Shown piece after piece: positions 1 to 64,000 of a stretch of 64,000 nucleotides of DNA (positions within the stretch are counted from its first letter, which is position 1; each line of letters starts with the position of its first letter). Origin of the DNA: Dyella amyloliquefaciens (GTDB taxonomy: Bacteria; Pseudomonadota; Gammaproteobacteria; Xanthomonadales; Rhodanobacteraceae); the NCBI RefSeq assembly GCF_004296575.1, contig NZ_SAYT01000003.1:186001-250000 (forward strand), given 5' to 3'. The notes beneath the pieces were generated by a model. The model searched no databases. It was not told the origin of the DNA and worked only from the letters and a program-made list of their open reading frames with translations. A program made the position numbers and the translations under genes.

Positions 1-152
1 GTGCGCGCGGCGCTTCCATCGGCCTGTACGGCATTGCCGGGTTTTATGCGGGCCGGCAGGCGAAACAGGGGCTGTTGTTCGGCTACGGCGATATGCCGGA
101 GAAAGCCATCGACACATCCCTTGCGATGCTGCGCGCGTTGCTTGAGAAGTAG
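1..152 (+). CDS. C-terminal end of a MocR/PdxR-type GntR-family regulator (partial)
   Basis: This is the 3' end of a gene that begins before the window. The frame that starts at base 3 gives 49 residues ending in a TAG at 150-152, including GLYGIAGFYAG and a segment reading LLFGYGDMPEKAIDTSLAML. That pattern resembles the end of the fold-type I aminotransferase-like domain of MocR regulators (a GntR helix-turn-helix fused to a PLP-binding domain), where a 'GLLLGFG' strand is followed by a helix with an 'I..G...L' pattern. A free-standing class I aminotransferase would end similarly, so only the fold is reasonably supported. No catalytic residue is visible in this fragment. Confidence 0.55.
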   Translation, partial: ARGASIGLYGIAGFYAGRQAKQGLLFGYGDMPEKAIDTSLAMLRALLEK

Positions 153-414
153 CGCGCCACCGCTGTTTTGCACGCGGGCGGGCGTCTTCCGAATGGCCTA
201 GCCAAAGACCTTCCGGAATTCACGCGGCATCAGCATTTGCTTTCGCATGATCGGGCTGCGCGGATTCGCTGTTGCTGCGTGGCGTTTCCGCCTTGACAAG
301 TGATCCACGGGCCCACGGATGGGTACTCGCAGCCCTCGCTCGTCTCCGGTTCGAAGGAGAGCGCAGCGGGGAGACGACGTGAGCTGACGGCGTGGGGGAA
401 AAGGGAGCGAACGT

Positions 415-732
415 ATGCGCAAGATGACCATCAAGTTTCAGGACGTCGGCACCGAGCTTGCCCAGATCAATGCCCTGCGGGATGACGTCATGGAGCGGGC
501 CTTCATCTCACTGGAGCAGCGTCACGGCACGTTGGCCGCGATGCTGGTGCAGAGCCTGGGCGATCGCCAGCGCGCCGTGCGCTGGATGTGCCGGCACCAG
601 AATGCCTTCGGCGGACGCACAGCCTACGAGCTGATCTCGGACGGCGAGGAGGACACCGTGTGGGACGAGATCGCGCTGGTGGGGGATGCCCCCGTCGCGG
701 CGCGGCTCAATTCGGTGCGGATGGCCTATTGA
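415..732 (+). CDS. Orphan DUF2384 (Xre/MbcA/ParS toxin-binding domain) protein
   Basis: A 105-residue protein. Its second half (about residues 55-100) has the layout of the DUF2384 domain found at the C terminus of Xre/ParS-type antitoxins: RAVRWMCRHQNAFGGRTAYE followed by an acidic turn and VWDEI. In canonical RES-Xre toxin-antitoxin pairs this domain contacts the toxin. Here the N-terminal part is short and has no obvious helix-turn-helix, and the next gene is a membrane protein rather than a RES toxin, so it is an orphan. The ATG at 415 is preceded by AGGGAGC; a second in-frame ATG lies at 424. The function is unknown; the domain match is by eye. Confidence 0.6.
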   Translation: MRKMTIKFQDVGTELAQINALRDDVMERAFISLEQRHGTLAAMLVQSLGDRQRAVRWMCRHQNAFGGRTAYELISDGEEDTVWDEIALVGDAPVAARLNSVRMAY

Positions 733-893
733 GTCGTTTTCCGGGACTTTGCTGATCCCGTCCGGGCGACCGTGGCGCGTTGCCCGGTCGCATGGCACGA
801 TGCGGAAATGACGCCGGCCACGGCGCGCCACCCTGGCGCTCCGCGTATGCGCATGGATGGCATGGGCTATTGGCCCGACGCACGGAGACAGGG

Positions 894-1556
894 ATGTCCG
901 GTCGCTTATGGTTTGCCTGCTTACGCCTGCTGGTTCCGGTGGTGGCGATCGCCATCGGCGGCATCCTTGCCGCTGACTATTTCACCGAACGCTTCGGTAT
1001 CGAAGAGCCGGCCTACTTCCAGCTGATGGCGTGTGCGGTCGTACTCTGGGTCACGTGCTTCGCCCCCTCCGCGGTTTTCGAGCTGGCAGCGAGCCAGGGA
1101 GGGCGCTTGCCCGTGCACAGCCGGCCGTTCCCGCCGACACTGCGCCCTGTCGTCTTCCAGGTCAGGACGGCCTATGTGGCACTCGGCGGCTTGTTGGGCA
1201 TGGCCATTCTGGCCGCGCCGGTGATCGCGCAGGCGATGGGGCAAACGTTGCGTCCCGTGGATCGCATCACCTGTCTCGTGATGGCCGCGGTCTTACTGCT
1301 GGAGGCGGTTCGCGCGTTCCGCATCTCCGTGACGGTGAAGCGCGACCGTATCGCGGTGACCGGGCGGGAACGGCGCGAGGTGATGTTCCGTGAGATCTGC
1401 AATGTCGAGATCACCCGAAGCGGCCCCCGAGCGCCCAATACCGGCGTGGTTACCCTCCGTGACGGCAGGCGCGTTGAAATCAACGGACGCCTCAAGAACT
1501 TCGATCTCGCGATGGGGATGATTTACGGCGCGGTGTTTCCGGAAGAGACGCCTTAA
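894..1556 (+). CDS. Membrane protein with C-terminal PH-like domain
   Basis: A 220-residue protein not recognised as a named family. Residues about 5-25, 42-60 and 85-140 are hydrophobic and predict about four membrane segments. The last 80 residues are polar and beta-rich (ISVTVKRDRIAVTGRE, then VVTLRDGRRVEINGR), as in the bPH-like or YcxB-like cytoplasmic domains that follow paired membrane helices in other bacterial proteins. The ATG at 894 is chosen because GGAGA sits 7 bases upstream; an upstream in-frame GTG would add low-complexity residues with no ribosome binding site. It converges on the PepSY gene. Confidence 0.6.
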   Translation: MSGRLWFACLRLLVPVVAIAIGGILAADYFTERFGIEEPAYFQLMACAVVLWVTCFAPSAVFELAASQGGRLPVHSRPFPPTLRPVVFQVRTAYVALGGLLGMAILAAPVIAQAMGQTLRPVDRITCLVMAAVLLLEAVRAFRISVTVKRDRIAVTGRERREVMFREICNVEITRSGPRAPNTGVVTLRDGRRVEINGRLKNFDLAMGMIYGAVFPEETP

Positions 1557-1574
1557 GCCTTGCGGGCAACGGTT

Positions 1575-1601
1575 TCCGGCCGGTACAGCGATCCGGCCGG
1601 A
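1575..1601. terminator. Hairpin between convergent genes
   Basis: A perfect 9-bp stem (TCCGGCCGG at 1575-1583 pairing with 1593-1601) with a 9-base loop lies between two convergent genes. There is no T-run on either side, so intrinsic termination is uncertain. Confidence 0.4.
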
Positions 1602-1608
1602 CGAGTCT

Positions 1609-3180
1609 TCAGGGCGACGGCCGCGCCGCCGTCTCCATGGCCCACACGCTGTTGGTGTCACCACGGCGAGCGCGTCGCGCGGCTGCTCGTGCGAAGCTGA
1701 CGAAGACCAGGCCAAGCGCGATGCCGGCAAGGTCCACGCCAAGCACGCTCCAGCCCAGCGGCGCCCATGCCCTGGCGATGTCGCCAACGTTGAACGCGAG
1801 GTCCACCAGCGGCACAACGATGGTGAGTGCCGCGGTAGCCCATAGCAGCTCCACCGTGGCGCGCGCGATCGGGCGCACGCAGGCGTACCCGCAGGCGACG
1901 AGGAACAGGCCGTAGCAGGCGATACGCTGCGGCAATCCGGCTTCCACGCCCAGCCGCACCGCGATCCACGTTGCCGCGAAGGCGCCGGAAATCGCCAGGC
2001 AGCTGCCGATGCATACGCCGATGGTGGCGCGTGCCATCACCTGCGTGCGTCGTGGCTGATCGAGGTGCCGGCGCTTGCGGCGCGACTCGATCCACAGCAG
2101 GTTGCCCGAATAGAACAGGAAGGCGCCGGCCAGCCCCAGGATGAAATACAGCCACTGCACGGTGCGCCCGCCGAAGCTGCCGAAGTGCAGGCCGAACAGC
2201 GCGGCATAGCTGATGCCGTTGAGGCTGTAGCGCTTGCCCACGTGCGTCTCCAGCACGCTGCCGTCGTGCGCCGCCATGGCCACGGTGCCGAAGGTGCCGA
2301 GTGTGTGCTGCGAAAGGCCGCGTACCTCGGCTACTGCGTTGCGGTCGCCGTATTGAGCGAAGTGCAGGTAGTCAGGTTCGAAGCTGGTGACGCCGCTGGT
2401 CAGTGCCTGGGCGCGGGCGCGTTCCATCAACACATTGGCGGAAAGCATGCTGGCCGGCGTGCCGCTGGCGACCACCGCGGGCGTGGTCTGGGTGGCCTTG
2501 GCGAAGGCATCGAACAGCTTGCCGTCGAAGGCGACGGTATTGAGCGCGGCAAGCGTGATGGTGAACAGGCAGAACAGCGCGCCGGTCACCGCGAAGATCA
2601 CGTGGAACGGTAGGCTCAGCACGCCGATCGCGTTGTGCGCGTCCTGCCAGAGGCGCTTGAGGTTGCGGCCCACGCGCATGGCGAAGAAATCGCTGACCAG
2701 CTGTGGCAGGTGAATGAGAATGCCCGACACCAGCGCGAGCCCGTACAGCACGCTGACGATGCCCATCAGGTACAGGCCGACCACCGGAAGGCCGAGCGAG
2801 TCGTGCAGGGCGTAGACGAAATCGGCCAGCTCGTTCCCGGCCGCTTCCGTGGTCGGCGCGTCCATCTGGCTGGCGGTGGCGAAGCGGGTCTCGCCTTTCT
2901 CCACCCAGTACGCGTAGGCCGCATGCGAGCTGTCGGTGGGCAGCACGATGCCGAAATCCTCGCGCGCGGCAGGGTGCTTTTCGAGCAGTTTGTCGACCAG
3001 CACATCCACCGGCACGCCCGCATCGGTGGCGCTGCGCCAGGGCGGGTTCTGCCAGGCGGCGATATCGTCGCGGAAGACCGTCAGCGCACCGGCGTAGAAC
3101 GCGATGAACAGTGCGAATCCGGCGAGCAGTCCCGTCCAGGTATGGACGGTCTGGTAAGTGCGGAGGGTGGAGGATTTCAT
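1609..3180 (-). CDS. PepSY-associated transmembrane protein of an iron-uptake operon
   Basis: A 523-residue inner-membrane protein of the PepSY-TM family. It starts with the typical first helix (residues 8-33, with LRTYQTVHTWTGLLAGFALF), has a periplasmic PepSY-like stretch, and then further helix pairs around residues 160-185, 205-235 and 345-370 plus a C-terminal group of four. Members are encoded beside TonB-dependent siderophore receptors and some act as ferric-siderophore reductases; that role is inferred here. The ATG at 3180 has AGGGAAG upstream. It is the last gene of a three-gene operon with the two small membrane proteins at 3195-3452 and 3449-3721, behind a Fur box. Confidence 0.8.
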   Translation of the reverse strand: MKSSTLRTYQTVHTWTGLLAGFALFIAFYAGALTVFRDDIAAWQNPPWRSATDAGVPVDVLVDKLLEKHPAAREDFGIVLPTDSSHAAYAYWVEKGETRFATASQMDAPTTEAAGNELADFVYALHDSLGLPVVGLYLMGIVSVLYGLALVSGILIHLPQLVSDFFAMRVGRNLKRLWQDAHNAIGVLSLPFHVIFAVTGALFCLFTITLAALNTVAFDGKLFDAFAKATQTTPAVVASGTPASMLSANVLMERARAQALTSGVTSFEPDYLHFAQYGDRNAVAEVRGLSQHTLGTFGTVAMAAHDGSVLETHVGKRYSLNGISYAALFGLHFGSFGGRTVQWLYFILGLAGAFLFYSGNLLWIESRRKRRHLDQPRRTQVMARATIGVCIGSCLAISGAFAATWIAVRLGVEAGLPQRIACYGLFLVACGYACVRPIARATVELLWATAALTIVVPLVDLAFNVGDIARAWAPLGWSVLGVDLAGIALGLVFVSFARAAARRARRGDTNSVWAMETAARPSP

Positions 3181-3194
3181 CGGGCTTCCCTGCT

Positions 3195-3452
3195 TCACGA
3201 TCCCACGTGGCGCCCGGCCCACAAGGCCAGGAATGCCAGTGTATTGGCGGCGCCGAGCACCAGCCATGCGCGCGGTCCGCTACGGAACATGTAGGCACCC
3301 GCCATCACGCCGGTCCACAACGGGAAGAGCAGGATCAGCGCGGGAATGAGAAACGCGGCGCCACGGTCCGGCAGCAGCTGCAGCGCGAGTGCCAGCAGCG
3401 CGGCGGCCAGCGGAAAGCCGAGCAGGGTGCCGGCAAGGCAGCGTGCCATCAT
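3195..3452 (-). CDS. DUF3649 small membrane protein
   Basis: An 85-residue, almost wholly hydrophobic protein with about three membrane helices and the short motif LFPLWTGVMAGAYMFRS, characteristic of DUF3649 proteins found in Fur-controlled siderophore loci next to DUF3325 and PepSY-TM genes. Its ATG overlaps the stop of the preceding gene (ATGATG arrangement at 3447-3452), so the two are translationally coupled. It lies 14 bases before the PepSY-TM gene. The molecular function is not known. Confidence 0.7.
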   Translation of the reverse strand: MMARCLAGTLLGFPLAAALLALALQLLPDRGAAFLIPALILLFPLWTGVMAGAYMFRSGPRAWLVLGAANTLAFLALWAGRHVGS

Positions 3453-3721
3453 GGTTTGCCGGCCGATGCGTTGGCGACGCGCCACCAGGCGAGATACGGC
3501 AGCGACACCCAGGCCAGCATCAGCGTGGTGAGCGCGCCGGCGACGCCGGCACCCAGGCCAGCGGCGAACAACCAGACGGTCGTGCCGGCCAGCACCAGCA
3601 GCCAGCCCGCCATGCGGGCCGACAAGGGCAGGCTTGCGCTGCGCAGGCGCTGTCGGGCGCTTGCGAGGTAAATCAGCACCGCGCCTGCCAGGGTCAGCAG
3701 CAGCGCACACGGGACGGTCAC
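3449..3721 (-). CDS. DUF3325 small membrane protein
   Basis: A 90-residue membrane protein with three predicted helices (residues 4-20, 34-53 and 58-80), matching DUF3325 in size and layout. It is the first gene of the operon continuing into DUF3649 and PepSY-TM. The GTG at 3721 is preferred because AAGGAAG lies about 8 bases upstream, while the more upstream in-frame ATG would fall inside the Fur box and promoter region. Unusually, no TonB-dependent receptor gene accompanies the operon in this window. Confidence 0.65.
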   Translation of the reverse strand: MTVPCALLLTLAGAVLIYLASARQRLRSASLPLSARMAGWLLVLAGTTVWLFAAGLGAGVAGALTTLMLAWVSLPYLAWWRVANASAGKP

Positions 3722-3760
3722 GGAGAGTCTTCCTTGCCGGGCTCGGGGGATCCGAATTGA

Positions 3761-3775
3761 TGAGAACAATTCTTA
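3761..3775 (-). promoter_or_regulatory. Fur box (7-1-7 type)
   Basis: TGAGAACAATTCTTA reads as the 7-1-7 Fur consensus TGAGAAT-N-ATTCTCA with one mismatch in each half. It lies about 40 bases upstream of the GTG of the DUF3325 gene and downstream of the porin stop codon, so it should control the DUF3325-DUF3649-PepSY operon in response to iron. Confidence 0.75.
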
Positions 3776-3829
3776 TTTCCAGAATCGTGCCTGTCAACCC
3801 GGCTGCGGCAAGCCGGCCGCTCTCACGCG

Positions 3830-5131
3830 TCAGAACTGGTACTGCAGGCGACCCACCAGGGCGGAAGGATGCTTCCCGTCGTAGGTGCCGCCGGGCTTGT
3901 CGAGCTCCAGGGCGTGGACGAGGTTGGCGGACAGGCGCACGGACTTGTCCAGGTACCAGTTGACGCCCAGGGTGAGGTTGGTCTCCGTGCCGCCCATGAC
4001 GTCCCGATCATTGAGGTCGGTCCGGCTCAGACGCACGGCCACTTCCAGCGCGCCGCCGCCGCGGCCGTTCCAGGACACACGCGGCACCACCTGGCCGAAG
4101 GTCGCGTTGCTTTCGCGGTACTCGCGGCTTTCGCCCGTGAGCATCCAGCTGGCGTAGGCATACCAGCCGCGGAAATCCAGCGACGGCAAGCCACTGTCGC
4201 GCTGCAGGTGCGCGGTCATGAATTCCGCCTGCCACGAGAACGGTCCGTTGACGTGGGCGGCTTCCAGTCCATAGCGGCGTACGCCGTCGGAGTGGGAAAT
4301 GCTCTGGGTGTCGAGGAAATAGGCACCTGAAGACAGCGCGACTTCGGGAGCGGAGTTGAAGCGCTGGTTGTTGTCGGCACCGAGTCGGCGCGTGGAGTAG
4401 TCGACCGCGAGGTGATAGGGCCCATGGTCGGTCGGCAGCATGTAGGCAAGCCGACCGGTCAGCGCGAGGCCGCGCTGCTGGCGACCTTCGTCCTTGGTGC
4501 CTGCGGTGAAGAAGCCGTAGCTCCAGATCCACGGGCCGCGGACATCGCTGGACGTCACGCCCACGCTGCGGCTGGGGGCGAGTGCGCTGCTGGTGGCGCG
4601 CTCGAGGAAGGTGGTGTTGCGGAAGCTGCCGTATTGCTCCAGTCCGAACGGCTCCTGCTGGTTGCCGATGGTGACGACGCCAAAGTGCTGCGTCTGCTTG
4701 CGTACGTAGATGTCCTTGAATTCCAGGTGCCAGTTGACCAGTTCGCTGTCTGCGTAGAACAGCCAGTCGTGCCACAGCATGTGTTGGAAATTGAGGTCCG
4801 CGCGGCGCACGCTGAACTGGGTGTCGCCCAGGCCTTTGTCGGAATAAGCGGCCGCATCGACCATCAGGTAGCCGTGGATCTGGTAATGCACCAGCGGCGT
4901 GTCGATACCGCCCTCCAGCGGACGCATGAGCGACAGGCGGCGCAGGGCATCGAGGCCGGGTTTGTCGGTCGGCTCCGCGGCGGCCGTGGTGGGCGTGGCT
5001 GGCGTCGATTCGTCGGTGGATGCGGCCGGCCTGGCCGGCTGGCTGACGCAGCCGGACGCGGCGGCACAGGCCGCCATGACCGCGATCAGCAAGGGCGTGC
5101 GCCTCGATGTTGTGCGTTCGACCTCGCCCAT
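3830..5131 (-). CDS. OprO/OprP-family porin
   Basis: A 433-residue outer-membrane protein. After an N-terminal export signal and a low-complexity Thr/Ala/Pro linker (about residues 35-55) it consists of alternating strands ending in aromatic Phe (LVGRLQYQF), the usual C terminus of outer-membrane barrels. Segments such as FRNTTFLERATSS, GPWIWSYGFFTAG and ADLNFQHMLWHDWLFYADSE are typical of the phosphate-selective porin O/P family; the real substrate may be phosphate, pyrophosphate or another anion. The signal ends ACAAASGC, which resembles a lipobox. The ATG at 5131 fits the signal-peptide length; an in-frame ATG at 5143 is an alternative. A Fur box lies beyond its 3' end, so iron control of this gene is not implied. 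Confidence 0.8.
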   Translation of the reverse strand: MGEVERTTSRRTPLLIAVMAACAAASGCVSQPARPAASTDESTPATPTTAAAEPTDKPGLDALRRLSLMRPLEGGIDTPLVHYQIHGYLMVDAAAYSDKGLGDTQFSVRRADLNFQHMLWHDWLFYADSELVNWHLEFKDIYVRKQTQHFGVVTIGNQQEPFGLEQYGSFRNTTFLERATSSALAPSRSVGVTSSDVRGPWIWSYGFFTAGTKDEGRQQRGLALTGRLAYMLPTDHGPYHLAVDYSTRRLGADNNQRFNSAPEVALSSGAYFLDTQSISHSDGVRRYGLEAAHVNGPFSWQAEFMTAHLQRDSGLPSLDFRGWYAYASWMLTGESREYRESNATFGQVVPRVSWNGRGGGALEVAVRLSRTDLNDRDVMGGTETNLTLGVNWYLDKSVRLSANLVHALELDKPGGTYDGKHPSALVGRLQYQF

Positions 5132-5367
5132 CTTCGCGATCATCCTCGATCGTTGCGCGCAAGCGGCCATGCCGTCCGGCCATGGGCGCCGCGATGTGCG
5201 AGGCGCCATCCGCCCCATAGTGCTAGTGGGCCGGTCGTGAAGCTTCCGTCACAGGCGGTCGGGGGACGCGCTACGGGCGCGGCGATCAGGCACGCACCCT
5301 ACGGAAGCGCATGGCCGGGCACGCGGGTTAATATGGTGGTTTGCACTGTCTTGCCAGGAGCGCTCGC

Positions 5368-6573
5368 GTGATCATCAACCCCAAGGTGCGTGGTTTTATC
5401 TGTGTGACGGCCCATCCGGTCGGTTGCGAGCGCAACGTGCTCGAGCAGATCGAGATCACCAAGGCGCAGGGCGACCTGGGTGAAGGTCCCAAGCGCGTGC
5501 TGGTGATCGGCGCTTCCACCGGCTACGGCCTGGCGTCGCGCATCACCGCCGCCTTCGGTTATGGCGCGGCCACGCTGGGCGTGTTCTTCGAGAAGCCCAG
5601 CAGCGATACCAAGACCGGCACGGCCGGCTGGTACAACTCCGCCGCGTTCGACAAGTTCGCCAAGCAGGCGGGCCTCTATAGCCGTTCGATCAATGGCGAC
5701 GCGTTCGCCAATGAAACGCGTGAGCGCGCCATCGAAATCATCAAGAACGAGATGGGCGGCAAGATCGACCTGGTCGTCTATTCGCTGGCCTCGCCGGTGC
5801 GCAAGCTGCCAGACACCGGCGAAGTGGTGCGTTCCTCGCTCAAGACCATTGGCGAGACCTTCACCGCCAACTCGATCGACACCAACAAGGACACCGTGGT
5901 GCAGGCCTCGGTTGAGCCGGCGACCGAGCAGGAGATCAAGGACACCGTCACCGTCATGGGTGGCGAGGACTGGAAGCTCTGGATCGACGCGCTGAGCAAG
6001 GCCGGCGTGCTGGCCGACCACGCCAAGACCATCGCCTACAGCTACATCGGCACGGAAATCACCTGGCCGATGTACTGGCACGGCACGCTGGGCCAGGCCA
6101 AGCAGCACCTGGACAACGCGGCCAGGCAGCTGGTGGCCGAGCACAAGGCCGAACATCTGGACGCCTACGTGGGCGTGATGAAGTCGGTGGTGACGCAGGC
6201 GAGCGCGGCGATCCCCGTGCTGCCGCTCTACATCGCCATCTCCTTCCGCGTGATGAAGGAAAAGGGCATCCACGAAGGCACCATCGAGCAGATCAACCGC
6301 CTGTACCGCGATCGCCTGTATCGCAAGGACCACCAGCCGATCGAGCTCGACGCCGAAGGCCTCGTGCGCCTGGACGACTGGGAGCTGCGCGAGGACGTGC
6401 AGACCGAGTGCAAGGCACTGTGGTCCACCATCACCACGGAAAACCTCAACAAGCTCACCGACTACGCAGGTTACAAGCACGACTTCCTGCGCCTGTTCGG
6501 CTTCGGCCGTGAGGACGTGAACTACGAAGCGGACGTGGACTCCGACCGTCGCTTCGACGTGGTCGAACTCTGA
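5368..6573 (+). CDS. fabV: Enoyl-ACP/trans-2-enoyl-CoA reductase FabV
   Basis: A 401-residue NADH-dependent reductase that carries out the last reduction of each fatty-acid elongation cycle. It starts with the family signature [17 protein letters not shown], has the cofactor loop [11 protein letters not shown] near residues 48-58, and shows the FabV Tyr-x8-Lys active site as Y236 and K245 in [13 protein letters not shown]. FabV is the usual enoyl reductase in Xanthomonadales and confers natural triclosan tolerance. The GTG at 5368 is preceded by CAGGAG with 7-base spacing. A strong hairpin follows the gene, so it appears monocistronic. Confidence 0.95.
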
Positions 6574-6584
6574 TCGATCGCATG

Positions 6585-6611
6585 GCACTCCGCGGCGATG
6601 CCGCGGAGTGC
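6585..6611 (+). terminator. Hairpin after fabV
   Basis: A perfect 12-bp stem (GCACTCCGCGGC and its complement) with a 3-base loop begins 11 bases after the fabV stop. It has no downstream T-run, so it may act as an mRNA 3'-end stabiliser or a weak terminator. Confidence 0.5.
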
Positions 6612-6659
6612 ACGCCGCAGGGGCGGACACGGCCGCCCCTCGTTGGCTAAGCTGGCGCG

Positions 6660-8075
6660 ATGAGCACCGCCATCGTCTGGTTCCGCCGTGACCTCCGTCT
6701 TGCTGATCATCCCGCGCTGAGCGCTGCCTGCGCGGCGCACGAGCGCGTGTTGCCGGTCTATATCGATGCGCCGCATGAAGAAGGCGACTGGGCGCCCGGC
6801 GGCGCGAGCCGCTGGTGGTTGCATCACTCGCTGAGTGCTCTGCAGTCGCAGCTGGGCGAGCAGGGCGCATCGCTACATGTGCGGCATGGCGACAGCCTGG
6901 CGGTGTTGCGCGAGCTCATCGAGGCGACCGGCGCATCGGCCGTCTACTGGAACCGTGTCTACGAACCCGCCGGGATCGCACGCGACAGCGCCGTCAAGGC
7001 CGCGTTGCGCGAACAAGGCGTGGACGCCCATAGCTTCAACGGCTCGCTCTGGTTCGAACCATGGCAGCTGGAAACCAAGCAGCAGACGCCGTACCGGGTA
7101 TTCACGCCGTTCTGGCGCAACCTTCGACCGCAGCTTTCCGTGACTTCGCCGCTGCCCGTGCCGGCGATACGGGGCATCGAGGCTGAAGGCCGGCTCGCCA
7201 TCGAGTCACTCGAGTTGCGCCCGACCATCCGCTGGGGCGCCGGCCTTCATGACACCTGGCGGCCTGGCGAGCATGGCGCGTGGGAATGGCTGGAGGTCTT
7301 TGCGGACGACGCCGTGGCCGATTACGCGATTGCCCGGGATTTGCCGGCCCGACACGGCACGTCGTATCTCTCGCCGCATCTTCACTTCGGCGAGATATCG
7401 CCGCGCCAGATCCATCACGCGTTGGCGGCGCGTGTTGCTGCAGTCGATGCGCGGCGGCGCCCCGATATCGAACCGTTCCTGCGCGAACTGGGCTGGCGCG
7501 AGTTCTCGCATCACCTGCTCTATCACTTTCCCACCACGCCGACCGCCAATTTCGACGCGCGTTTCGACCGCTTTCCGTGGGCGGCCGATAGCCAGGCATG
7601 GCTGGAACGCTGGCAGCGCGGCCGCACGGGTATCCCGCTGGTCGATGCGGGTATGCGCGAGCTGTGGCACACGGGGTGGATGCATAACCGCGTGCGCATG
7701 GTGGTGGCGAGTTTTCTCTGCAAGAACCTCAGGCAGCACTGGCACCACGGCGCGCGCTGGTTCTGGGACACGTTGGTCGATGCCGACCTCGCCAACAACT
7801 CGCTGGGCTGGCAATGGGTGGCCGGCAGCGGTGCGGATGCCGCGCCTTATTTCCGTGTGTTCAATCCGGTATCGCAGGCGCAGAAGTTCGACAAGCAAGG
7901 CGAGTACCTGCGGCGCTGGCTGCCCGAGCTTGCCGATGCACCGCTACCGTTGCTGCATGAGCCCTGGAAGGATCCTGTGCTGCTGAAGCGTTCGGGTTAT
8001 CCCGCGCCCATGGTTGATCTGGGCGAAAGCCGCGCGGCGGCGCTCGGTGCGTATCAGGCCATGCGCGGCGCATAA
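6660..8075 (+). CDS. phrB: Deoxyribodipyrimidine photolyase (class I CPD)
   Basis: A 471-residue light-driven repair enzyme for cyclobutane pyrimidine dimers. The N-terminal photolyase domain begins STAIVWFRRDLRLADHPAL. The C-terminal FAD-binding domain carries GMRELWHTGWMHNRVRM (near residue 330) and the stretch DADLANNSLGWQWVAGSGAD, which bind FAD and form the Trp electron-transfer chain. Length matches class I enzymes (about 470). It starts 87 bases after fabV and is followed by a REP pair separating it from the convergent antiporter gene. Confidence 0.93.
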   Translation: MSTAIVWFRRDLRLADHPALSAACAAHERVLPVYIDAPHEEGDWAPGGASRWWLHHSLSALQSQLGEQGASLHVRHGDSLAVLRELIEATGASAVYWNRVYEPAGIARDSAVKAALREQGVDAHSFNGSLWFEPWQLETKQQTPYRVFTPFWRNLRPQLSVTSPLPVPAIRGIEAEGRLAIESLELRPTIRWGAGLHDTWRPGEHGAWEWLEVFADDAVADYAIARDLPARHGTSYLSPHLHFGEISPRQIHHALAARVAAVDARRRPDIEPFLRELGWREFSHHLLYHFPTTPTANFDARFDRFPWAADSQAWLERWQRGRTGIPLVDAGMRELWHTGWMHNRVRMVVASFLCKNLRQHWHHGARWFWDTLVDADLANNSLGWQWVAGSGADAAPYFRVFNPVSQAQKFDKQGEYLRRWLPELADAPLPLLHEPWKDPVLLKRSGYPAPMVDLGESRAAALGAYQAMRGA

Positions 8076-8087
8076 CCCCCGCTTGTT

Positions 8088-8178
8088 GTAGGAGCGCACC
8101 CAGTGCGCGATCGCAGCGCCGCGTATCACCTCATTCGACGGTTTGCGCAGTCCGATCGCGCACTGGGTGCGCTCCTAC
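8088..8178. repeat. REP pair, copy 1 (GTAG type)
   Basis: Two 23-nt repeats in inverted orientation (8088-8110 and 8156-8178), each beginning GTAGGAGCGCACCCAGTGCG when read outward to inward, flank a 45-base spacer. The symmetry extends outward a few bases (cttgtt and aacaag). The pair sits between the convergent phrB and antiporter genes. The same 23-mer recurs at 25054-25133 and 30300-30381. The GTAG start and inverted-pair layout are those of bacterial REP/BIME elements mobilised by RAYT proteins; no RAYT gene is in the window. Confidence 0.85.
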
Positions 8179-8202
8179 AAACAAGGCGGAGTGGGCGGAA
8201 CC

Positions 8203-9408
8203 TCAACGCAACTCCGGTGCCTGCACCTTCCCGCCAGACGCACCGGCACGCCGCAGCATCCACGCCAGCACGGGCGGCGTCACCATCGCCGTGAGCAGCG
8301 ACATCGCCACGATGACGGCATAGATCTGTGCCGTGAACACCCCGGCGGACAGGCCGAGGCTGGCGATCACCACACCCACCTCGCCACGCGGCACCATGCC
8401 GAAGCCAACCATCGTGGCGCTACGCGGACCCAGCGAAAGTGCGCCGAGGAATCCGCCGATCAGCTTGGACGCAATGGCGATAAGCGTGACCACCAGCAAC
8501 ATGAGGCAGGCTTCCTTGCTGGCCAGCTGCGTCAGGTCGATCTTGCTGCCGGTCACCACGAAGAAGAACGGCGTGAGCAGGGCCAGCAGCGGCTGCGTCT
8601 GTTTCTCGAGCGCGTGCTGCTGCCGCGTCTCGGAGGCAATCATGCCGGCGAGGAACGCGCCGATGATGGCGGCGAGTCCGAACAGGGTGGATACGTAGGC
8701 CAGTCCGAGGCACAGCGCGAGCACGATGGCCAGGGCCGAGTGCGGGCTGCGTGGCGTATCCAGCCAGCTGGAGTTCCAGCGCATCATGCGCGCACCGCCC
8801 ACGCCGATCACCGCAATGAAGCCGACGGCGCCGGCCAGCACGGCCAGCAAGTGGAACAGGTCGACGCCTCCACCGCCCTGGATCGATACCACGACACCCA
8901 GCAGCAACATGGCGAGGATGTCGTCGATCACGGCGGCCCCGAGGATGACCTTGCTCTCGGTGCGCTGCAGTGCACCCAGCTCCTGCAGTACGCGCGCTGT
9001 GATGCCTGCCGACGTGGCGACGAAGGCCGCCGCGATGAACAGCGAACGGCTCCAGTCGAAGCCATTGCCATGGGCCCACACGCCACCCATGCCGAACGGC
9101 AGCAGCACGCCGAGCACGCCGACGAGGAAGGCCACCTTGCCGACCTTCTTCAGATCTTCGAGGCGGGTCTCCAGGCCAACGGAAAACAGCAGGAGCACCA
9201 CGCCGATTTCCGCCAGCACGTCCAGCGGCGTGCCCGAGGCGATCTGCTCGGGTGTGATCCAGCCAAGCACCGACGGACCGACCACGCAGCCTGCGGCGAT
9301 TTCGCCGACCACGCCCGGCAGCTTCAGGCGTTGCGCGATCTCCCCGCCGATCTGCGCGGCGACGAAGACAATGAAAAGCGTGAGCAGGATGTCACTGGCG
9401 TGATGCAT
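8203..9408 (-). CDS. CPA2-family cation:proton antiporter
   Basis: A 401-residue inner-membrane transporter with about 12 membrane segments filling most of its length. It shows the CPA2 (KefB/NapA-like) signatures GVVGEIAAGCVVGPSVLG near residue 40, LLFSVGLE near residue 75, the ion-binding Asp pair in AAVIDDILAML (D162-D163), and FGMVPRGEVGVVIASLGLS near residue 345. Unlike KefB/KefC it has no cytoplasmic TrkA-N domain, so it is a bare exchanger, probably Na+ or K+ against H+. The ATG at 9408 begins directly at the first helix. Confidence 0.85.
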   Translation of the reverse strand: MHHASDILLTLFIVFVAAQIGGEIAQRLKLPGVVGEIAAGCVVGPSVLGWITPEQIASGTPLDVLAEIGVVLLLFSVGLETRLEDLKKVGKVAFLVGVLGVLLPFGMGGVWAHGNGFDWSRSLFIAAAFVATSAGITARVLQELGALQRTESKVILGAAVIDDILAMLLLGVVVSIQGGGGVDLFHLLAVLAGAVGFIAVIGVGGARMMRWNSSWLDTPRSPHSALAIVLALCLGLAYVSTLFGLAAIIGAFLAGMIASETRQQHALEKQTQPLLALLTPFFFVVTGSKIDLTQLASKEACLMLLVVTLIAIASKLIGGFLGALSLGPRSATMVGFGMVPRGEVGVVIASLGLSAGVFTAQIYAVIVAMSLLTAMVTPPVLAWMLRRAGASGGKVQAPELR

Positions 9409-9471
9409 GCGGCGCTGGCTCGCAATGGAACAATGTCCTGCATGCTACCCGTTCACGCCAGGCAGCGCGCC

Positions 9472-10947
9472 TCAATCGGATGAGCGTGAAGGGCGCTTGC
9501 CGGCGTCGGGCTGCAGGCGGCTGAACACCCAGCTGGCCGTCGCCGTCACCACGCCAAGCAACAGCACGGTCCAGCGGAACGCGGGGATGTAGTCCTCGTG
9601 CGCGTGTCCCTGCAGCAAGGCCTCCATCAGCAGGGAGGCCAGCGCAATGCCGAAACTCATCGACAGGTACTGGGCCGTGGATGCCATGGAAGAGGCCTGC
9701 GACGCGTACTTCACGTCGAGGTCGTTGTAGATCAACGTGTTCATGGCGGTGTACTGCATGCCCATGAAGCCGCCGTAGATGAACACCATCAGGGCGATCA
9801 GCCACATCGGCGAACCCTTGCCGAGCAGCGCGAACGACGCGAGCAGCGCCGCGACAATCAATGTATTGGTGAACAGCAGTCGCCGATAACCGAACAGGTT
9901 GAGCAGGCGGTTGATGCCCCATTTGGCGGTAATCGAGCCGAGAGCCTGCGGTACCATCATCAGGCCGGCCATCAAGGGCGACCAGCCGCAGCCAACCTGC
10001 AGGAACAACACCAGCAACAGGAACATGCCCGACACGCCAAGGCGCGTGAACAGGTTGCCCGCCAGTGACACCCACACGCTGCGCACGCGCAGCAGGCTGA
10101 GGTCGGCCACCGGGTGATCGGTACGGCGGCTGTGCCACACGTAGATGCAACCGAACACGATGGCCAGCACACCGTATGCGCCGATGCGCGGCCACTGCAC
10201 ACCGCCACCGCTCGCCACTTCGGACGCGGTCAGCAGCATCGCCGAGGCCGCGGCGAACAACAGGAAACCCAGGATGTCGAAGCGGTGCGGATCGTCGAGC
10301 CGGTAGTCGGGCATGTCGCGGCGGTTCATCCACATGCCGACGATGCCGACCGGTACGTTGATGAGAAAGATCAGTCGCCACGACGTGTACTGCGCCAACG
10401 CACCACCGAGCAGCGGGCCGAGCACGGAGCCAAGCAGGCCTACCGTTGCCACGGTGCTCATCGATCTCACGAAATCGCGCTTCTCGATGCTGCGCACGAG
10501 CACGTAGCGACCCACCGGCATCAACGCAGCGCCACCAAGGCCCTGCAACACGCGCGCCGCGACGAGCTGGGGCAGGGTCTGCGCGATGCCGCACAGCAGG
10601 GAGCCCACGGTGAAGGTGCCGATGGCGGCGGCAAAGATCGGTCGCGTGCCGAAGCGGTCGCACAACCACGGGCTGGCGGGGATGAAGATCGCGAGTGTCA
10701 GCACGTAGCTGGTCAACGCCGTGCGCATGCCCAGCGGGGTGACGTTGAGCGCCTCCGCCATGGCTGGCACCGCCGTGTTGACGATGGTGGAATCCAGCGC
10801 CTGCATGAAGAACGCCGCGGCGACCAGCCAGATCAGGCCGCGATAGCGCTCATGCGACGACTCCGGAGGGTCGGCGGGTAGCGACGCCTCTTCGCCAGGG
10901 GGCGGAACGGGGAGGTTGGCCTCCGTGGCGGGGATGTGCTCGGGCAT
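9472..10947 (-). CDS. MFS transporter, DHA2 (EmrB/QacA) family
   Basis: A 491-residue, 14-helix drug:H+ antiporter-like protein. It has a cytoplasmic, proline-rich 35-residue N-terminal tail and then FMQALDSTIVNTAVPAMAEAL (the 'LDxTIVNVALP' motif of helix 1), a motif A-like DRFGTRPIF, and motif C in VGLLGSVLGPLLGGALAQ on helix 5. Substrate unknown; likely a multidrug or organic-anion exporter. The ATG at 10947 is chosen because GAGGGAC directly precedes it. The open frame continues upstream through the structured repeat at 10955-11222 but that extension is not judged to be protein. The repeat forms the whole immediate 5' leader. Confidence 0.85.
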   Translation of the reverse strand: MPEHIPATEANLPVPPPGEEASLPADPPESSHERYRGLIWLVAAAFFMQALDSTIVNTAVPAMAEALNVTPLGMRTALTSYVLTLAIFIPASPWLCDRFGTRPIFAAAIGTFTVGSLLCGIAQTLPQLVAARVLQGLGGAALMPVGRYVLVRSIEKRDFVRSMSTVATVGLLGSVLGPLLGGALAQYTSWRLIFLINVPVGIVGMWMNRRDMPDYRLDDPHRFDILGFLLFAAASAMLLTASEVASGGGVQWPRIGAYGVLAIVFGCIYVWHSRRTDHPVADLSLLRVRSVWVSLAGNLFTRLGVSGMFLLLVLFLQVGCGWSPLMAGLMMVPQALGSITAKWGINRLLNLFGYRRLLFTNTLIVAALLASFALLGKGSPMWLIALMVFIYGGFMGMQYTAMNTLIYNDLDVKYASQASSMASTAQYLSMSFGIALASLLMEALLQGHAHEDYIPAFRWTVLLLGVVTATASWVFSRLQPDAGKRPSRSSD

Positions 10948-10954
10948 GTCCCTC

Positions 10955-11222
10955 AGAGCCTGTTCAGTGTCTCCACGTGGCTCGCGCAGGGAGCTGTTTG
11001 CGCGCCAGCCAAGGAAGAACGATGGAGTGTATGTCGATACACGACGGAGTGATGACGCGGGATGGCGGGCAAACAGACCCTGCCCAAAGGGTTGATTACC
11101 GATGGCTGCCAGCGAGCGGCCCGCGGCTTGACCTGACGGCCAGTCAGGCGCGGCGCCACGGTCCGCTCGCTGGCAGCCATCGGTAGTCAACGCGAGCTAC
11201 GTGGAGACATTGAACAGGCTCT
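10955..11222. repeat. 268-nt structured element, copy 1
   Basis: The element is closed by 32-base terminal arms (10955-10986 and 11191-11222; 30 of 32 pair). Next to the right arm is a second stem of 28-base arms (11092-11119 with 11163-11190; 27 of 28 pair). Between 10987 and 11091 lies a third stem (10994-11007 with 11063-11076) that encloses the hairpin GTGTATGTCGATACAC (11027-11042). Together they predict a three-way junction. A second copy of exactly equal length and internal spacing is at 21374-21641: the loops are about 85% identical, while the 28-base stem differs at 10 positions that remain paired. It abuts the ribosome binding site of the DHA2 transporter gene. The transcribed strand is not known. 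Confidence 0.85.
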
Positions 11223-11380
11223 ATGATACCTGCTATGACAGCTTGCTTTCGTCGGCTGTCGCGTCCAAAGTCAGTGCCGTTTCATCTTAGGGTTTGCATG
11301 TGCGCGCGACGTCAAACACGTCGACGTGAATGCTGCGGGCCCTGGCAGGTTTCGACCATGACAGGTAGAGCAACGCCCAC

Positions 11381-11418
11381 ACGCGCCGGGACGGTTTCGT
11401 CCCGGCGCGTCGCTTTTT
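11381..11418 (+). terminator. Strong intrinsic terminator upstream of rnk
   Basis: A perfect 12-bp GC-rich stem (ACGCGCCGGGAC and its complement) with loop GGTTTC is followed by CGCTTTTT, a textbook rho-independent terminator oriented with the plus strand. No protein-coding gene ends just before it, since 11223-11380 holds none. It must therefore end a non-coding transcript (possibly including the 10955-11222 element read on the plus strand) or act as an attenuator in the rnk leader. Confidence 0.8.
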
Positions 11419-11468
11419 CAAGGTCATCAGCAGGTGGATGCCATGGGCATCCGCGGACAGGAGTCATC

Positions 11469-11879
11469 ATGAGCATCAAGCCACCCATCGTCATTTCCCG
11501 CCTGGATCTGGAGCGTATCGACGCACTCCTCGAACGCATGCCGCACTCGCAGCTGGCGCAGTACGACGCGCTGCGCGCAGAGCTGGATCGCGCCGAGGTG
11601 GTGGAGCCCGCGCAGGTGCCGGCCGATGTGGTGACGATGAACTCCGTCGTCACCTTCGAGGACGAGAACAGCAGCGACGAGCTGACCGTGAGCCTGGTGT
11701 ATCCCTCGGGCGCCGGTGTGCCGGGCGCAGTGTCGATCTTCGCGCCCGTCGGCAGTGCGCTGCTTGGGCTGGCGGTCGGCCAATACATCGAATGGCCCAT
11801 GCCGGACGGACGTTCGCGTCGCTTGCGCGTGCTCGAGATCGAATACCAGCCGGAGTCTGCCGGCGACCTGCATCGCTGA
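11469..11879 (+). CDS. rnk: Nucleoside diphosphate kinase regulator Rnk
   Basis: A 136-residue protein with a short helical N terminus (PPIVISRLDLERIDALLERM) and a GreA/GreB-like C-terminal domain (VTMNSVVTFEDENSSDELTV through GQYIEWPMPDG). Rnk binds RNA polymerase in the secondary-channel region and in Escherichia coli and Pseudomonas affects NDP kinase levels. ndk itself is 51 kb away in this window. The ATG at 11469 is preceded by ACAGGAG. A terminator at 11381-11418 lies between any upstream promoter and this gene. Confidence 0.9.
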   Translation: MSIKPPIVISRLDLERIDALLERMPHSQLAQYDALRAELDRAEVVEPAQVPADVVTMNSVVTFEDENSSDELTVSLVYPSGAGVPGAVSIFAPVGSALLGLAVGQYIEWPMPDGRSRRLRVLEIEYQPESAGDLHR

Positions 11880-11888
11880 GCGATGCGA

Positions 11889-11916
11889 GCCCCGGGCCGG
11901 TATGTCTGCCCGGGGC
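11889..11916. terminator. Hairpin between rnk and PAP2 gene
   Basis: A 9-bp perfect GC stem (GCCCCGGGC at 11889-11897 with 11908-11916) lies 10 bases after rnk, between convergent genes. It has no T-run, so it is a weak candidate terminator for either strand. Confidence 0.4.
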
Positions 11917-11924
11917 CATTCACA

Positions 11925-12545
11925 TCAGTCGAAATGGTGCGAATAGCCGATACGGAAGCCGTCCGGCAGCACGCTCAACGTCCAGGGCGATTCGCGATGC
12001 ATGGCCCAAAGGCCCATGCCGGTACCGATGGCGGCACCTACCAGCACGTCGCTTTGCCAATGGCCGAGGGTCTTCACGCGCGCGACGGCCGCATAGGCGG
12101 GTAGCAGCGTGAGCAGGTAGGTGGAGGGATGCTCGCTGCCGTAGGTGGCAATGAAGGGCGTCACGGCCGCCGAGATGGCGCCCACCTCGTTGCTGGGGAA
12201 GCTGTGTGCTCCCCAACCCTGGAAGAACTTGTTGGGATCGTTGGTCTGCGAGGGGCGCTCGCGCTGGAAGATCCACTTCATGGTCTGCGTGGTGATGGCG
12301 GTGGTCACCATGGCATCGGCCGATCGCCAGAAGGTGTCGCCGAGGCGGTCCTGGTCGCCCAGCCAGAGTGCGCCACCACCGACGGTGAGCACGGTGCCGT
12401 AGAACAGGATGTTCTGGTTGCTGCGCTTCCAGATGCCGCTGTTGTCGTAGTGGACGGTGTGGTCGATGCCGAAAGGACCACCTCCGGCCTGGGCCGCGCC
12501 ACTCGCGACCGCCATGGCCAGAATGGCCAGTTTGAAGATACGCAC
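11925..12545 (-). CDS. PAP2-family phosphatase, exported (paralogue 1)
   Basis: A 206-residue protein with a cleavable signal (residues 1-20, ending GAAQA). It carries the three PAP2/acid-phosphatase motifs: K90-x6-R97-P98 in KWIFQRERP, the SFPSNEV segment at 115-121 in place of PSGH, and R156-x5-H162-x3-D166 in RVKTLGHWQSD. The usual PSGH histidine is replaced by Glu (E120). It probably acts on phosphate monoesters or lipid pyrophosphates in the periplasm. It is about 65-70% identical by eye to its neighbour at 12705-13325, so the two are a tandem duplication on the minus strand. Confidence 0.82.
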   Translation of the reverse strand: MRIFKLAILAMAVASGAAQAGGGPFGIDHTVHYDNSGIWKRSNQNILFYGTVLTVGGGALWLGDQDRLGDTFWRSADAMVTTAITTQTMKWIFQRERPSQTNDPNKFFQGWGAHSFPSNEVGAISAAVTPFIATYGSEHPSTYLLTLLPAYAAVARVKTLGHWQSDVLVGAAIGTGMGLWAMHRESPWTLSVLPDGFRIGYSHHFD

Positions 12546-12704
12546 TTGCTGATTTTCCCCTGTCCGCGGGCCAGACGCCGCGGTCGCAAGAAATTGTAGG
12601 GGAGGCAGCTTTCCCGCGCCTTATGGCGAGGTCAGGGCAGGCCGACGGCGTCAGTCGGCCTCATGGTCGTCTTGTGGCCGTGCCAAGCAAAGCAGTGCGT
12701 CTGG

Positions 12705-13325
12705 TCAGTCGAACTTGTGCGAATAGCCGATCTGAAAGCCCCCGGGCAGCAGCGAGATGATCCAGGGCGACTCGCGATGGGTGGCCCAGAAGCCGACACC
12801 GACACCGATCCCGGCGCCGACCAGCACGTCGCTTTGCCAGTGACCATGGGTCTTCACGCGCGCTACGGCATCGTAGGCGGGCAGCAAGGCCAGGAGGTAG
12901 ACCGAAGGATGATCGTTGCCGTACGTGATCATGAAAGGCGTGACCGCCGCAGTGATGCTCGCCACTTCGCCGCTGGGGAAGCTCTGCGCGTGCCAACCCT
13001 GGAACCACTGGTTGGGAGAGTCCGTCTGCGAAGGACGTTCGCGCTGGAACGTCCACTTCAGCACCTGGGTACTGGCGGCCGTGACGACCATGGAGTCGAC
13101 CGAGCGCCAGAAGGTATCGCCGAGTTTGTCCTGATCGCCCAGCCAGATTGCGCCGCCGGCGATGGTGAGGATGCTGCCGTAGACCAGGATCTCCTGGTTG
13201 CTGCGCTTCCAGATGCCGCTGTCGTCGTAGGCCACCGTGTGGTCCAGCCCGAGGAGACCGCTGCCGGCCCAGGCAGGGCTCGTGGCGAGCGCAATCACGT
13301 ATATCACCCATCGAAAGCTGCGCAT
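12705..13325 (-). CDS. PAP2-family phosphatase, exported (paralogue 2)
   Basis: A 206-residue paralogue of the gene at 11925-12545 with equal length and no gaps in the alignment. It has a signal peptide ending SPAWA (residue 20), then KWTFQRERP, SFPSGEV and RVKTHGHWQSD. As in the sister gene the PSGH histidine is Glu. It lies 159 bases upstream of paralogue 1 on the same strand. An 8-bp hairpin (AGGCCGAC with GTCGGCCT, near 12645-12662) lies between the two. It is divergent from ligA with a 131-base shared promoter region. Confidence 0.82.
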   Translation of the reverse strand: MRSFRWVIYVIALATSPAWAGSGLLGLDHTVAYDDSGIWKRSNQEILVYGSILTIAGGAIWLGDQDKLGDTFWRSVDSMVVTAASTQVLKWTFQRERPSQTDSPNQWFQGWHAQSFPSGEVASITAAVTPFMITYGNDHPSVYLLALLPAYDAVARVKTHGHWQSDVLVGAGIGVGVGFWATHRESPWIISLLPGGFQIGYSHKFD

Positions 13326-13456
13326 GGTCTGCCTCCCAGCCGGAGTGCCAGCGTCAACAACGCGTTCCGGACGCTACTCCGCCGGACTGACATTCGGCTT
13401 AGCAAACGCGAAAAAGGCGCCCGTGCCGGTAAACTTCGGCTCATGAGGACACCTGA

Positions 13457-16800
<3,344 letters not shown>

Positions 16801-16804
16801 CACG

Positions 16805-17194
16805 GTGTCCTTGTTGCCGGCCATCCATCATGTGGCGTTGATCTGTTCGGACTACGCGCGTTCCAAGGCGTTCTACAGCGAGACGCTGGGCTTTCGCATC
16901 ATTCGCGAGGTGTACCGGAAGGAACGCGACTCGTGGAAGCTTGATCTGGAAGTGAGCCCGGGCGTGAGCCTGGAGCTGTTTTCCTTTCCTTCGCCACCGT
17001 CGCGTCCGTCGCGGCCCGAAGCGCAGGGTTTGCGGCACCTGGCGTTCGCCGTGCCGGATATCGATGCGGTGATCGCCACGCTGCAGGAGCGTGGCGTCAC
17101 ATGCGAACCCGTGCGCATCGATGAATACACGGGGCGACGTTTCACCTTCTTCGCCGATCCGGACGATTTGCCGATCGAATTGTACGAACAGTAA
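16805..17194 (+). CDS. VOC-superfamily glyoxalase-like protein (YaeR/GloA2 type)
   Basis: A 129-residue single-domain vicinal-oxygen-chelate protein: HHVALICSDYARSKAFYSETLGF at the N terminus (metal-binding His), LDLEVSPGVSLELF in the middle (Glu ligand), LRHLAFAVPDID (second His) and RFTFFADPDDLPIELYE (terminal Glu). This matches the YaeR/GloA2 group, proposed to act on lactoylglutathione-like adducts. The substrate is not known. The start is a GTG at 16805 with GGAGG 8 bases upstream. It is third in the ligA-epmA unit. Confidence 0.8.
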   Translation: MSLLPAIHHVALICSDYARSKAFYSETLGFRIIREVYRKERDSWKLDLEVSPGVSLELFSFPSPPSRPSRPEAQGLRHLAFAVPDIDAVIATLQERGVTCEPVRIDEYTGRRFTFFADPDDLPIELYEQ

Positions 17195-17235
17195 GCATCA
17201 GCCGTGTCGGCGCCGTAAACGTGTTTAGACTCTTA

Positions 17236-17265
17236 CCGTCATCCCGGCTTTCGCCGGAATGACGG
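17236..17265. repeat. Short palindromic intergenic repeat
   Basis: A 30-nt inverted repeat opens CCGTCATCCCGGC and closes GCCGGAATGACGG. It has the same GTCATtCCcGC...GAATGAC theme as the repeats at 57706-57876 and 59271-59352. It follows the VOC gene and faces the end of aqpZ, so it may also act as a transcription end signal. Confidence 0.65.
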
Positions 17266-17310
17266 CAGAGAAGGGTGACGATCTGGAAGAAGCGATCATC
17301 CGCGTGGCGA

Positions 17311-18012
17311 TCAGTCCCTCGCATCCAGCAGATGTTTGTAGATCAACCCGCCCACGACGCCGCCGATCAACGGAACCAGCCAGAACATCCACAGCTGTCC
17401 CATGGCCCAGCTTCCCTGGAACACGGCAACCGCCGTGCTGCGTGCCGGATTGACCGAGGTGTTGGTGATCGGAATGGAGATCAGGTGGATCAGGGTAAGC
17501 GCGAGGCCGATCGCCAGTGGCGCAAAGCCGGTCGGTGCCAGCTTGTGCGTGCTGCCGTTGATCACGATCAGGAAGAAAGCGGTCAGCACGAACTCGGCGA
17601 TCATGCAGGCGTGCAGCGAATACTTCCCTGGCGAGTGCTCGCCGTAACCGTTGGAAGCGAAACCGCCCGCAACAGGATCAAACACGGGCCGGCCGCTGGC
17701 GATCAGGTAAATGGTGCCACCGGCAATGATGCCGCCCACCACCTGGGCGATCCAGTAGGGAACCACGTCCTTGGCCGGGAAACGGCCGCTTGCCCACATG
17801 CCGGCGGTCACGGCTGGGTTGAAATGGGCACCGGATATATGGCCCACCGCATAGGCCATGGTGACCACGGTAAGACCGAAGGCGAGCGCGACACCGGCGA
17901 AACCGATGCCCAGCTCGGGAAAGGTCGCAGCGAAAACCGCGCTGCCGCAACCGCCAAAGACCAGCCAGAACGTACCGAAGAACTCAGCTCCCAAACGCTT
18001 GCCCATACTCAT
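17311..18012 (-). CDS. aqpZ: Aquaporin Z
   Basis: A 233-residue, six-helix water channel. Both pore half-helices carry NPA (HFNPAVTAG at 65-67 and SVNPARSTA at 188-190), with the selectivity-filter Arg191 directly after the second. The N terminus [21 protein letters not shown] and the [10 protein letters not shown] stretch are typical of AqpZ rather than glycerol facilitators. The ATG at 18012 has AAGGAGAG 7 bases upstream; the longer open frame upstream is not supported. It is divergent from the MFS symporter gene. Confidence 0.93.
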
Positions 18013-18229
18013 GGGGACTCTCCTTGCAGGTTTCAGGGGAAAGCTCTCGCGCATCCGTGCGTCACTTCCACAAAGCTCCTGATCCGGTGCTGCCTCCTGG
18101 GGCGGGCCCGGGAAGCGGGCATAGGCTAGCAAAACCCTAGATCGCGATTGGATGAAGACCGACAGGGTTTCTCGCCTTCACCTTTGTGTATGCTGCCGCG
18201 TCGCTTACACCAAGAGTGCGAGATCGCTG

Positions 18230-19549
18230 ATGGCGCAAGTCGCTTCGTCCACTTCACCGATGGCGCCGGCCAGCCGCGCGCTGTCCGGCCGGGATATCCA
18301 GACCCTGCTGCTCGCCTCGCTGGGCGGTGCAATGGAGTTCTACGATTTCGTGGTCTTCGTGTTCTTCGCGCTGCCGCTGAGCCACCTGTTCTTCCCGCCG
18401 AATACCGCGCCCTGGCTGGCCCAGCTGCAGGTCTACGGCATCTTCGCGGCGGGCTACCTCGCGCGGCCCCTGGGCGGCATCGTGATGGCTCACTTCGGCG
18501 ACCGGCAGGGTCGCAAGCGCATGTTCACGCTCAGCGTGTTCCTGATGGCGCTGCCCACGCTGGCGATCGGCCTGCTGCCGGTCTATGCCCAGGTGGGCGT
18601 GCTGGCGCCCCTGCTGTTGCTGGTGATGCGCGTGGTGCAGGGCGTGGCCATCGGCGGCGAGGTGCCCGGCGCCTGGGTGTTCGTGGCCGAACATGCGCCC
18701 CCGGGCCGGGTCGGTTTCGCCTGCGCCTGCCTGACCTCCGGTCTCACGGCCGGCATTCTGATCGGCTCGCTGACGGCGGCATGGATCAACCATCATCTCG
18801 CGCCGGAGCAGGTGCTGGGCTGGGGCTGGCGCCTGCCATTCCTGCTGGGCGGTGTATTTGGCTTCATCGCGGTATGGCTGCGCCGCTGGCTCAGCGAGAC
18901 GCCGGTGTTTGCGCAGCTGCGCGAACGCAAAGCCTTGAGCAGCGAGCTGCCCCTGCGTACGGTTCTGGCCGGCCATGGCGGCAGCGTGCTGCTGTCGATG
19001 GCGGTGACCTGGACGCTCACGGCAGCGATCCTGGTGCTGATCCTGATGCTGCCGAACCTGGCGCAGAAGCCGTTCGGCATCGCACCGGACGTAGCCTTTC
19101 TCGGCAACAGCGTGGCGGCCTTCTGCCTGGGGCTGGGTTGCCTGGCCTATGGCTGGCTGACCGATCGCATCGGTGCGGCCCGGGCCCTGCTGGTCGGCTC
19201 GCTGGCACTGATCGCCGCCACCTACGCCCTGTTTGCCGACCTGGGCGCGGGCGGCGCGCATTTCCTGCCCTTGTATGCACTTACCGGTTTCATGGTGGGC
19301 AGCGTGGGCGTGGTCCCGACGGTGATGGTGATGGCGTTTCCCGCACCCATCCGCTATTCGGGCATTTCGTTTGCGTACAACGTGGCCTATGCCGCGTTTG
19401 GCGCGACCACCGCGACGCTGATCGGCTACCTCGGCGAACGCGTCGGACACATGGCGCCGGCGCATTACGTCGCCATGACTGCCGTGGTCAGCATCGTGGC
19501 GGCGCTGTGGCTGATGGTGTCCAGGCGCGGGGAAGCGCTGGAGGGATAA
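18230..19549 (+). CDS. MFS metabolite:H+ symporter (ProP/MHS family)
   Basis: A 439-residue, 12-helix transporter. It has the MHS signatures LGGAMEFYDFVVFVFFALPLS on helix 1, the AGYLARPLGGIVMAHFGDRQGRKR loop between helices 2 and 3 (motif A), and RVVQGVAIGGEVPGAWVFVAEHA on helices 4-5. Family members import osmolytes or organic acids such as proline/betaine, citrate or alpha-ketoglutarate; the substrate cannot be read here. The ATG at 18230 fits the helix positions; an open frame extends upstream to 18152. Confidence 0.82.
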   Translation: MAQVASSTSPMAPASRALSGRDIQTLLLASLGGAMEFYDFVVFVFFALPLSHLFFPPNTAPWLAQLQVYGIFAAGYLARPLGGIVMAHFGDRQGRKRMFTLSVFLMALPTLAIGLLPVYAQVGVLAPLLLLVMRVVQGVAIGGEVPGAWVFVAEHAPPGRVGFACACLTSGLTAGILIGSLTAAWINHHLAPEQVLGWGWRLPFLLGGVFGFIAVWLRRWLSETPVFAQLRERKALSSELPLRTVLAGHGGSVLLSMAVTWTLTAAILVLILMLPNLAQKPFGIAPDVAFLGNSVAAFCLGLGCLAYGWLTDRIGAARALLVGSLALIAATYALFADLGAGGAHFLPLYALTGFMVGSVGVVPTVMVMAFPAPIRYSGISFAYNVAYAAFGATTATLIGYLGERVGHMAPAHYVAMTAVVSIVAALWLMVSRRGEALEG

Positions 19550-19560
19550 AGCGGCGACCG

Positions 19561-19580
19561 GGCGGAGGCACTGCTCCGCC
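19561..19580. terminator. Hairpin between MFS and hflD genes
   Basis: A 7-bp stem (GGCGGAG with CTCCGCC) and 6-base loop lie between convergent stop codons. There is no clear T-run. Confidence 0.35.
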
Positions 19581-19601
19581 GGTACGATCGATGCCGCCGG
19601 A

Positions 19602-20225
19602 TCAGGTGTTGCTGATGGTCGAGCCGGTGAGCAGTCCACGGGCCAGCATGCCGCACTGCTTGCGATACAGCAGCATCTGCCATTGGCGGCCGCCCAGCTG
19701 GCGCCACAGCACGGCTGAGCGCACGGCCGCCAACAGGCTGGCGCGTACTTTTTCCACCACCGCCGGTTGCTGCAGCTGCTGCGGATTGCCGGTCACCATT
19801 ACGCGCGGCTTGAGCGTGGACAGCGTGGTGGCGTAGAGCTCGGCGAGACGCTTCACCACCTGCGGGGAATCCTGGCCGAAGTGCTCGACCTGGCGCTGCG
19901 CCGACACGATGCCTTGTTGCAGCTGATCGAGCAGATCGCTGCGACGTGCCAGGCTGCGCTCCAGGCGCATCACGGTGAACGCCATGCGGGTGATCGCCAC
20001 GTCGCGGTTGCTTTCGTCCAGCAGGGTGATCAGCTGGCGCAGGCCAAGGCGCACCGCCGAGACGTCGCCGTACACGCCCACCACGGAAGGCGCATCGATG
20101 CGAAACACGCTGGCCACGCTGCCGGCCATGGCGACTTCGTCACAGCGGCCGTCGTTGGCGAGCTGCTGGGCGAGCGTGACGGCCTGGAACAGACCGGCCA
20201 GGGCGAGCACGCGCTCTTCATTCAT
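19602..20225 (-). CDS. hflD: High-frequency lysogenization protein HflD homologue
   Basis: A 207-residue, mostly helical, membrane-associated protein: NEERVLALAGLFQAVTLAQQLA at the N terminus, LRQLITLLDE and RSDLLDQLQQGIVSAQRQVEHF in the centre, and a C-terminal QWQMLLYRKQCGMLARGLL helix. In E. coli HflD binds lambda CII and influences lysogenization; its housekeeping role is unclear. It follows mnmA after 10 bases, the conserved nudJ-mnmA-hflD order. purB, usually next, is not here. Confidence 0.88.
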   Translation of the reverse strand: MNEERVLALAGLFQAVTLAQQLANDGRCDEVAMAGSVASVFRIDAPSVVGVYGDVSAVRLGLRQLITLLDESNRDVAITRMAFTVMRLERSLARRSDLLDQLQQGIVSAQRQVEHFGQDSPQVVKRLAELYATTLSTLKPRVMVTGNPQQLQQPAVVEKVRASLLAAVRSAVLWRQLGGRQWQMLLYRKQCGMLARGLLTGSTISNT

Positions 20226-20235
20226 GGCAAAGGTT

Positions 20236-21387
20236 TCAAGCACCGGACACCGTCGCGACAGGGGAAGGGGAGGGTTGGACATCTTTCCAGCCACCGAACG
20301 GCGCGTCGGTGCGGTCGATCACGGCGCCGCCCAGGCAGGCTTCACCGTCATAGAACACCACCGACTGCCCCGGGGTCACCGCACGCTGCGGTTCGTCGAA
20401 CACTACCTCCAGGCCGTCATCGTGCACGAATACCTCGCAGGCCTGGTCGGCCTGGCGATAGCGCGTCTTGGCGGTGCAGCGGAAGCGAAGTGCCGGCGGT
20501 TCGCCGGCGACCCAGGTGGGTGGCTCGGCATGCAGTCGGCGTGAATACAGCCAATGGTTTTCGCCACCCTGGGCGACGTAAAGCACGTTGCCAGGCACGT
20601 CCTTGCCGACCACGTACCAGGCCTCGCCACTGGCGCCGTGGCGGCCGCCTATCCCTAAGCCGTTGCGCTGGCCCAGCGTGTAATACATGACGCCCTGGTG
20701 CTTGCCGACGGTCTCGCCTTCCGGCGTGCGCATCGGACCGGGCTGTGCAGGGATGTACTGCGCGAGGAAGCTGCGGAAATCGCGCTCGCCGATGAAGCAG
20801 ATGCCGGTGGAATCTTTCTTGGCGTGCGTGGGCAGCGCGGCGTCCTGGGCCATCCGGCGTACGTGCGACTTCTCGATCTCGCCCACCGGGAACAACGTGG
20901 CCGCCAGCTGCTCCTGGCCCAGCGCGTGCAGGAAGTAGGTCTGGTCCTTGGACGCATCGACAGCGCGCAGCAGGCGGTACTTGCCCTGGTGGAAATCGAC
21001 GCGGGCGTAGTGGCCCGTGGCGATCTTGTCGGCGCCCAGCGCGCGGGCCTCGTCGAGAAAAGTCTTGAACTTGATCTCGCGGTTGCACAGCACGTCGGGA
21101 TTCGGCGTGCGGCCGGCGCGGTATTCGGCGAGGAAGTGCTCGAACACGCCGTCCCAGTACGCCGCCGCGAAATTGCGGGCGTGAAACGGGATCCCAAGGC
21201 GCCCGCACACGGCCACGGCATCCTTGCGGTCGGCATCGGTGGTGCAGGGGCCGTCGCGGTCGTCTTCTTCCCAGTTCTGCATGAACAGGCCTTCGACCGT
21301 ATGGCCGGCCTGCTGCAGGAGCAGCGCCGCTACGGACGAGTCCACGCCGCCCGAGATGCCGAGCATCACCTTAAGAGCCCGCTTCAT
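20236..21387 (-). CDS. mnmA: tRNA 2-thiouridylase MnmA
   Basis: A 383-residue ATP-dependent enzyme that places sulfur on U34 of tRNA-Lys, -Glu and -Gln. The PP-loop is [11 protein letters not shown] (residues 10-20), the first catalytic Cys is in [12 protein letters not shown], and the second is in [13 protein letters not shown], which receives persulfide. The ATG at 21387 has AGGTGAAG just upstream, and both lie inside the left terminal arm of the structured element (21374-21405). The first residues MKRALK are therefore dictated by the element. A second in-frame ATG at residue 8 begins the conserved MLGISGG and could be the ancestral start. Confidence 0.93.
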
Positions 21388-21641
21388 GTCTTCACCTGGC
21401 TCGCGCCGGGAGCTGTTTGCTCGCCAGACCAGGAAGAACGAGGGCGTGTATGTCGATACACAACCGAGTGATGACGCAGGATGGGGAGCAAACAGACCCG
21501 GCCCACAGGGTTGGGCATCAGCGCCTGCCAGGAAGCGGCGCGCGGCTTGACCTGACCACCAGTCAGGCGCTGCGCCACGCTCCACTCCCTGGCAGGCGCT
21601 GATGCCCAACGCGAGCTAGGTGAAGACATGAAGCGGGCTCT
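21374..21641. repeat. 268-nt structured element, copy 2
   Basis: This is the second copy of the element at 10955-11222, in the same orientation and of the same length. Terminal arms are 21374-21405 and 21610-21641 (31 of 32 pair). The second stem is 21511-21538 with 21582-21609 (26 of 28 pair). The third stem is 21413-21426 with 21482-21495 and encloses GTGTATGTCGATACAC at 21446-21461. Its right end touches the stop codon of nudJ and its left arm includes the first codons of mnmA, so it fills the entire nudJ-mnmA junction of an otherwise conserved operon. As minus-strand RNA it would fold the mnmA ribosome binding site and start into the closing stem. Confidence 0.85.
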
Positions 21642-22144
21642 CATGGGTAACGATCCTCGGTCAGCAGGCTATGTAACAAACCCAGCGGATAGCGCTGGCC
21701 GGCCAGCCAGGCATCGATGCTCATCAGCACCAACGGACTGCGCAGTCGCTCACCCAGTGCCGCGATCTCGTCACGGGTCATCCACAAGGCACGGCGGATG
21801 CCGTCATCCAGCGGACGCTGCGGATCGTGGCTGATTGCACGGGCGGCAAAGGTGAAACGCACCACGCCGTCGCCATGTTCGGTGCTGCGCCACTGGTTGA
21901 CGGAAACCAGGTGCTCCAGCGCCACCGTCCAGCCGGTCTCCTCCAGCGTCTCGCGGACCGCGGCGGTGATCAGGCTCTCCCTGTCATCGAGGTGGCCGGC
22001 CGGCTGGTTATAGGCAACGCGGCCGTTCACCTCCTCTTCGACCATGAGGAAGCGGTCGCCATCGGCAACAACGCACGCTACGGTGACGTGCGGACACCAG
22101 ACGGGACGGGCGATGGGAGGGGCGGAATCAGCCATAGAAGCCAT
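21641..22144 (-). CDS. nudJ: NUDIX hydrolase NudJ
   Basis: A 167-residue hydrolase with a complete Nudix box, [23 protein letters not shown] (residues about 51-73), holding the REtLEEtG catalytic core. NudJ in E. coli cleaves HMP-PP and nucleoside di- and triphosphates and is encoded next to mnmA, as here. The N terminus [25 protein letters not shown] matches that family. The TGA at 21641-21643 is directly followed by the structured element. An alternative ATG lies 3 codons downstream (22135). Confidence 0.88.
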
Positions 22145-22290
22145 ATGGCGGCGATGACGGCACTGGAAAAGCCGTCATTGTGCCATTACCTGAAGGCATT
22201 CATGCCTTCATGGGGCTCTGCGTCCACCGGCACGGGCCGGATCAGGACGGCGGCGCTATACTTTTTCCCAGGAAATCTCACGTAGAACCC

Positions 22291-22617
22291 ATGGCTCACG
22301 AACCCGAACACGAACAAGGCAGTGGTCACGGCCTGGCGCTGGAAACCTCGCGACCCGAGGTGGCTCGCCCCCCTCTCTTCCAGGTGGTACTGCTGAATGA
22401 TGATTTCACCCCGATGGATTTCGTGGTCGAGGTGTTACGCAGCTTCTTCAACCTCGACCAGGAGCGCGCCGTGCAGGTGATGCTCCACGTCCATACGCGC
22501 GGGAAGGGCGTATGCGGGGTCTTCACGCGGGAGGTGGCCGAAACCAAGGTCACCCAGGTAAACGAATATTCACGTGCTCATCAGCATCCTTTGTTGTGCA
22601 CTATGGAAAAGCTTTAG
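22291..22617 (+). CDS. clpS: ATP-dependent Clp protease adaptor ClpS
   Basis: A 108-residue N-recognin that delivers N-end-rule substrates to ClpA. After a disordered charged N terminus it has [22 protein letters not shown] (the substrate-pocket DD pair), the zinc/His region [23 protein letters not shown], and a C-terminal HPLLCTMEK helix. The ATG at 22291 follows a likely promoter with TATACT at 22257-22262 but no good -35 box. clpA begins 107 bases downstream, the standard arrangement. Confidence 0.95.
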
Positions 22618-22724
22618 CGCCTGTCAGAACGGGGTTGTTCGGAGATATTGAACAAGTAGCCACCACCCCCCATTTTGTAGCCATCGCGGTTTAGCCGCCC
22701 TGCCACACAGCGGAGAAGGTCCGG

Positions 22725-24992
22725 ATGTTCAGCAAGGATCTCGAAGTCACCATCGGCCAGTGCTACAAACAGGCCCGTGAGCAGCGTCATGAATTCATGA
22801 CGGTGGAACACCTGCTGCTCGCGCTTACCGAAAACCAATCGGCCCTTGGCGCGCTGCGCGCCTGTGGCGTCGACCTGCCGCGCCTCACGCGCGAGCTGGA
22901 AAAAATCATTGCCGAGACCGTTCCCGTGCTGCCGCACGGCGACGAGCGCGACACGCAACCCACGCTGGGCTTCCAGCGCGTGCTGCAGCGCGCGGTCTAT
23001 CACGTGCAATCCTCGGGTCGCAAGGAAGTCACCGGCGCCAACGTGCTGGTGGCCATCTTCGGCGAAAAGGATTCGCACGCCGTGTATTTCCTGCACCAGC
23101 AGGAGATCACTCGTCTCGACGTGGTCAACTACATTTCGCATGGCATCGCCAAGATCGGCGACGAGCCGTCGAGCAGCATGCCCGGCGCTGAGCGCGAGAG
23201 CGAAGACGGCGAGCCCAAGGGCAACCCGCTGAGCGAGTACGCCAGCAACCTCAACGAGCTGGCGCTGGAAGGCAAGATCGATCCGTTGATCGGCCGCCAG
23301 GACGAAATCGAGCGCACCATCCAGGTGTTGTGCCGCCGCCGCAAGAACAACCCGCTGTACGTGGGTGAGGCTGGCGTGGGCAAGACCGCGCTCGCCGAAG
23401 GGCTGGCCAAGCGCATCGTCGACGGTGAAGTGCCCGAAGTGCTGGAGAACGCCACCATCTGGTCGCTGGACCTCGGCGCGCTGGTGGCCGGCACCAAGTA
23501 TCGCGGCGATTTCGAGAAGCGCCTGAAGGCGGTGATCGGCCAGCTGAAGAAGCAGCCGGGCGCGATCCTCTTCATCGACGAAATCCACACCATCATCGGC
23601 GCCGGTTCCGCCTCGGGCGGCACCATGGACGCGAGCAACCTGATCAAGCCCATGCTGGCATCGGGCGAGTTGCGTTGCATCGGTTCCACCACGTTCCAGG
23701 AATTTCGCGGCATCTTCGAGAAGGACCGTGCGCTGGCTCGTCGCTTCCAGAAGATCGACGTGGTCGAGCCGACCGTGGCCGACAGCTTCGAGATCCTGAA
23801 GGGCCTGCGTTCCCGCTTCGAGGAACACCACAACGTCGCCTATACCAACGAGGCGCTGAAGGCCGCGGTGGACCTGTCGGTGAAGCACATTCCCGACCGC
23901 CTGCTGCCGGACAAGGCCATCGACGTGATCGATGAGGCCGGTGCCCGCCAGCGCCTGCTGCCGCTCGACCAGCGTTCGGGCAAGGTGGACGTGCCGGAGG
24001 TCGAGTACATCGTCGCCAAGATGGCGCGCATCCCTGCCAAGCAGGTGTCCGCCTCCGACCGTGACGTGCTGAAGAACCTCGAGCGCAACCTGAAGATGGT
24101 GGTGTTCGGCCAGGATCCGGCCATCGAGGCGCTGGCCGCCTCGATCAAGATGGCGCGTTCGGGTCTCGCCGATCCGTCCAAGCCGATCGGTTGCTTCCTG
24201 CTGGCCGGTCCCACCGGCGTGGGCAAGACCGAGGTGACCAAGCAGCTGGCGATGCAGCTGGGCATCGAGATGATCCGCTTCGACATGTCCGAATACATGG
24301 AAGCGCATTCCGTCTCGCGCCTGGTCGGCGCGCCTCCGGGCTACGTCGGTTTCGACCAGGGCGGCCTGCTTACCGAGGCGGTGACCAAGCATCCGCATGC
24401 GGTGCTGCTGCTCGACGAGATCGAGAAGGCGCATCCGGACGTCTACAACATCCTGCTGCAGGTGATGGACCGCGGCGTGCTGACGGACACCAATGGTCGC
24501 GAGGCCAACTTCAAGAACGTGATCGTGGTGATGACGACGAACGCAGGTGCCCAGCAGGCCTCGCGCCGTGGCATCGGCTTCGTGAAGCAGAACCATTCGA
24601 TGGACGCGATGGAAGTGATCCGCCGCACCTTCACGCCGGAGTTCCGCAACCGTCTCGATGCGGTCATCCAGTTCACCCCGCTGGACTTCGACCACATCCT
24701 GCGCGTGGTGGACAAGTTCGTGATCGAGCTGGAAGCCCAGTTGACCGAAAAGCACGTGTCGCTGGACGTGGATTCGGACGCCCGCCGCTGGCTGGCCGAG
24801 CACGGCTTCGACCCACAGATGGGCGCGCGCCCGATGGCTCGCGTGATCCAGGAAAAGGTGAAGCGCCCGCTGGCCGACGAACTGCTGTTCGGCAAGCTGG
24901 CCGACGGCGGCAAGGTCAGCCTGAGCGTCAAGGATGGCGAGCTGGTAGTCAGCACCGAGGCGGCGGAAAAGCTGCCGGCCACGGTGATCTGA
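22725..24992 (+). CDS. clpA: Clp protease ATPase subunit ClpA
   Basis: A 755-residue AAA+ unfoldase of the ClpAP protease. Clp N-terminal repeats cover residues 1-145. The first AAA+ module has Walker A GEAGVGKTALAEGLA and Walker B ILFIDEIHT, and the second has Walker A GPTGVGKTEVTKQLA and Walker B LLLDEIEKAHPDV. The C-terminal D2-small domain includes GARPMARVIQEKVKRPLADELLFG. GGAGAAGG lies upstream of the ATG at 22725. A strong bidirectional terminator follows. Confidence 0.96.
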   Translation: MFSKDLEVTIGQCYKQAREQRHEFMTVEHLLLALTENQSALGALRACGVDLPRLTRELEKIIAETVPVLPHGDERDTQPTLGFQRVLQRAVYHVQSSGRKEVTGANVLVAIFGEKDSHAVYFLHQQEITRLDVVNYISHGIAKIGDEPSSSMPGAERESEDGEPKGNPLSEYASNLNELALEGKIDPLIGRQDEIERTIQVLCRRRKNNPLYVGEAGVGKTALAEGLAKRIVDGEVPEVLENATIWSLDLGALVAGTKYRGDFEKRLKAVIGQLKKQPGAILFIDEIHTIIGAGSASGGTMDASNLIKPMLASGELRCIGSTTFQEFRGIFEKDRALARRFQKIDVVEPTVADSFEILKGLRSRFEEHHNVAYTNEALKAAVDLSVKHIPDRLLPDKAIDVIDEAGARQRLLPLDQRSGKVDVPEVEYIVAKMARIPAKQVSASDRDVLKNLERNLKMVVFGQDPAIEALAASIKMARSGLADPSKPIGCFLLAGPTGVGKTEVTKQLAMQLGIEMIRFDMSEYMEAHSVSRLVGAPPGYVGFDQGGLLTEAVTKHPHAVLLLDEIEKAHPDVYNILLQVMDRGVLTDTNGREANFKNVIVVMTTNAGAQQASRRGIGFVKQNHSMDAMEVIRRTFTPEFRNRLDAVIQFTPLDFDHILRVVDKFVIELEAQLTEKHVSLDVDSDARRWLAEHGFDPQMGARPMARVIQEKVKRPLADELLFGKLADGGKVSLSVKDGELVVSTEAAEKLPATVI

Positions 24993-25011
24993 TCCGGGTT
25001 CGCAGTGAACG

Positions 25012-25042
25012 AAAAAGGCCGCGCACTGCGCGGCCTTTTTTT
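25012..25042. terminator. Bidirectional intrinsic terminator after clpA
   Basis: GAAAAAGGCCGCGC, a 3-base loop and GCGCGGCC followed by T7 form a classic terminator 19 bases after clpA. The A-run on the left makes it functional for the opposite strand too, i.e. for read-through from infA. Confidence 0.92.
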
Positions 25043-25053
25043 ATGCCCTTCCT

Positions 25054-25133
25054 GTAGGAGCGCACCCAGTGCGCGAAAAACCTACGGAGCAGCAATGCCA
25101 GACTCTGCGGTCGCGCACTGGGTGCGCTCCTAC
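25054..25133. repeat. REP pair, copy 2
   Basis: The 23-nt GTAGGAGCGC... repeat (25054-25076) is followed by a 34-base spacer and its inverted copy (25111-25133). The spacer, which includes CCTACGGAGC and ends CTGCGG, is nearly the reverse complement of the spacer in copy 3 at 30300-30381, so these two pairs are the same element in opposite orientation. It sits between the clpA terminator and the end of convergent infA. Confidence 0.88.
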
Positions 25134-25147
25134 AGATCGGGCCGGGT

Positions 25148-25366
25148 TTACTTCATGCGGTAGGTGATACGACCCTTGGTGAGGTCGTACGGGGTCATCT
25201 CGACCTTCACCTTGTCGCCGGTGAGGATGCGGATGTAATGCTTGCGCATGCGGCCGGAAATATGGGCCGTGATGACGTGGCCGTTTTCCAGCTGCACGCG
25301 GAACATGGTGTTGGGCAGGGTCTCCTGGACCGTACCTTCCATTTCGATGACGTCGTCTTTGGCCAT
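25148..25366 (-). CDS. infA: Translation initiation factor IF-1
   Basis: A 72-residue single OB-fold protein with the near-invariant sequence beginning [15 protein letters not shown] and containing [20 protein letters not shown]. It occupies the ribosomal A site during initiation. Full length. It faces clpA tail to tail across the REP pair, a common arrangement in gammaproteobacteria. The PHA-system gene lies 81 bases upstream on the same strand. Confidence 0.98.
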
Positions 25367-25447
25367 GCGTTCCGGTGGGGGCTAGGGCAGCCGTCATGGC
25401 CGCGTAAGCGGTCGATTATGCCACAAGTTGCCCTGGTTAAAGAAATA

Positions 25448-25723
25448 TCAGCCGAAATGCTCATCCAGCTTGCGACGGATTTCCTGTTCCACCATGCCCT
25501 TGAGGGGCGCCAGCATCATGCCCAGCTCGGCCGTGACCTGGATGGCGTCGGCGCCCACGGCAATGCTGCCGGTCACGCCGGGGCGGGAAAACCGGAGGGT
25601 ATCGCCTTGCCACTGGCCCTCCATGCCGAACTTTTCGTGCATGCGCGCGGCGACCTGGTCGACCACGGCGCGGGCCTCCGCAACAGACAGCTGATGGGGC
25701 CGATGGATGTCGATCTTGGGCAT
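25448..25723 (-). CDS. Polyhydroxyalkanoic-acid-system family protein
   Basis: A 91-residue protein starting MPKIDIHRPHQLSVAEARAVV and containing GDTLRFSRPGVTGSIAVGADAIQVTAELG and a terminal amphipathic helix. This matches the small 'PHA_gran_rgn' family, which is found near PHA genes in some Proteobacteria but is also present without them, as in Xanthomonadales. No PHA synthase or phasin is in the window. AAGGAA precedes the ATG at 25723; the longer open frame upstream is not supported. Confidence 0.75.
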   Translation of the reverse strand: MPKIDIHRPHQLSVAEARAVVDQVAARMHEKFGMEGQWQGDTLRFSRPGVTGSIAVGADAIQVTAELGMMLAPLKGMVEQEIRRKLDEHFG

Positions 25724-25825
25724 GGGGCATTCCTTCAAAACGTAAACCCGCATCGTATGCCAGATGTGCTCGGAGAGTGCGTAAGCATCTGCTAGAGTCC
25801 CCGCCGACTAGTCAGCGGTTCACCG

Positions 25826-26593
25826 ATGCGCATCGAGTTTCCCAATTCGGCCCGAGAGGATTTTCACTGGGACGCCCCTACCTTGCGGATCGGCAGCGCA
25901 CCGGACAACGACCTCATCCTGGCGGCCCATCAGGCCGGCACGCATCATCTCAAGATCCTGCTCGATCGCCGTGGCTGGGTGCTGCAGATGCAGCCGCAGG
26001 GCAACCGTGTCTATGTAAACGCCCGCCCGGTGCGCGAAAAAGCGCTCCTGCGTGCAGGCGACATCCTCAGCGTGGGCGACTGTCGCATGTTGCTGCGCTC
26101 CGACGAAGAGCCCGCCCATAGTTCGCCGGTCACGGTACCCGCGGAAGGCCGCTGCACGGTGGCTCTGCGTGCGGTGGCCGGACCGCTTTCCGGTCGCGTG
26201 CTGTCGCTGCAGGACAAGCTCGAGCTTGGTCCGCTGGGCCGCATTCCATTGGAGCTTCCGCAGGGCGAAGCGGCCTCGATGTCGGTGCTCTGGCGCGAAG
26301 GCCAGCTGTGGCTCGAGGCCGGCCAGCAATCCGCACGTTACCCGCTGCGCGTGAACGGCTCGCCGGTCGTGCAGGCCACGCTGCGCCCCGGTGACCAGAT
26401 CGGCCTCGGCATGCACCGCTTCGTGGTCGACGCGCCGGGGCTGGAGCCCGAACCCGAAATCGTCATGCCGGAGCCGGCGCCTGAGCACCTGCCCGAGGAA
26501 GATGCCGGCCCGCGCGGCGAGGTGTGGTGGCTGATCGCCACGGCGGCTGTCCTGGCCCTGGGCATTGCGGTGGCGCTGCTGGTGCGTTTCTGA
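25826..26593 (+). CDS. FHA-domain protein with C-terminal membrane anchor
   Basis: A 255-residue protein. Residues 1-90 form an FHA fold (LRIGSAPDNDLIL, then HHLKILLDRRGWVLQMQPQGNRVYVNARPV), a phosphothreonine-reading domain. The canonical Arg-Ser...Ser-x-x-His phosphate-binding set is only partly kept (IGSAPDND, AGTHH). A second FHA-like half follows (residues 110-210: LELGPLGRIPLEL ... YPLRVNGSPV). A Pro/Glu-rich linker leads to one membrane helix (WWLIATAAVLALGIAVALLV) at the C terminus. The partner kinase is unknown. It lies 99 bases before serC. Confidence 0.75.
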   Translation: MRIEFPNSAREDFHWDAPTLRIGSAPDNDLILAAHQAGTHHLKILLDRRGWVLQMQPQGNRVYVNARPVREKALLRAGDILSVGDCRMLLRSDEEPAHSSPVTVPAEGRCTVALRAVAGPLSGRVLSLQDKLELGPLGRIPLELPQGEAASMSVLWREGQLWLEAGQQSARYPLRVNGSPVVQATLRPGDQIGLGMHRFVVDAPGLEPEPEIVMPEPAPEHLPEEDAGPRGEVWWLIATAAVLALGIAVALLVRF

Positions 26594-26631
26594 GGCGCCC
26601 GGCGGGCGAATCATCGACCCTTGCCTGCCCG

Positions 26632-26662
26632 TTGACGACCCGTTGCTGCGACGCGGCATAAT
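26632..26662 (+). promoter_or_regulatory. Candidate sigma-70 promoter for serC-pheA-aroA
   Basis: TTGACG (26632-26637) and CATAAT (26657-26662) each match the consensus at 5 of 6 positions, with a rather long 19-base spacer. They lie 31 bases upstream of the serC GTG. Confidence 0.4.
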
Positions 26663-26692
26663 GCGGAGACAATTTCCGCCAAGGCGTCTTTC

Positions 26693-27778
26693 GTGAGCAG
26701 ACTCTGGAACTTCAGCGCGGGTCCCGCCGCGCTGCCGCAGCCCGTACTTGAACGCGCCCAGCGCGAACTGCTGGATTGGCAGGGCTGCGGTGCCTCCGTG
26801 ATGGAGCTTTCCCACCGCGGCAAGCTGTTCATGGGGCTGGCCCAGCAGGCCGAAGCCGATCTGCGCGAGTTGCTCGCGATTCCCGAGAATTACGCCGTGC
26901 TGTTCCTGCAGGGTGGCGCGACCCAGCATTTCGCCCAGATCCCGATGAATCTCGCGGATGAGGGCGCCAGCGCCGACTACGTGGTGACCGGGCACTGGGG
27001 CGAGAAGGCGGCCAGCGAAGCGGCGCCGTACGTGAAGGTGAACCTCGCCGCCAGCAGCAAGGGCGAGCGCTACCTGGGCCTGCCGCCACGCGAAACCTGG
27101 CAGCTGGATCCGCGCGCGGCCTATGTGCACTACACGCCGAACGAAACCATCCACGGCGTGGAATTCCACGATATCCCGGACGTGGGCGACGTGCCGCTGG
27201 TGGCCGACATGTCGTCGGACATCCTGTCCGGCCCGATCGACGTGACCAAATTCGGCCTGATCTACGCCGGTGCGCAGAAGAACATCGGTCCCTCGGGCCT
27301 GGTGGTGATGATCATCCGCCGCGACCTGCTCGAGCGCGCCACGCGCCCGATGGCGCGGATCTTCCGCTACGCCGATCACGCCGCGAATGACTCCATGCTC
27401 AACACGCCCAATACCTGGGGCTGGTATCTCGCCGGCCTCACGTTCCAGTGGCTGAAAGAGCAGGGCGGCCTGGCGGCGATGGGCGAGCGCAACACCGCCA
27501 AGGCCACGTTGCTGTACGACGCGATCGATCATTCCGATGGCTACTACCGCAGTCCGGTGGAGCCGTCGGCGCGTTCGCGCATGAACCTGCCGTTCACCTT
27601 GCACGACAGCGCGCTCGACGCGGATTTCCTCAAGGAATCGGAAGCGGCAGGGCTGCTGGCGCTGAAGGGACACAAGGCTGTGGGTGGCATGCGCGCATCG
27701 CTGTACAACGCCGTGCCGATGGAAGCCGTGCAGGCCCTGGTGGCCTTCATGAGGGACTTCGCCAAACGTCACGGATGA
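26693..27778 (+). CDS. serC: Phosphoserine aminotransferase SerC
   Basis: A 361-residue PLP enzyme that converts 3-phosphohydroxypyruvate to phosphoserine (serine pathway) and also serves pyridoxal phosphate synthesis. It begins LWNFSAGPAALPQPVLERAQ and has the substrate loop MELSHRGKLF and the PLP lysine (K196) in YAGAQKNIGPSGL. Near the C terminus is GHKAVGGMRASLYNAVP, which contributes substrate-binding Arg. The start is a GTG at 26693. It heads the serC-pheA-aroA gene group. Confidence 0.96.
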   Translation: MSRLWNFSAGPAALPQPVLERAQRELLDWQGCGASVMELSHRGKLFMGLAQQAEADLRELLAIPENYAVLFLQGGATQHFAQIPMNLADEGASADYVVTGHWGEKAASEAAPYVKVNLAASSKGERYLGLPPRETWQLDPRAAYVHYTPNETIHGVEFHDIPDVGDVPLVADMSSDILSGPIDVTKFGLIYAGAQKNIGPSGLVVMIIRRDLLERATRPMARIFRYADHAANDSMLNTPNTWGWYLAGLTFQWLKEQGGLAAMGERNTAKATLLYDAIDHSDGYYRSPVEPSARSRMNLPFTLHDSALDADFLKESEAAGLLALKGHKAVGGMRASLYNAVPMEAVQALVAFMRDFAKRHG

Positions 27779-27855
27779 AACCGTTGCACGGGTGTCCGTA
27801 GATCGGGGACTATCCCCGGTCCCCTGTTTGGACTGCTTTACCTCCAGATCACGAC

Positions 27856-28944
27856 ATGACCGACAAGAAAACCTCGCTCTCCGGTGTGCGCGAACGCATC
27901 GACAGCATCGATCAGCAGATCCAGCAGCTGATCTCCGAGCGCGCCGGTTGGGCGCAGGAAGTGGCGCGGGTGAAAGGCGAGGGGCTTTCAGCCATCGACT
28001 ATTACCGCCCCGAGCGCGAGGCCCACGTGCTGCGCATGGTGGTGGACCGCAACAACGGCCCACTGACCGATACCGAGATGGTGCGGCTGTTCCGCGAGAT
28101 CATGTCGTCCTGCCTGGCGCAGGAAGATCCCCTGAAGGTGGGCTTCCTTGGTCCCGAGGGCACGTTCAGCGAACAGGCCGTGCGCAAGCACTTTGGCCAC
28201 GCCGCCTATGGGTTGCCGCTGGGCAGCATCGAAGAGGTGTTCCAGGAGGTCGCCGCGGGCCATGCCGATTTCGGCGTGGTGCCGGTGGAGAACTCGGGGC
28301 AGGGCATGATCCAGGTAACGCTGGACATGTTCCTCACCTCCGATGCCACCATCTGCGGCGAGGTCGAGCTGCGCGTGCACCAGTGCCTGCATTCGCTCAA
28401 CGGTCGCCTCGAAGACATCAAGCGCGTCTACGCTCATGCGCAGTCGCTGCAGCAGTGCAAGACCTGGCTGCGCATCAATCTGCCCAACGTGGAATGCATC
28501 GCCGTCGGCAGCAATGCCGAGGCCGCGCGACTGGCGCGCCATGCGGATGACGCGGGCGCCATTGCGGGCGAGACGGCGGGCCGCGTTTACGGGCTCAAGA
28601 CGGTGGCCCAGGCCATCGAGGACCGCGCGGACAACACCACGCGCTTCCTGGTGATCGGCCGCTCGCTGTTTCCGCCGTCGGGCAACGATCGCACCTCGCT
28701 GCTGATCACGGTGAACGACAAGCCGGGTGCGCTCTATCACGTGCTCAAGCCGTTCGCCGAGCACGGCATCAGCCTCAACCGCATCGAGTCGCGCCCGGCG
28801 CATTCGGGCAAGTGGCAGTACGCGTTCTTCATCGACGTATCCGGCCACATCAACGACGAACCGATGCAGGCCGCCATGAAGGAAATGGGCGAAGCCGCCG
28901 CGCAGGTGCGCGTGCTCGGTTCGTACCCCGTCGCCTTGCCCTGA
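27856..28944 (+). CDS. pheA: Bifunctional chorismate mutase/prephenate dehydratase
   Basis: A 362-residue P-protein for phenylalanine synthesis. An AroQ-type mutase domain (residues 8-90, VRERIDSIDQQIQQLISERA) is followed by the dehydratase domain (VGFLGPEGTFSEQAV; VPVENSGQGM; NTTRFLVIG with the catalytic TTRF) and a C-terminal ACT domain (LITVNDKPGALYHVLKPFAE with HGISLNRIESRP), the site of phenylalanine feedback inhibition. It follows serC by 77 bases, and aroA follows after 40 bases. Confidence 0.95.
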   Translation: MTDKKTSLSGVRERIDSIDQQIQQLISERAGWAQEVARVKGEGLSAIDYYRPEREAHVLRMVVDRNNGPLTDTEMVRLFREIMSSCLAQEDPLKVGFLGPEGTFSEQAVRKHFGHAAYGLPLGSIEEVFQEVAAGHADFGVVPVENSGQGMIQVTLDMFLTSDATICGEVELRVHQCLHSLNGRLEDIKRVYAHAQSLQQCKTWLRINLPNVECIAVGSNAEAARLARHADDAGAIAGETAGRVYGLKTVAQAIEDRADNTTRFLVIGRSLFPPSGNDRTSLLITVNDKPGALYHVLKPFAEHGISLNRIESRPAHSGKWQYAFFIDVSGHINDEPMQAAMKEMGEAAAQVRVLGSYPVALP

Positions 28945-28984
28945 TTAGTGCGCGGTTGCCACGGCGACCGCCGGAGATTTCATC

Positions 28985-30283
28985 GTGACCCGACTCGACT
29001 GGACCAGCCAATCCGGCGGCGCGCTGCATGGCAGCGTGCGCGTGCCTGGCGACAAATCCGTTTCGCACCGCGCGCTGATGCTGGGCGCACTGGCGGACGG
29101 CACCTCGCATATCCGTGGGTTTCTGGAAGGTGAGGACACGCGCGCCACTGCCGCCGTGCTGCAGCAGCTCGGCGTGCGCATCGACACGCCCACCGATGGC
29201 GAGCGAGTGGTGCACGGCGTGGGCCTGCATGGCTTGCGCGGTACCACGGAGCAGCTCGATTGCGGCAACGCCGGCACCGGCATGCGCCTGCTGACCGGCC
29301 TGCTGGCCGGTCAGTCGTTCGACAGCACCTTGGTGGGTGACGAATCGCTTTCCAAGCGTCCCATGCGACGTGTCACCGACCCGCTGGCCCTGATGGGCGC
29401 ACGCATCGACACACAGGATGGCCTGCCACCGCTGCTGGTGCGCGGCGGGCAGCCGTTGCACGGCATCTCGTACACGCTGCCGGTCGCCAGCGCGCAGGTG
29501 AAATCCGCCTTGCTGCTGGCGGGCCTGTACGCGCAAGGCGAAACCGAGGTCATCGAGCCGCATCCCACGCGCGATTACACCGAGCGCATGCTGGCGGCTT
29601 TTGGCTGGCCGATCGATTTCTCGCCCGGTCGTGCGCGCATCGGCGGCGGACATGCGTTGCGTGCCACGGATGTCGACGTGCCGGCGGATTTTTCCTCCGC
29701 GGCGTTCTTCCTGGTGGCCGCGAGCATCGTGCCCGGTTCCGAGCTGCGCCTGCCGGCCGTGGGCCTCAATCCGCGGCGCACGGGCCTGTTGCAGGCCTTG
29801 CGCCTGATGGGCGCGGACATCCGCGTCGAGAACGAGCGCGAAAGCGGTGGCGAGCCGGTGGGCGACCTGGTGGTGCGCCATGCACCGCTGCACGGCATCG
29901 AACTGCCTGAAGCGCTGGTGCCGGACATGATCGATGAATTCCCGGTGCTGTTCGTCGCGGCTGCGGCGGCGACAGGGACTACCGTGGTGCGCGGCGCGGC
30001 CGAACTGCGCGTGAAGGAGTCCGATCGCATCGCCAGCATGGCGCGTGGCCTGCGGGCGCTGGGCGTGGCCATCGAGGAAGCACCGGATGGCGCGACCATC
30101 GAGGGCGGCGTCATTGGCGGTGGCGCCATCGACAGTCATGGCGATCACCGCATTGCGATGAGTTTTGCCGTGGCGGGACTGGTGGCAAACGGCACCGTAC
30201 AGATCGGCGACTGCGCGAATGTCGCCACCTCGTTTCCGGGGTTCATGGAACTGGCCAACGGTTGCGGTTTCCGCCTGGCCTGA
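28985..30283 (+). CDS. aroA: 5-Enolpyruvylshikimate-3-phosphate synthase AroA
   Basis: A 432-residue shikimate-pathway enzyme joining shikimate 3-phosphate and PEP. Signatures are VPGDKSVSHRALMLGALADG near the N terminus, GNAGTGMRLLTGLLAGQ near residue 85, ASAQVKSALLLAGLYAQG, and the C-terminal LRVKESDRIASMARGLRALG and GDHRIAMSFAVAGL. The GNAGTxxR form with Ala resembles variants known for reduced glyphosate sensitivity (class II enzymes), but sensitivity cannot be judged by eye. It starts at GTG 28985, and a REP pair follows. Confidence 0.95.
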   Translation: MTRLDWTSQSGGALHGSVRVPGDKSVSHRALMLGALADGTSHIRGFLEGEDTRATAAVLQQLGVRIDTPTDGERVVHGVGLHGLRGTTEQLDCGNAGTGMRLLTGLLAGQSFDSTLVGDESLSKRPMRRVTDPLALMGARIDTQDGLPPLLVRGGQPLHGISYTLPVASAQVKSALLLAGLYAQGETEVIEPHPTRDYTERMLAAFGWPIDFSPGRARIGGGHALRATDVDVPADFSSAAFFLVAASIVPGSELRLPAVGLNPRRTGLLQALRLMGADIRVENERESGGEPVGDLVVRHAPLHGIELPEALVPDMIDEFPVLFVAAAAATGTTVVRGAAELRVKESDRIASMARGLRALGVAIEEAPDGATIEGGVIGGGAIDSHGDHRIAMSFAVAGLVANGTVQIGDCANVATSFPGFMELANGCGFRLA

Positions 30284-30299
30284 CACACACGCTCTCTCT

Positions 30300-30381
30300 G
30301 TAGGAGCGCACCCAGTGCGCGACCGCAGGGACACGGGTGTTACCGCTCCGTAGGTTTTTCGCGCACTGGGTGCGCTCCTGC
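30300..30381. repeat. REP pair, copy 3
   Basis: The 23-nt repeat (30300-30322) and its inverted partner (30359-30381, one mismatch) flank a 36-base spacer related to the copy-2 spacer in reverse complement. It lies between aroA and kdsB on the same strand and probably affects the 3' end of the aroA message. Confidence 0.88.
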
Positions 30382-30424
30382 AAAAGAAATGCGGGTAGGC
30401 TTGGCGCCTCACGTCGAGGTCGCC

Positions 30425-31198
30425 ATGTCCACCGCCATTCCGCCTTTCATCGTCGTCATTCCCGCCCGTTACGGCTCCACGCGCCTGCCGGCGAAACCGC
30501 TGCGTGAGATCGCGGGCGTGCCGATGGTGGTGCGCGTGGCGCAACGTGCGCTGCAGGCGGGCGCTACCCAGGTGGTGGTGGCGGTGGACGATCAACGCAT
30601 CGCCGATGCACTGGCCGGGCAGGGCGTGGAGGTCTGCATGACGCGCAGCGACCATGCCTCCGGCAGCGATCGTCTTGCCGAGTGCGCCTTGCACTATGGC
30701 TGGCCTGACGACGCCATCGTGGTGAATCTGCAGGGCGATGAGCCGTTTGCGCCTGCGGCAGGCATTCGCGAAGTGGCGCGTGCACTGGCGGAAGACGACG
30801 CGCCCATGGCCACCCTGGCGACGCCGATCACCGAGGCGCACGAGCTGTTCGATCCCAACGTCGTGAAGCTCGTTCGCACGGAGGCGGGACGCGCGCTCTA
30901 TTTCAGCCGCGCGCCGCTGCCCTGGGCGCGCGATGCGTTTGCCTTGCATCGCAACGTGCTGCCGGCGGAGGTGCCGTTCCTGCGCCATATCGGTATCTAT
31001 GCCTATCGCGCAGGGTTCCTCAAGCGCTACACCACGCTCTCGCGGACGCCGTTGGAGCAGGCGGAATCGCTTGAGCAGTTGCGTGTGATGGAGCACGGTC
31101 ATCCGATTGCCGTGCGGCTGACGCCGGAGCCATTCCCGCCCGGCATCGATACCGAGGCCGATCTCGAGCGCGCCGAGCGTTGGTTGGCGGAAGGCTGA
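30425..31198 (+). CDS. kdsB: 3-Deoxy-manno-octulosonate cytidylyltransferase KdsB
   Basis: A 257-residue enzyme forming CMP-Kdo for lipopolysaccharide inner core. It has the nucleotide-binding start [39 protein letters not shown] (Asp metal ligand) near residue 100, and [20 protein letters not shown] followed by [17 protein letters not shown]. The ATG at 30425 is chosen over upstream in-frame codons because the protein then begins just before the conserved core. A small convergent gene lies 6 bases past its end. Confidence 0.95.
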
Positions 31199-31203
31199 GC
31201 CCG

Positions 31204-31362
31204 CTAGCGCCGTCGCCGCACCAGGATCACGAACAGCCCGCCGAGCACCAACCCCAGCGCGATGCCGATACCGGCACCCCACAGGGCGCCGTTGGTGCCG
31301 CCGATGGCGCGACCGATAAACAGGCCGAGCAGAAACAGGATGGGGAGCGGCAGGCAACCCAT
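31204..31362 (-). CDS. Small glycine-rich membrane protein
   Basis: A 52-residue open frame: MGCLPLPILFLLGLFIGRAI, then a Gly-rich turn (GGTNGALWGAG), a second hydrophobic helix (IGIALGLVLGGLFVILV) and a basic end RRRR. Two membrane helices with an inside-positive tail make a plausible small inner-membrane protein. The ribosome binding site is poor. It is convergent with kdsB. The family is not known to me; it is kept because the helix-glycine-helix-basic pattern is unlikely by chance. Confidence 0.5.
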   Translation of the reverse strand: MGCLPLPILFLLGLFIGRAIGGTNGALWGAGIGIALGLVLGGLFVILVRRRR

Positions 31363-31414
31363 GCTGGCTCAGCGCATGGATGAGGCGTGAAGGGGCATCG
31401 CGAAGATTGGGCGA

Positions 31415-31927
31415 TCAGGACTTGACCGGTTGCACCGGTGCAGGCGTGGGCGCCGGTTCGGTGGATGCCGATGCCGCGGGCACGTAGCCGTGGCCCTGGC
31501 AGTTGGATGGCGCGAGCGAGGAGTCACCAAGCACTACCTGGCAGGTCCACGTGATGTCGGCACCGGCCGAGCCAGCGCCCTCCGTTGGAATGAACATGAT
31601 CACCGGATCGGGGCTGGCCCCTGTGTCGCGGGTCGTGAGGGTGATCAGTCCGCCATCGGCGACTTCGACATTGGCCACATGTTCGCCGCTCGATGCCTTG
31701 GCGTTGTACTGCAGGTCGCTGGCGCGGACCTGGGCCAGTCCGCCATGAACGGTGGCAGCTTCCATCACCACCAGCTTCACGGCATCCGCGCCTTTCAGTG
31801 CATCGGCGATGTGCTGCTTGATCCCGTGGCTGCGCCATACGGGGACGATCAACGCAACGAGCACCGCGATGACGGCCACGATCACCAGTGTGTTGATCAT
31901 GCGGCGCGAACGATGATGCTTCCTCAT
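31415..31927 (-). CDS. Type IV pilin-like protein lacking the prepilin peptidase site
   Basis: A 170-residue protein. Its N-terminal hydrophobic stretch MINTLVIVAVIAVLVALIVP, followed by a long helix, aligns with the pilin helix (FTLIELMIVVAIIAILAAIAIP) including Pro22. The globular part ends in a cysteine pair (TWTCQ ... SNCQGHGYVP), as in the pilin disulfide loop. However, the G|F cleavage site is absent (Ser|Arg at that position) and Glu5 is Asn, so it should not be processed by PilD. A Pro/Thr/Ala tail follows. It could be a decayed or repurposed pilin. Confidence 0.6.
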   Translation of the reverse strand: MRKHHRSRRMINTLVIVAVIAVLVALIVPVWRSHGIKQHIADALKGADAVKLVVMEAATVHGGLAQVRASDLQYNAKASSGEHVANVEVADGGLITLTTRDTGASPDPVIMFIPTEGAGSAGADITWTCQVVLGDSSLAPSNCQGHGYVPAASASTEPAPTPAPVQPVKS

Positions 31928-32274
31928 GGCTCGTATTCCCCTTCGGTTCCCTGGGGCGTCTCGTCGGGAGACGCGCGTGCGGCGGAGGTACCGTCTACCG
32001 CTCGATCTTGCGCAGCGGCGGTGTACGTACCGTTAATGGCGGCGGCCGCCTGGCCTCATGGGTTGCCCTACCCATCGGGCAGCCTGCGGATGGAAGGTCC
32101 CTTCATGCCTTCAGGGCAGGGTCGGCACACCTTGACGGGGGTCTTCCTCGCAGCCATATCCGAGGTGGATGCCGATGGCTGGCTGCCCGAGGGTTCACGC
32201 GGGAGACGGGCCACGTCCGCCGCCCCTTTTCCGCCCGAAACCTCGCCTGCCGCCCTCTGGGCGAAATTAAGCGC
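31928..32274. other. Intergenic region with no gene seen
   Basis: There are 347 bases between the divergent pilin-like gene and the phosphatase gene. Open frames crossing it have no codon structure, ribosome binding site or recognisable motif. A small hairpin (GCGTCTC with GAGACGC near 31957-31975) and a GC-rich stretch are present. The promoters of both flanking genes are expected here but none is convincing. Confidence 0.5.
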
Positions 32275-32748
32275 ATGAAAAGAAAAGACAATCCTTCGAT
32301 CCTGTTCGTATGCCTTGGCAACATCTGCCGCTCGCCGCTGGTGGAGGCAGTCGCGCGCCGGCGTTGCGCGGAGGCCGGGCTGGAGGTCGCGCTGGCGTCC
32401 TGTGGTACCGGCAACTGGCACGTGGGCAAGGGCGCTGACCCGCGCATGCGGCGCGCCGCCGAGGCTGTGGGCTACGACCTGGCATCGCACCGGGCCCGGC
32501 AGGTGCGCGCCGATGACTTCTCGGCCTATGACTGGGTGCTGGCCATGGACAGCGACAACCTCGAGGCGCTCCTGTCCTTGCGTGGCCATCGCGGCACCGA
32601 GCCCGAATTGTTTCTGCGATGGGCGGGCGTGGCGTCGCCGCAGGAATTTCCCGATCCCTACTTCGGTGACGCCGAGGGTTTCGAGGAGGCCGTGGCGCTG
32701 GCCGAGCGTGGCGTGGACGGTTTGATTGCCCGCCTTCGCAAGGGCTGA
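32275..32748 (+). CDS. Low-molecular-weight protein-tyrosine phosphatase
   Basis: A 157-residue phosphatase with the P-loop C13-LGNIC-R19-SP close to the N terminus and the general-acid DPYFG motif near residue 126 (FPDPYFGD). Family members dephosphorylate BY-kinases in exopolysaccharide systems or other phosphotyrosine proteins, but no such kinase is nearby. The ATG at 32275 gives a standard start; upstream in-frame extension lacks support. uvrC follows after 18 bases. Confidence 0.9.
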   Translation: MKRKDNPSILFVCLGNICRSPLVEAVARRRCAEAGLEVALASCGTGNWHVGKGADPRMRRAAEAVGYDLASHRARQVRADDFSAYDWVLAMDSDNLEALLSLRGHRGTEPELFLRWAGVASPQEFPDPYFGDAEGFEEAVALAERGVDGLIARLRKG

Positions 32749-32766
32749 ACCGGCTAGAATTCCACG

Positions 32767-34593
32767 ATGCAGCCCACTTCGCCGCAGGCCTTCGACGGCA
32801 AGGCTTTCGTTAAGACCCTCACGACTTCACCCGGCGTCTATCGTTATTTCGACGAGGACGGCGACCTGCTGTACGTGGGCAAGGCCGGCAGCCTCAAGAA
32901 GCGCGTCGGCAGCTATTTCCTGAAGCCCCGGATGGAGCCGCGCATAGCCGCGATGGTCTCCCAGATCGCGCACGTCGAGATTACCGTGACGCGTACCGAA
33001 GGCGAGGCGTTGCTGCTGGAATCGCAGCTGATCAAGTCGCTCAAGCCGCGCTACAACATCCTGCTGCGTGACGACAAAAGCTATCCGTACATCTACCTGT
33101 CGGGCGGCGAGGACTATCCGCGACTCGCGTTCCATCGTGGCGCGCGCAACATGCCGGGGCGCTACTTCGGTCCGTATCCCAGCACCTTCGCGGTGCGCGA
33201 AAGCCTCAACCTGATGCAGAAGCTGTTCAAGGTGCGCCAGTGCGAGGACAGCTATTTCAAGAACCGATCACGCCCGTGCCTGCAGCACCAGATCGGCCGT
33301 TGCACGGCACCGTGCGTCAAGCTGATCACGGTGGATGACTACCGCAACGACGTACGCCATGCCGAGATGTTCCTCGAGGGCCGCAGCAGTGCGGTGATCG
33401 ACGAGCTGGCCGGACAGATGGACCTGGCAAGCAAGGCGCTCCAGTTCGAGCGCGCCGCTGCGCTGCGCGACCAGGTGGCCGCGCTGCGCAAGCTGCAGGC
33501 GGAACACCACGTGCAGGGCGCCAGCGCGGACATGGACGTGCTGGCCTGCCGTATCGAATCGGGCATGGCCTGCGTCAGCGTGCTGTTCTTCCGCAACGGC
33601 ATCAGTCTCGGTACGCGGGATTTCTTCCCGCGCCTGCCGCTCGACGCCGAGCCGGCCGACGTGCTGGAACAGTTCATTGCGCAGTACTACCTGGATCGCC
33701 CGGTGCCGCGCGAACTGATCCTCGGCGAGAGCCTGCCCAGCCAGCAGATCCTCGGCGAGATGCTGGCGCAGCAGTCGGGGCATGCGGTGGAGCTGAAATC
33801 CAGCGTGCGCGGCGAGCGTGCGCGCTTCCTGCAGATGGCCGAGCGCAATGCGCAGGCGTCGCTGACGGCCAGGCTGGCCAGCCGGCAGACCCTGGGGGCG
33901 CGTTTCGACGACCTGCAGAAGCTGCTGGAACTGACCGAATCGCCGCGCCGGCTGGAGTGCTTCGACATCAGCCATACGCAGGGCGAACTCACGGTCGCCT
34001 CGTGCGTGGTGTTCGGCCCGGAAGGTCCGGAGAAATCGCACTATCGCCGTTTCAACATCAGCGGCATCACGCCCGGCGACGACTACGCCGCCATGCATCA
34101 GGCACTGGTGCGACGCTTCCGCAAGGTGGCGGAGGGCGAGGGCGCACGTCCTGACGTTCTGCTGATCGACGGTGGCAGCGGGCAGGTGGCGCAAGCGCTG
34201 GATGTATTGAAGGAACTGGGCGTCACCGGCATCAACGTGGTGGGCGTGGCCAAGGGGCCGGGACGTCGCGCCGGCGAGGAAACGCTGATCCTGGCCGATT
34301 CCGGTCGCAACCTGCATCCGGGGCCGTCCTCGCCTGCGCTGCACCTGGTGGCGGCCGTGCGTGACGAAGCGCATCGTTTCGCCATCAGCGGCCATCGCAA
34401 GCGCCGCGAGAAAGCCCGTGAGCGCAGTGTGCTGGAGGACGTGCAGGGTATTGGTGCGCGCCGCCGTACGGCGTTGCTCAAGGCCTTCGGCGGCCTGGCC
34501 GGCGTGGAGGCGGCCGGCGTGGAAGAGTTGACGCAGGTGAAAGGGATTGATCGCGGCCTGGCGGAACGCATTTATGCTGTGCTGCATGGCTAA
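32767..34593 (+). CDS. uvrC: Excinuclease ABC subunit UvrC
   Basis: A 608-residue nucleotide-excision-repair nuclease making both incisions in the UvrB-DNA complex. A GIY-YIG domain (GVYRYFDEDGDLLYVGKAGSL, residues 20-45) is followed by a Cys-rich region (CLQHQIGRCTAPC), a UvrB-binding UVR motif (ALQFERAAALRDQVAALRKL), the RNase H-like 3' nuclease (RLECFDISHTQG; DVLLIDGGSGQ) and C-terminal helix-hairpin-helix repeats. It precedes pgsA, the conserved order. Confidence 0.96.
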   Translation: MQPTSPQAFDGKAFVKTLTTSPGVYRYFDEDGDLLYVGKAGSLKKRVGSYFLKPRMEPRIAAMVSQIAHVEITVTRTEGEALLLESQLIKSLKPRYNILLRDDKSYPYIYLSGGEDYPRLAFHRGARNMPGRYFGPYPSTFAVRESLNLMQKLFKVRQCEDSYFKNRSRPCLQHQIGRCTAPCVKLITVDDYRNDVRHAEMFLEGRSSAVIDELAGQMDLASKALQFERAAALRDQVAALRKLQAEHHVQGASADMDVLACRIESGMACVSVLFFRNGISLGTRDFFPRLPLDAEPADVLEQFIAQYYLDRPVPRELILGESLPSQQILGEMLAQQSGHAVELKSSVRGERARFLQMAERNAQASLTARLASRQTLGARFDDLQKLLELTESPRRLECFDISHTQGELTVASCVVFGPEGPEKSHYRRFNISGITPGDDYAAMHQALVRRFRKVAEGEGARPDVLLIDGGSGQVAQALDVLKELGVTGINVVGVAKGPGRRAGEETLILADSGRNLHPGPSSPALHLVAAVRDEAHRFAISGHRKRREKARERSVLEDVQGIGARRRTALLKAFGGLAGVEAAGVEELTQVKGIDRGLAERIYAVLHG

Positions 34594-34676
34594 GCGTGGC
34601 GCAGCGCGCTGCCCGCCCAGCCGTATCGTCGGTACGCTTGGTTTGTCTTGCTGAAGAATTGCCCCGGAAAGGATTT

Positions 34677-35285
34677 ATGCATATCAACCTGCCCACCTGG
34701 CTCACCCTGTTCCGCGTGCTGCTGCTGCCGGTCATGGTGCTGGTGTTCTACTGGCAGTTCCCGGGACACAACATCACCGCCGCGGTCGTGTTTGTGCTGG
34801 CCGCGATTACCGACTGGCTCGACGGCTATCTCGCGCGTCGCATGAATCTCACCTCGGCCTTCGGTGCCTTCCTCGATCCTGTGGCCGACAAGCTGATGGT
34901 CGCGGTCACGCTGTTCCTGCTGGTCGAATCGCATCGCGGCGGCTGGCCGGGCATCGTGATGGCGATTACGGCGGCGATCATCGTGGGGCGCGAAATCAGC
35001 GTCTCGGCCCTGCGCGAGTGGATGGCAGAGATCGGCATGCGCGCCACGATCAAGGTGGCGTTCATCGGCAAACTCAAGACCGTCATGCAGATGGTGGCGC
35101 TGGTGGTGCTGATCGTGCAGCACGAAAAAAGCGCCGAGGCGCTGCGCCTGTACCACATCGGCGAAGTGCTGCTGGTCATCGCCGGCATCCTTACCATCTG
35201 GTCGGGTGTCTACTACCTGCGCGCGGCCTGGCCGAGCCTGAAGGGCGATGCGACCGGGCACGTGCTGCCCAGGGACGACGGCTGA
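34677..35285 (+). CDS. pgsA: Phosphatidylglycerophosphate synthase PgsA
   Basis: A 202-residue inner-membrane enzyme making phosphatidylglycerophosphate from CDP-diacylglycerol and glycerol 3-phosphate. The CDP-alcohol phosphotransferase motif D-G-x2-A-R-x8-G-x3-D-x3-D is complete in WLDGYLARRMNLTSAFGAFLDPVADK. About five membrane helices. GGAAAGG lies upstream of the ATG at 34677, which is preferred over an open frame starting inside the uvrC end. Confidence 0.95.
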   Translation: MHINLPTWLTLFRVLLLPVMVLVFYWQFPGHNITAAVVFVLAAITDWLDGYLARRMNLTSAFGAFLDPVADKLMVAVTLFLLVESHRGGWPGIVMAITAAIIVGREISVSALREWMAEIGMRATIKVAFIGKLKTVMQMVALVVLIVQHEKSAEALRLYHIGEVLLVIAGILTIWSGVYYLRAAWPSLKGDATGHVLPRDDG

Positions 35286-35304
35286 ATTAATTTGTGACAG
35301 GTGC

Positions 35305-35332
35305 TTGACGAGCCGCGATTACCCATTACAAT
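35305..35332 (+). promoter_or_regulatory. Sigma-70 promoter of the tRNA-Gly gene
   Basis: TTGACG (35305-35310) and TACAAT (35327-35332) with a 16-base spacer lie 14 bases before the mature tRNA 5' end, giving a very short leader. This is the best-looking promoter in the window. Confidence 0.75.
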
Positions 35333-35345
35333 GCGCAACTCCGAT

Positions 35346-35421
<76 letters not shown>

Positions 35422-35451
35422 GATTCCGTTGATCGATGCATCGCGATCAAC

Positions 35452-35480
35452 AAAAAAAGCGACCTCCGGGTCGCTTTTTT
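35452..35480. terminator. Bidirectional intrinsic terminator
   Basis: A7-GCGACC, a 4-base loop and GGTCGC-T6 give a symmetric terminator that can serve the tRNA on the plus strand and the permease gene (stop at 35543) on the minus strand. Confidence 0.9.
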
Positions 35481-35542
35481 ATTGCCTGCATGCAGGCTCT
35501 TGTTGCATGGACCGGCGACGCGTGGTCGCCGGCCCACCAGCA

Positions 35543-36955
35543 TCAATGCGTGAGCTTGCGGTGCTCGATCGCCTGCCTGCGATAGAACGGATAGCAGATC
35601 GCCAGCGCCACGAACCAGAGCGGCGTATAGATCAGGCCCTGCAGGGTGTCTTCCTTCTGTGCAAACACCCACAGCACGAAGGCGAAGAACGCGAGCACCA
35701 GCCAGCACATCGCGACACCGCCGGGCATCTTGAAGATCGATGTCGCATGGCGCTCGGGATGCATTTTCCGGTAGCGCATGTACGCAATCATGATCAGCGA
35801 CCACACGAAGATGAAGCAGATGCTCGAAATCGTGGTCACGATGGTGAAGACCTTCATGACGTCGCCTTCCTGGTAGAGCAGGAACACGCCGATGAAGAGC
35901 AACAGGCAGGAATATGCCAGGCCGTTGGCCGGCACGTTGTTGCGGCTCAGGCGGGCGAACGGCTTGGGACCAAGCTTGCCTGCGGAAAGGCCGTACAGCA
36001 TGCGGCCCGTGGAATAGATGCCGCTGTTGGCCGACGAGGTGGCCGACGTCAGCACCACGAAATTGATCAGGCTGGCGGCGATCGGGATGCCGATCAGCAT
36101 GAAGAGATTCACGAACGGGCTGCGATCGGGCGCCACCTGGTTCCACGGCGTCACCGTCATGATCACCAGCAGGGCGAGCACGTAGAACACGATCACACGG
36201 ATGGGAATGGAATTGATCGCCTTGGGCAGGGTCTTTTCCGGATCGCGCGCTTCGGCCGACGCGGTGCCGACCAGTTCGATGCCGACGAAGGCGAACACCG
36301 CGATCTGGAATGCCGCCAGGAATCCCACGCCGCCATGCGGGAACCAGCCGCCGTTGGTCCACAGGTTCGATATCGCGGCCTTGGCGCCGGAAGGCGAGGT
36401 GAAGCCGGTGGCGATCAGCACGATGCCGATGGCGATCAGCGACACGATGGCCACGATCTTCACCAGGGCAAACCAGAATTCGAGTTCGCCGAACAGCTTC
36501 ACCGTCAGCAGGTTGAGTCCGAGCAAGAGCAGGATGCACACCATGCCGGGCAGCCACAACGGCACGCCGGGCGCCCAGAACTGGATATAGCCGGTGATCG
36601 CGGCAATGTCGGCAATGCCGGTGACTACCCAGCAGAACCAATAGGTCCAGCCGGTGAAGAAGCCGGCGCAGGGACCGAGCAGGTCGTAGTTGAAGTCGAC
36701 GAAGGACTTGTAGTGCAAATTGGAGAGCAGCAGCTCGCCCATCGCACGCATCATGAAGAACAACACGCTGCCGATGATGGCGTAGGCGAAGATCACCGAG
36801 GGGCCGGCGAGGCTGATGGTCTTGCCCGAGCCCATGAACAGGCCGGTGCCGATGGCGCCGCCGATCGCGATCAATTGCAGGTGGCGGTTGCGCAGGTTTC
36901 GTTGCAGGTGGTGTTCCTGCGCGGCAGGCACAGCGTCTGTGTCGTGGGTCTTCAT
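35543..36955 (-). CDS. cycA: APC-family amino-acid permease, CycA-like
   Basis: A 470-residue, 12-helix permease. It has the APC N-terminal signature LRNRHLQLIAIGGAIGTGLFMGSGKTISLAGP (unwound helix 1), FGELEFWFALVKIVAIVSLI at helix 5, and AFVGIELVGTASAEARDPEKTLPKAIN between helices 6 and 7. Similarity by eye is closest to the D-serine/D-alanine/glycine transporter CycA, so glycine or D-amino-acid uptake is likely but other substrates are possible. The ATG at 36955 is used; a GTG three codons upstream is the alternative. Confidence 0.8.
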   Translation of the reverse strand: MKTHDTDAVPAAQEHHLQRNLRNRHLQLIAIGGAIGTGLFMGSGKTISLAGPSVIFAYAIIGSVLFFMMRAMGELLLSNLHYKSFVDFNYDLLGPCAGFFTGWTYWFCWVVTGIADIAAITGYIQFWAPGVPLWLPGMVCILLLLGLNLLTVKLFGELEFWFALVKIVAIVSLIAIGIVLIATGFTSPSGAKAAISNLWTNGGWFPHGGVGFLAAFQIAVFAFVGIELVGTASAEARDPEKTLPKAINSIPIRVIVFYVLALLVIMTVTPWNQVAPDRSPFVNLFMLIGIPIAASLINFVVLTSATSSANSGIYSTGRMLYGLSAGKLGPKPFARLSRNNVPANGLAYSCLLLFIGVFLLYQEGDVMKVFTIVTTISSICFIFVWSLIMIAYMRYRKMHPERHATSIFKMPGGVAMCWLVLAFFAFVLWVFAQKEDTLQGLIYTPLWFVALAICYPFYRRQAIEHRKLTH

Positions 36956-37081
36956 CGTCGGCACGGTCCTCTCGGCGGCGGGGCGGAAGCAGCCATCCTA
37001 AAGGATTGCCACGCGACCGTGCCGGCCAGCCGATCCGGGGATCGTTCCGTGCGCAGGGCGATGATGGCGCGGATCGGCCGG

Positions 37082-38008
37082 CTAGGCCGAACTGACCGCA
37101 ACAGCCGCCGTCTCCTGGGGGGCCTTACCTTGCGCGAAGGACGTCGAGCGTTCGAAATAGCAGCCGTGGTAACTGCGCACTTCGTATCCAGGCTCGAAAG
37201 GTATGCGCAGCTGGCGCTCGTCGAGGCGCCAGTGATCGCGCAGGCTGTAACCGCGTGCCTTCATGTCGTCGATCAACCGGGCCAATGACTCCACTCGATA
37301 CGGACAGATGGCGATGCCGAGGTTCTGGAGCGTGAAAAACGACTTGTCCGGATGCAGTGGCGTGAGATTGAACAGTACGTGGCGCGGCGGCCGGTCGAGC
37401 CGGTCGATCAGATCCGGTAGGCGATATTCCAGGTATTGCAGCGCTCCCGAACTGATCAGCAGATCGAAGCCATCACCGCCCGTGGGCGTCTCGCTGAACT
37501 GCAGCGAGCCTGCCTGATCGAGCTCTCCCGCCAGGGTCTTTCCCGCCGCCATCACGCGGGGCAAGTCGTGCACGCGCCAGACGAGGTCAGCGGGGTAGGT
37601 GATATAGCGGTGGTAGCTGTAGTAGGCCAGGCCCAGGTGGCCACCGAGATCGAAAACCTTCCGTCCGCCGTCACGCAGGATGCGATCGACCCAGAACATC
37701 GCGGGATAGTCGCACGGTCGCAAGGACTCGATCTGATCCATGTACTTGGTCGTCGCGCCCTCGACGTCGTAGGTCGAGGGCAGCTGCGCCGAGGACAGCT
37801 CGCGCGCCTGTTCGAGCGCATCCTCGTAGGTGTTGTAGACACCGAAGTAGAGATTTCCCCGGCGGCATGGCTTCTTGAAGTAGTTGCGGTAGAGCGGGGC
37901 GCTGACTCGCCGCACGACCGGTAGCTCCGCGGCGCCGCGGGCCATGAGTGCCAGAATCCTGCGCAGATGGAGGCGCCTGCCTCCCCCCAGATTTTCGTCG
38001 GTGACCAT
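37082..38008 (-). CDS. TIGR04325-family putative methyltransferase
   Basis: A 308-residue protein matching the TIGR04325 pattern: YFGVYNTYEDALEQA, YPAMFWVDRIL, VFDLGGHLGLAYYSYHRY (SAM-binding-like motif I), DLLISSGALQYLEYRLPDLID, RHVLFNLTPLHPDKSFFTLQNLGIAICPYRV and the end CYFERS. Members often sit in surface-polysaccharide loci but here the gene stands alone. The methyl acceptor is unknown. The ATG at 38008 removes an unsupported 55-residue N-terminal extension of the open frame. Confidence 0.78.
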   Translation of the reverse strand: MVTDENLGGGRRLHLRRILALMARGAAELPVVRRVSAPLYRNYFKKPCRRGNLYFGVYNTYEDALEQARELSSAQLPSTYDVEGATTKYMDQIESLRPCDYPAMFWVDRILRDGGRKVFDLGGHLGLAYYSYHRYITYPADLVWRVHDLPRVMAAGKTLAGELDQAGSLQFSETPTGGDGFDLLISSGALQYLEYRLPDLIDRLDRPPRHVLFNLTPLHPDKSFFTLQNLGIAICPYRVESLARLIDDMKARGYSLRDHWRLDERQLRIPFEPGYEVRSYHGCYFERSTSFAQGKAPQETAAVAVSSA

Positions 38009-38330
38009 GATCCGTATCCTGCGGTGGCCCTTCTGAAAGTAGCTAAAACTTGCACTTTCGCCGTCGACTACGAGTACCACAGCCCAGGACACCGTCAAAC
38101 ATGGCTTTCGGCTATGGCTTTCGTCGTGATCGACGGCAGTGCCCTGGAGCGATGCGAGCCACGTACATGGCAACTAGCTGGAAAGTGGATGTAACACGAA
38201 CGCTACACATGCCCGGGAGGGCAGGCGACAGGGTATGGCCCTCCTTGCATCGCCCTGCCGGTAAGGAGTTTGATGCGCTGGGCCAGCTCTCATGCGGGCG
38301 ACCGTCGCTTCGGCCATCATGGTGATCTCG
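38009..38330. other. Intergenic region between divergent genes
   Basis: There are 322 bases with no convincing gene. It holds a hairpin with GGAGGGC and GCCCTCC arms near 38217-38244. It also has a strong Shine-Dalgarno-like TAAGGAG at 38261-38267 followed by ATG at 38273, opening only about 20 codons that overlap the start of the next gene (possibly a leader peptide). Confidence 0.4.
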
Positions 38331-38807
38331 ATGCATAGCCGCTTTGAACGCCTGCTCTGGTTGATGCCGGTGGCATATGCCATCCATATCGGCGACGAGT
38401 GGTTCAGCGGCTTCCCTCGGTACGTGGTGGATCACATGGGCGGGCATCCCATGCCGCCCGCGTTGTTTTTCGCCAACAATGCATGTTTCATGCTGGTGCT
38501 TCTGGCGTTGTGCACCTGGGCGAGTCGGAGCACGTCGCGGTTGTCCGCATTCCTGTTGATGTCCTGGGCCAGTGGCAACCTGTTCTGGAACTTCGTCGCG
38601 CATCTCTTCTACACGGTGCACACCGGTGCGTATTCGCCCGGGCTGGTGACGTCTTCGCTGTTCTACTATCCGGTGTCGTTGCTCGTCGTCGCGGCATCCG
38701 TTCGCGACAAGCGCATGAGTGTGACTGGTGCGCTTGGCGCGTTTGCGATCGGCGGCGCCCTGCTGGTTCTTGTCATCTGGGGCGGGGTCTATCACTTCGC
38801 CACATGA
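38331..38807 (+). CDS. HXXEE-domain membrane protein
   Basis: A 158-residue protein with about five membrane helices. Near the N terminus it has AIHIGDEW, a form of the His-x-x-Glu/Asp-Glu motif that names the HXXEE family, and FWNFVAHLFYTVHTGAYSPGLVTSSLFYYP later, with the conserved helix-embedded His residues. The function is unknown; the motif suggests metal binding or membrane-embedded hydrolysis. The ATG at 38331 has GGTGA upstream, while in-frame starts at 38292 and 38319 have no ribosome binding site. Confidence 0.65.
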   Translation: MHSRFERLLWLMPVAYAIHIGDEWFSGFPRYVVDHMGGHPMPPALFFANNACFMLVLLALCTWASRSTSRLSAFLLMSWASGNLFWNFVAHLFYTVHTGAYSPGLVTSSLFYYPVSLLVVAASVRDKRMSVTGALGAFAIGGALLVLVIWGGVYHFAT

Positions 38808-39012
38808 GCCGCCTGGGCCACCCGCCAGCGGGCATCGCTACGGCCCCCGGGTTTCCTTTTTCGCGGTCCGCGCGCAGGGAGCAGTGCGGACCGCAGAGAG
38901 GATTCATCGCGCGGTGTTCACGCAGCTTGCGGCATAGACTCGCGGTCGCCGGGCGCGTTGGCACGTCCCGAGCGTGGGGTTTGTAGCATCCATATCGAAG
39001 GAGCCCGTGATC

Positions 39013-41307
39013 ATGAGCGAGGCTGTCGTAGGAATGCGTGTGGATGAAGATCGCCTTTCGCCGTGGTGGCTGCGATCCGTACTGGTGGTGATGGTGATTG
39101 GATTCGCGATGCTGCTCAGTATCACGGGGCTCGCGTATCGCAACGCGCCACCGATACCCGCACAGGTGGTGGGTCCCGATGGTGCCGTGCTCTACACCAG
39201 CGATGAGGTCGGCGCCGGGCAGGCCGTGTTCCTGAAATACGGCCTGATGGACAACGGCAGCATCTGGGGACATGGCGCTTACCTGGGACCGGACTTCAGT
39301 GCCGAAGCACTGCACCGATTCGGAACGGTCACCGAGCAACACCTGGCCGAACGCCAATACCAGAAACCCTGGGAGGCACTGGACCCGATGCAGCAGGCAT
39401 CGGTCCGCGCGCAGGCCGCGGTGATCCTGAAGACCAATCGCTATGACGCGAGTACCAATCGCCTGTCGCTCACCGAGCCCGAAGCCGAGGCGTTCAAGCA
39501 GGAAGCCCCCTACTGGGCGCAGTACTTCCAGGACCCCACGCGCAATGCAGGGCTCAAGCGTGGACTGATCACCGACCCGAAGGAGCTGCACGAGTTCAGC
39601 GCCTTCGTCAGCTGGGCCGCCTGGGTTTCGGTGACCAAGCGACCCGGCCATGAATATTCCTACACCAACAACTTCCCGTTCGATCCGGCGGTGGGCAATG
39701 TCGCCCCCAGCGGCGCACTGCTGTGGAGTGCGTTGAGCCTGGTGATGCTGCTGGGCGGCATCGCTGCGGTGCTGCTCGCCTTCGGCAAGTTCGACTACCT
39801 CGGCTGGATCACCCGCGGACATCGCGCCACGCCGCAGGTGATTCCCGGGCAGTCGAGCCGGGGTCAGCGCGCACTGGTGAAGTTCTTCGTGGTGGTGGCG
39901 GTGCTCTTCCTCGGGCAGACCCTCATCGGCGGTGGCGTGGCGCACTTCCGCGCCGACCCCGGCACGTTCTACGGCTTCGAGCTGGAAAGCATCTTCCCCA
40001 GCAATCTGCTGCGCACCTGGCATCTGCAGACGGCGATCTTCTGGATCGCCACCTCCTACGTCGCGGCGGCCTTGTATCTCGCGCGCTCGTTGCGCGGGGA
40101 CGAACCGCGATGGCTGTCGGTCGTCATCAATCTCCTGTTCGTGGCCTTCGCCATCGTCATCTTCGGCAGCCTCTTCGGGGAATGGGCGGGGATCTCGCAG
40201 GTCCTGGGCGACCTGTGGTTCTGGCTGGGCAACCAGGGCTGGGAATACCTGGAGTTGGGGCGCATCTGGCAGCTGCTGCTGGTGGTAGGACTGCTCGGCT
40301 GGTTCGGGTTGCTATGGTTTCTTGCCCGGCCACGCGATGTGGTCCAGCCCGAGGCGCGCCCGCTCGCACGGGTCTTCCTGCTCGCGGCGCTGTCGATCCC
40401 GGTGTTCTATATCCCGGCCATGTTCATCGGCACCAAGACCAACTACACCGTGGTGGATACCTGGCGTTTCTGGATCATCCACTTGTGGGTCGAGGGCTTC
40501 TTCGAGTTCTTCGCCACCACGGTGGTCGCGGTGGTCCTCTATCAACTCGGGCTGACTCGTCTCACGACGGCGATGAGGGTGATCTACCTCGATGCGATCC
40601 TCTATTTCCTCGGTGGCCTGATCGGCACCGGGCATCACTGGTACTTCACCGGGCAGACCCAGTTCAACATGGCCTTGTCCGCCTTGTTCTCCGCCCTTGA
40701 GGTGGTGCCGCTGACGCTGCTGACGCTGGATGCGTGGGACTTCGTGCGCACCACGCAGGGCGATCGTGACGATCGCGGCGGCGTCATCCACGTACCGCAC
40801 AAGTGGGCGTTCTACTTCCTGATGGGCGTTGGTTTCTGGAACTTCATCGGTGCCGGCGTGTTCGGCTTCCTGATCAACCTGCCGATCGTGAGCTACTACG
40901 AGGTAGGTACCCAGCTCACGCCGAACCATGGCCATGCGGCGATGTTCGGCGTGTTCGGCATGCTGGCGCTCGCGCTGATGGTGTTTGTGCTGCGGCAGAC
41001 CACCGATGACGCGCACTGGCCGGGCGTGGAGAAGTACATCAAGGTCGGCTTCTGGGGCGTCAACATCGGTCTCGCCATGATGCTGGTGATGAGCCTCTTC
41101 CCCAGCGGCGTGCTGCAGGTATGGGATGTGATGTCGAACGGCTACTGGCACGCGCGCGGCTTCGACTACGTCAATGCCTCGCGTTCCCGGCTCATCGAGT
41201 GGCTGCGCATGCCCGGTGACCTGGTGATGATCGTGTTCGGCGCGATTCCCTTGTGCATCGCGGCGATCAAGGGCTGGTGGTTTTCGCGCGGGGTAGTGCA
41301 GCCCTGA
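39013..41307 (+). CDS. norZ: Quinol-dependent nitric oxide reductase (qNor)
   Basis: A 764-residue single-subunit NO reductase (2 NO to N2O, electrons from quinol). It combines an N-terminal NorC-like periplasmic domain without heme-binding CxxCH (GVRVGP-type segment with GAGQAVFLKYGLMDNGSIWGHG) and a 14-helix NorB-like core with the heme and FeB ligands in RTWHLQTAIFW, WIIHLWVEGFFEFF, GTGHHWYFTG and NHGHAAMFGVFGM. No nitrite reductase or cNor genes are nearby, so NO detoxification is more likely than respiration. The ATG at 39013 has AAGGAG upstream. Confidence 0.93.
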   Translation: MSEAVVGMRVDEDRLSPWWLRSVLVVMVIGFAMLLSITGLAYRNAPPIPAQVVGPDGAVLYTSDEVGAGQAVFLKYGLMDNGSIWGHGAYLGPDFSAEALHRFGTVTEQHLAERQYQKPWEALDPMQQASVRAQAAVILKTNRYDASTNRLSLTEPEAEAFKQEAPYWAQYFQDPTRNAGLKRGLITDPKELHEFSAFVSWAAWVSVTKRPGHEYSYTNNFPFDPAVGNVAPSGALLWSALSLVMLLGGIAAVLLAFGKFDYLGWITRGHRATPQVIPGQSSRGQRALVKFFVVVAVLFLGQTLIGGGVAHFRADPGTFYGFELESIFPSNLLRTWHLQTAIFWIATSYVAAALYLARSLRGDEPRWLSVVINLLFVAFAIVIFGSLFGEWAGISQVLGDLWFWLGNQGWEYLELGRIWQLLLVVGLLGWFGLLWFLARPRDVVQPEARPLARVFLLAALSIPVFYIPAMFIGTKTNYTVVDTWRFWIIHLWVEGFFEFFATTVVAVVLYQLGLTRLTTAMRVIYLDAILYFLGGLIGTGHHWYFTGQTQFNMALSALFSALEVVPLTLLTLDAWDFVRTTQGDRDDRGGVIHVPHKWAFYFLMGVGFWNFIGAGVFGFLINLPIVSYYEVGTQLTPNHGHAAMFGVFGMLALALMVFVLRQTTDDAHWPGVEKYIKVGFWGVNIGLAMMLVMSLFPSGVLQVWDVMSNGYWHARGFDYVNASRSRLIEWLRMPGDLVMIVFGAIPLCIAAIKGWWFSRGVVQP

Positions 41308-41323
41308 GGCGAGGCAGGTGGCG

Positions 41324-41350
41324 GCGGCTTGCCGGCTCCCGGCAAGCCGC
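41324..41350 (+). terminator. Hairpin after qNor
   Basis: A 12-bp perfect stem (GCGGCTTGCCGG and complement) with a 3-base loop starts 17 bases past the stop. There is no T-run, so it may be a processing or weak termination signal. Confidence 0.5.
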
Positions 41351-41851
41351 ACGCATTCCGGACAAGGCGCTACACGACATGGGCGCCATCGGCTGTTGTG
41401 GACCATGGCGGACAACCGCAACGCGATGAGCGGACGGCAGTGAGGTCGACCTGCCGGCTTTCCCCTGGAAGATACGAAACATTTTCGTCGTGTTCTTTCC
41501 TCCATCCATTCAATGGCATGGGGTGTACCTGGCACCGCCATACCCTGATTTCGGGGATACCCAACCACACGGTCGCGGTTTAGCTTCGGGAGCGCAGATA
41601 CCGGGGCACAGGGCGGACGTCGTCGTCATTGAGCGCCGATGGGCGCTGTTCCACCCTGCGGGTCGGGCGGAGGCGTTGCCATGCGGTGGCATGGGCGATG
41701 CGACGAGCGGCCAGCTCACGCCTGGGCCGCCGGCGACTCGGCCAGGGTTGGCGATTGAACCCTCGGGTACTCCGCCACCGGAAGGACTGAAAGAACGGCC
41801 GCGTGGTGATGTCCACGACGGGCGAGATGATTTCTACAGGGGGAATCCACA
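41351..41851. other. Intergenic region upstream of the two-partner system
   Basis: There are about 500 bases with no supported gene. Open frames through it lack codon bias and ribosome binding sites and run into tpsB in the wrong frame. The region has an AT-richer pocket (near 41470-41520: ACGAAACATTTTCGTCGTG) and a short inverted repeat (ATACCC...GGGGATA near 41541-41562). The tps promoter is expected here. Confidence 0.45.
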
Positions 41852-43546
41852 GTGCGAATGGCAGGCCTCGCCGCTGCCCTGGCTTTGGCCATGGGTAGCG
41901 GTCAACTTTGGGCGAAGGGCACGGAAGCTGCGGCGGCATCGCCGATGCCTGCCAACGCCGATGACAACCTGGGTCGTGAAGCAGCCATGCCGGCCAAGGT
42001 GGCCGTGCGTGGCTTCCGCGTGCAGGGTGTCGGTGAACATGCCGCGGCGCATATCACGCCACAGGCCATTCAGGCACTGGCCGACGAGCAGTATCGCCAG
42101 CTGGCAGGTGGGGACGGCCCTGCCGAGCTGAGCATCACACAGATGCAGCACGTGGCCGATGCCATCACGCAACGCTATCGCGCGAATGGCTTCATCGTGG
42201 CCCAAGCCTACGTGCCGGCGCAGTCGATGGGGGCCGATCAGCTCGTCGAGATCCAGGTATTGGAAGGCAAGATCGGCAAGGTGGTGGTGCAGGGCGCGAA
42301 GCGTTACCGCACCGGAATCATCGCTGCCCCGGCCGAGCACCTCAAGGGCCAGGCGCTGCAGAAGGACGACGTGGATACGGCGCTGCTCTATGCGCGCGAC
42401 TTGCCGGGTGTGGCAATCACCTCGACCTTTCAGCCGGGCGAACATACCGGCGAAACGGACCTGATCATGGTCGCGCAGGAAGATAACCGTCCCTATGCGA
42501 TCACGGTCGGCGGCAACAACTACGGCACGGATGTCACGGGCCGCTATCGCGCGCAGCTGGGCGTGGCCTGGAACGACCCGCTGGGCATCGGCGACACGCT
42601 CAACGCCAATGTCGATTACGCACTGGACCCGAGCCAGAGTCTGTACGGCGCGTTGAATTACCGTGCGCCGACGGTGGTGGTGCCCGGCCTCAATGCCGTG
42701 GTCGGCGCGACGCGCAGCGAACTGGAAGTGGACAGCGGCGTGTTCGCCTCGCTGCACGTTCACGGCCCTACCACTACCTGGTACGGCGGCGCCGACTGGA
42801 AGTTCATCAACAACGCCGACCTGCAGGCACTGGGCACGTTCCGCCTGGTCAGGGAGGAATCCAAGCTCAGCAGCAGCGTGATGCTGATGTCGGACGAGCG
42901 CTTCGACGTGGCCGAGTTCGGATTCTCGATGAACCACACCGACACCAGCCTGCACGGCATCGACCTGCTGCAGCTGACAGTGCGGCAGTCGCTCAACGAT
43001 CGTTCGCCGGAGCAGATGGATCTGGTCAGCCCGGGGCACGACAGCCATTTCCTGGTGGGCAAGTTCGCCTATACGCGCCTGCAGTTCCTGACGCGCACGC
43101 AGCGGCTCTATTTCAAGTTTTCCGGCCAGTACACCCATGACGCGCTGACGCCGATGGAGCAGTTCGTGATCGGCGGTCCGGACAGTGTGCGTGCCTATCC
43201 GATTGCCGATCTGCTCGGTGACCGCGGCTATTACACCTCCGTGGAATACCACGTCGATGCCCCCGGCTTTGCCGATGCGGTGTCTCCATTCTACGCCCGC
43301 CCGTGGCGCGAACTGCTCGAGCTGGAAGCCTTTGTCGACTACGCCAGGGGCTCTGCGGTGGGCGGCAACCGGCTCAATGGCGGAAAGACCCAGGAAGCCA
43401 GCGGCATCGGCGCCGGCTTCGTATTCCGGGTGCCGCGTTTCCAGCACTTCGAGATGCATGTGGACGCCGCCAAATCGCTGAGCTCGCTGCAGGCTTCCGA
43501 TGGCAAGGGCTACCACGTGTATGCGCGCTTCGGCTTTACGTTCTGA
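41852..43546 (+). CDS. TpsB outer-membrane transporter (ShlB/FhaC/HecB family)
   Basis: A 564-residue Omp85-superfamily transporter. It has a signal peptide (ending QLWA), two POTRA domains (residues about 45-200; YVPAQSMGADQLVEIQVLEGKIG), then a 16-strand barrel with the conserved loop-6 motif V446-RAY-449 in DSVRAYPIADLLGDRGYYTSVEY and a C-terminal Phe (FGFTF). It exports the TpsA encoded 13 bases downstream. The GTG at 41852 has GGGGGA at good spacing; an ATG two codons later is the alternative. Confidence 0.92.
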   Translation: MRMAGLAAALALAMGSGQLWAKGTEAAAASPMPANADDNLGREAAMPAKVAVRGFRVQGVGEHAAAHITPQAIQALADEQYRQLAGGDGPAELSITQMQHVADAITQRYRANGFIVAQAYVPAQSMGADQLVEIQVLEGKIGKVVVQGAKRYRTGIIAAPAEHLKGQALQKDDVDTALLYARDLPGVAITSTFQPGEHTGETDLIMVAQEDNRPYAITVGGNNYGTDVTGRYRAQLGVAWNDPLGIGDTLNANVDYALDPSQSLYGALNYRAPTVVVPGLNAVVGATRSELEVDSGVFASLHVHGPTTTWYGGADWKFINNADLQALGTFRLVREESKLSSSVMLMSDERFDVAEFGFSMNHTDTSLHGIDLLQLTVRQSLNDRSPEQMDLVSPGHDSHFLVGKFAYTRLQFLTRTQRLYFKFSGQYTHDALTPMEQFVIGGPDSVRAYPIADLLGDRGYYTSVEYHVDAPGFADAVSPFYARPWRELLELEAFVDYARGSAVGGNRLNGGKTQEASGIGAGFVFRVPRFQHFEMHVDAAKSLSSLQASDGKGYHVYARFGFTF

Positions 43547-43559
43547 GGGGGAGACGACC

Positions 43560-46500
43560 ATGAATTCGATCCATGACCGCGTGCATCGCAACGCGTTTCC
43601 TTCGATGGCACACCTGAAGCGCAAGGCACTGCCGCTCAGCCTGTCGCTGCTCGGCATGGTGACGGGTTCACTGTTGCCGTGGAGCGAAGCGGCAGGGGCG
43701 GGACCCACCGCCGGTACGCTGCCGACAGGCGGCGTGGTCGTCAGCGGCTCAGCAAACATAAGCACCACCGGCACGACACTGACGGTGACCCAATCCTCGG
43801 CTCAGGCCGCCATGAACTGGACCAGCTTCGACATCGCGTCGAATGCCTCGGTCGTCTTCAGCCAACCCAGTGCCAACGCGATCGCGCTCAACCGCATCGG
43901 TATCGGCTCGAGCACGCCCGCGGCCTCGCAAATCTTCGGCAGCCTCAGTGCCAACGGACAGGTGTTCCTGATCAACCCCGCCGGCATCGTGTTTGGCGCT
44001 GCTGCCTCGGTGAATGTCGGCGGGCTGGTTGCCAGCACGCTGGACATGGATCCCGCGACGCTGGCCGGTGGCTCGCAGCGGTTTCACCTGGACAACAACA
44101 CGGGTACGGGGGCGAGCGTAGTCAATCACGGCACGATCACCGCGGCCACCGGCGGTGGCGTGGTGCTGGCCGGCGGCAGCGTGAGCAACGATGGCATGAT
44201 CCTCGCCAGCGCTGGCCATATTTTCCTGGACGGTGCCGACCACGCCACGCTCGATTTTGATGGCAACAACCTGATCAACGTCACCGTCACGGGCGGACTG
44301 GCTTCCGGTTCGGGCACGGCGGTGAACAACAGCGGCACGCTGCAGTCGGACGGCGGCACGGTGGTGTTGCAGGCATCGGCCACGCCCGGCCTGTTTAGCC
44401 AGATGGTGAACAACGCCGGCGTGATCAAGGCCGAAAGCCTCAGTGGCGCGGGCGGCACGGTGCAGTTGATCGGCACCGGCGGCGGTGTGACCAACAGCGG
44501 CCAGATTTCCGTCAATGGTACGAACGGCGGCAACGTGGCGATCACCAGCGACCAGGCAGTCAATGCCGGTGGCACCATCACCGCTACGGGTGGAAGTACA
44601 GGCAGCCTGGCGCTGAGCGGCAGCGCGCTGACGCTGGGTGGGGCGATTGATGCAGGGGGCGGGCAGATTTCGCTCACCTCGGGGGGCTCCACCACCCAGA
44701 CTGCCGGCTCGCTTTCGGGCGCCACACTGACCGGCAGCTCGGTCGACGCGACAACGCTGGCGCAATCCGGCAATGCCATTACCAGCCTGTCCAACTATGA
44801 AAGCGGCGGCAACCTGACCCTGGCCACCAGCGGCAGCCTGGCACTGGCAGGCAACGTCAGCGGTAACGCTGTCACGTTGAACGCCGCAGCGATCACCGAG
44901 GCGGCGGGCGCGGTGTTCTCCGCGAATTCGTTGGCCGGTGGCTCCACCGGCTCTACCGTGCTGAACCAGGCCAACCAGCTCGGCACACTGGGCAACTACA
45001 CCACGGGCGGCAATTTCACCCTCGTCAATGGGCAGGCCATCACGCAAAGCGGCGCGCTCCGGGTGCAGGGCAGTACGTCGCTCAGCGCCGGAAGCAACAG
45101 CATTACGCTGAGCAACGGCAACAACGCCCTGCTAGGCTCGGTAAGGGTGACCGGCGGCAACACGCAGATCAACTGTGCAAGTGCACTGACGTTTGGCGCC
45201 AGCGCCATTACCGGCAATCTGATTGCCACTACGGCCAATGCAGGCATCAACCAGATCGGCGCGCTGAACGTCACCGGCACGAGCACGTTCAACGCGGGTG
45301 CGGGCGCCATCGCATTGACCAACGCGAACAACACGCTGGCAACCTCGACGGGTCAAACCGTCAATGCCACCGGCACGGGCATCGCCATCACCAACAGTGG
45401 CGACCTGCACGTGGGCATGCTCGCCGATGGGGCAAATGGTGCCGTCAGCCTGGTGGCGGGTGGCTTGCTGTACCTGCCAACCACGGCCATCACTACCGGC
45501 ACAGCCGACCTGACCCTGGTGTCGAACGGCGGTGTACTGGCTACGTCGGCCAATCTGTCCGGCAACAACGTGACGCTGTCGGGTAGCCAGGGCATCACGC
45601 TTGCGCACAACGTCACGGCGGCCAACACATTCAACCTGACCAGCAGCAACGGGGCGATATCGCAGACCGCCGGGACACTGGCCGCCAATACGTTGACGGG
45701 GACCTCGCAGAACGCCACCACGTTGAGCCAGTTCAACCAGGTCGCGCAGCTTGGTAACTTCTCGGCCAACGGCTTCAGCCTGAGTAGTAGCGGTGCGCTG
45801 GCCATCACGGGGGCGGTGAACAGCAGCACGGTTGCGTTGAACGTGATAGGTGCGCTCACTGAGACGACAGGTGGAAGTGTCACTGCGAGCAGCCTTACCG
45901 GTAGTTCGACCGGCGCCACGGCGCTCAACCAGACAAACAATCAGATCACACAGCTTGGTGGTTTCACCGCGAACGGGTTCAGCCTGTACAACGCTGGCGC
46001 GTTGTCCGTCGCCGGCCCACTGAACAGCACCGGCAATGTGGCGTTGACATCGCAAAGCGGCGATCTGACGTTGGCAGGCACGGTGAGCGGCACCGGCGTT
46101 ACGCTGCAAGCCCATGGCGGTGCGATCGCGCAGCTGGCGGGCGGCCTCACGGCGACCACGCTGACAGGGGCGTCTCAGGGCAGCACGACGCTGACCCAGT
46201 CCGGCAACCAGGTTTCGCGGCTTGGCGGCTTCAGCGCCAATGGCTTCAGCCTGACCGATGCCAACGCATTGACCGTCAGCGGCCCGTTGAACAGCACTGG
46301 CGATGTGACGCTGACCAGCCTGGGTGGTGATCTGAGCCTGGCAGGAGCGCTGAATGGCGCGAACGTCGTGCTGACAGCGGGCAACGGTGCGGTAAATCAG
46401 GCAGCGGGCTCGCTTACGGCGACCAGCCTTAGCGGTCAGTCCAGCGGCATGACGTCATTGACCCAATCCGGCAATGCGATCAACCAACTTGGCAGCTACA

Positions 46501-49280
46501 GCAGTGGTGGCGACTTCGACCTGACCAACAGCGTAGCCCTGACGCAGTCCGGCCCGCTTCGGGTACTGGGCAACACCACGCTCGATGCCGGCACCCACGC
46601 GATCATGCTGGGCAACAACGGCAACGATCTGCACGGCGCGGTGAGCCTGCTCGCTGGCAACACGCAGATTGCCAATGATCGTGCCTTGACGTTCGGAACC
46701 AGCACCCTCTCAGGCAACCTGGACGCGACCACGGCCAACGCCATCATCAGTCAGGCGGGCGCGCTGAGCGTTGCCGGCGCCAGCACCTTCAATGCAGGCA
46801 CTGGCGCCATCGCGCTGGGCAACAGTGCAAACCAGCTGCAAGGTGCGGTAAGCCTCAACGGTAGCGATGCGCAGATCGCCAATGGCCGCGCCCTGGTGCT
46901 AGGTACCAGCACGCTTTCGGGGAGCCTGGGCGCAAACACGGCGAACGGGGCCATCAGTCAGTCGGGTGTGTTGAGCGTGGCGGGTACCAGCACCTTCAAT
47001 GCGGGTACTGGCTCCATCACGCTCAACAACGGCGCCAATGAACTGCTTGGAAGGATAAGCATCAACGGTGGTGACACATGGATCACCTCCGGCCTTGCCA
47101 TGATCCTGGGCGCCAGCACTATTTCCGGCAATCTGGTTGCCACGACCGCCAATACGCTGATCACCCAGACGGGTGCGCTTAATGTGGCGGGTGCGAGCGT
47201 GTTCAACGCCGGTAGTGGCGCGATCACGCTCAACAACAGAACCAATAGTCTGCAAGGGGCGGTGAGCGTCATCGGTGGTGATACGCAGATTGCCAACAGC
47301 GGCGCTTTGGTCTTTGGAACCAGCAGCATTACCGGCAATTTGGGTGCAACCGCGGTCGACGCAGCGATCAGCCAGACCGGGTCGATAAAGGTGATGGGCG
47401 CAAGCGTGTTCGATGCGGGCACCGGCGCAATCACGCTGAGTCATATCGGTAACGAGCTGCACGGGCCGGTGAGCTTCAGCGGCGCCGACACGGTTGTGGC
47501 CAATGACAGGGATCTGGTCCTCGGCGCCAGCACTATCTCCGGCAATCTGGGAGTGACTGCGGCCAACGCGACCATCAGCCAGAGCGGCCGCTTGAACGTA
47601 TCAGGTACAAGCACGTTCGATGCCGGCACTGGCACCATCTCGCTCGGGAGCAACGACAACGCCCTGGTGGGAGCTGTGAGCCTCATCGGCGGCAATGCGC
47701 AGATCGCCAATGGTCGCGCGCTGGTCTTCGGTGCAAGCCATCTCTCTGGCAACCTGGACGCGGCGACGGACAACGCCGCCATCAGTCAGACCGGTGCTCT
47801 CAGCGTGGCCGGTACCAGTGCGCTCGATGCCGGCACCGGCACGATCACCCTGGACCGTGGCAACGACCTGCGTGGCGCTGTAAGCCTTATCGGTGGCGAT
47901 ACGGAGATCACCAATGGTGGTCCGCTGCTGTTCGGTGCAAGCCAGATCAACGGCAATCTGAGCGTCACCACGACAGACCCGGCCATAGGGCAGAGCGGAG
48001 CCTTGAGCGTCACGGGAAACAGCTACTTCGACGCGGGCACCGGCAGCATCGCACTCACGGATGCGAACAACCGGCTGGGTGGACAGGTCAGTGCCACCGG
48101 CACGGGCATCGCGATCACCAATGCCGGCGATCTGCGCATCGCCGCACTGTCCAATGGTGCAAACGGAGCGGTCAGCCTGGTCTCGGTCAATGGCACCCTG
48201 ATACTGCCGGGCACCGCCATTGCCGCCGGCACCTCGGATCTTTCGCTGATGTCAGGGGGCGGGGTGCTTGCCACGGCGGGTGCATTGAGTGGCGCCAACG
48301 TGGCGTTGTCGGGCAGCGGCGGCGTCAGCCTTGGCCATGACGTCTCGGCAACGAACGAGCTGAACGTGGTCAGCAGCAACGGCGCAATCACCCAGACCGG
48401 CGGCGTGTTGAACGCGGGCACTCTGACCGGCGGTTCGTATGGCAGCGCCAACCTGTCCCAGGCGAACCTGGTTCGCAACGTGGGCAGCTTCAGCGCCAAC
48501 GGCTTCAGCATGAACAATGCCGCCAGCCTGACCATCCTGGGCCCGGTAAGCAGCACGGGCGATGTATCGCTGACGACACAGCACGGCGACCTCACACTGG
48601 CCGGGTTGCTGAGCGGCAACAGCGTCACCTTGAATATCGCCGGCGCGATCAACGAAGAGGCGTCCGGTAGCCTCGTCGCGACAACCTTGAGCGGCAGCGC
48701 AGGTGGAGCGACCTCGCTGGGTACGCACGATCAGCCGGCGAGCAACCGTATCGGCACGCTCGGACGCTTCACCTCGCCCGCCGGATTCAGCCTCACCAAC
48801 GACCAGACGCTGACGCTCGCCTCGGTAAATGGCAGCACCTATACGGTGGATGCGGGTACGTCTTCGCTCTATCTCTGGGTTCGCGATGGTGATCTGTTGC
48901 AGATCGGTACGACGCCGCTCTATGACGGGAAGGGGACCTTTGCAGCGAGCAACCGTATCGGTACCGCAGCGGCACCGCTCTATGTGTTCGGCACGCAGCC
49001 GCAGGTGGTCGAGTTCGTCGGCAACCCGCCGGCTTATTTCTATGCGGTTGACCGTCAGGGCAATCCACTGACCGTGATTGGCGGGCAGTCGCGCAATCTC
49101 ACCGCCAGCCTGTCATATGGCCGAGAGCGCAGCGCCATTCATCGCCAGGACTCCTATATCGATACGAGTGCGGTGACTCAGAGCGGCCACCAGTACGGCA
49201 TTGTGGCCCCGGGCATACGATTGCCGCGCGATCTGAGTGCATGTGTTCCTCATCCACAGGCTGATTGCAGGAGCAACTGA
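43560..49280 (+). CDS. TpsA exoprotein with filamentous-hemagglutinin N-terminal domain
   Basis: A 1906-residue secreted beta-helix protein, partner of the upstream TpsB. It has an extended signal (basic residues 1-24, hydrophobic to about 45), then a TPS secretion domain (about 50-300) with NWTSFDIASNASVVFSQP and LINPAGIVFG, the NPNG-like motif at 139-142. The rest is Gly/Asn/Ser/Thr-rich repeats: FHA-type 'TLTGSSxGxTTLxQxxNxIxxLGxF' units and, at residues 1000-1515, seven to eight tandem units of about 69 residues. The C terminus carries Cys1895 and Cys1903 (CVPHPQADC). Likely an adhesin; no toxin domain or immunity gene is seen. Confidence 0.9.
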   Translation: MNSIHDRVHRNAFPSMAHLKRKALPLSLSLLGMVTGSLLPWSEAAGAGPTAGTLPTGGVVVSGSANISTTGTTLTVTQSSAQAAMNWTSFDIASNASVVFSQPSANAIALNRIGIGSSTPAASQIFGSLSANGQVFLINPAGIVFGAAASVNVGGLVASTLDMDPATLAGGSQRFHLDNNTGTGASVVNHGTITAATGGGVVLAGGSVSNDGMILASAGHIFLDGADHATLDFDGNNLINVTVTGGLASGSGTAVNNSGTLQSDGGTVVLQASATPGLFSQMVNNAGVIKAESLSGAGGTVQLIGTGGGVTNSGQISVNGTNGGNVAITSDQAVNAGGTITATGGSTGSLALSGSALTLGGAIDAGGGQISLTSGGSTTQTAGSLSGATLTGSSVDATTLAQSGNAITSLSNYESGGNLTLATSGSLALAGNVSGNAVTLNAAAITEAAGAVFSANSLAGGSTGSTVLNQANQLGTLGNYTTGGNFTLVNGQAITQSGALRVQGSTSLSAGSNSITLSNGNNALLGSVRVTGGNTQINCASALTFGASAITGNLIATTANAGINQIGALNVTGTSTFNAGAGAIALTNANNTLATSTGQTVNATGTGIAITNSGDLHVGMLADGANGAVSLVAGGLLYLPTTAITTGTADLTLVSNGGVLATSANLSGNNVTLSGSQGITLAHNVTAANTFNLTSSNGAISQTAGTLAANTLTGTSQNATTLSQFNQVAQLGNFSANGFSLSSSGALAITGAVNSSTVALNVIGALTETTGGSVTASSLTGSSTGATALNQTNNQITQLGGFTANGFSLYNAGALSVAGPLNSTGNVALTSQSGDLTLAGTVSGTGVTLQAHGGAIAQLAGGLTATTLTGASQGSTTLTQSGNQVSRLGGFSANGFSLTDANALTVSGPLNSTGDVTLTSLGGDLSLAGALNGANVVLTAGNGAVNQAAGSLTATSLSGQSSGMTSLTQSGNAINQLGSYSSGGDFDLTNSVALTQSGPLRVLGNTTLDAGTHAIMLGNNGNDLHGAVSLLAGNTQIANDRALTFGTSTLSGNLDATTANAIISQAGALSVAGASTFNAGTGAIALGNSANQLQGAVSLNGSDAQIANGRALVLGTSTLSGSLGANTANGAISQSGVLSVAGTSTFNAGTGSITLNNGANELLGRISINGGDTWITSGLAMILGASTISGNLVATTANTLITQTGALNVAGASVFNAGSGAITLNNRTNSLQGAVSVIGGDTQIANSGALVFGTSSITGNLGATAVDAAISQTGSIKVMGASVFDAGTGAITLSHIGNELHGPVSFSGADTVVANDRDLVLGASTISGNLGVTAANATISQSGRLNVSGTSTFDAGTGTISLGSNDNALVGAVSLIGGNAQIANGRALVFGASHLSGNLDAATDNAAISQTGALSVAGTSALDAGTGTITLDRGNDLRGAVSLIGGDTEITNGGPLLFGASQINGNLSVTTTDPAIGQSGALSVTGNSYFDAGTGSIALTDANNRLGGQVSATGTGIAITNAGDLRIAALSNGANGAVSLVSVNGTLILPGTAIAAGTSDLSLMSGGGVLATAGALSGANVALSGSGGVSLGHDVSATNELNVVSSNGAITQTGGVLNAGTLTGGSYGSANLSQANLVRNVGSFSANGFSMNNAASLTILGPVSSTGDVSLTTQHGDLTLAGLLSGNSVTLNIAGAINEEASGSLVATTLSGSAGGATSLGTHDQPASNRIGTLGRFTSPAGFSLTNDQTLTLASVNGSTYTVDAGTSSLYLWVRDGDLLQIGTTPLYDGKGTFAASNRIGTAAAPLYVFGTQPQVVEFVGNPPAYFYAVDRQGNPLTVIGGQSRNLTASLSYGRERSAIHRQDSYIDTSAVTQSGHQYGIVAPGIRLPRDLSACVPHPQADCRSN
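46558..48104 (+). repeat. Tandem 207-nt coding repeats in tpsA
   Basis: Seven full units plus a partial one of about 69 codons are visible, with the pattern LSVAGTSTFNAGTGAI..., NxLxGAVSLIGG, IANGRALVFGTSTLSGNL and TTANAAISQTG. One more diverged unit lies near 45060-45300. The units differ enough that recombination has not homogenised them recently, but they remain candidates for length variation. Confidence 0.8.
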
Positions 49281-49565
49281 GCCAGCAAGCTTGCTTGATG
49301 TCGGGTGCCGTCGGCACGCGGCGTTCGTGACAGCTTGAAGAGGCCGCGGGCTTCATCGCCTTCGTCAGGGGGCGGTGGAGCGTTTGAGCATCCACGGTGC
49401 GGGGAAATCCGCTCGTTAATCCGCAGCCATCATTTCGAAAATGACGGATGCCACACCACCGAAGTCTGTTCCGCCGGGTGATGTTTTCAGGGGCATGGCG
49501 GTACATACTCGCCTACGCTCGGCCCGCAGATCTCCCCCGTGAATCCTCGCATGGAAGGAAAGGAC

Positions 49566-50078
49566 ATGAAGCTCTTGCCGAAAGCGCTGGTGCTGGCCTC
49601 CTTTGCTGCTCTCTCGCTCACTGCCGCAGCCACATCCGGATCGTCAACGGAAATCGCGACGCACTTCACCGCGTCGCCTTTGCTCGGCAGCTGGACCCTG
49701 GACACATCGCGCATGCCGGTGCCGCCCGCGCAGCGCCCAAGAAGCGTCAGGTTCACGTTTGCCGATGCGGGCAACAACACATGGACCACGCACGTCGATA
49801 TCGTTTATGCGCCCGGTGAAGAGGTCCATTCCGTTGGCACGGCGCCGCTCGATGGGACGTTGTCTGCCGTGGAGAACAGCCCCGAGGCCGACACTGGGGC
49901 AGTAAAGCAGCCGGCCCCCAATGTCCTGGTCATGGCACTGCGTAAAGGTGGTGTCCTTGTGTCGACGCGAATCTACTCCGTGATGCCGGACGGCCAGTCA
50001 CTGGTCGAAACCGCGGTCTACCCAGGCAATGACGGCGTGCCGATCATGAAGACAAATTACTTCACGCGAGTTCGCTAG
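49566..50078 (+). CDS. Small secreted protein of unknown function
   Basis: A 170-residue protein with a clear signal peptide (MKLLPKALVLASFAALSLTAAA). The mature part is beta-rich: LLGSWTLDTSRMP, RSVRFTFADAGNNTWTTHVDIVY, VLVMALRKGGVLVSTRIYSVMPDGQSLVETAVY. This resembles small periplasmic beta-barrel or lipocalin-like proteins of Xanthomonadaceae but I cannot name a family. GGAAAGGAC precedes the ATG at 49566. It is the first gene after tpsA, separated by 285 bases, so a link to the secretion system is only positional. Confidence 0.7.
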   Translation: MKLLPKALVLASFAALSLTAAATSGSSTEIATHFTASPLLGSWTLDTSRMPVPPAQRPRSVRFTFADAGNNTWTTHVDIVYAPGEEVHSVGTAPLDGTLSAVENSPEADTGAVKQPAPNVLVMALRKGGVLVSTRIYSVMPDGQSLVETAVYPGNDGVPIMKTNYFTRVR

Positions 50079-50144
50079 GCTTGCGGAAGTAAAGTCAACG
50101 CTGCGTTCGCAGATATGCCTTCACGGCATCATGTATCCCATGCG

Positions 50145-50162
50145 TGCATGTCGATACATGCA
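50145..50162. repeat. Palindrome resembling the hairpin of the 268-nt element
   Basis: TGCATGTCGATACATGCA forms a 7-bp hairpin with loop CGAT. It shares ATGTCGATACA with the conserved hairpin of the structured element (11027-11042 and 21446-21461) and is followed by GTTCTT, which also lies beside that hairpin in the element. It could be a remnant or coincidence. The surrounding 50079-50368 otherwise shows no gene. Confidence 0.35.
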
Positions 50163-50368
50163 TACCTGTTCTTGCCCCAGGCCTCGAAGGGGAAGGCAAT
50201 GCTGATTGCTCATCGCACTGCCATTGTTCGGCTCCAAACGGACACAAATGACCAGCGTCCAGGCACCAGATCGTTCCAGGGTGGCGAAACCTTGGCTGCC
50301 TGCGTAGCGGATGCAGCCGGCATAAAAGGACAAATGGCTGGAACGTACGCCACTCAAGGGCAAGGATC

Positions 50369-51271
50369 ATGGGAAAAAGAAGGACTGCAATCTGGTGTCT
50401 TCTCCCGGCGCTGATCGCGTTTATTGGACTTGTCGGCGTGTGGGTTGCCGGCTCATTTCTTGTCCGCCCCATTCGTGGTTCTATCGGCGCGCCACCTCAG
50501 GATCTTGCCGCACGGCCGGTCCTTATGGACAGCGCAGACGGTGAATCGATTCACGGCTGGCTTGCGAGTGGTATCGCTGGGCAGGGGGTTGTGCTGTTGC
50601 TACATGGCGTTCGCGCTGACCGACGGGCCATGATCGATCGGGCCAGGTTTCTGCACGCTGCAGGCTATACGGTGTTGTTGATCGACTTCCAAGCCGCAGG
50701 TGAGAGCCCTGGTAAAGCCATAACCTTCGGTTTTCGCGAAGCGGATGACGTGAAGGCATCGCTGCGGTATATCCGCTGGCAGTTCCCGGGTGAGCACGTG
50801 GGCATCATCGGCACATCCATGGGCGGGGCCGCTACGATCCTGGCCGAACCGGAGATGGAGGCTGATGCGGTCGTCCTGGAGCAGGTCTATCCAACGATCG
50901 AGCAGGCGACGGAAAACAGGCTCGCCATCCATCTGGGACCCATGGGGCCGTGGCTGGCTCCGGTCTTGCTCATGACTTTGCATAGCCATCTCGGCATCGT
51001 TCCCGAACAGCTGTGCCCGATCGAACATATCGGCCATCTAGCAATGCCGAAGCTATTGATCGCAGGCGGCCGGGACCGGGACACGACCATTGCCGAGTCC
51101 TACGCGATGTTCCGAGCAGCGTCAGGGTACAAACAACTCTGGGTGGTGCATGGGGCAGGGCATGTAGATCTATGCCGGTATGCCGGAGCTGACTATCAGG
51201 CGCGAGTGCTCAGCTTTTTCGCGACGTGGCTGCATGGAAATGCAGGGCAACTGCTAACTGCTGTCCACTAG
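50369..51271 (+). CDS. Membrane-anchored alpha/beta hydrolase
   Basis: A 300-residue protein with an N-terminal membrane anchor (residues 8-30) followed by an alpha/beta hydrolase domain: oxyanion segment VVLLLHGVRADRRAMIDRA, YTVLLIDFQAAGESPG, nucleophile elbow GTSMGG (Ser150), acid in LLIAGGRDRDT and His in VVHGAGHVDLC. It resembles the uncharacterised serine hydrolases of the YqkD/S9-like group. The substrate is unknown. The ATG at 50369 follows AAGGATC; the 290-base upstream gap holds the palindrome at 50145-50162. Confidence 0.82.
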   Translation: MGKRRTAIWCLLPALIAFIGLVGVWVAGSFLVRPIRGSIGAPPQDLAARPVLMDSADGESIHGWLASGIAGQGVVLLLHGVRADRRAMIDRARFLHAAGYTVLLIDFQAAGESPGKAITFGFREADDVKASLRYIRWQFPGEHVGIIGTSMGGAATILAEPEMEADAVVLEQVYPTIEQATENRLAIHLGPMGPWLAPVLLMTLHSHLGIVPEQLCPIEHIGHLAMPKLLIAGGRDRDTTIAESYAMFRAASGYKQLWVVHGAGHVDLCRYAGADYQARVLSFFATWLHGNAGQLLTAVH

Positions 51272-51314
51272 GCGAGATGTCCGGATTTGGCACCCCAGCC
51301 CCGGTATTCCTTAG

Positions 51315-51830
51315 TCAGGGGGAATAACGCGTGAAGACAAAGTCGCGATCTTTCACGGGTACGTGACAGGCGTAGCACGCCGTGGCGGTTACGTGGGACG
51401 GTGCGCCGTCGTTGAACTGCGCGAAACCCCAGCCGCCAGTCGAGGCGTACTCGCGCGAATGCTTGACCATGAATTGAACGTTGGTCGGATGGCCAGCCAC
51501 GAAGGATTGGGTGCGGCCGAAGGCCTTGTTGTTTTCCTCTGACGGCACATAAGCCCATGCGATGCGGGCGATGATGGCGCCGTCGGGAAATGGCAGGGTT
51601 CCTTCACGGTAGGCTTTCACCGCGATCTCGTTGCCAAGTATCGCCCGGATGTCGTTGAGGCTGCCTTCCTCGTGGGCGACGGAGATCAACTTCCAGTCGC
51701 GGTATCCGTCAGGGAGTTTTCCGCCGAGGACCGCGGCGCTGCCGCTGCTTTCCTGTGCCGACGACCACATGGCGGCGCCGAGCCCCACGATCGCTGCAGC
51801 CGCCATCGCCAGGGCCTGGGCTTTCCTCAT
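51315..51830 (-). CDS. Cytochrome P460-family protein
   Basis: A 171-residue periplasmic c-type heme protein with a signal helix (residues 1-25), a beta-rich domain (LPDGYRDWKLISVAH at 39-53; IIARIAWAY; GGWGFAQF) and the heme-attachment motif CYACH at 152-156 near the C terminus, the order typical of cytochrome P460 and c'-beta. Such proteins oxidise hydroxylamine/NO or bind NO. Whether this one has the Lys-heme cross-link cannot be told by eye. GGAGA lies upstream of the ATG at 51830. It is divergent from the response-regulator gene. Confidence 0.85.
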   Translation of the reverse strand: MRKAQALAMAAAAIVGLGAAMWSSAQESSGSAAVLGGKLPDGYRDWKLISVAHEEGSLNDIRAILGNEIAVKAYREGTLPFPDGAIIARIAWAYVPSEENNKAFGRTQSFVAGHPTNVQFMVKHSREYASTGGWGFAQFNDGAPSHVTATACYACHVPVKDRDFVFTRYSP

Positions 51831-52048
51831 GAGATGTCTCCAAAAGTGTGGACGAACGCACATTGTTGTCGTTCGAGATGACTGTTGCTTGTCTTATCCA
51901 TGGGGCGGGGATTTGTTCCGGGGGATATGGCCTTATCGTCTTTCACTGTGTCCCGGGCCGGGTGGCGCCCGCTCTCGTCACAAAGCGAGGAGTGGTCGAT
52001 ACAATGGGGATGTCCAGCGAAAGGCGAGGGGCTTCCAAGGGAGGGGCA

Positions 52049-52732
52049 ATGGATGCTGCCACGGGGTTGGGATTGACGTTGGTGGTGGATGATGACGCGT
52101 CGATGCGTCGACGCCTCGTAAATCTGGTTGAAGCGATAGGTGGCTCGGGCACGACCTGTGTTGCCGGATCGGTTGCCGATGCCCAGGGCAAGGCCCAGAC
52201 GACACCGTCGCTGCGTACGGCGCTGGTTGATCTTGGCCTGCCAGACGGCCATGGCATCGAGCTGATTGCGTGGCTTGGTGATTTCCACCCCCATGTGACC
52301 TGCGTGGTGATTTCCGCGTGGGGCGATGAGCGCAGCGTGCTTGGCGCACTGCGTGCAGGCGCGGTGGGTTATCTGCTCAAGGAACGCGATGACGATGAAT
52401 TGCGCCTGGCGCTGTTGAGCATGGCGCGGGGCGGGGCGCCCATCGATCCTTTCGTTGCGCGTGGCATCCTCGCCCTGTTGCCGAAGCTGAATGACACTCC
52501 CGTATCGAAGACGACTCCCACCAGTGGATCGGAACATGGCGGAATTTCGCGCCGGGAAACCGAGATCCTCGGGCTTGTTGCACAGGGGCACAGCAACCGT
52601 GACATCGCCGGAATGACAGGTCTCTCGCGGTTGACCATCGAAAGCTATACCAAGAGCATCTATCGCAAGCTCGCCGTGGGGTCGCGTACCGCAGCCGTCT
52701 TTGAGGCCAGGGCTCGAGGGATTCTCGATTGA
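52049..52732 (+). CDS. NarL/FixJ-family response regulator
   Basis: A 227-residue two-component regulator. The receiver domain has D14-D16 in LVVDDDASM, phospho-acceptor D61 in ALVDLGLPDGHG, and K111 in YLLKERDD. The LuxR-type helix-turn-helix is at the C terminus: ISRRETEILGLVAQGHSNRDIAGMTGLSRLTIESYTKSIYRKL. GGGAGG sits 4 bases before the ATG at 52049, which is preferred over open-frame starts at 52004, 52010 and 51848. The stop overlaps the start of the histidine kinase gene, so the pair is one unit. Confidence 0.9.
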   Translation: MDAATGLGLTLVVDDDASMRRRLVNLVEAIGGSGTTCVAGSVADAQGKAQTTPSLRTALVDLGLPDGHGIELIAWLGDFHPHVTCVVISAWGDERSVLGALRAGAVGYLLKERDDDELRLALLSMARGGAPIDPFVARGILALLPKLNDTPVSKTTPTSGSEHGGISRRETEILGLVAQGHSNRDIAGMTGLSRLTIESYTKSIYRKLAVGSRTAAVFEARARGILD

Positions 52733-54621
52733 AACGTTGGCCGGCGATCGTGCTGCTGGGGATCGCTGCGCTGCTGCTCTGCGCGTGCGCCCGGCATGCC
52801 GGCGAGTCTTCAACGACGGTTCGCACCCTGGATCGTGCCGATGCGGTGCGCTCGAACTGGGATGCCGCCACGCCCCCTGAGTCGGGCTGGACGCCGGTCG
52901 CGCTTCCCGACACATGGACGCGTCGCTGGGCAGCGCATGACGGCGTGGTCTGGTATCGGTTGCAGTGGTTTCAGGCCGATGATGCAGTGCCTGTCGGCTT
53001 GTTGCTGGACTATGTGTGCCTCGCCGACGCGGTGTATCTCAACGGCAGCCTGATCCACCGTGATCCGCAACTGGTAGAGCCGCTCACGCGCAGCTGGATC
53101 AAGCCGCAGTTTTTCCTGCTCGATCGCCCCTTGTTGCGCCGAGGCCAGAACGAGCTGCTGGTCCGCGTGTCGGGCCTCGCTGCCTATCAACCAGGGTTCG
53201 GCAGGGTGAGGGTGGGCGATCCGGCCGAGGTGCGCGCACGATACGAGACCCATGTTCGCTGGCAGTACGACAGCGAACTGTTCAGCGGTGCCTCGGGCAT
53301 CGTGCTTGGCGGCATCTTCGGCATGTTCTGGCTGTTTCGCCGCAAGGATGCGGTGTACGGCTGGTATGCATTGAGCGCCTGGCTGTTCGCAGCCTACGGC
53401 AGCAATTACGTCACGCGCAGTCCCTGGCCGTTCGCAAGCACGGATGGTTGGCAGGCTTTTGTGGCCGTGCTTTACGTGGCTGCCGCCTTCAGCTTTGCGG
53501 TTTTTCTACTGCGCTATTGCGAAAAGCGCTGGCCTTGGACCGAACGCGTGCTCGGGCTGCTGTGCGCGGTGTTTTTCGTTTATGCGTTGCTGTGGCCCGC
53601 CTCGGCCGGGCCGCATCGAGCCGTGATGATCCTGATGGGTGGCGGGCTGTATTACGTGGCCATCGTGGCCTTTATCGTCCGTGCGGTGCGCGTCCGACGG
53701 ATGGACCAGCGGATTCTTGCCGCCTGCCTGCTGATACCGCTGCTCACCTCGAGCCATGATTTCCTGGTGTTCTTCGGTATCGCCAATGACAGCGCTTACC
53801 TGCTGGCACTGACCTCGCCGCTGACGATGATCGGTCTTGGCTCGGTGCTCGCACACCGTTTCTATGTGGCGATGCGGCGTGTCGAGCATTTCAATGTCGA
53901 GCTGCACCAGGAGGTGGAGCAGGCGACGCGGCGCCTGAGCGAGACGTTGGCGCGCGAACACCAGCTGGCGATAGCCAATACGCGCGCGAGCGAGCGCCTG
54001 AACCTGGTGCGCGACGTGCATGACGGCTTCGGTGGAAGCCTGCTCGGCACCATCGTGGCGCTGGAGAATTCACCTGCCACGAGCGAGACCACCGCCATCG
54101 TCGGCCGGCTGAAGGAGCTGCGTGACGACCTTCGCCTGATCATCGATACGACGGCGCAGGAGCGCGATACGGATCTGGCCGGCCTGCTGGCATCGTTGCG
54201 GCATCGCTGGAGTCACCGCTTTGAAGTGGCCGGCGTGGAGAGCCGGTGGCAACTGGCCGGTGCGGAGCGCTTGCACCTCGGCGCAGCGCGCAGCCTGGAT
54301 CTGCTCCGGTTTCTGCAGGAGGCGCTCACCAACGTGCTCAAGCACGCGCAGGCGAGCAACGTCAGTGTCGTCGTTCGCCGGGATTGTGACGATCTGATCG
54401 TCGAAGTGATCGACGACGGCGTTGGATTCGATTCGCGTGTATCCGGGGAAGGCCTGGGCCTCGCAAGCCTGCAGGCGCGGGCAGACAGGCTGGCTGCGCG
54501 GTTTGACCTTCGCGCCTGTCCCGGTGAGGGAACGGCGATTTCCCTCACGGCAAGCGTCTTTGCAACGACAGGTGCCACTGAAGATCGGTCGTTGCTGGTC
54601 GATCGAACGACGGGCGCTTAA
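52729..54621 (+). CDS. 7TMR-DISM-type sensor histidine kinase
   Basis: A 630-residue sensor. It has an N-terminal lipoprotein-like signal (LLLCACARH), then an extracytoplasmic jelly-roll-like domain (residues 40-170: WTPVALPDTWTRRW, GVVWYRLQWF, VYLNGSLIHRD), seven to eight membrane helices (195-390), a HisKA_3 dimerisation helix with H431 in RDVHDGFGGSLLGTIVAL, and an HATPase domain (LRFLQEALTNVLKHAQASNVSV; VIDDGVGFD; GEGLGLASLQARA). It starts at TTG 52729 with GAGGG upstream, overlapping the response-regulator TGA. The ligand is unknown. Confidence 0.85.
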   Translation: MKRWPAIVLLGIAALLLCACARHAGESSTTVRTLDRADAVRSNWDAATPPESGWTPVALPDTWTRRWAAHDGVVWYRLQWFQADDAVPVGLLLDYVCLADAVYLNGSLIHRDPQLVEPLTRSWIKPQFFLLDRPLLRRGQNELLVRVSGLAAYQPGFGRVRVGDPAEVRARYETHVRWQYDSELFSGASGIVLGGIFGMFWLFRRKDAVYGWYALSAWLFAAYGSNYVTRSPWPFASTDGWQAFVAVLYVAAAFSFAVFLLRYCEKRWPWTERVLGLLCAVFFVYALLWPASAGPHRAVMILMGGGLYYVAIVAFIVRAVRVRRMDQRILAACLLIPLLTSSHDFLVFFGIANDSAYLLALTSPLTMIGLGSVLAHRFYVAMRRVEHFNVELHQEVEQATRRLSETLAREHQLAIANTRASERLNLVRDVHDGFGGSLLGTIVALENSPATSETTAIVGRLKELRDDLRLIIDTTAQERDTDLAGLLASLRHRWSHRFEVAGVESRWQLAGAERLHLGAARSLDLLRFLQEALTNVLKHAQASNVSVVVRRDCDDLIVEVIDDGVGFDSRVSGEGLGLASLQARADRLAARFDLRACPGEGTAISLTASVFATTGATEDRSLLVDRTTGA

Positions 54622-55631
54622 CCCGCGGCGGTGCGCCAGCGTGTTGGGGTATCGCCTTCCCATTGGCGGAACGCGCGATTGAAGGAGTTGAGCTCCTCGA
54701 AGCCGAGCACGAAGGCGATCTCGCCGACATCCAGATCGGTGGCATCGAGCAGGCGTCGCGCCAGGTGATGGCGTACCTGGTCCAGCACCTGTTGATAGCT
54801 GGTGCCGGCTTCGCCCAGGCGTCGCTGCAGGGTACGCGGACTCAGGTGCAGCGTATCGGCCACCTGGGCCATGCGCAGATGGCCACCGCGCATGCCGCGC
54901 GCCAGTACGTTCCAGACCCGGTCGCGCAATGGCGTGGCTGCCGTCTGCTGACGCAGCGAACCTTCGAGCAAGGGCAGCAGGTTGGCCAGGTGGCTGTCGT
55001 CCTGCGTGACGAAGGGGAGTTCCAGGTCCGAGCGCTGGTAGATGATCCGATCCTGCGGCGCGTTGAAGCGCAGCTCGCAGCGGAAGTGCGGTTGCAGCAG
55101 TGCCCCATCGGCCGGTCGTCGAGTCAGTTCGATTCGACGTAGATGCAATGCACGTCCGGTGCCGCGTTCCGCCAGCGCGAAATTCGAAGCGAAGATGGCG
55201 TCGACGAGCAATCGCGGCGTGTGGCCCTCAGCCAGCATCCAGCGCATGGAGACGGCGGCCTCGTCATGCGTGTGTTCCACCACGATGTCTTCCGGGCAGG
55301 TCAGGCGCTTGTAGCGCGCCAGCTTGTCCAGCGCATCGCCGAGGGTGCCGGAATGCAGCGCGGCGGCGGTCACCATGTCGTACACCTCGGTCCGCGTTCC
55401 GTCGCCGAGCCGAAGGCCCAGCGACGGATCCTGGCAGACGGCCTCCACCGACTGCCAGAACGCGAAGAACTGCGCCGTGCTCACCACGGGGCGAGGCGCC
55501 GACATCAGGTCCAGCGAGAGGCCCGCGTGCGTCAGCACGGCGGGCACGTCGAGGCCGAGTGCGTTCATGCGTGCAAAGGCGCCACGGCTCAGCGGGATCT
55601 GGTCGGCTCTCATCGTGGCGTCATCCGACAA
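54618..55631 (-). CDS. AraC-family regulator with Arabinose_bd-type N-terminal domain
   Basis: A 337-residue regulator. The N-terminal domain (residues 20-205, LGLDVPAVLTHAGLSLDLM, FFAFWQSVEAVCQDPSLGLRLGD) matches the OruR/ArgR-like 'Arabinose_bd' sensors. The C-terminal 100 residues hold two helix-turn-helices (MAQVADTLHLSPRTLQRRLGEAGTSY; VGEIAFVLGFEELNSFNRAFRQWEGDTP). It lies 6 bases downstream of the SDR gene on the same strand and its last 4 bases overlap the end of the convergent kinase gene. It probably controls the SDR operon. A second ATG is at 55613. Confidence 0.88.
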   Translation of the reverse strand: MSDDATMRADQIPLSRGAFARMNALGLDVPAVLTHAGLSLDLMSAPRPVVSTAQFFAFWQSVEAVCQDPSLGLRLGDGTRTEVYDMVTAAALHSGTLGDALDKLARYKRLTCPEDIVVEHTHDEAAVSMRWMLAEGHTPRLLVDAIFASNFALAERGTGRALHLRRIELTRRPADGALLQPHFRCELRFNAPQDRIIYQRSDLELPFVTQDDSHLANLLPLLEGSLRQQTAATPLRDRVWNVLARGMRGGHLRMAQVADTLHLSPRTLQRRLGEAGTSYQQVLDQVRHHLARRLLDATDLDVGEIAFVLGFEELNSFNRAFRQWEGDTPTRWRTAAG

Positions 55632-55637
55632 GTGTGT

Positions 55638-56522
55638 TCATAGCACCGACCGCACCATGCGCTCGCGATCCTCGGCGGCTTGCGGCGAGAGGTCGAAGTC
55701 GGTCGAGAGACTGAGCGTACGCCATTTGGCGTCTTCGGCAGCGATCTTGGCCAGCTGCTGTTCGGCCAGGTACACCGCATCCGAGCCCAGCAGCAGACGC
55801 AGCGGGGGCTGCGGGTCGTTCGCGATGGTGAGGATGGCATGGGCCGCCTTCGCCGGATCACCGCTTTCGTTGCCCACGTAGCTCTGGCGGGCGGCGAACA
55901 TGGGAGCGAGTACGGCGGTGTATTCCGAATCCTTCGCCGGCACGAACACGGTCATCGACGGGCCGCCCCAGTCCGTGCGGAAGCCACCCGGCTCGACCAG
56001 GGTCACCTTGATGCCGAACGCCGCGACTTCCTTGGCCAGCACCTCGGAGAAGCCTTCCACGGCCCATTTGGCGGACTGGTAGGCCGCCAGGCCGGGCACG
56101 CCGATGCGGCCGCCAATGGAGGAGAACTGGATGATGTGGCCGGCGCGCTGGCGGCGCAGCACAGGCAGGGCGGCGCGGGTGACGTTCACGGTGCCGAAAA
56201 AGTTGGTTTCCAGCTGCGCACGGAAGTCCTCGTCGCTGCCTTCCTCGATCGTGGCGAGGTTGCCGTAGCCGGCGTTGTTGACCACCACGTCGAGACGTCC
56301 AAATGCCTCGACGGCAGCCTGTACGGCAGCGTGAGCGGTTGCCGGATCGGTCACGTCCAGCGCAACGGTGCGCACCTGGTCGCCGTAATGTTTGACGAGG
56401 GATTCAAGTTGGGCGGGCTGGCGCGCCGTGGCGACCAGTCGATGGCCGGCGGCCAGCACGGCCTCCGCCAGCGCCTTGCCGAAGCCGCGCGAACTACCGG
56501 TGATGAGCCATACCTGGGACAT
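55638..56522 (-). CDS. Short-chain dehydrogenase/reductase
   Basis: A 294-residue classical SDR. It has the NADP(H) loop TGSSRGFG (8-15, with Arg suggesting NADPH), NNAG at 82-85, catalytic Ser134/135 in FSSIGG, Y148 and K152 in YQSAKWAVEGFSE, and PGGFRTDW afterwards. The substrate is not known; such SDR-AraC pairs are often annotated as oxidoreductases of unknown role. The ATG at 56522 begins directly at the first beta strand and has AGGAGG upstream. Confidence 0.88.
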   Translation of the reverse strand: MSQVWLITGSSRGFGKALAEAVLAAGHRLVATARQPAQLESLVKHYGDQVRTVALDVTDPATAHAAVQAAVEAFGRLDVVVNNAGYGNLATIEEGSDEDFRAQLETNFFGTVNVTRAALPVLRRQRAGHIIQFSSIGGRIGVPGLAAYQSAKWAVEGFSEVLAKEVAAFGIKVTLVEPGGFRTDWGGPSMTVFVPAKDSEYTAVLAPMFAARQSYVGNESGDPAKAAHAILTIANDPQPPLRLLLGSDAVYLAEQQLAKIAAEDAKWRTLSLSTDFDLSPQAAEDRERMVRSVL

Positions 56523-56622
56523 GGGATACCTCCTGCGGGGTCTATGGGTGGGACAGACCTTAGGAGGAGGGCAGGGATGCCAGGTAATCCGATTGCGCCA
56601 AAAGAAAGGGCGCCTGGTCGGG

Positions 56623-57159
56623 TTACCAGGTCAGGTCGTCGGGGACCTTGAACTGGCTGTAGTACTCGTCGTCTTCGCTCTGGGCCGCAGCGTCGGCCGG
56701 CTGGCCGTGGTCGAGCACGATGGCTGAGGCGTCGCGCTCGCGGACCTTTTCGGCGGCCGCACGCGGCAGCAGTTCGTAACCATCGCCGGAGCGGACGACC
56801 ACCAGTGAGCCCTTCGCCAGCTGCGCACGCAGCGGTTCGTTGACCAGCACGCTGTGAATCTTGTCGCCGTCCGTGAAGCGATAGCTGATCTCGCCCTCAC
56901 GTTTCACCTTGTTGGCGTCGACGATCTGGCGGATCTGCGCGGCGAGCTCGCGGGCATGGGCCTGTGCGTTGCGCTCGGCAGCCAGTGCGCGGTCGCGCTC
57001 CGCGCGCTCGGCCTGCAGGCGCTGGGCATCGATCTTCTCGTCGGGAGCCACTGGCGCCTTGCCCTGGCGCTGCTTGGCCTGCTCGCGAGCGATCTGGTCC
57101 ACCTTGCCTTTCTTGGCGAGGCCGGCTTTCAGTAGCTGTTCCTGCAGGGGATTGCGCAT
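56623..57159 (-). CDS. DUF2058 (YaiL) family protein
   Basis: A 178-residue protein with the family start NPLQEQLLKAGLAKKGKVDQIAREQAKQ, a long charged coiled-coil helix (residues 30-80, rich in Arg/Glu/Ala) and a globular end EISYRFTDGDKIHSVLVNEPLRAQLAKGSLVVV followed by an acidic YYSQFKVPDDLTW. DUF2058 proteins are described as nucleoid- or polynucleotide-associated; the role is not established. The ATG at 57159 is chosen because all homologues I recall begin at this methionine. Confidence 0.88.
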   Translation of the reverse strand: MRNPLQEQLLKAGLAKKGKVDQIAREQAKQRQGKAPVAPDEKIDAQRLQAERAERDRALAAERNAQAHARELAAQIRQIVDANKVKREGEISYRFTDGDKIHSVLVNEPLRAQLAKGSLVVVRSGDGYELLPRAAAEKVRERDASAIVLDHGQPADAAAQSEDDEYYSQFKVPDDLTW

Positions 57160-57303
57160 GGGCGGGTGGATCCGGGTAAGACGAGACCCCCGATTGTAGC
57201 GCGCCGCGCCGGACTCCTCCGGCCGTTCGAACACGACACGGTGACGGCGCACATGGATGATGGAAGGCGCCGGTGCTGCAAGACCCTACTGACAGGAGAT
57301 TCC

Positions 57304-57687
57304 GTGATACCGAATTTCAGCGATCATTCGGCCAACGAGCGAACCTATCTGGCGTGGGTACGCACCGCGATCTCGCTCATGGCGTTCGGCTTCCTGCTGG
57401 AGCGGTTCGACATCTTCCTGCTGTTCACGACGCGCGCCGCGGAGCGCGTGGCCGAAGGCCTGCATACGCGTGCGTCGCAATGGCTGGGTCTTGGCCTGCT
57501 GCTGGTCGGCGCGCTGATGATCGTGGGCGCAACGATGCGCTTCTATCGCAACCGGCGCGCCATCGAGGCGTCGGAGCCGACGATGTACGGCGATTCCTGG
57601 GTAGCCAGGGCCATGGCGATCTTGCTGGTGCTGATGGCCATCTTCCTCACCGTTTACGTGGCAAGGCAGATTGCGGCACTGAGTTGA
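57304..57687 (+). CDS. DUF202 (YidH) family membrane protein
   Basis: A 127-residue inner-membrane protein: SDHSANERTYLAWVRTAISLMAFGFLLERF is the DUF202 signature (the NERTxLAWxRTxL box), followed by two more helices (QWLGLGLLLVGALMIVGAT; ARAMAILLVLMAIFLTVYVA). The function is unknown. It starts at GTG 57304 with CAGGAGA upstream; the open frame further upstream is not used. Confidence 0.85.
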   Translation: MIPNFSDHSANERTYLAWVRTAISLMAFGFLLERFDIFLLFTTRAAERVAEGLHTRASQWLGLGLLLVGALMIVGATMRFYRNRRAIEASEPTMYGDSWVARAMAILLVLMAIFLTVYVARQIAALS

Positions 57688-57705
57688 TCGCACTGCCTCA
57701 GAAGG

Positions 57706-57876
57706 CCGTCATTCCCGCGAGGAGCATTTAAACGGCCGAAGGGCTGGTCAAGCGGGAATCTAGCGCCTTAGCTTTCAGCACGCCGAAAGTCACTGGATGA
57801 CCAGCTTCGCTGTTGTGAAGCGCCTCCCGCTTGACCAGCCCTTCGGCTGTTTAAAAGCACTCCGCGGGAATGACGG
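57706..57876. repeat. Nested 171-nt inverted repeat
   Basis: Two 52-nt arms (57706-57757 and 57825-57876) pair with about 85% identity around a 67-base loop. Each arm begins CCGTCATTCCCGC and includes an inner block around GCCGAAGGGCTGGTCAAGCG that is not present in the simple repeats of the same theme at 17236-17265 and 59271-59352. It lies between the DUF202 gene and the thiolase terminator. Confidence 0.8.
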
Positions 57877-57902
57877 TGTGGGTGAATGGGGCGCACATGT
57901 GC

Positions 57903-57934
57903 AAAAAACGGCGCCGTATCGCTACGGCGCCGTT
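57903..57934 (-). terminator. Intrinsic terminator of the beta-oxidation operon
   Basis: Read on the minus strand, an 11- to 12-bp stem (AACGGCGCCGTA and complement) with loop GCGA is followed by T6. It lies 23 bases beyond the thiolase stop codon. Confidence 0.88.
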
Positions 57935-57956
57935 CGCTGTTACAGAGCAGGGCAGA

Positions 57957-59165
57957 TCAGAGCGCTTCGAACACGCCCGCTGCGCCCATGCCGGTGCCGA
58001 TGCACATGGTCACCATGCCGTACTTCTGCTTGCGGCGGCGCATGCCGTGCAGCAGGGTGGCGGCGCGGATCGCACCGGTGGCGCCCAGCGGGTGGCCAAG
58101 CGCGATGGCGCCGCCCAGCGGATTCACCTTGGACGGGTCAAGGCCGAGGTCGCCGATCACGGCCAGCGCCTGCGCGGCGAAGGCTTCGTTGAGCTCGATC
58201 CAGTCCAACTGGTCCTTGGTGAGCCCGACCTGCTTGAGCGCCTTGGGAATCGCTTCCTTCGGACCGATGCCCATCACTTCCGGCTTCACGCCCGCCACCG
58301 AGTAGCCGACGAAGCGGCCGATCGGGGTGAGGTTGAACTCCTTGATCGCCTTCTCGCTGGCCAGCAGCAGGGCGCCGGCGCCATCGGACATCTGCGAGGA
58401 GTTGCCGGCCGTCACCGAGCCGCCGAACTTGTCATTGCGGAACACCGTGCGCAGCTTGCCGAGCACGTCCATGGTGGTGCCGGCGCGCGGGCCTTCGTCG
58501 GTGTCGATCAGGCGGCTGTCGGTCTTGATGCCGCGCGTGGCGAGGTCGGGGTAATGGTCATCGAGCTGGAACGGGGTGATCTCGTCCTTGAATTCGCCGG
58601 CGGCGATGGCGGCCAGCGCGCGGCGATGGCTTTCCACCGCGAAGGCATCCTGCTGCTCGCGGGTGACCTTCCACTGCTCGGCCACCTTCTCGGCGGTGAT
58701 GCCCATGCCGTAGGCGATGGCCACATCTTCCTTGTTGGCGAAGATCGCGGGGTTCATCGCGATCTTGTGGCCCATCATGGGCACCATGCTCATGCTCTCG
58801 GTGCCGGCGGCGATCATCAGGTCGGCGACGCCGAGCTGGATGCGATCGGCGGCCATGGCGATGGCCTGCACGCCGGAGGAGCAGAAGCGGTTGATGGTGA
58901 CGCCCGGCACCGTATACGGCAGGCCGGCCAGCAGCGCGCCGATGCGGGCGACGTTCATGCCCTGCTCGGCTTCGGGCATGGCGCAGCCGACGATGACGTC
59001 TTCGATGCGATGCGGATCGATGCCCGGGGCCTGCGCCATCACGGCGCGGATCACGTGGGCGAGCATGTCGTCCGGACGGGTGTTGCGGAACACGCCACGC
59101 GGCGCCTTGCCGACCGGCGTGCGGGTGGCGGCGACGATGTAGGCGTCTTGCACTTGCTTGGTCAT
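57957..59165 (-). CDS. Acetyl-CoA C-acyltransferase (thiolase), FadA-like
   Basis: A 402-residue thiolase for the last beta-oxidation step. Active-site residues are the nucleophilic Cys in NRFCSSGVQAIAMAADRI (near residue 94), His in ELNEAFAAQALAV, and the C-terminal CIGTGMGAAGVFE (second Cys) preceded by GGAIALGHPLGATGAI (His). Length fits FadA/FadI. It is third in the minus-strand unit TetR - HAD/ECH - thiolase and ends at an intrinsic terminator. Confidence 0.92.
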   Translation of the reverse strand: MTKQVQDAYIVAATRTPVGKAPRGVFRNTRPDDMLAHVIRAVMAQAPGIDPHRIEDVIVGCAMPEAEQGMNVARIGALLAGLPYTVPGVTINRFCSSGVQAIAMAADRIQLGVADLMIAAGTESMSMVPMMGHKIAMNPAIFANKEDVAIAYGMGITAEKVAEQWKVTREQQDAFAVESHRRALAAIAAGEFKDEITPFQLDDHYPDLATRGIKTDSRLIDTDEGPRAGTTMDVLGKLRTVFRNDKFGGSVTAGNSSQMSDGAGALLLASEKAIKEFNLTPIGRFVGYSVAGVKPEVMGIGPKEAIPKALKQVGLTKDQLDWIELNEAFAAQALAVIGDLGLDPSKVNPLGGAIALGHPLGATGAIRAATLLHGMRRRKQKYGMVTMCIGTGMGAAGVFEAL

Positions 59166-59270
59166 GGTTTTTGCTCCGTGGCGTCGCGCGTGATTCGCAG
59201 CGACGCTATTGGTGTTTTTGATCGCCATCAGTGGTGCGTGATGACGAGCCATAACGGTTTTTGCCCTTTG

Positions 59271-59352
59271 CTCGTCATTCCCGCAAAAGCGGGAATCCAG
59301 TGTCTTTAAAGCCTTCAAGTCGCTGGATCCCCGCCTTCGCGGGGATGACGAG
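59271..59352. repeat. Double-hairpin intergenic repeat
   Basis: CTCGTCATTCCCGC...GGGAATCCAG and, 22 bases on, CTGGATCCCCGCC...GGGGATGACGAG form an overall inverted repeat with 30-nt arms; each arm is itself a small hairpin. Mismatches between arms are mostly matched inside the local hairpins. It lies in the 199-base gap between the thiolase and HAD/ECH genes and might lower expression of the distal gene. Confidence 0.75.
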
Positions 59353-59364
59353 CCGAGAGGCTCG

Positions 59365-61752
59365 TCAGTTACGCAGCGGCTTGCCGGTGGTCATGGTGTG
59401 CGCGATGCGGGCCTGGGTCTTCTCGGTCTTGGCCAGCTCCACGAAGTGTTTGCGCTCCAGCGCCAGCAACCACTCCTCGTCGACCTGCGAACCACGCTCG
59501 ATCTTGCCGCCGCACAGCGTGTCCGCGATGCGCGTGGCGATCGCCACGTCATGCGGCGAGGCGAAGTAGCCCTCGGCGAGGTTGGCGAGCGAAGCCTGGA
59601 ACGTGGCGGTGCCCACGTCGCCGGCGACCGGGATGTTGCGACCCATCATCGGCGGACGCCAGCCGGTTTCGGCCAGCGACAGCGCGACCTTCTTGGCGAC
59701 GTACAGCAGCTCGTAGGCGTTGAACACGACCACGTCGCTGTCGCGCAGCAGGCCCAGCTGCCTGGCTTCCAGCGCGCTGCCGGAGACCTTGGCCATGGCG
59801 ACCGTCTCGAACACCTTCTTCAGCGATTCGAACGGATCTTCCGGGTTCGCCTTGGCGGCGCGCACGGCCAGCTCATGCAGGCCGCCACCGGCCGGCAGCA
59901 GGCCGACGCCGGCCTCGACCAGGCCGATGTAGCTTTCCAGTGCGGCCACGGTGCGGGCCGAATGCATCTGGAACTCGCAGCCGCCGCCGAGGGCGAGACC
60001 GCGCACGGCCGACACCACCGGCACCAGCGAGTGCTTGATGCGCATGCTGGTGGCCTGGAAGTTGGCGACCATCTTCTCGAAGTCGTCGAACTTGCCAGCC
60101 TGCAGCAGGCCCAGTGCACCCTTGAGATCGGCACCCGCCGAGAACGGCTCGCCGGTCTGCCAGATCACCACGGCCTTGAGCTGCTGCTCGGCGACGTCGA
60201 TCGCCTGCTGCACGCCATCGAGCACGTAGTCATTGACCGTATTCATCTTGGTCTTGAACGAGATGATGCCCACGCCGTCGTCGCCCAGCGTCCACAGGCG
60301 CACGCCCTCGTTCTCCCACACCGTGGTGCCCTGGTCGAACTTCTCGCCCAGGATCGGATCGGGGAACAGCTGGCGCTGGTAGACCGGGTGCTGCGAACGC
60401 GGCTTGTCGGCGTTGGCGCCGGCCGAGTACGAACCGTTCTTGCCGTGCACGCCAGCGCGGCCGTCGGTGACCCATGCCGGCAGCGGGGCCTTGCTCATGG
60501 CCTTGCCGGCAGCGATGTCCTCGGTGATCCAGCCGGCGACCTGCTGCCAGCCGGCGGCCTGCCAGGTCTCGAACGGACCGAGCTTCCAGCCGTAGCCCCA
60601 GCGGATGGCGAAGTCGACGTCACGCGCGGTGTCGGCGATGTCGGCCAGGTGGTAGGCGGTGTAGTGGAACAGGTCGCGGAAGGTCGCCCACAGGAACTGC
60701 GCCTGCGGATCGCTGGATGCGCGCAGCTTGCCGAACTTCTCGGCCGGGTCCTTGATGGCGAGGATGGCGGACACCTCATCCGAAGCCTTCTGCTCGGACG
60801 CGCGGTAGTCCTGCTTGGCCACGTCGATCACGACGATGTCCTTGCCGGCCTTGCGGTAGAAGCCCGCGCCGGTCTTCTGGCCCAGCGCGCCCTTCTCGAT
60901 AAGGGCGGACAGCCACACCGGCGCCTTGAAGTATTCGTGCCACGGATCGTCGGCCAGGGTGTCGGCCATGGTCTTGATCACGTGCGCCATGGTGTCCAGG
61001 CCCACCACGTCCGCGGTGCGGTAGGTGGCGCTCTTGGGGCGGCCCACGGCCGGGCCGGTCAGGGCGTCGACCACGTCGAAGCCCAGGCCGAACTGCTGGG
61101 TGTGGTGCATGGTGGCCAGCATCGAGAACACGCCGATGCGGTTGCCGATGAAGTTCGGGGTGTCCTTGGCGATCACCACGCCCTTGCCGAGCGCGGTGGT
61201 GAGGAAGGCCTCGAGGCCGGCCAGCACATTCGTGTCGGTCAGGCGGGTCGGGATCAGCTCGACCAGGTGCATGTAGCGCGGCGGGTTGAAGAAGTGCACG
61301 CCGCAGAAGCGGTGGCGCATCTCTTCCGGCAGCGCCTCGGCCAGGCCGTTGATCGACAGGCCCGAGGTATTGGACGCGATCACGGCGGTCGGCGACAGGT
61401 GGGTAGCGATCTTCTTGTAGAGATCGAGCTTCCAGTCCATCCGCTCGGCGATCGCCTCGATCACCAGGTCCACGTCCTTCAGGTGCTCCAGATCCTGGTC
61501 ATAGTTGGCGGGGATGATCGCGCCGGCGATGGTCTTGTCGGCCAGCGGGGCAGGCGAGAGCTTCTGCAGGTTGGCGATGGCCTTCAGGGCGATGCCACTC
61601 TTGGGACCTTCCTTGGCGGCCAGGTCGAACAGCACGGTTTCGACGCCGGCGTTGGTCAGGTGCGCGGCGATCTGCGCGCCCATGACGCCGGCGCCGAGCA
61701 CCGCAGCCTTGCGGATGCGCAGCGCTGCCTTGGGTGTGGATGGAGCGGTCAT
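59365..61752 (-). CDS. 3-Hydroxyacyl-CoA dehydrogenase/enoyl-CoA hydratase fusion (FadN-like)
   Basis: A 795-residue bifunctional beta-oxidation protein. The NAD-binding dehydrogenase comes first (GAGVMGAQIAAHL, residues 20-32; IASNTSGLSINGLAEALP; HFFNPPRYMHLVELIP). The enoyl-CoA hydratase domain is at the C terminus (residues about 480-700) with GLALGGGCEFQMHSAR and VEAGVGLLPAGGG, both catalytic Glu residues present. This HAD-then-ECH order is that of Bacillus FadN rather than E. coli FadB/FadJ. It is second in the operon; the ATG at 61752 is preferred to one 8 codons upstream. Confidence 0.92.
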   Translation of the reverse strand: MTAPSTPKAALRIRKAAVLGAGVMGAQIAAHLTNAGVETVLFDLAAKEGPKSGIALKAIANLQKLSPAPLADKTIAGAIIPANYDQDLEHLKDVDLVIEAIAERMDWKLDLYKKIATHLSPTAVIASNTSGLSINGLAEALPEEMRHRFCGVHFFNPPRYMHLVELIPTRLTDTNVLAGLEAFLTTALGKGVVIAKDTPNFIGNRIGVFSMLATMHHTQQFGLGFDVVDALTGPAVGRPKSATYRTADVVGLDTMAHVIKTMADTLADDPWHEYFKAPVWLSALIEKGALGQKTGAGFYRKAGKDIVVIDVAKQDYRASEQKASDEVSAILAIKDPAEKFGKLRASSDPQAQFLWATFRDLFHYTAYHLADIADTARDVDFAIRWGYGWKLGPFETWQAAGWQQVAGWITEDIAAGKAMSKAPLPAWVTDGRAGVHGKNGSYSAGANADKPRSQHPVYQRQLFPDPILGEKFDQGTTVWENEGVRLWTLGDDGVGIISFKTKMNTVNDYVLDGVQQAIDVAEQQLKAVVIWQTGEPFSAGADLKGALGLLQAGKFDDFEKMVANFQATSMRIKHSLVPVVSAVRGLALGGGCEFQMHSARTVAALESYIGLVEAGVGLLPAGGGLHELAVRAAKANPEDPFESLKKVFETVAMAKVSGSALEARQLGLLRDSDVVVFNAYELLYVAKKVALSLAETGWRPPMMGRNIPVAGDVGTATFQASLANLAEGYFASPHDVAIATRIADTLCGGKIERGSQVDEEWLLALERKHFVELAKTEKTQARIAHTMTTGKPLRN

Positions 61753-61828
61753 TGGTTTCTCCGTAGTGCAGGACACAGGAAGGTGAAGCGGGTGGCCGTT
61801 GCCGGCCGAGGGCGTTCGGTCGCTGGTA

Positions 61829-62452
61829 TCAGGGGGACTTGAGACCGGCGGCGGCGAAGCGGATCAGGTGTTGAGCGGTCTGCTCACGGTGCACGTGTTC
61901 GGTGACATCGCTTTTTCGCTGGATCATGCCGAAGCCAGACATGGCGTGAGTCAGGGCGCCGGTGACCAGGTCCACGCGCCAGTACAGCTCCTCCTTGTTC
62001 AGGTGGGGCAGCAGGCGGGCGAACTCCGCGGTGAACTGGCGCATGACGTGGCCGTAGTTTTCCGACAGGAACTTGCGCAGGGTGTCGTCGTGCTCGGCGA
62101 AGGCTCGCGCCAGCACACGCATGAACAGGGAGCCGTTGCCATCGTGGGAAAGCTCCAGTGCAGGCACGATGAAGGCGGCCAGCACCTGCTCGATGGTGGT
62201 ATCAGGCTCGCCCGAGACCGTCTGCAGGGCGGCCATGCGGCGGCTGCTCAACTGGTCCAGGCGGCGGCGGAATACCTCTTCGATCAGGCGGTCCTTGGAC
62301 CCGAAGTGGTAGTTCACGGCGGCAAGATTGACACCGGCGGCGGCCGTGAGCTGGCGTAGGGATGCGCCTTCGAAGCCGTGCCTGGCGAACAACTCCTCGG
62401 CGGCGCCGAGGATTCGCTCCTTGGTCGGCAGGGCGGCGTGCGATGCTGACAT
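61829..62452 (-). CDS. TetR-family regulator of the beta-oxidation operon
   Basis: A 207-residue repressor. The N-terminal TetR helix-turn-helix is PTKERILGAAEELFARHGFEGASLRQLTAAAGVNLAAVNYHFGSKDRLIEEVF (residues 9-61). The C-terminal domain (residues 90-205, with SLFMRVLARAFAEHDD and YWRVDLVTGALTHAMSG) resembles acyl-CoA-sensing PsrA/FadR-like proteins. It is the first gene of the operon with the HAD/ECH fusion and thiolase, and two palindromes lie just before its start, so autoregulation and control by long-chain acyl-CoA are inferred. Confidence 0.85.
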   Translation of the reverse strand: MSASHAALPTKERILGAAEELFARHGFEGASLRQLTAAAGVNLAAVNYHFGSKDRLIEEVFRRRLDQLSSRRMAALQTVSGEPDTTIEQVLAAFIVPALELSHDGNGSLFMRVLARAFAEHDDTLRKFLSENYGHVMRQFTAEFARLLPHLNKEELYWRVDLVTGALTHAMSGFGMIQRKSDVTEHVHREQTAQHLIRFAAAGLKSP

Positions 62453-62470
62453 GGTCTTGGACCCCGGAAT

Positions 62471-62484
62471 CAAACGATCGTTTG
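62471..62484. promoter_or_regulatory. TetR operator 1 (palindrome)
   Basis: CAAACGATCGTTTG is a perfect 14-bp palindrome 19 bases upstream of the TetR-gene ATG. It fits the GAAAC-N4-GTTTC style of PsrA-like operators. Confidence 0.75.
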
Positions 62485-62511
62485 AGCATACGCGGGTCGA
62501 TTTGCAGCCGT

Positions 62512-62525
62512 CAAACGATCGTTGG
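62512..62525. promoter_or_regulatory. TetR operator 2 (near-palindrome)
   Basis: CAAACGATCGTTGG matches operator 1 at 13 of 14 positions. The two centres are 41 bp apart, close to four helical turns, so the repressor dimers would sit on the same DNA face. The ndk gene starts about 160 bases further on the other side. Confidence 0.7.
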
Positions 62526-62683
62526 GATTCCTGGCACGCGAGCCTGCGCGCGGCTTGCGTATCAGTTAGAATCTGTCAAACTTTCGTGAGCTAAATCCGC
62601 ATATTGACGCCGGATTTGGCGTAATTTGCCGGTAACGATCGGCACGCCCACTCAAATACCAGTTTTCCCGGAGCAGACCCATC

Positions 62684-63109
62684 ATGGCGCTGGAGCGCAC
62701 CCTTTCCATTATCAAGCCCGACGCCGTTGCCAAGAACGTGATCGGTGAAATCTACGCACGCTTCGAAAAGGCTGGCCTGAAGGTCGTCGCCGCCAAGATG
62801 AAGCACCTGTCGCGCCAGGAAGCCGAAGGCTTCTACGCCGTGCACAAGGAGCGTCCGTTCTTCAAGGCTCTCGTCGAGTTCATGATCTCGGGTCCGGTGA
62901 TGATCCAGGCGCTGGAAGGCGAGAACGCCATCCTCAAGCATCGCGACCTGATGGGCGCCACCAATCCGAAGGACGCTGCGCCGGGCACGATCCGCGCCGA
63001 CTTCGCCGACTCCATCGACGCCAATGCAGTGCATGGTTCCGACGCCGCCGAAACGGCTGCCGTCGAGATCGCGTACTTCTTCGCGACGACCGAAACGTTT
63101 GCAAGGTAA
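62684..63109 (+). CDS. ndk: Nucleoside diphosphate kinase
   Basis: A 141-residue kinase that equalises nucleoside triphosphate pools. It starts [21 protein letters not shown] and carries the phospho-accepting His117 in [16 protein letters not shown]. Length is standard. rlmN starts 37 bases downstream, the usual ndk-rlmN order of gammaproteobacteria. CCCGGAGCAG precedes the ATG. Confidence 0.97.
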
Positions 63110-63146
63110 TTAGGAACAAGAGGGCGGCTTTAAGCCGCACAAGAAG

Positions 63147-64000
63147 ATGACTGACCAGGCAATTTCCACCACCACCGACAAGGTCAACCTACTCGACTTC
63201 GATCGCCAGGGCCTGCGTGATTTCTTTGCGCAGCTGGGCGAGAAGCCGTATCGCGCCGAGCAGGTGATGAAGTGGATCTACCACCGCCTGGAAGACAACT
63301 TCGAAAACATGACTGACGTCGGCAAGGCGCTTCGGGCGAAACTCGAAGCGTCGTGCTATGTCGGTCCGCCGAAGACCCTGTTCGACAAGGGCGCCGCCGA
63401 CGGCACGCACAAGTGGCTGCTCGGCATGGATGGCGGCAACGCCATCGAGGCGGTGTACATCCCGGAGCCGACCCGCGGCACGCTTTGCGTGTCCTCGCAG
63501 GTCGGCTGCGGCCTCAACTGCCAGTTCTGCTCCACCGCGACGCAGGGCTTCAACCGCAACCTCTCCACCGCCGAAGTCATCGGCCAGATGTGGGTGGCTG
63601 CCAAATACCTCGGCAACGTCACGCACCAGAATCGCCGCATCACCAACGTGGTGATGATGGGCATGGGCGAGCCGCTGCTGAACTTCGACAACGTGACCAA
63701 GGCCATGAGCCTGATGCGCGACGACCTGGGCTTCGGCCTGGCTTCCAAGCGCGTCACCCTGTCGACCGCCGGCCTGGTGCCGATGATCGACAAGCTGTCG
63801 GAAACCATCGATGTGTCGCTGGCCGTCTCGCTGCACGCTGCCAACGACGAGCTGCGTACCGAGCTGGTACCGCTCAACAAGCGCTACCCGATCGCCGAGC
63901 TGATGGCTGCCTGCCAGCGCTGGCTGGATCGCAAGCAGCGCACCTCGATCACCTTCGAGTACACCCTGATGAAGGGTGTGAATGACCAGCCCGAGCACGC
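63147..64000 (+). CDS. rlmN: 23S rRNA/tRNA adenine-C2 methyltransferase RlmN (partial, cut by window end)
   Basis: The first 284 codons of a radical-SAM enzyme methylating A2503 of 23S rRNA and A37 of some tRNAs. The N-terminal accessory domain ([33 protein letters not shown]) is followed by the cluster motif C121-x3-C125-x2-C128 in [22 protein letters not shown], the SAM-binding [12 protein letters not shown], and the conserved [18 protein letters not shown]. The catalytic C-terminal Cys lies beyond the window. The ATG at 63147 is 37 bases after ndk; a small hairpin (GCGGCTTTAAGCCGC) lies between them. Confidence 0.97.

Follow-up and report, generated by a model that had tools for sequence, protein, structure and literature searches.

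Dyads of inverted hairpin modules with IS5-type ends: a probable family of gene-less mobile elements in Dyella amyloliquefaciens and other Gammaproteobacteria

In the accessible parts of the published descriptions, MITEs and REP elements are the kinds closest to the element reported here (PMC10969869, PMC5896051, PMC2817692, PMC2267715). Bacterial MITEs (Correia, ERIC, QMITE1, Chunjie) are characterized there as short, multicopy and gene-less, with terminal inverted repeats and a short target duplication, and as intergenic units forming stable hairpins (PMC10969869, PMC5896051); REPs are characterized as short palindromes with a GT(A/G)G head (PMC2817692). The present element agrees with the MITEs in size (~268 bp), multicopy occurrence, lack of a protein gene, 32-nt inverted arms, target duplication (excess of TNA; YTAR context in bursts) and insertion polymorphism (empty sites 17/17 and 18/18); an autonomous IS with the same ends was found for the form of one genome, G023, only (two plasmid IS5). 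As far as the available descriptions of Correia, ERIC, QMITE1 and Chunjie go, it is set apart from them by the recurrence of module, architecture and length across many families of the class, with covariation; by inverted structured modules of opposite strand polarity; and by a terminal stem whose inner sequence is hypervariable yet paired. Like REP/BIME units, as these appear in the accessible part of the source, it is palindromic, intergenic and non-autonomous and consists of inverted hairpin pairs (PMC2817692); unlike REP/RAYT systems, it is ~268 bp long, has other ends and TNA/TA duplications, and is not tracked by Y1 transposases. With the IS5 family (PF13340 + PF01609) it shares TAGGGCGTGTCATCAAT-type ends and the Y|TA...TA|R context, 16-17 nt being identical with the G023 element, whereas the IS5 insertion sequences examined are 841-886 bp long (end search), code for a transposase and carry no hairpin module. 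The preferred reading (probability roughly 0.8) is that of a large gammaproteobacterial family of non-autonomous MITE-like elements of ~268 bp, built as a dyad of modules, moved by an IS5-type enzyme, keeping its folds strand by strand and having a putative role in RNA.

The window, i.e., the whole stretch of DNA analysed, comprises 64,000 nt of D. amyloliquefaciens (contig NZ_SAYT01000003.1, positions 186,001 to 250,000). The features of its two copies are as follows; R2 is a covariance model trained on left modules only.

10955-10986, no strand: copy 1, left arm of the terminal stem P1 (inverted repeat I1; pair counts by position)
10987-11083, + strand: copy 1, left hairpin module P2 (R2 match 10983-11094, +)
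11084-11091, no strand: copy 1, central mini hairpin CCCnnnGGG, common to both modules
11091-11191, - strand: copy 1, right hairpin P3, the second, inverted module (inverted repeat I2)
11191-11222, no strand: copy 1, right arm of the terminal stem P1 (inverted repeat; pair counts)
21374-21405, no strand: copy 2, left arm of P1
21406-21502, + strand: copy 2, left hairpin module P2 (R2 match 21402-21513, +, E 7e-23)
21503-21510, no strand: copy 2, central mini hairpin CCCnnnGGG
21499-21613, - strand: copy 2, right module P3 (match of the left-module-only model on the - strand, 39.5 bits, E 6.9e-7)
21610-21641, no strand: copy 2, right arm of P1

Copy 1 (10955-11222) and copy 2 (21374-21641) are each 268 nt long, in agreement with the preliminary description, and 81% identical overall. 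High identity of a 105-nt segment was reported there and is found again; the figure of about 85% is corrected to 88% (92/105). The remaining counts given for the stems were reproduced: 10 positions of the inner 28-nt arms are changed between the copies, and these arms are paired at 27/28 (copy 1) and 26/28 positions (copy 2); P1 has one or two non-Watson-Crick positions per copy, i.e., 30/32 Watson-Crick pairs and 2 G.T in copy 1, 31 and 1 G.T in copy 2. An extra small hairpin, CCCnnnGGG, absent from that description, lies between the two large ones; its CCC and GGGT are (nearly) invariant. When copy 2 was read against the fold of copy 1, compensated double changes were counted at 6 P1, 2 P2 and 10 P3 pairs. 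Folding z: copy 1, -19.5 (+) and -15.8 (-), 0/200 shuffles being as good on either strand; copy 2, -17.4 (+), 0/200 shuffles as good. In the P1 left arm of copy 1 the outer ~10 nt (AGAGCCTGTT) are conserved, and the inner part is hypervariable, yet paired. P2 of copy 1 contains a tandem G.A/A.G mismatch run (11014-11026 / 11043-11055) and the apical stem GTGTAT-GTCG-ATACAC; P3 is a long hypervariable stem with apical CCTGAC/GTCAGG. The ORFs overlapping the window copies are run-ins from neighbouring genes.

The element consists of two inverted hairpin modules of ~112 nt with the central CCCnnnGGG in common, closed by the terminal stem. In 33 of 34 distant loci (a chosen subset, 10 members of which supplied left modules for training, Xanthomonadaceae-like loci being left out) R2 matched the right module on the opposite strand; the left and right matches overlap by ~15 nt at CCCnnnGGG. 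The right half, reverse-complemented, resembles the left half with z 3.6-9.1 in 6/8 elements of distant families (2.5 and -0.8 in the others). In copy 1 no R2 match was observed on the - strand at E<=1. By virtue of the opposite-strand matches, what had been taken for a unique three-way-junction core resolves into two inverted modules, the mini hairpin and the closing stem; the core is a single hairpin module, of which the element contains a second, inverted copy.

Retrons have an msr-msd hairpin layout. A retron-like retroelement with this layout and without reverse transcriptase was considered, the closing arms, the short complex hairpin and the long variable hairpin of the element giving a superficial likeness. 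It was rejected when no RVT_1 match was obtained in the host genome and the dyad and the duplications then appeared; with dyad symmetry, IS5-type ends and duplications of TNA/TA it is extremely improbable.

The host genome holds 15 copies in place of the two first described (15 distinct places by BLAST, 15 covariance-model matches); one of them (L022) is devoid of the right hairpin. Within Dyella, BLAST matches were obtained in 19/20 genomes, the host included, those of G018 and G019 being ~35-nt fragments only. With R1, a covariance model of the left module, matches were found in 90/197 genomes of the family (17/26 genera) and 67/299 of the order (28/85 genera); with the broader R2, built partly from loci that R1 had found, in 64/369 genomes of the class (55/272 genera). 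The host genome is included in all three counts, and matches per genome refer to the best 19 (family), 12 (order) and 10 (class). Among the 80 loci listed from the 109 of a pattern scan are some of Dyella, Rhodanobacter, Luteimonas and an unclassified Rhodanobacteraceae bacterium; the complete genome G023 gave 24 model matches, of which 20 were retrieved and are nearly identical. Such a model search had been proposed in the preliminary description; it returned many more copies and more compensated changes, and neither of the outcomes named there as refuting (two copies only with no further compensated changes; a match to a described repeat or RNA family) arose. Window copy 1 gave no match in plasmid and phage collections; P3 of a distant element gave short matching stretches on two Azotobacter plasmids and one Halomonas plasmid; in viral contigs the end motif occurs in 18 stretches, both ends lying close together in 3.

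Of 57 elements (62 loci, order and class), 31 measure 266-271 bp and the others 193 to 307 bp, several of the latter having been trimmed by the end finder. The right hairpin is shortened or missing in L038, L098, L099, L102 and L022, L096, L097, L100, as if tips had been trimmed. A REP-like hairpin of ~46 nt (GCACGCGGGGAGGCGCCATGGATGGCGCCGGCTTTGAGGAGCGAGGA) was observed inside L092, L095, L101, L110 and L148, and a similar one in L094, at varied positions and in both orientations, the right hairpin sometimes being lost. Contigs L030, L103, L171, L177 and L193 (G015, Dyella sp. ASV24) break in the right hairpin at an apparent Nextera adapter, mostly followed by poly-G; draft assemblies may thus under-report the element.

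No Rfam family was matched at its cut-off by the sequences compared, 4 distant loci among them, which gave sub-threshold miRNA and lncRNA matches only; this accords with the earlier statement that no named family of this architecture was known. A literature search by topic and sequence words gave no description among the papers found, subscription papers being mostly outside reach. The element is probably a widespread and apparently undescribed variant of the MITEs that combines IS5-type ends with a pair of inverted structured modules; an RNA-level function is plausible.

The stems have evolved by compensated change. Both-side change was found at 15/32 pairs in alignment A1 (50 left cores; score 0.199 vs 0.017-0.035 when slid), at 29/35 pairs in A2 (32 diverse cores; 0.623 vs 0.07-0.15 when slid) and at 23/33 pairs in A3 (30 of 33 right modules and window copy 2). 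In 19 orthologous pairs (near-identical pairs skipped; species recurring among pairs) the double changes that keep pairing numbered 36 in P1 (6 expected), 21 in P2 (3.3) and 80 in P3 (17.5), and those that do not keep it 5, 6 and 13, respectively; on account of the species in common among these pairs, and of the kinship of the 110 copies compared below, the counts are not independent. With folds far beyond chance and many further compensated changes, the earlier proposal that selection (or copying) acts on the fold is upheld.

The two hairpins are of opposite strand polarity. Among 110 copies, P2 is more stable on the + strand in 108 and P3 on the - strand in 110, and P1 weakly favours + (69 to 35). 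Single changes in orthologs gave G.T:A.C ratios of 22:8 (P2), 11:53 (P3) and 14:15 (P1); Watson-Crick starting pairs were used because structure predictions made on one strand favour G.U on that strand. The consensus energy of A3 is -43.0 on the module's own strand vs -32.4 on the other. Of 57 elements from the order and class, 55 have a left hairpin that is more stable on +, a figure partly due to how the strand was chosen, and 45 a right hairpin that is more stable on -. Of the tandem G.A/A.G mismatches of P2, which read T.C on the other strand, three are nearly invariant in A1 and the fourth is variable. The preliminary description had met conflicting strand signals and left one active strand to be decided; the conflict arises because the left hairpin is built for + and the right one for -, and with two inverted modules there is no single answer.

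Paired stems could also be produced by neutral palindrome correction, replication slippage copying arm onto arm with no selection involved. P1 is what this process would leave: it is overwhelmingly Watson-Crick (3310/3520 cells in 110 copies), with mostly three or four pair types at its inner positions and G.T about as frequent as A.C except at position 25, and 15 of its 36 compensated doubles in orthologs are transversions. It leaves unexplained why the unpaired G.A runs of P2 are conserved, why G.T polarity is opposite in P2 and P3 and why the module persists across families, and as an account of the whole element it is considered somewhat unlikely.

The element is mobile. At locus 1 an empty site was found in 17/17 relatives with both neighbours readable (G015, contig edge, and G003, no ortholog, not counted), and at locus 2 in 18/18 readable relatives. 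Its target is duplicated: among 134 non-orthologous Dyella-type copies an exact 3-bp duplication (TTA, TAA or TGA) was found in 26, vs a mean of 10.4 and a maximum of 21 in 2000 shuffles; a duplication of TA only is present in 21/134 copies vs 18.4 by shuffling, i.e., with no excess, and neither TA nor TNA is duplicated in 87/134. In G023 the copies are preceded by C in 20/20 and followed by G in 19/20 cases (C|TA...TA|G); in three further genomes the context is mostly Y|TA...TA|R. Neither window copy has a perfect target duplication: none is intact at locus 1, and locus 2 is compatible with a TCA duplication in which one base has changed. Insertion without duplication, the first reading of both window loci, was withdrawn in view of the TNA excess in the 134 copies. 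Together with the IS5-type ends described below, the empty sites and target duplications bear out the mobile-element half of the earlier proposal; its other half, a new structured RNA, is plausible.

The terminal inverted repeat is AGAGCCTGTTC-like in Dyella and TAGGGCCTGTTAACACTA-like in other families. In G023 the elements have IS5-type ends (TAGGGCGTGTCATCAATCCC), and a 132-aa ORF from locus L389 is a truncated IS5-family transposase (PF13340, E 1.4e-9; PF01609, E 2.1e-5) with matches in 1856 plasmid records. The ends of five plasmid IS5 elements, out of the best 40 of the 1856 records, were examined: the two nearest by transposase, from plasmids of Psychrobacter and Leptolyngbya, respectively, show the terminal repeats TAGGGTGTGTCATCAATTAG/TAGGGCGTGTCATCAATTAA and TTAGAGCGTGTCATCAATT/TTAGGGCGTGTGATCAATT; the other three share the general end type only, e.g., TAGGGTCTGTTCCC in Pseudomonas avellanae; the hairpin module was observed in none of the five. 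The end-match survey of G023 yielded no intact autonomous element: 68 ends match with up to 2 mismatches, and each of the 40 that match perfectly has a partner <=270 nt off; of 7 unpaired ends inspected by eye most continue into decayed copies, and that of L389 does not; of 14 further unpaired ends two resemble decayed copies, and partners >500 nt away match only at 3 mismatches. In 2.1 Mb of loci around copies 22 end pairs lie 700-2600 nt apart, with no transposase ORF by eye; the odd-length copies have no far end partner; and Dyella-type ends were seen on no IS5 element among the elements and loci examined. Judged by the G023 ends and the broken transposase gene, the mover is likely an IS5-type enzyme, and the Dyella-form ends (AGAGCCTGTTC) would be served by the same type.

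A Y1 (PF01797)/RAYT single-strand mover was rejected, its presence not tracking the element: no PF01797 match was obtained in 10 element-bearing genomes (G001, G002, G003, G006, G010, G011, G012, G016, G067, G417), and PF01797 is present in 3 genomes without model matches (G014, G019, G048). The same result bears on the possibility that the structure serves transposition itself, the mover recognising each module in folded, single-stranded form (cruciform or ssDNA) with no role for the host, since Y1 is the single-strand transposase family. Module polarity symmetric about the element, like that of the two ends of a transposable unit, and the length of 266-271 bp in 31/57 elements across order and class speak for such a use; the terminal repeats and TNA/TA duplications indicate a DDE reaction on double-stranded DNA, the module is absent from IS5 elements that share the ends, and compensated changes arise in copies that stayed put as well. 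This explanation is rated rather unlikely.

Many copies lie in very short operon gaps. In relatives the stop of a nudix gene overlaps the mnmA start; in the window copy 2 sits between the two, and the TGA stop of the nudix gene, which lies upstream on the - strand, shares its final base with the right P1 arm. The copy itself may offer a replacement for the separated start: its left P1 arm reads, on the - strand, AGGTGAAGAC ATG AAG CGG GCT CT, possibly a ribosome site and start codon of mnmA. In a distant relative (L287, around 1450-1760) the terminal stem replaces the usual end sequence with what appears by eye to be the ribosome-binding site and start of rpmD.

Gene context was scored, by means of a crude gene caller based on codon usage, for the 123 copies out of 134 that have enough flank: 45/74 cases have a start codon at -20..25 nt from the left end, and 15/69 have one at this distance from the right end; tandem-gene orientations (45 vs 40) have no overall bias. 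A strong gene-orientation bias seen in 59 copies faded at 123, only the nearness of start codons staying skewed. This skew, crude as the caller is, and the candidate mnmA start site of copy 2 are compatible with a host-domesticated cis-regulatory RNA, spread through selection on the neighbouring gene; with few sites common to species (the 19 orthologous pairs, near-identical ones skipped) and both window sites private, such an origin is held to be improbable.

According to the preferred reading, that of a non-autonomous MITE-like family with a role in RNA, the element would be mobilised in trans by an IS5-family DDE transposase, as the end identity in one genome suggests and as may hold for Dyella, and would insert at YTAR or C-TNA-G-like sites with duplication of 2-3 bp (TA or TNA). 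Its module folds would be maintained strand by strand, left on + and right on -, and in a transcript crossing it from either side the first hairpin would be a correctly built module. The folded RNA may render insertion tolerable in or before operons in either orientation, e.g., through processing or reduced polarity. From this arrangement we infer an RNA-level role of the modules. That they form an orientation-independent RNA device, whose fold rather than sequence is preserved by selection across the class and lets the element live inside operons, is advanced tentatively, as a possibility of less than even standing. Against the preferred reading it may be held that arm-to-arm copying at the DNA level would make an RNA role unnecessary; that G023 yielded no intact autonomous element and no IS5 with Dyella-type ends was seen; that 87 of the 134 Dyella-type copies are without TA or TNA duplication, that TA by itself is in no excess and that neither window site is perfect; and that tandem-gene orientation is unbiased.

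If the preferred reading is right, scattered Gammaproteobacteria (64/369 sampled) bear an apparently undescribed gene-less mobile family with IS5-type ends, the interior fold of which has been preserved over very long times. The element would then be a rare natural case in which covariation can be traced both in copies staying at one site and in copies that moved, so that structure-driven and copying-driven pairing can be distinguished. It would also raise the question of how operon genes escape silencing when a structured insertion separates the stop codon of one from the start codon of the next.
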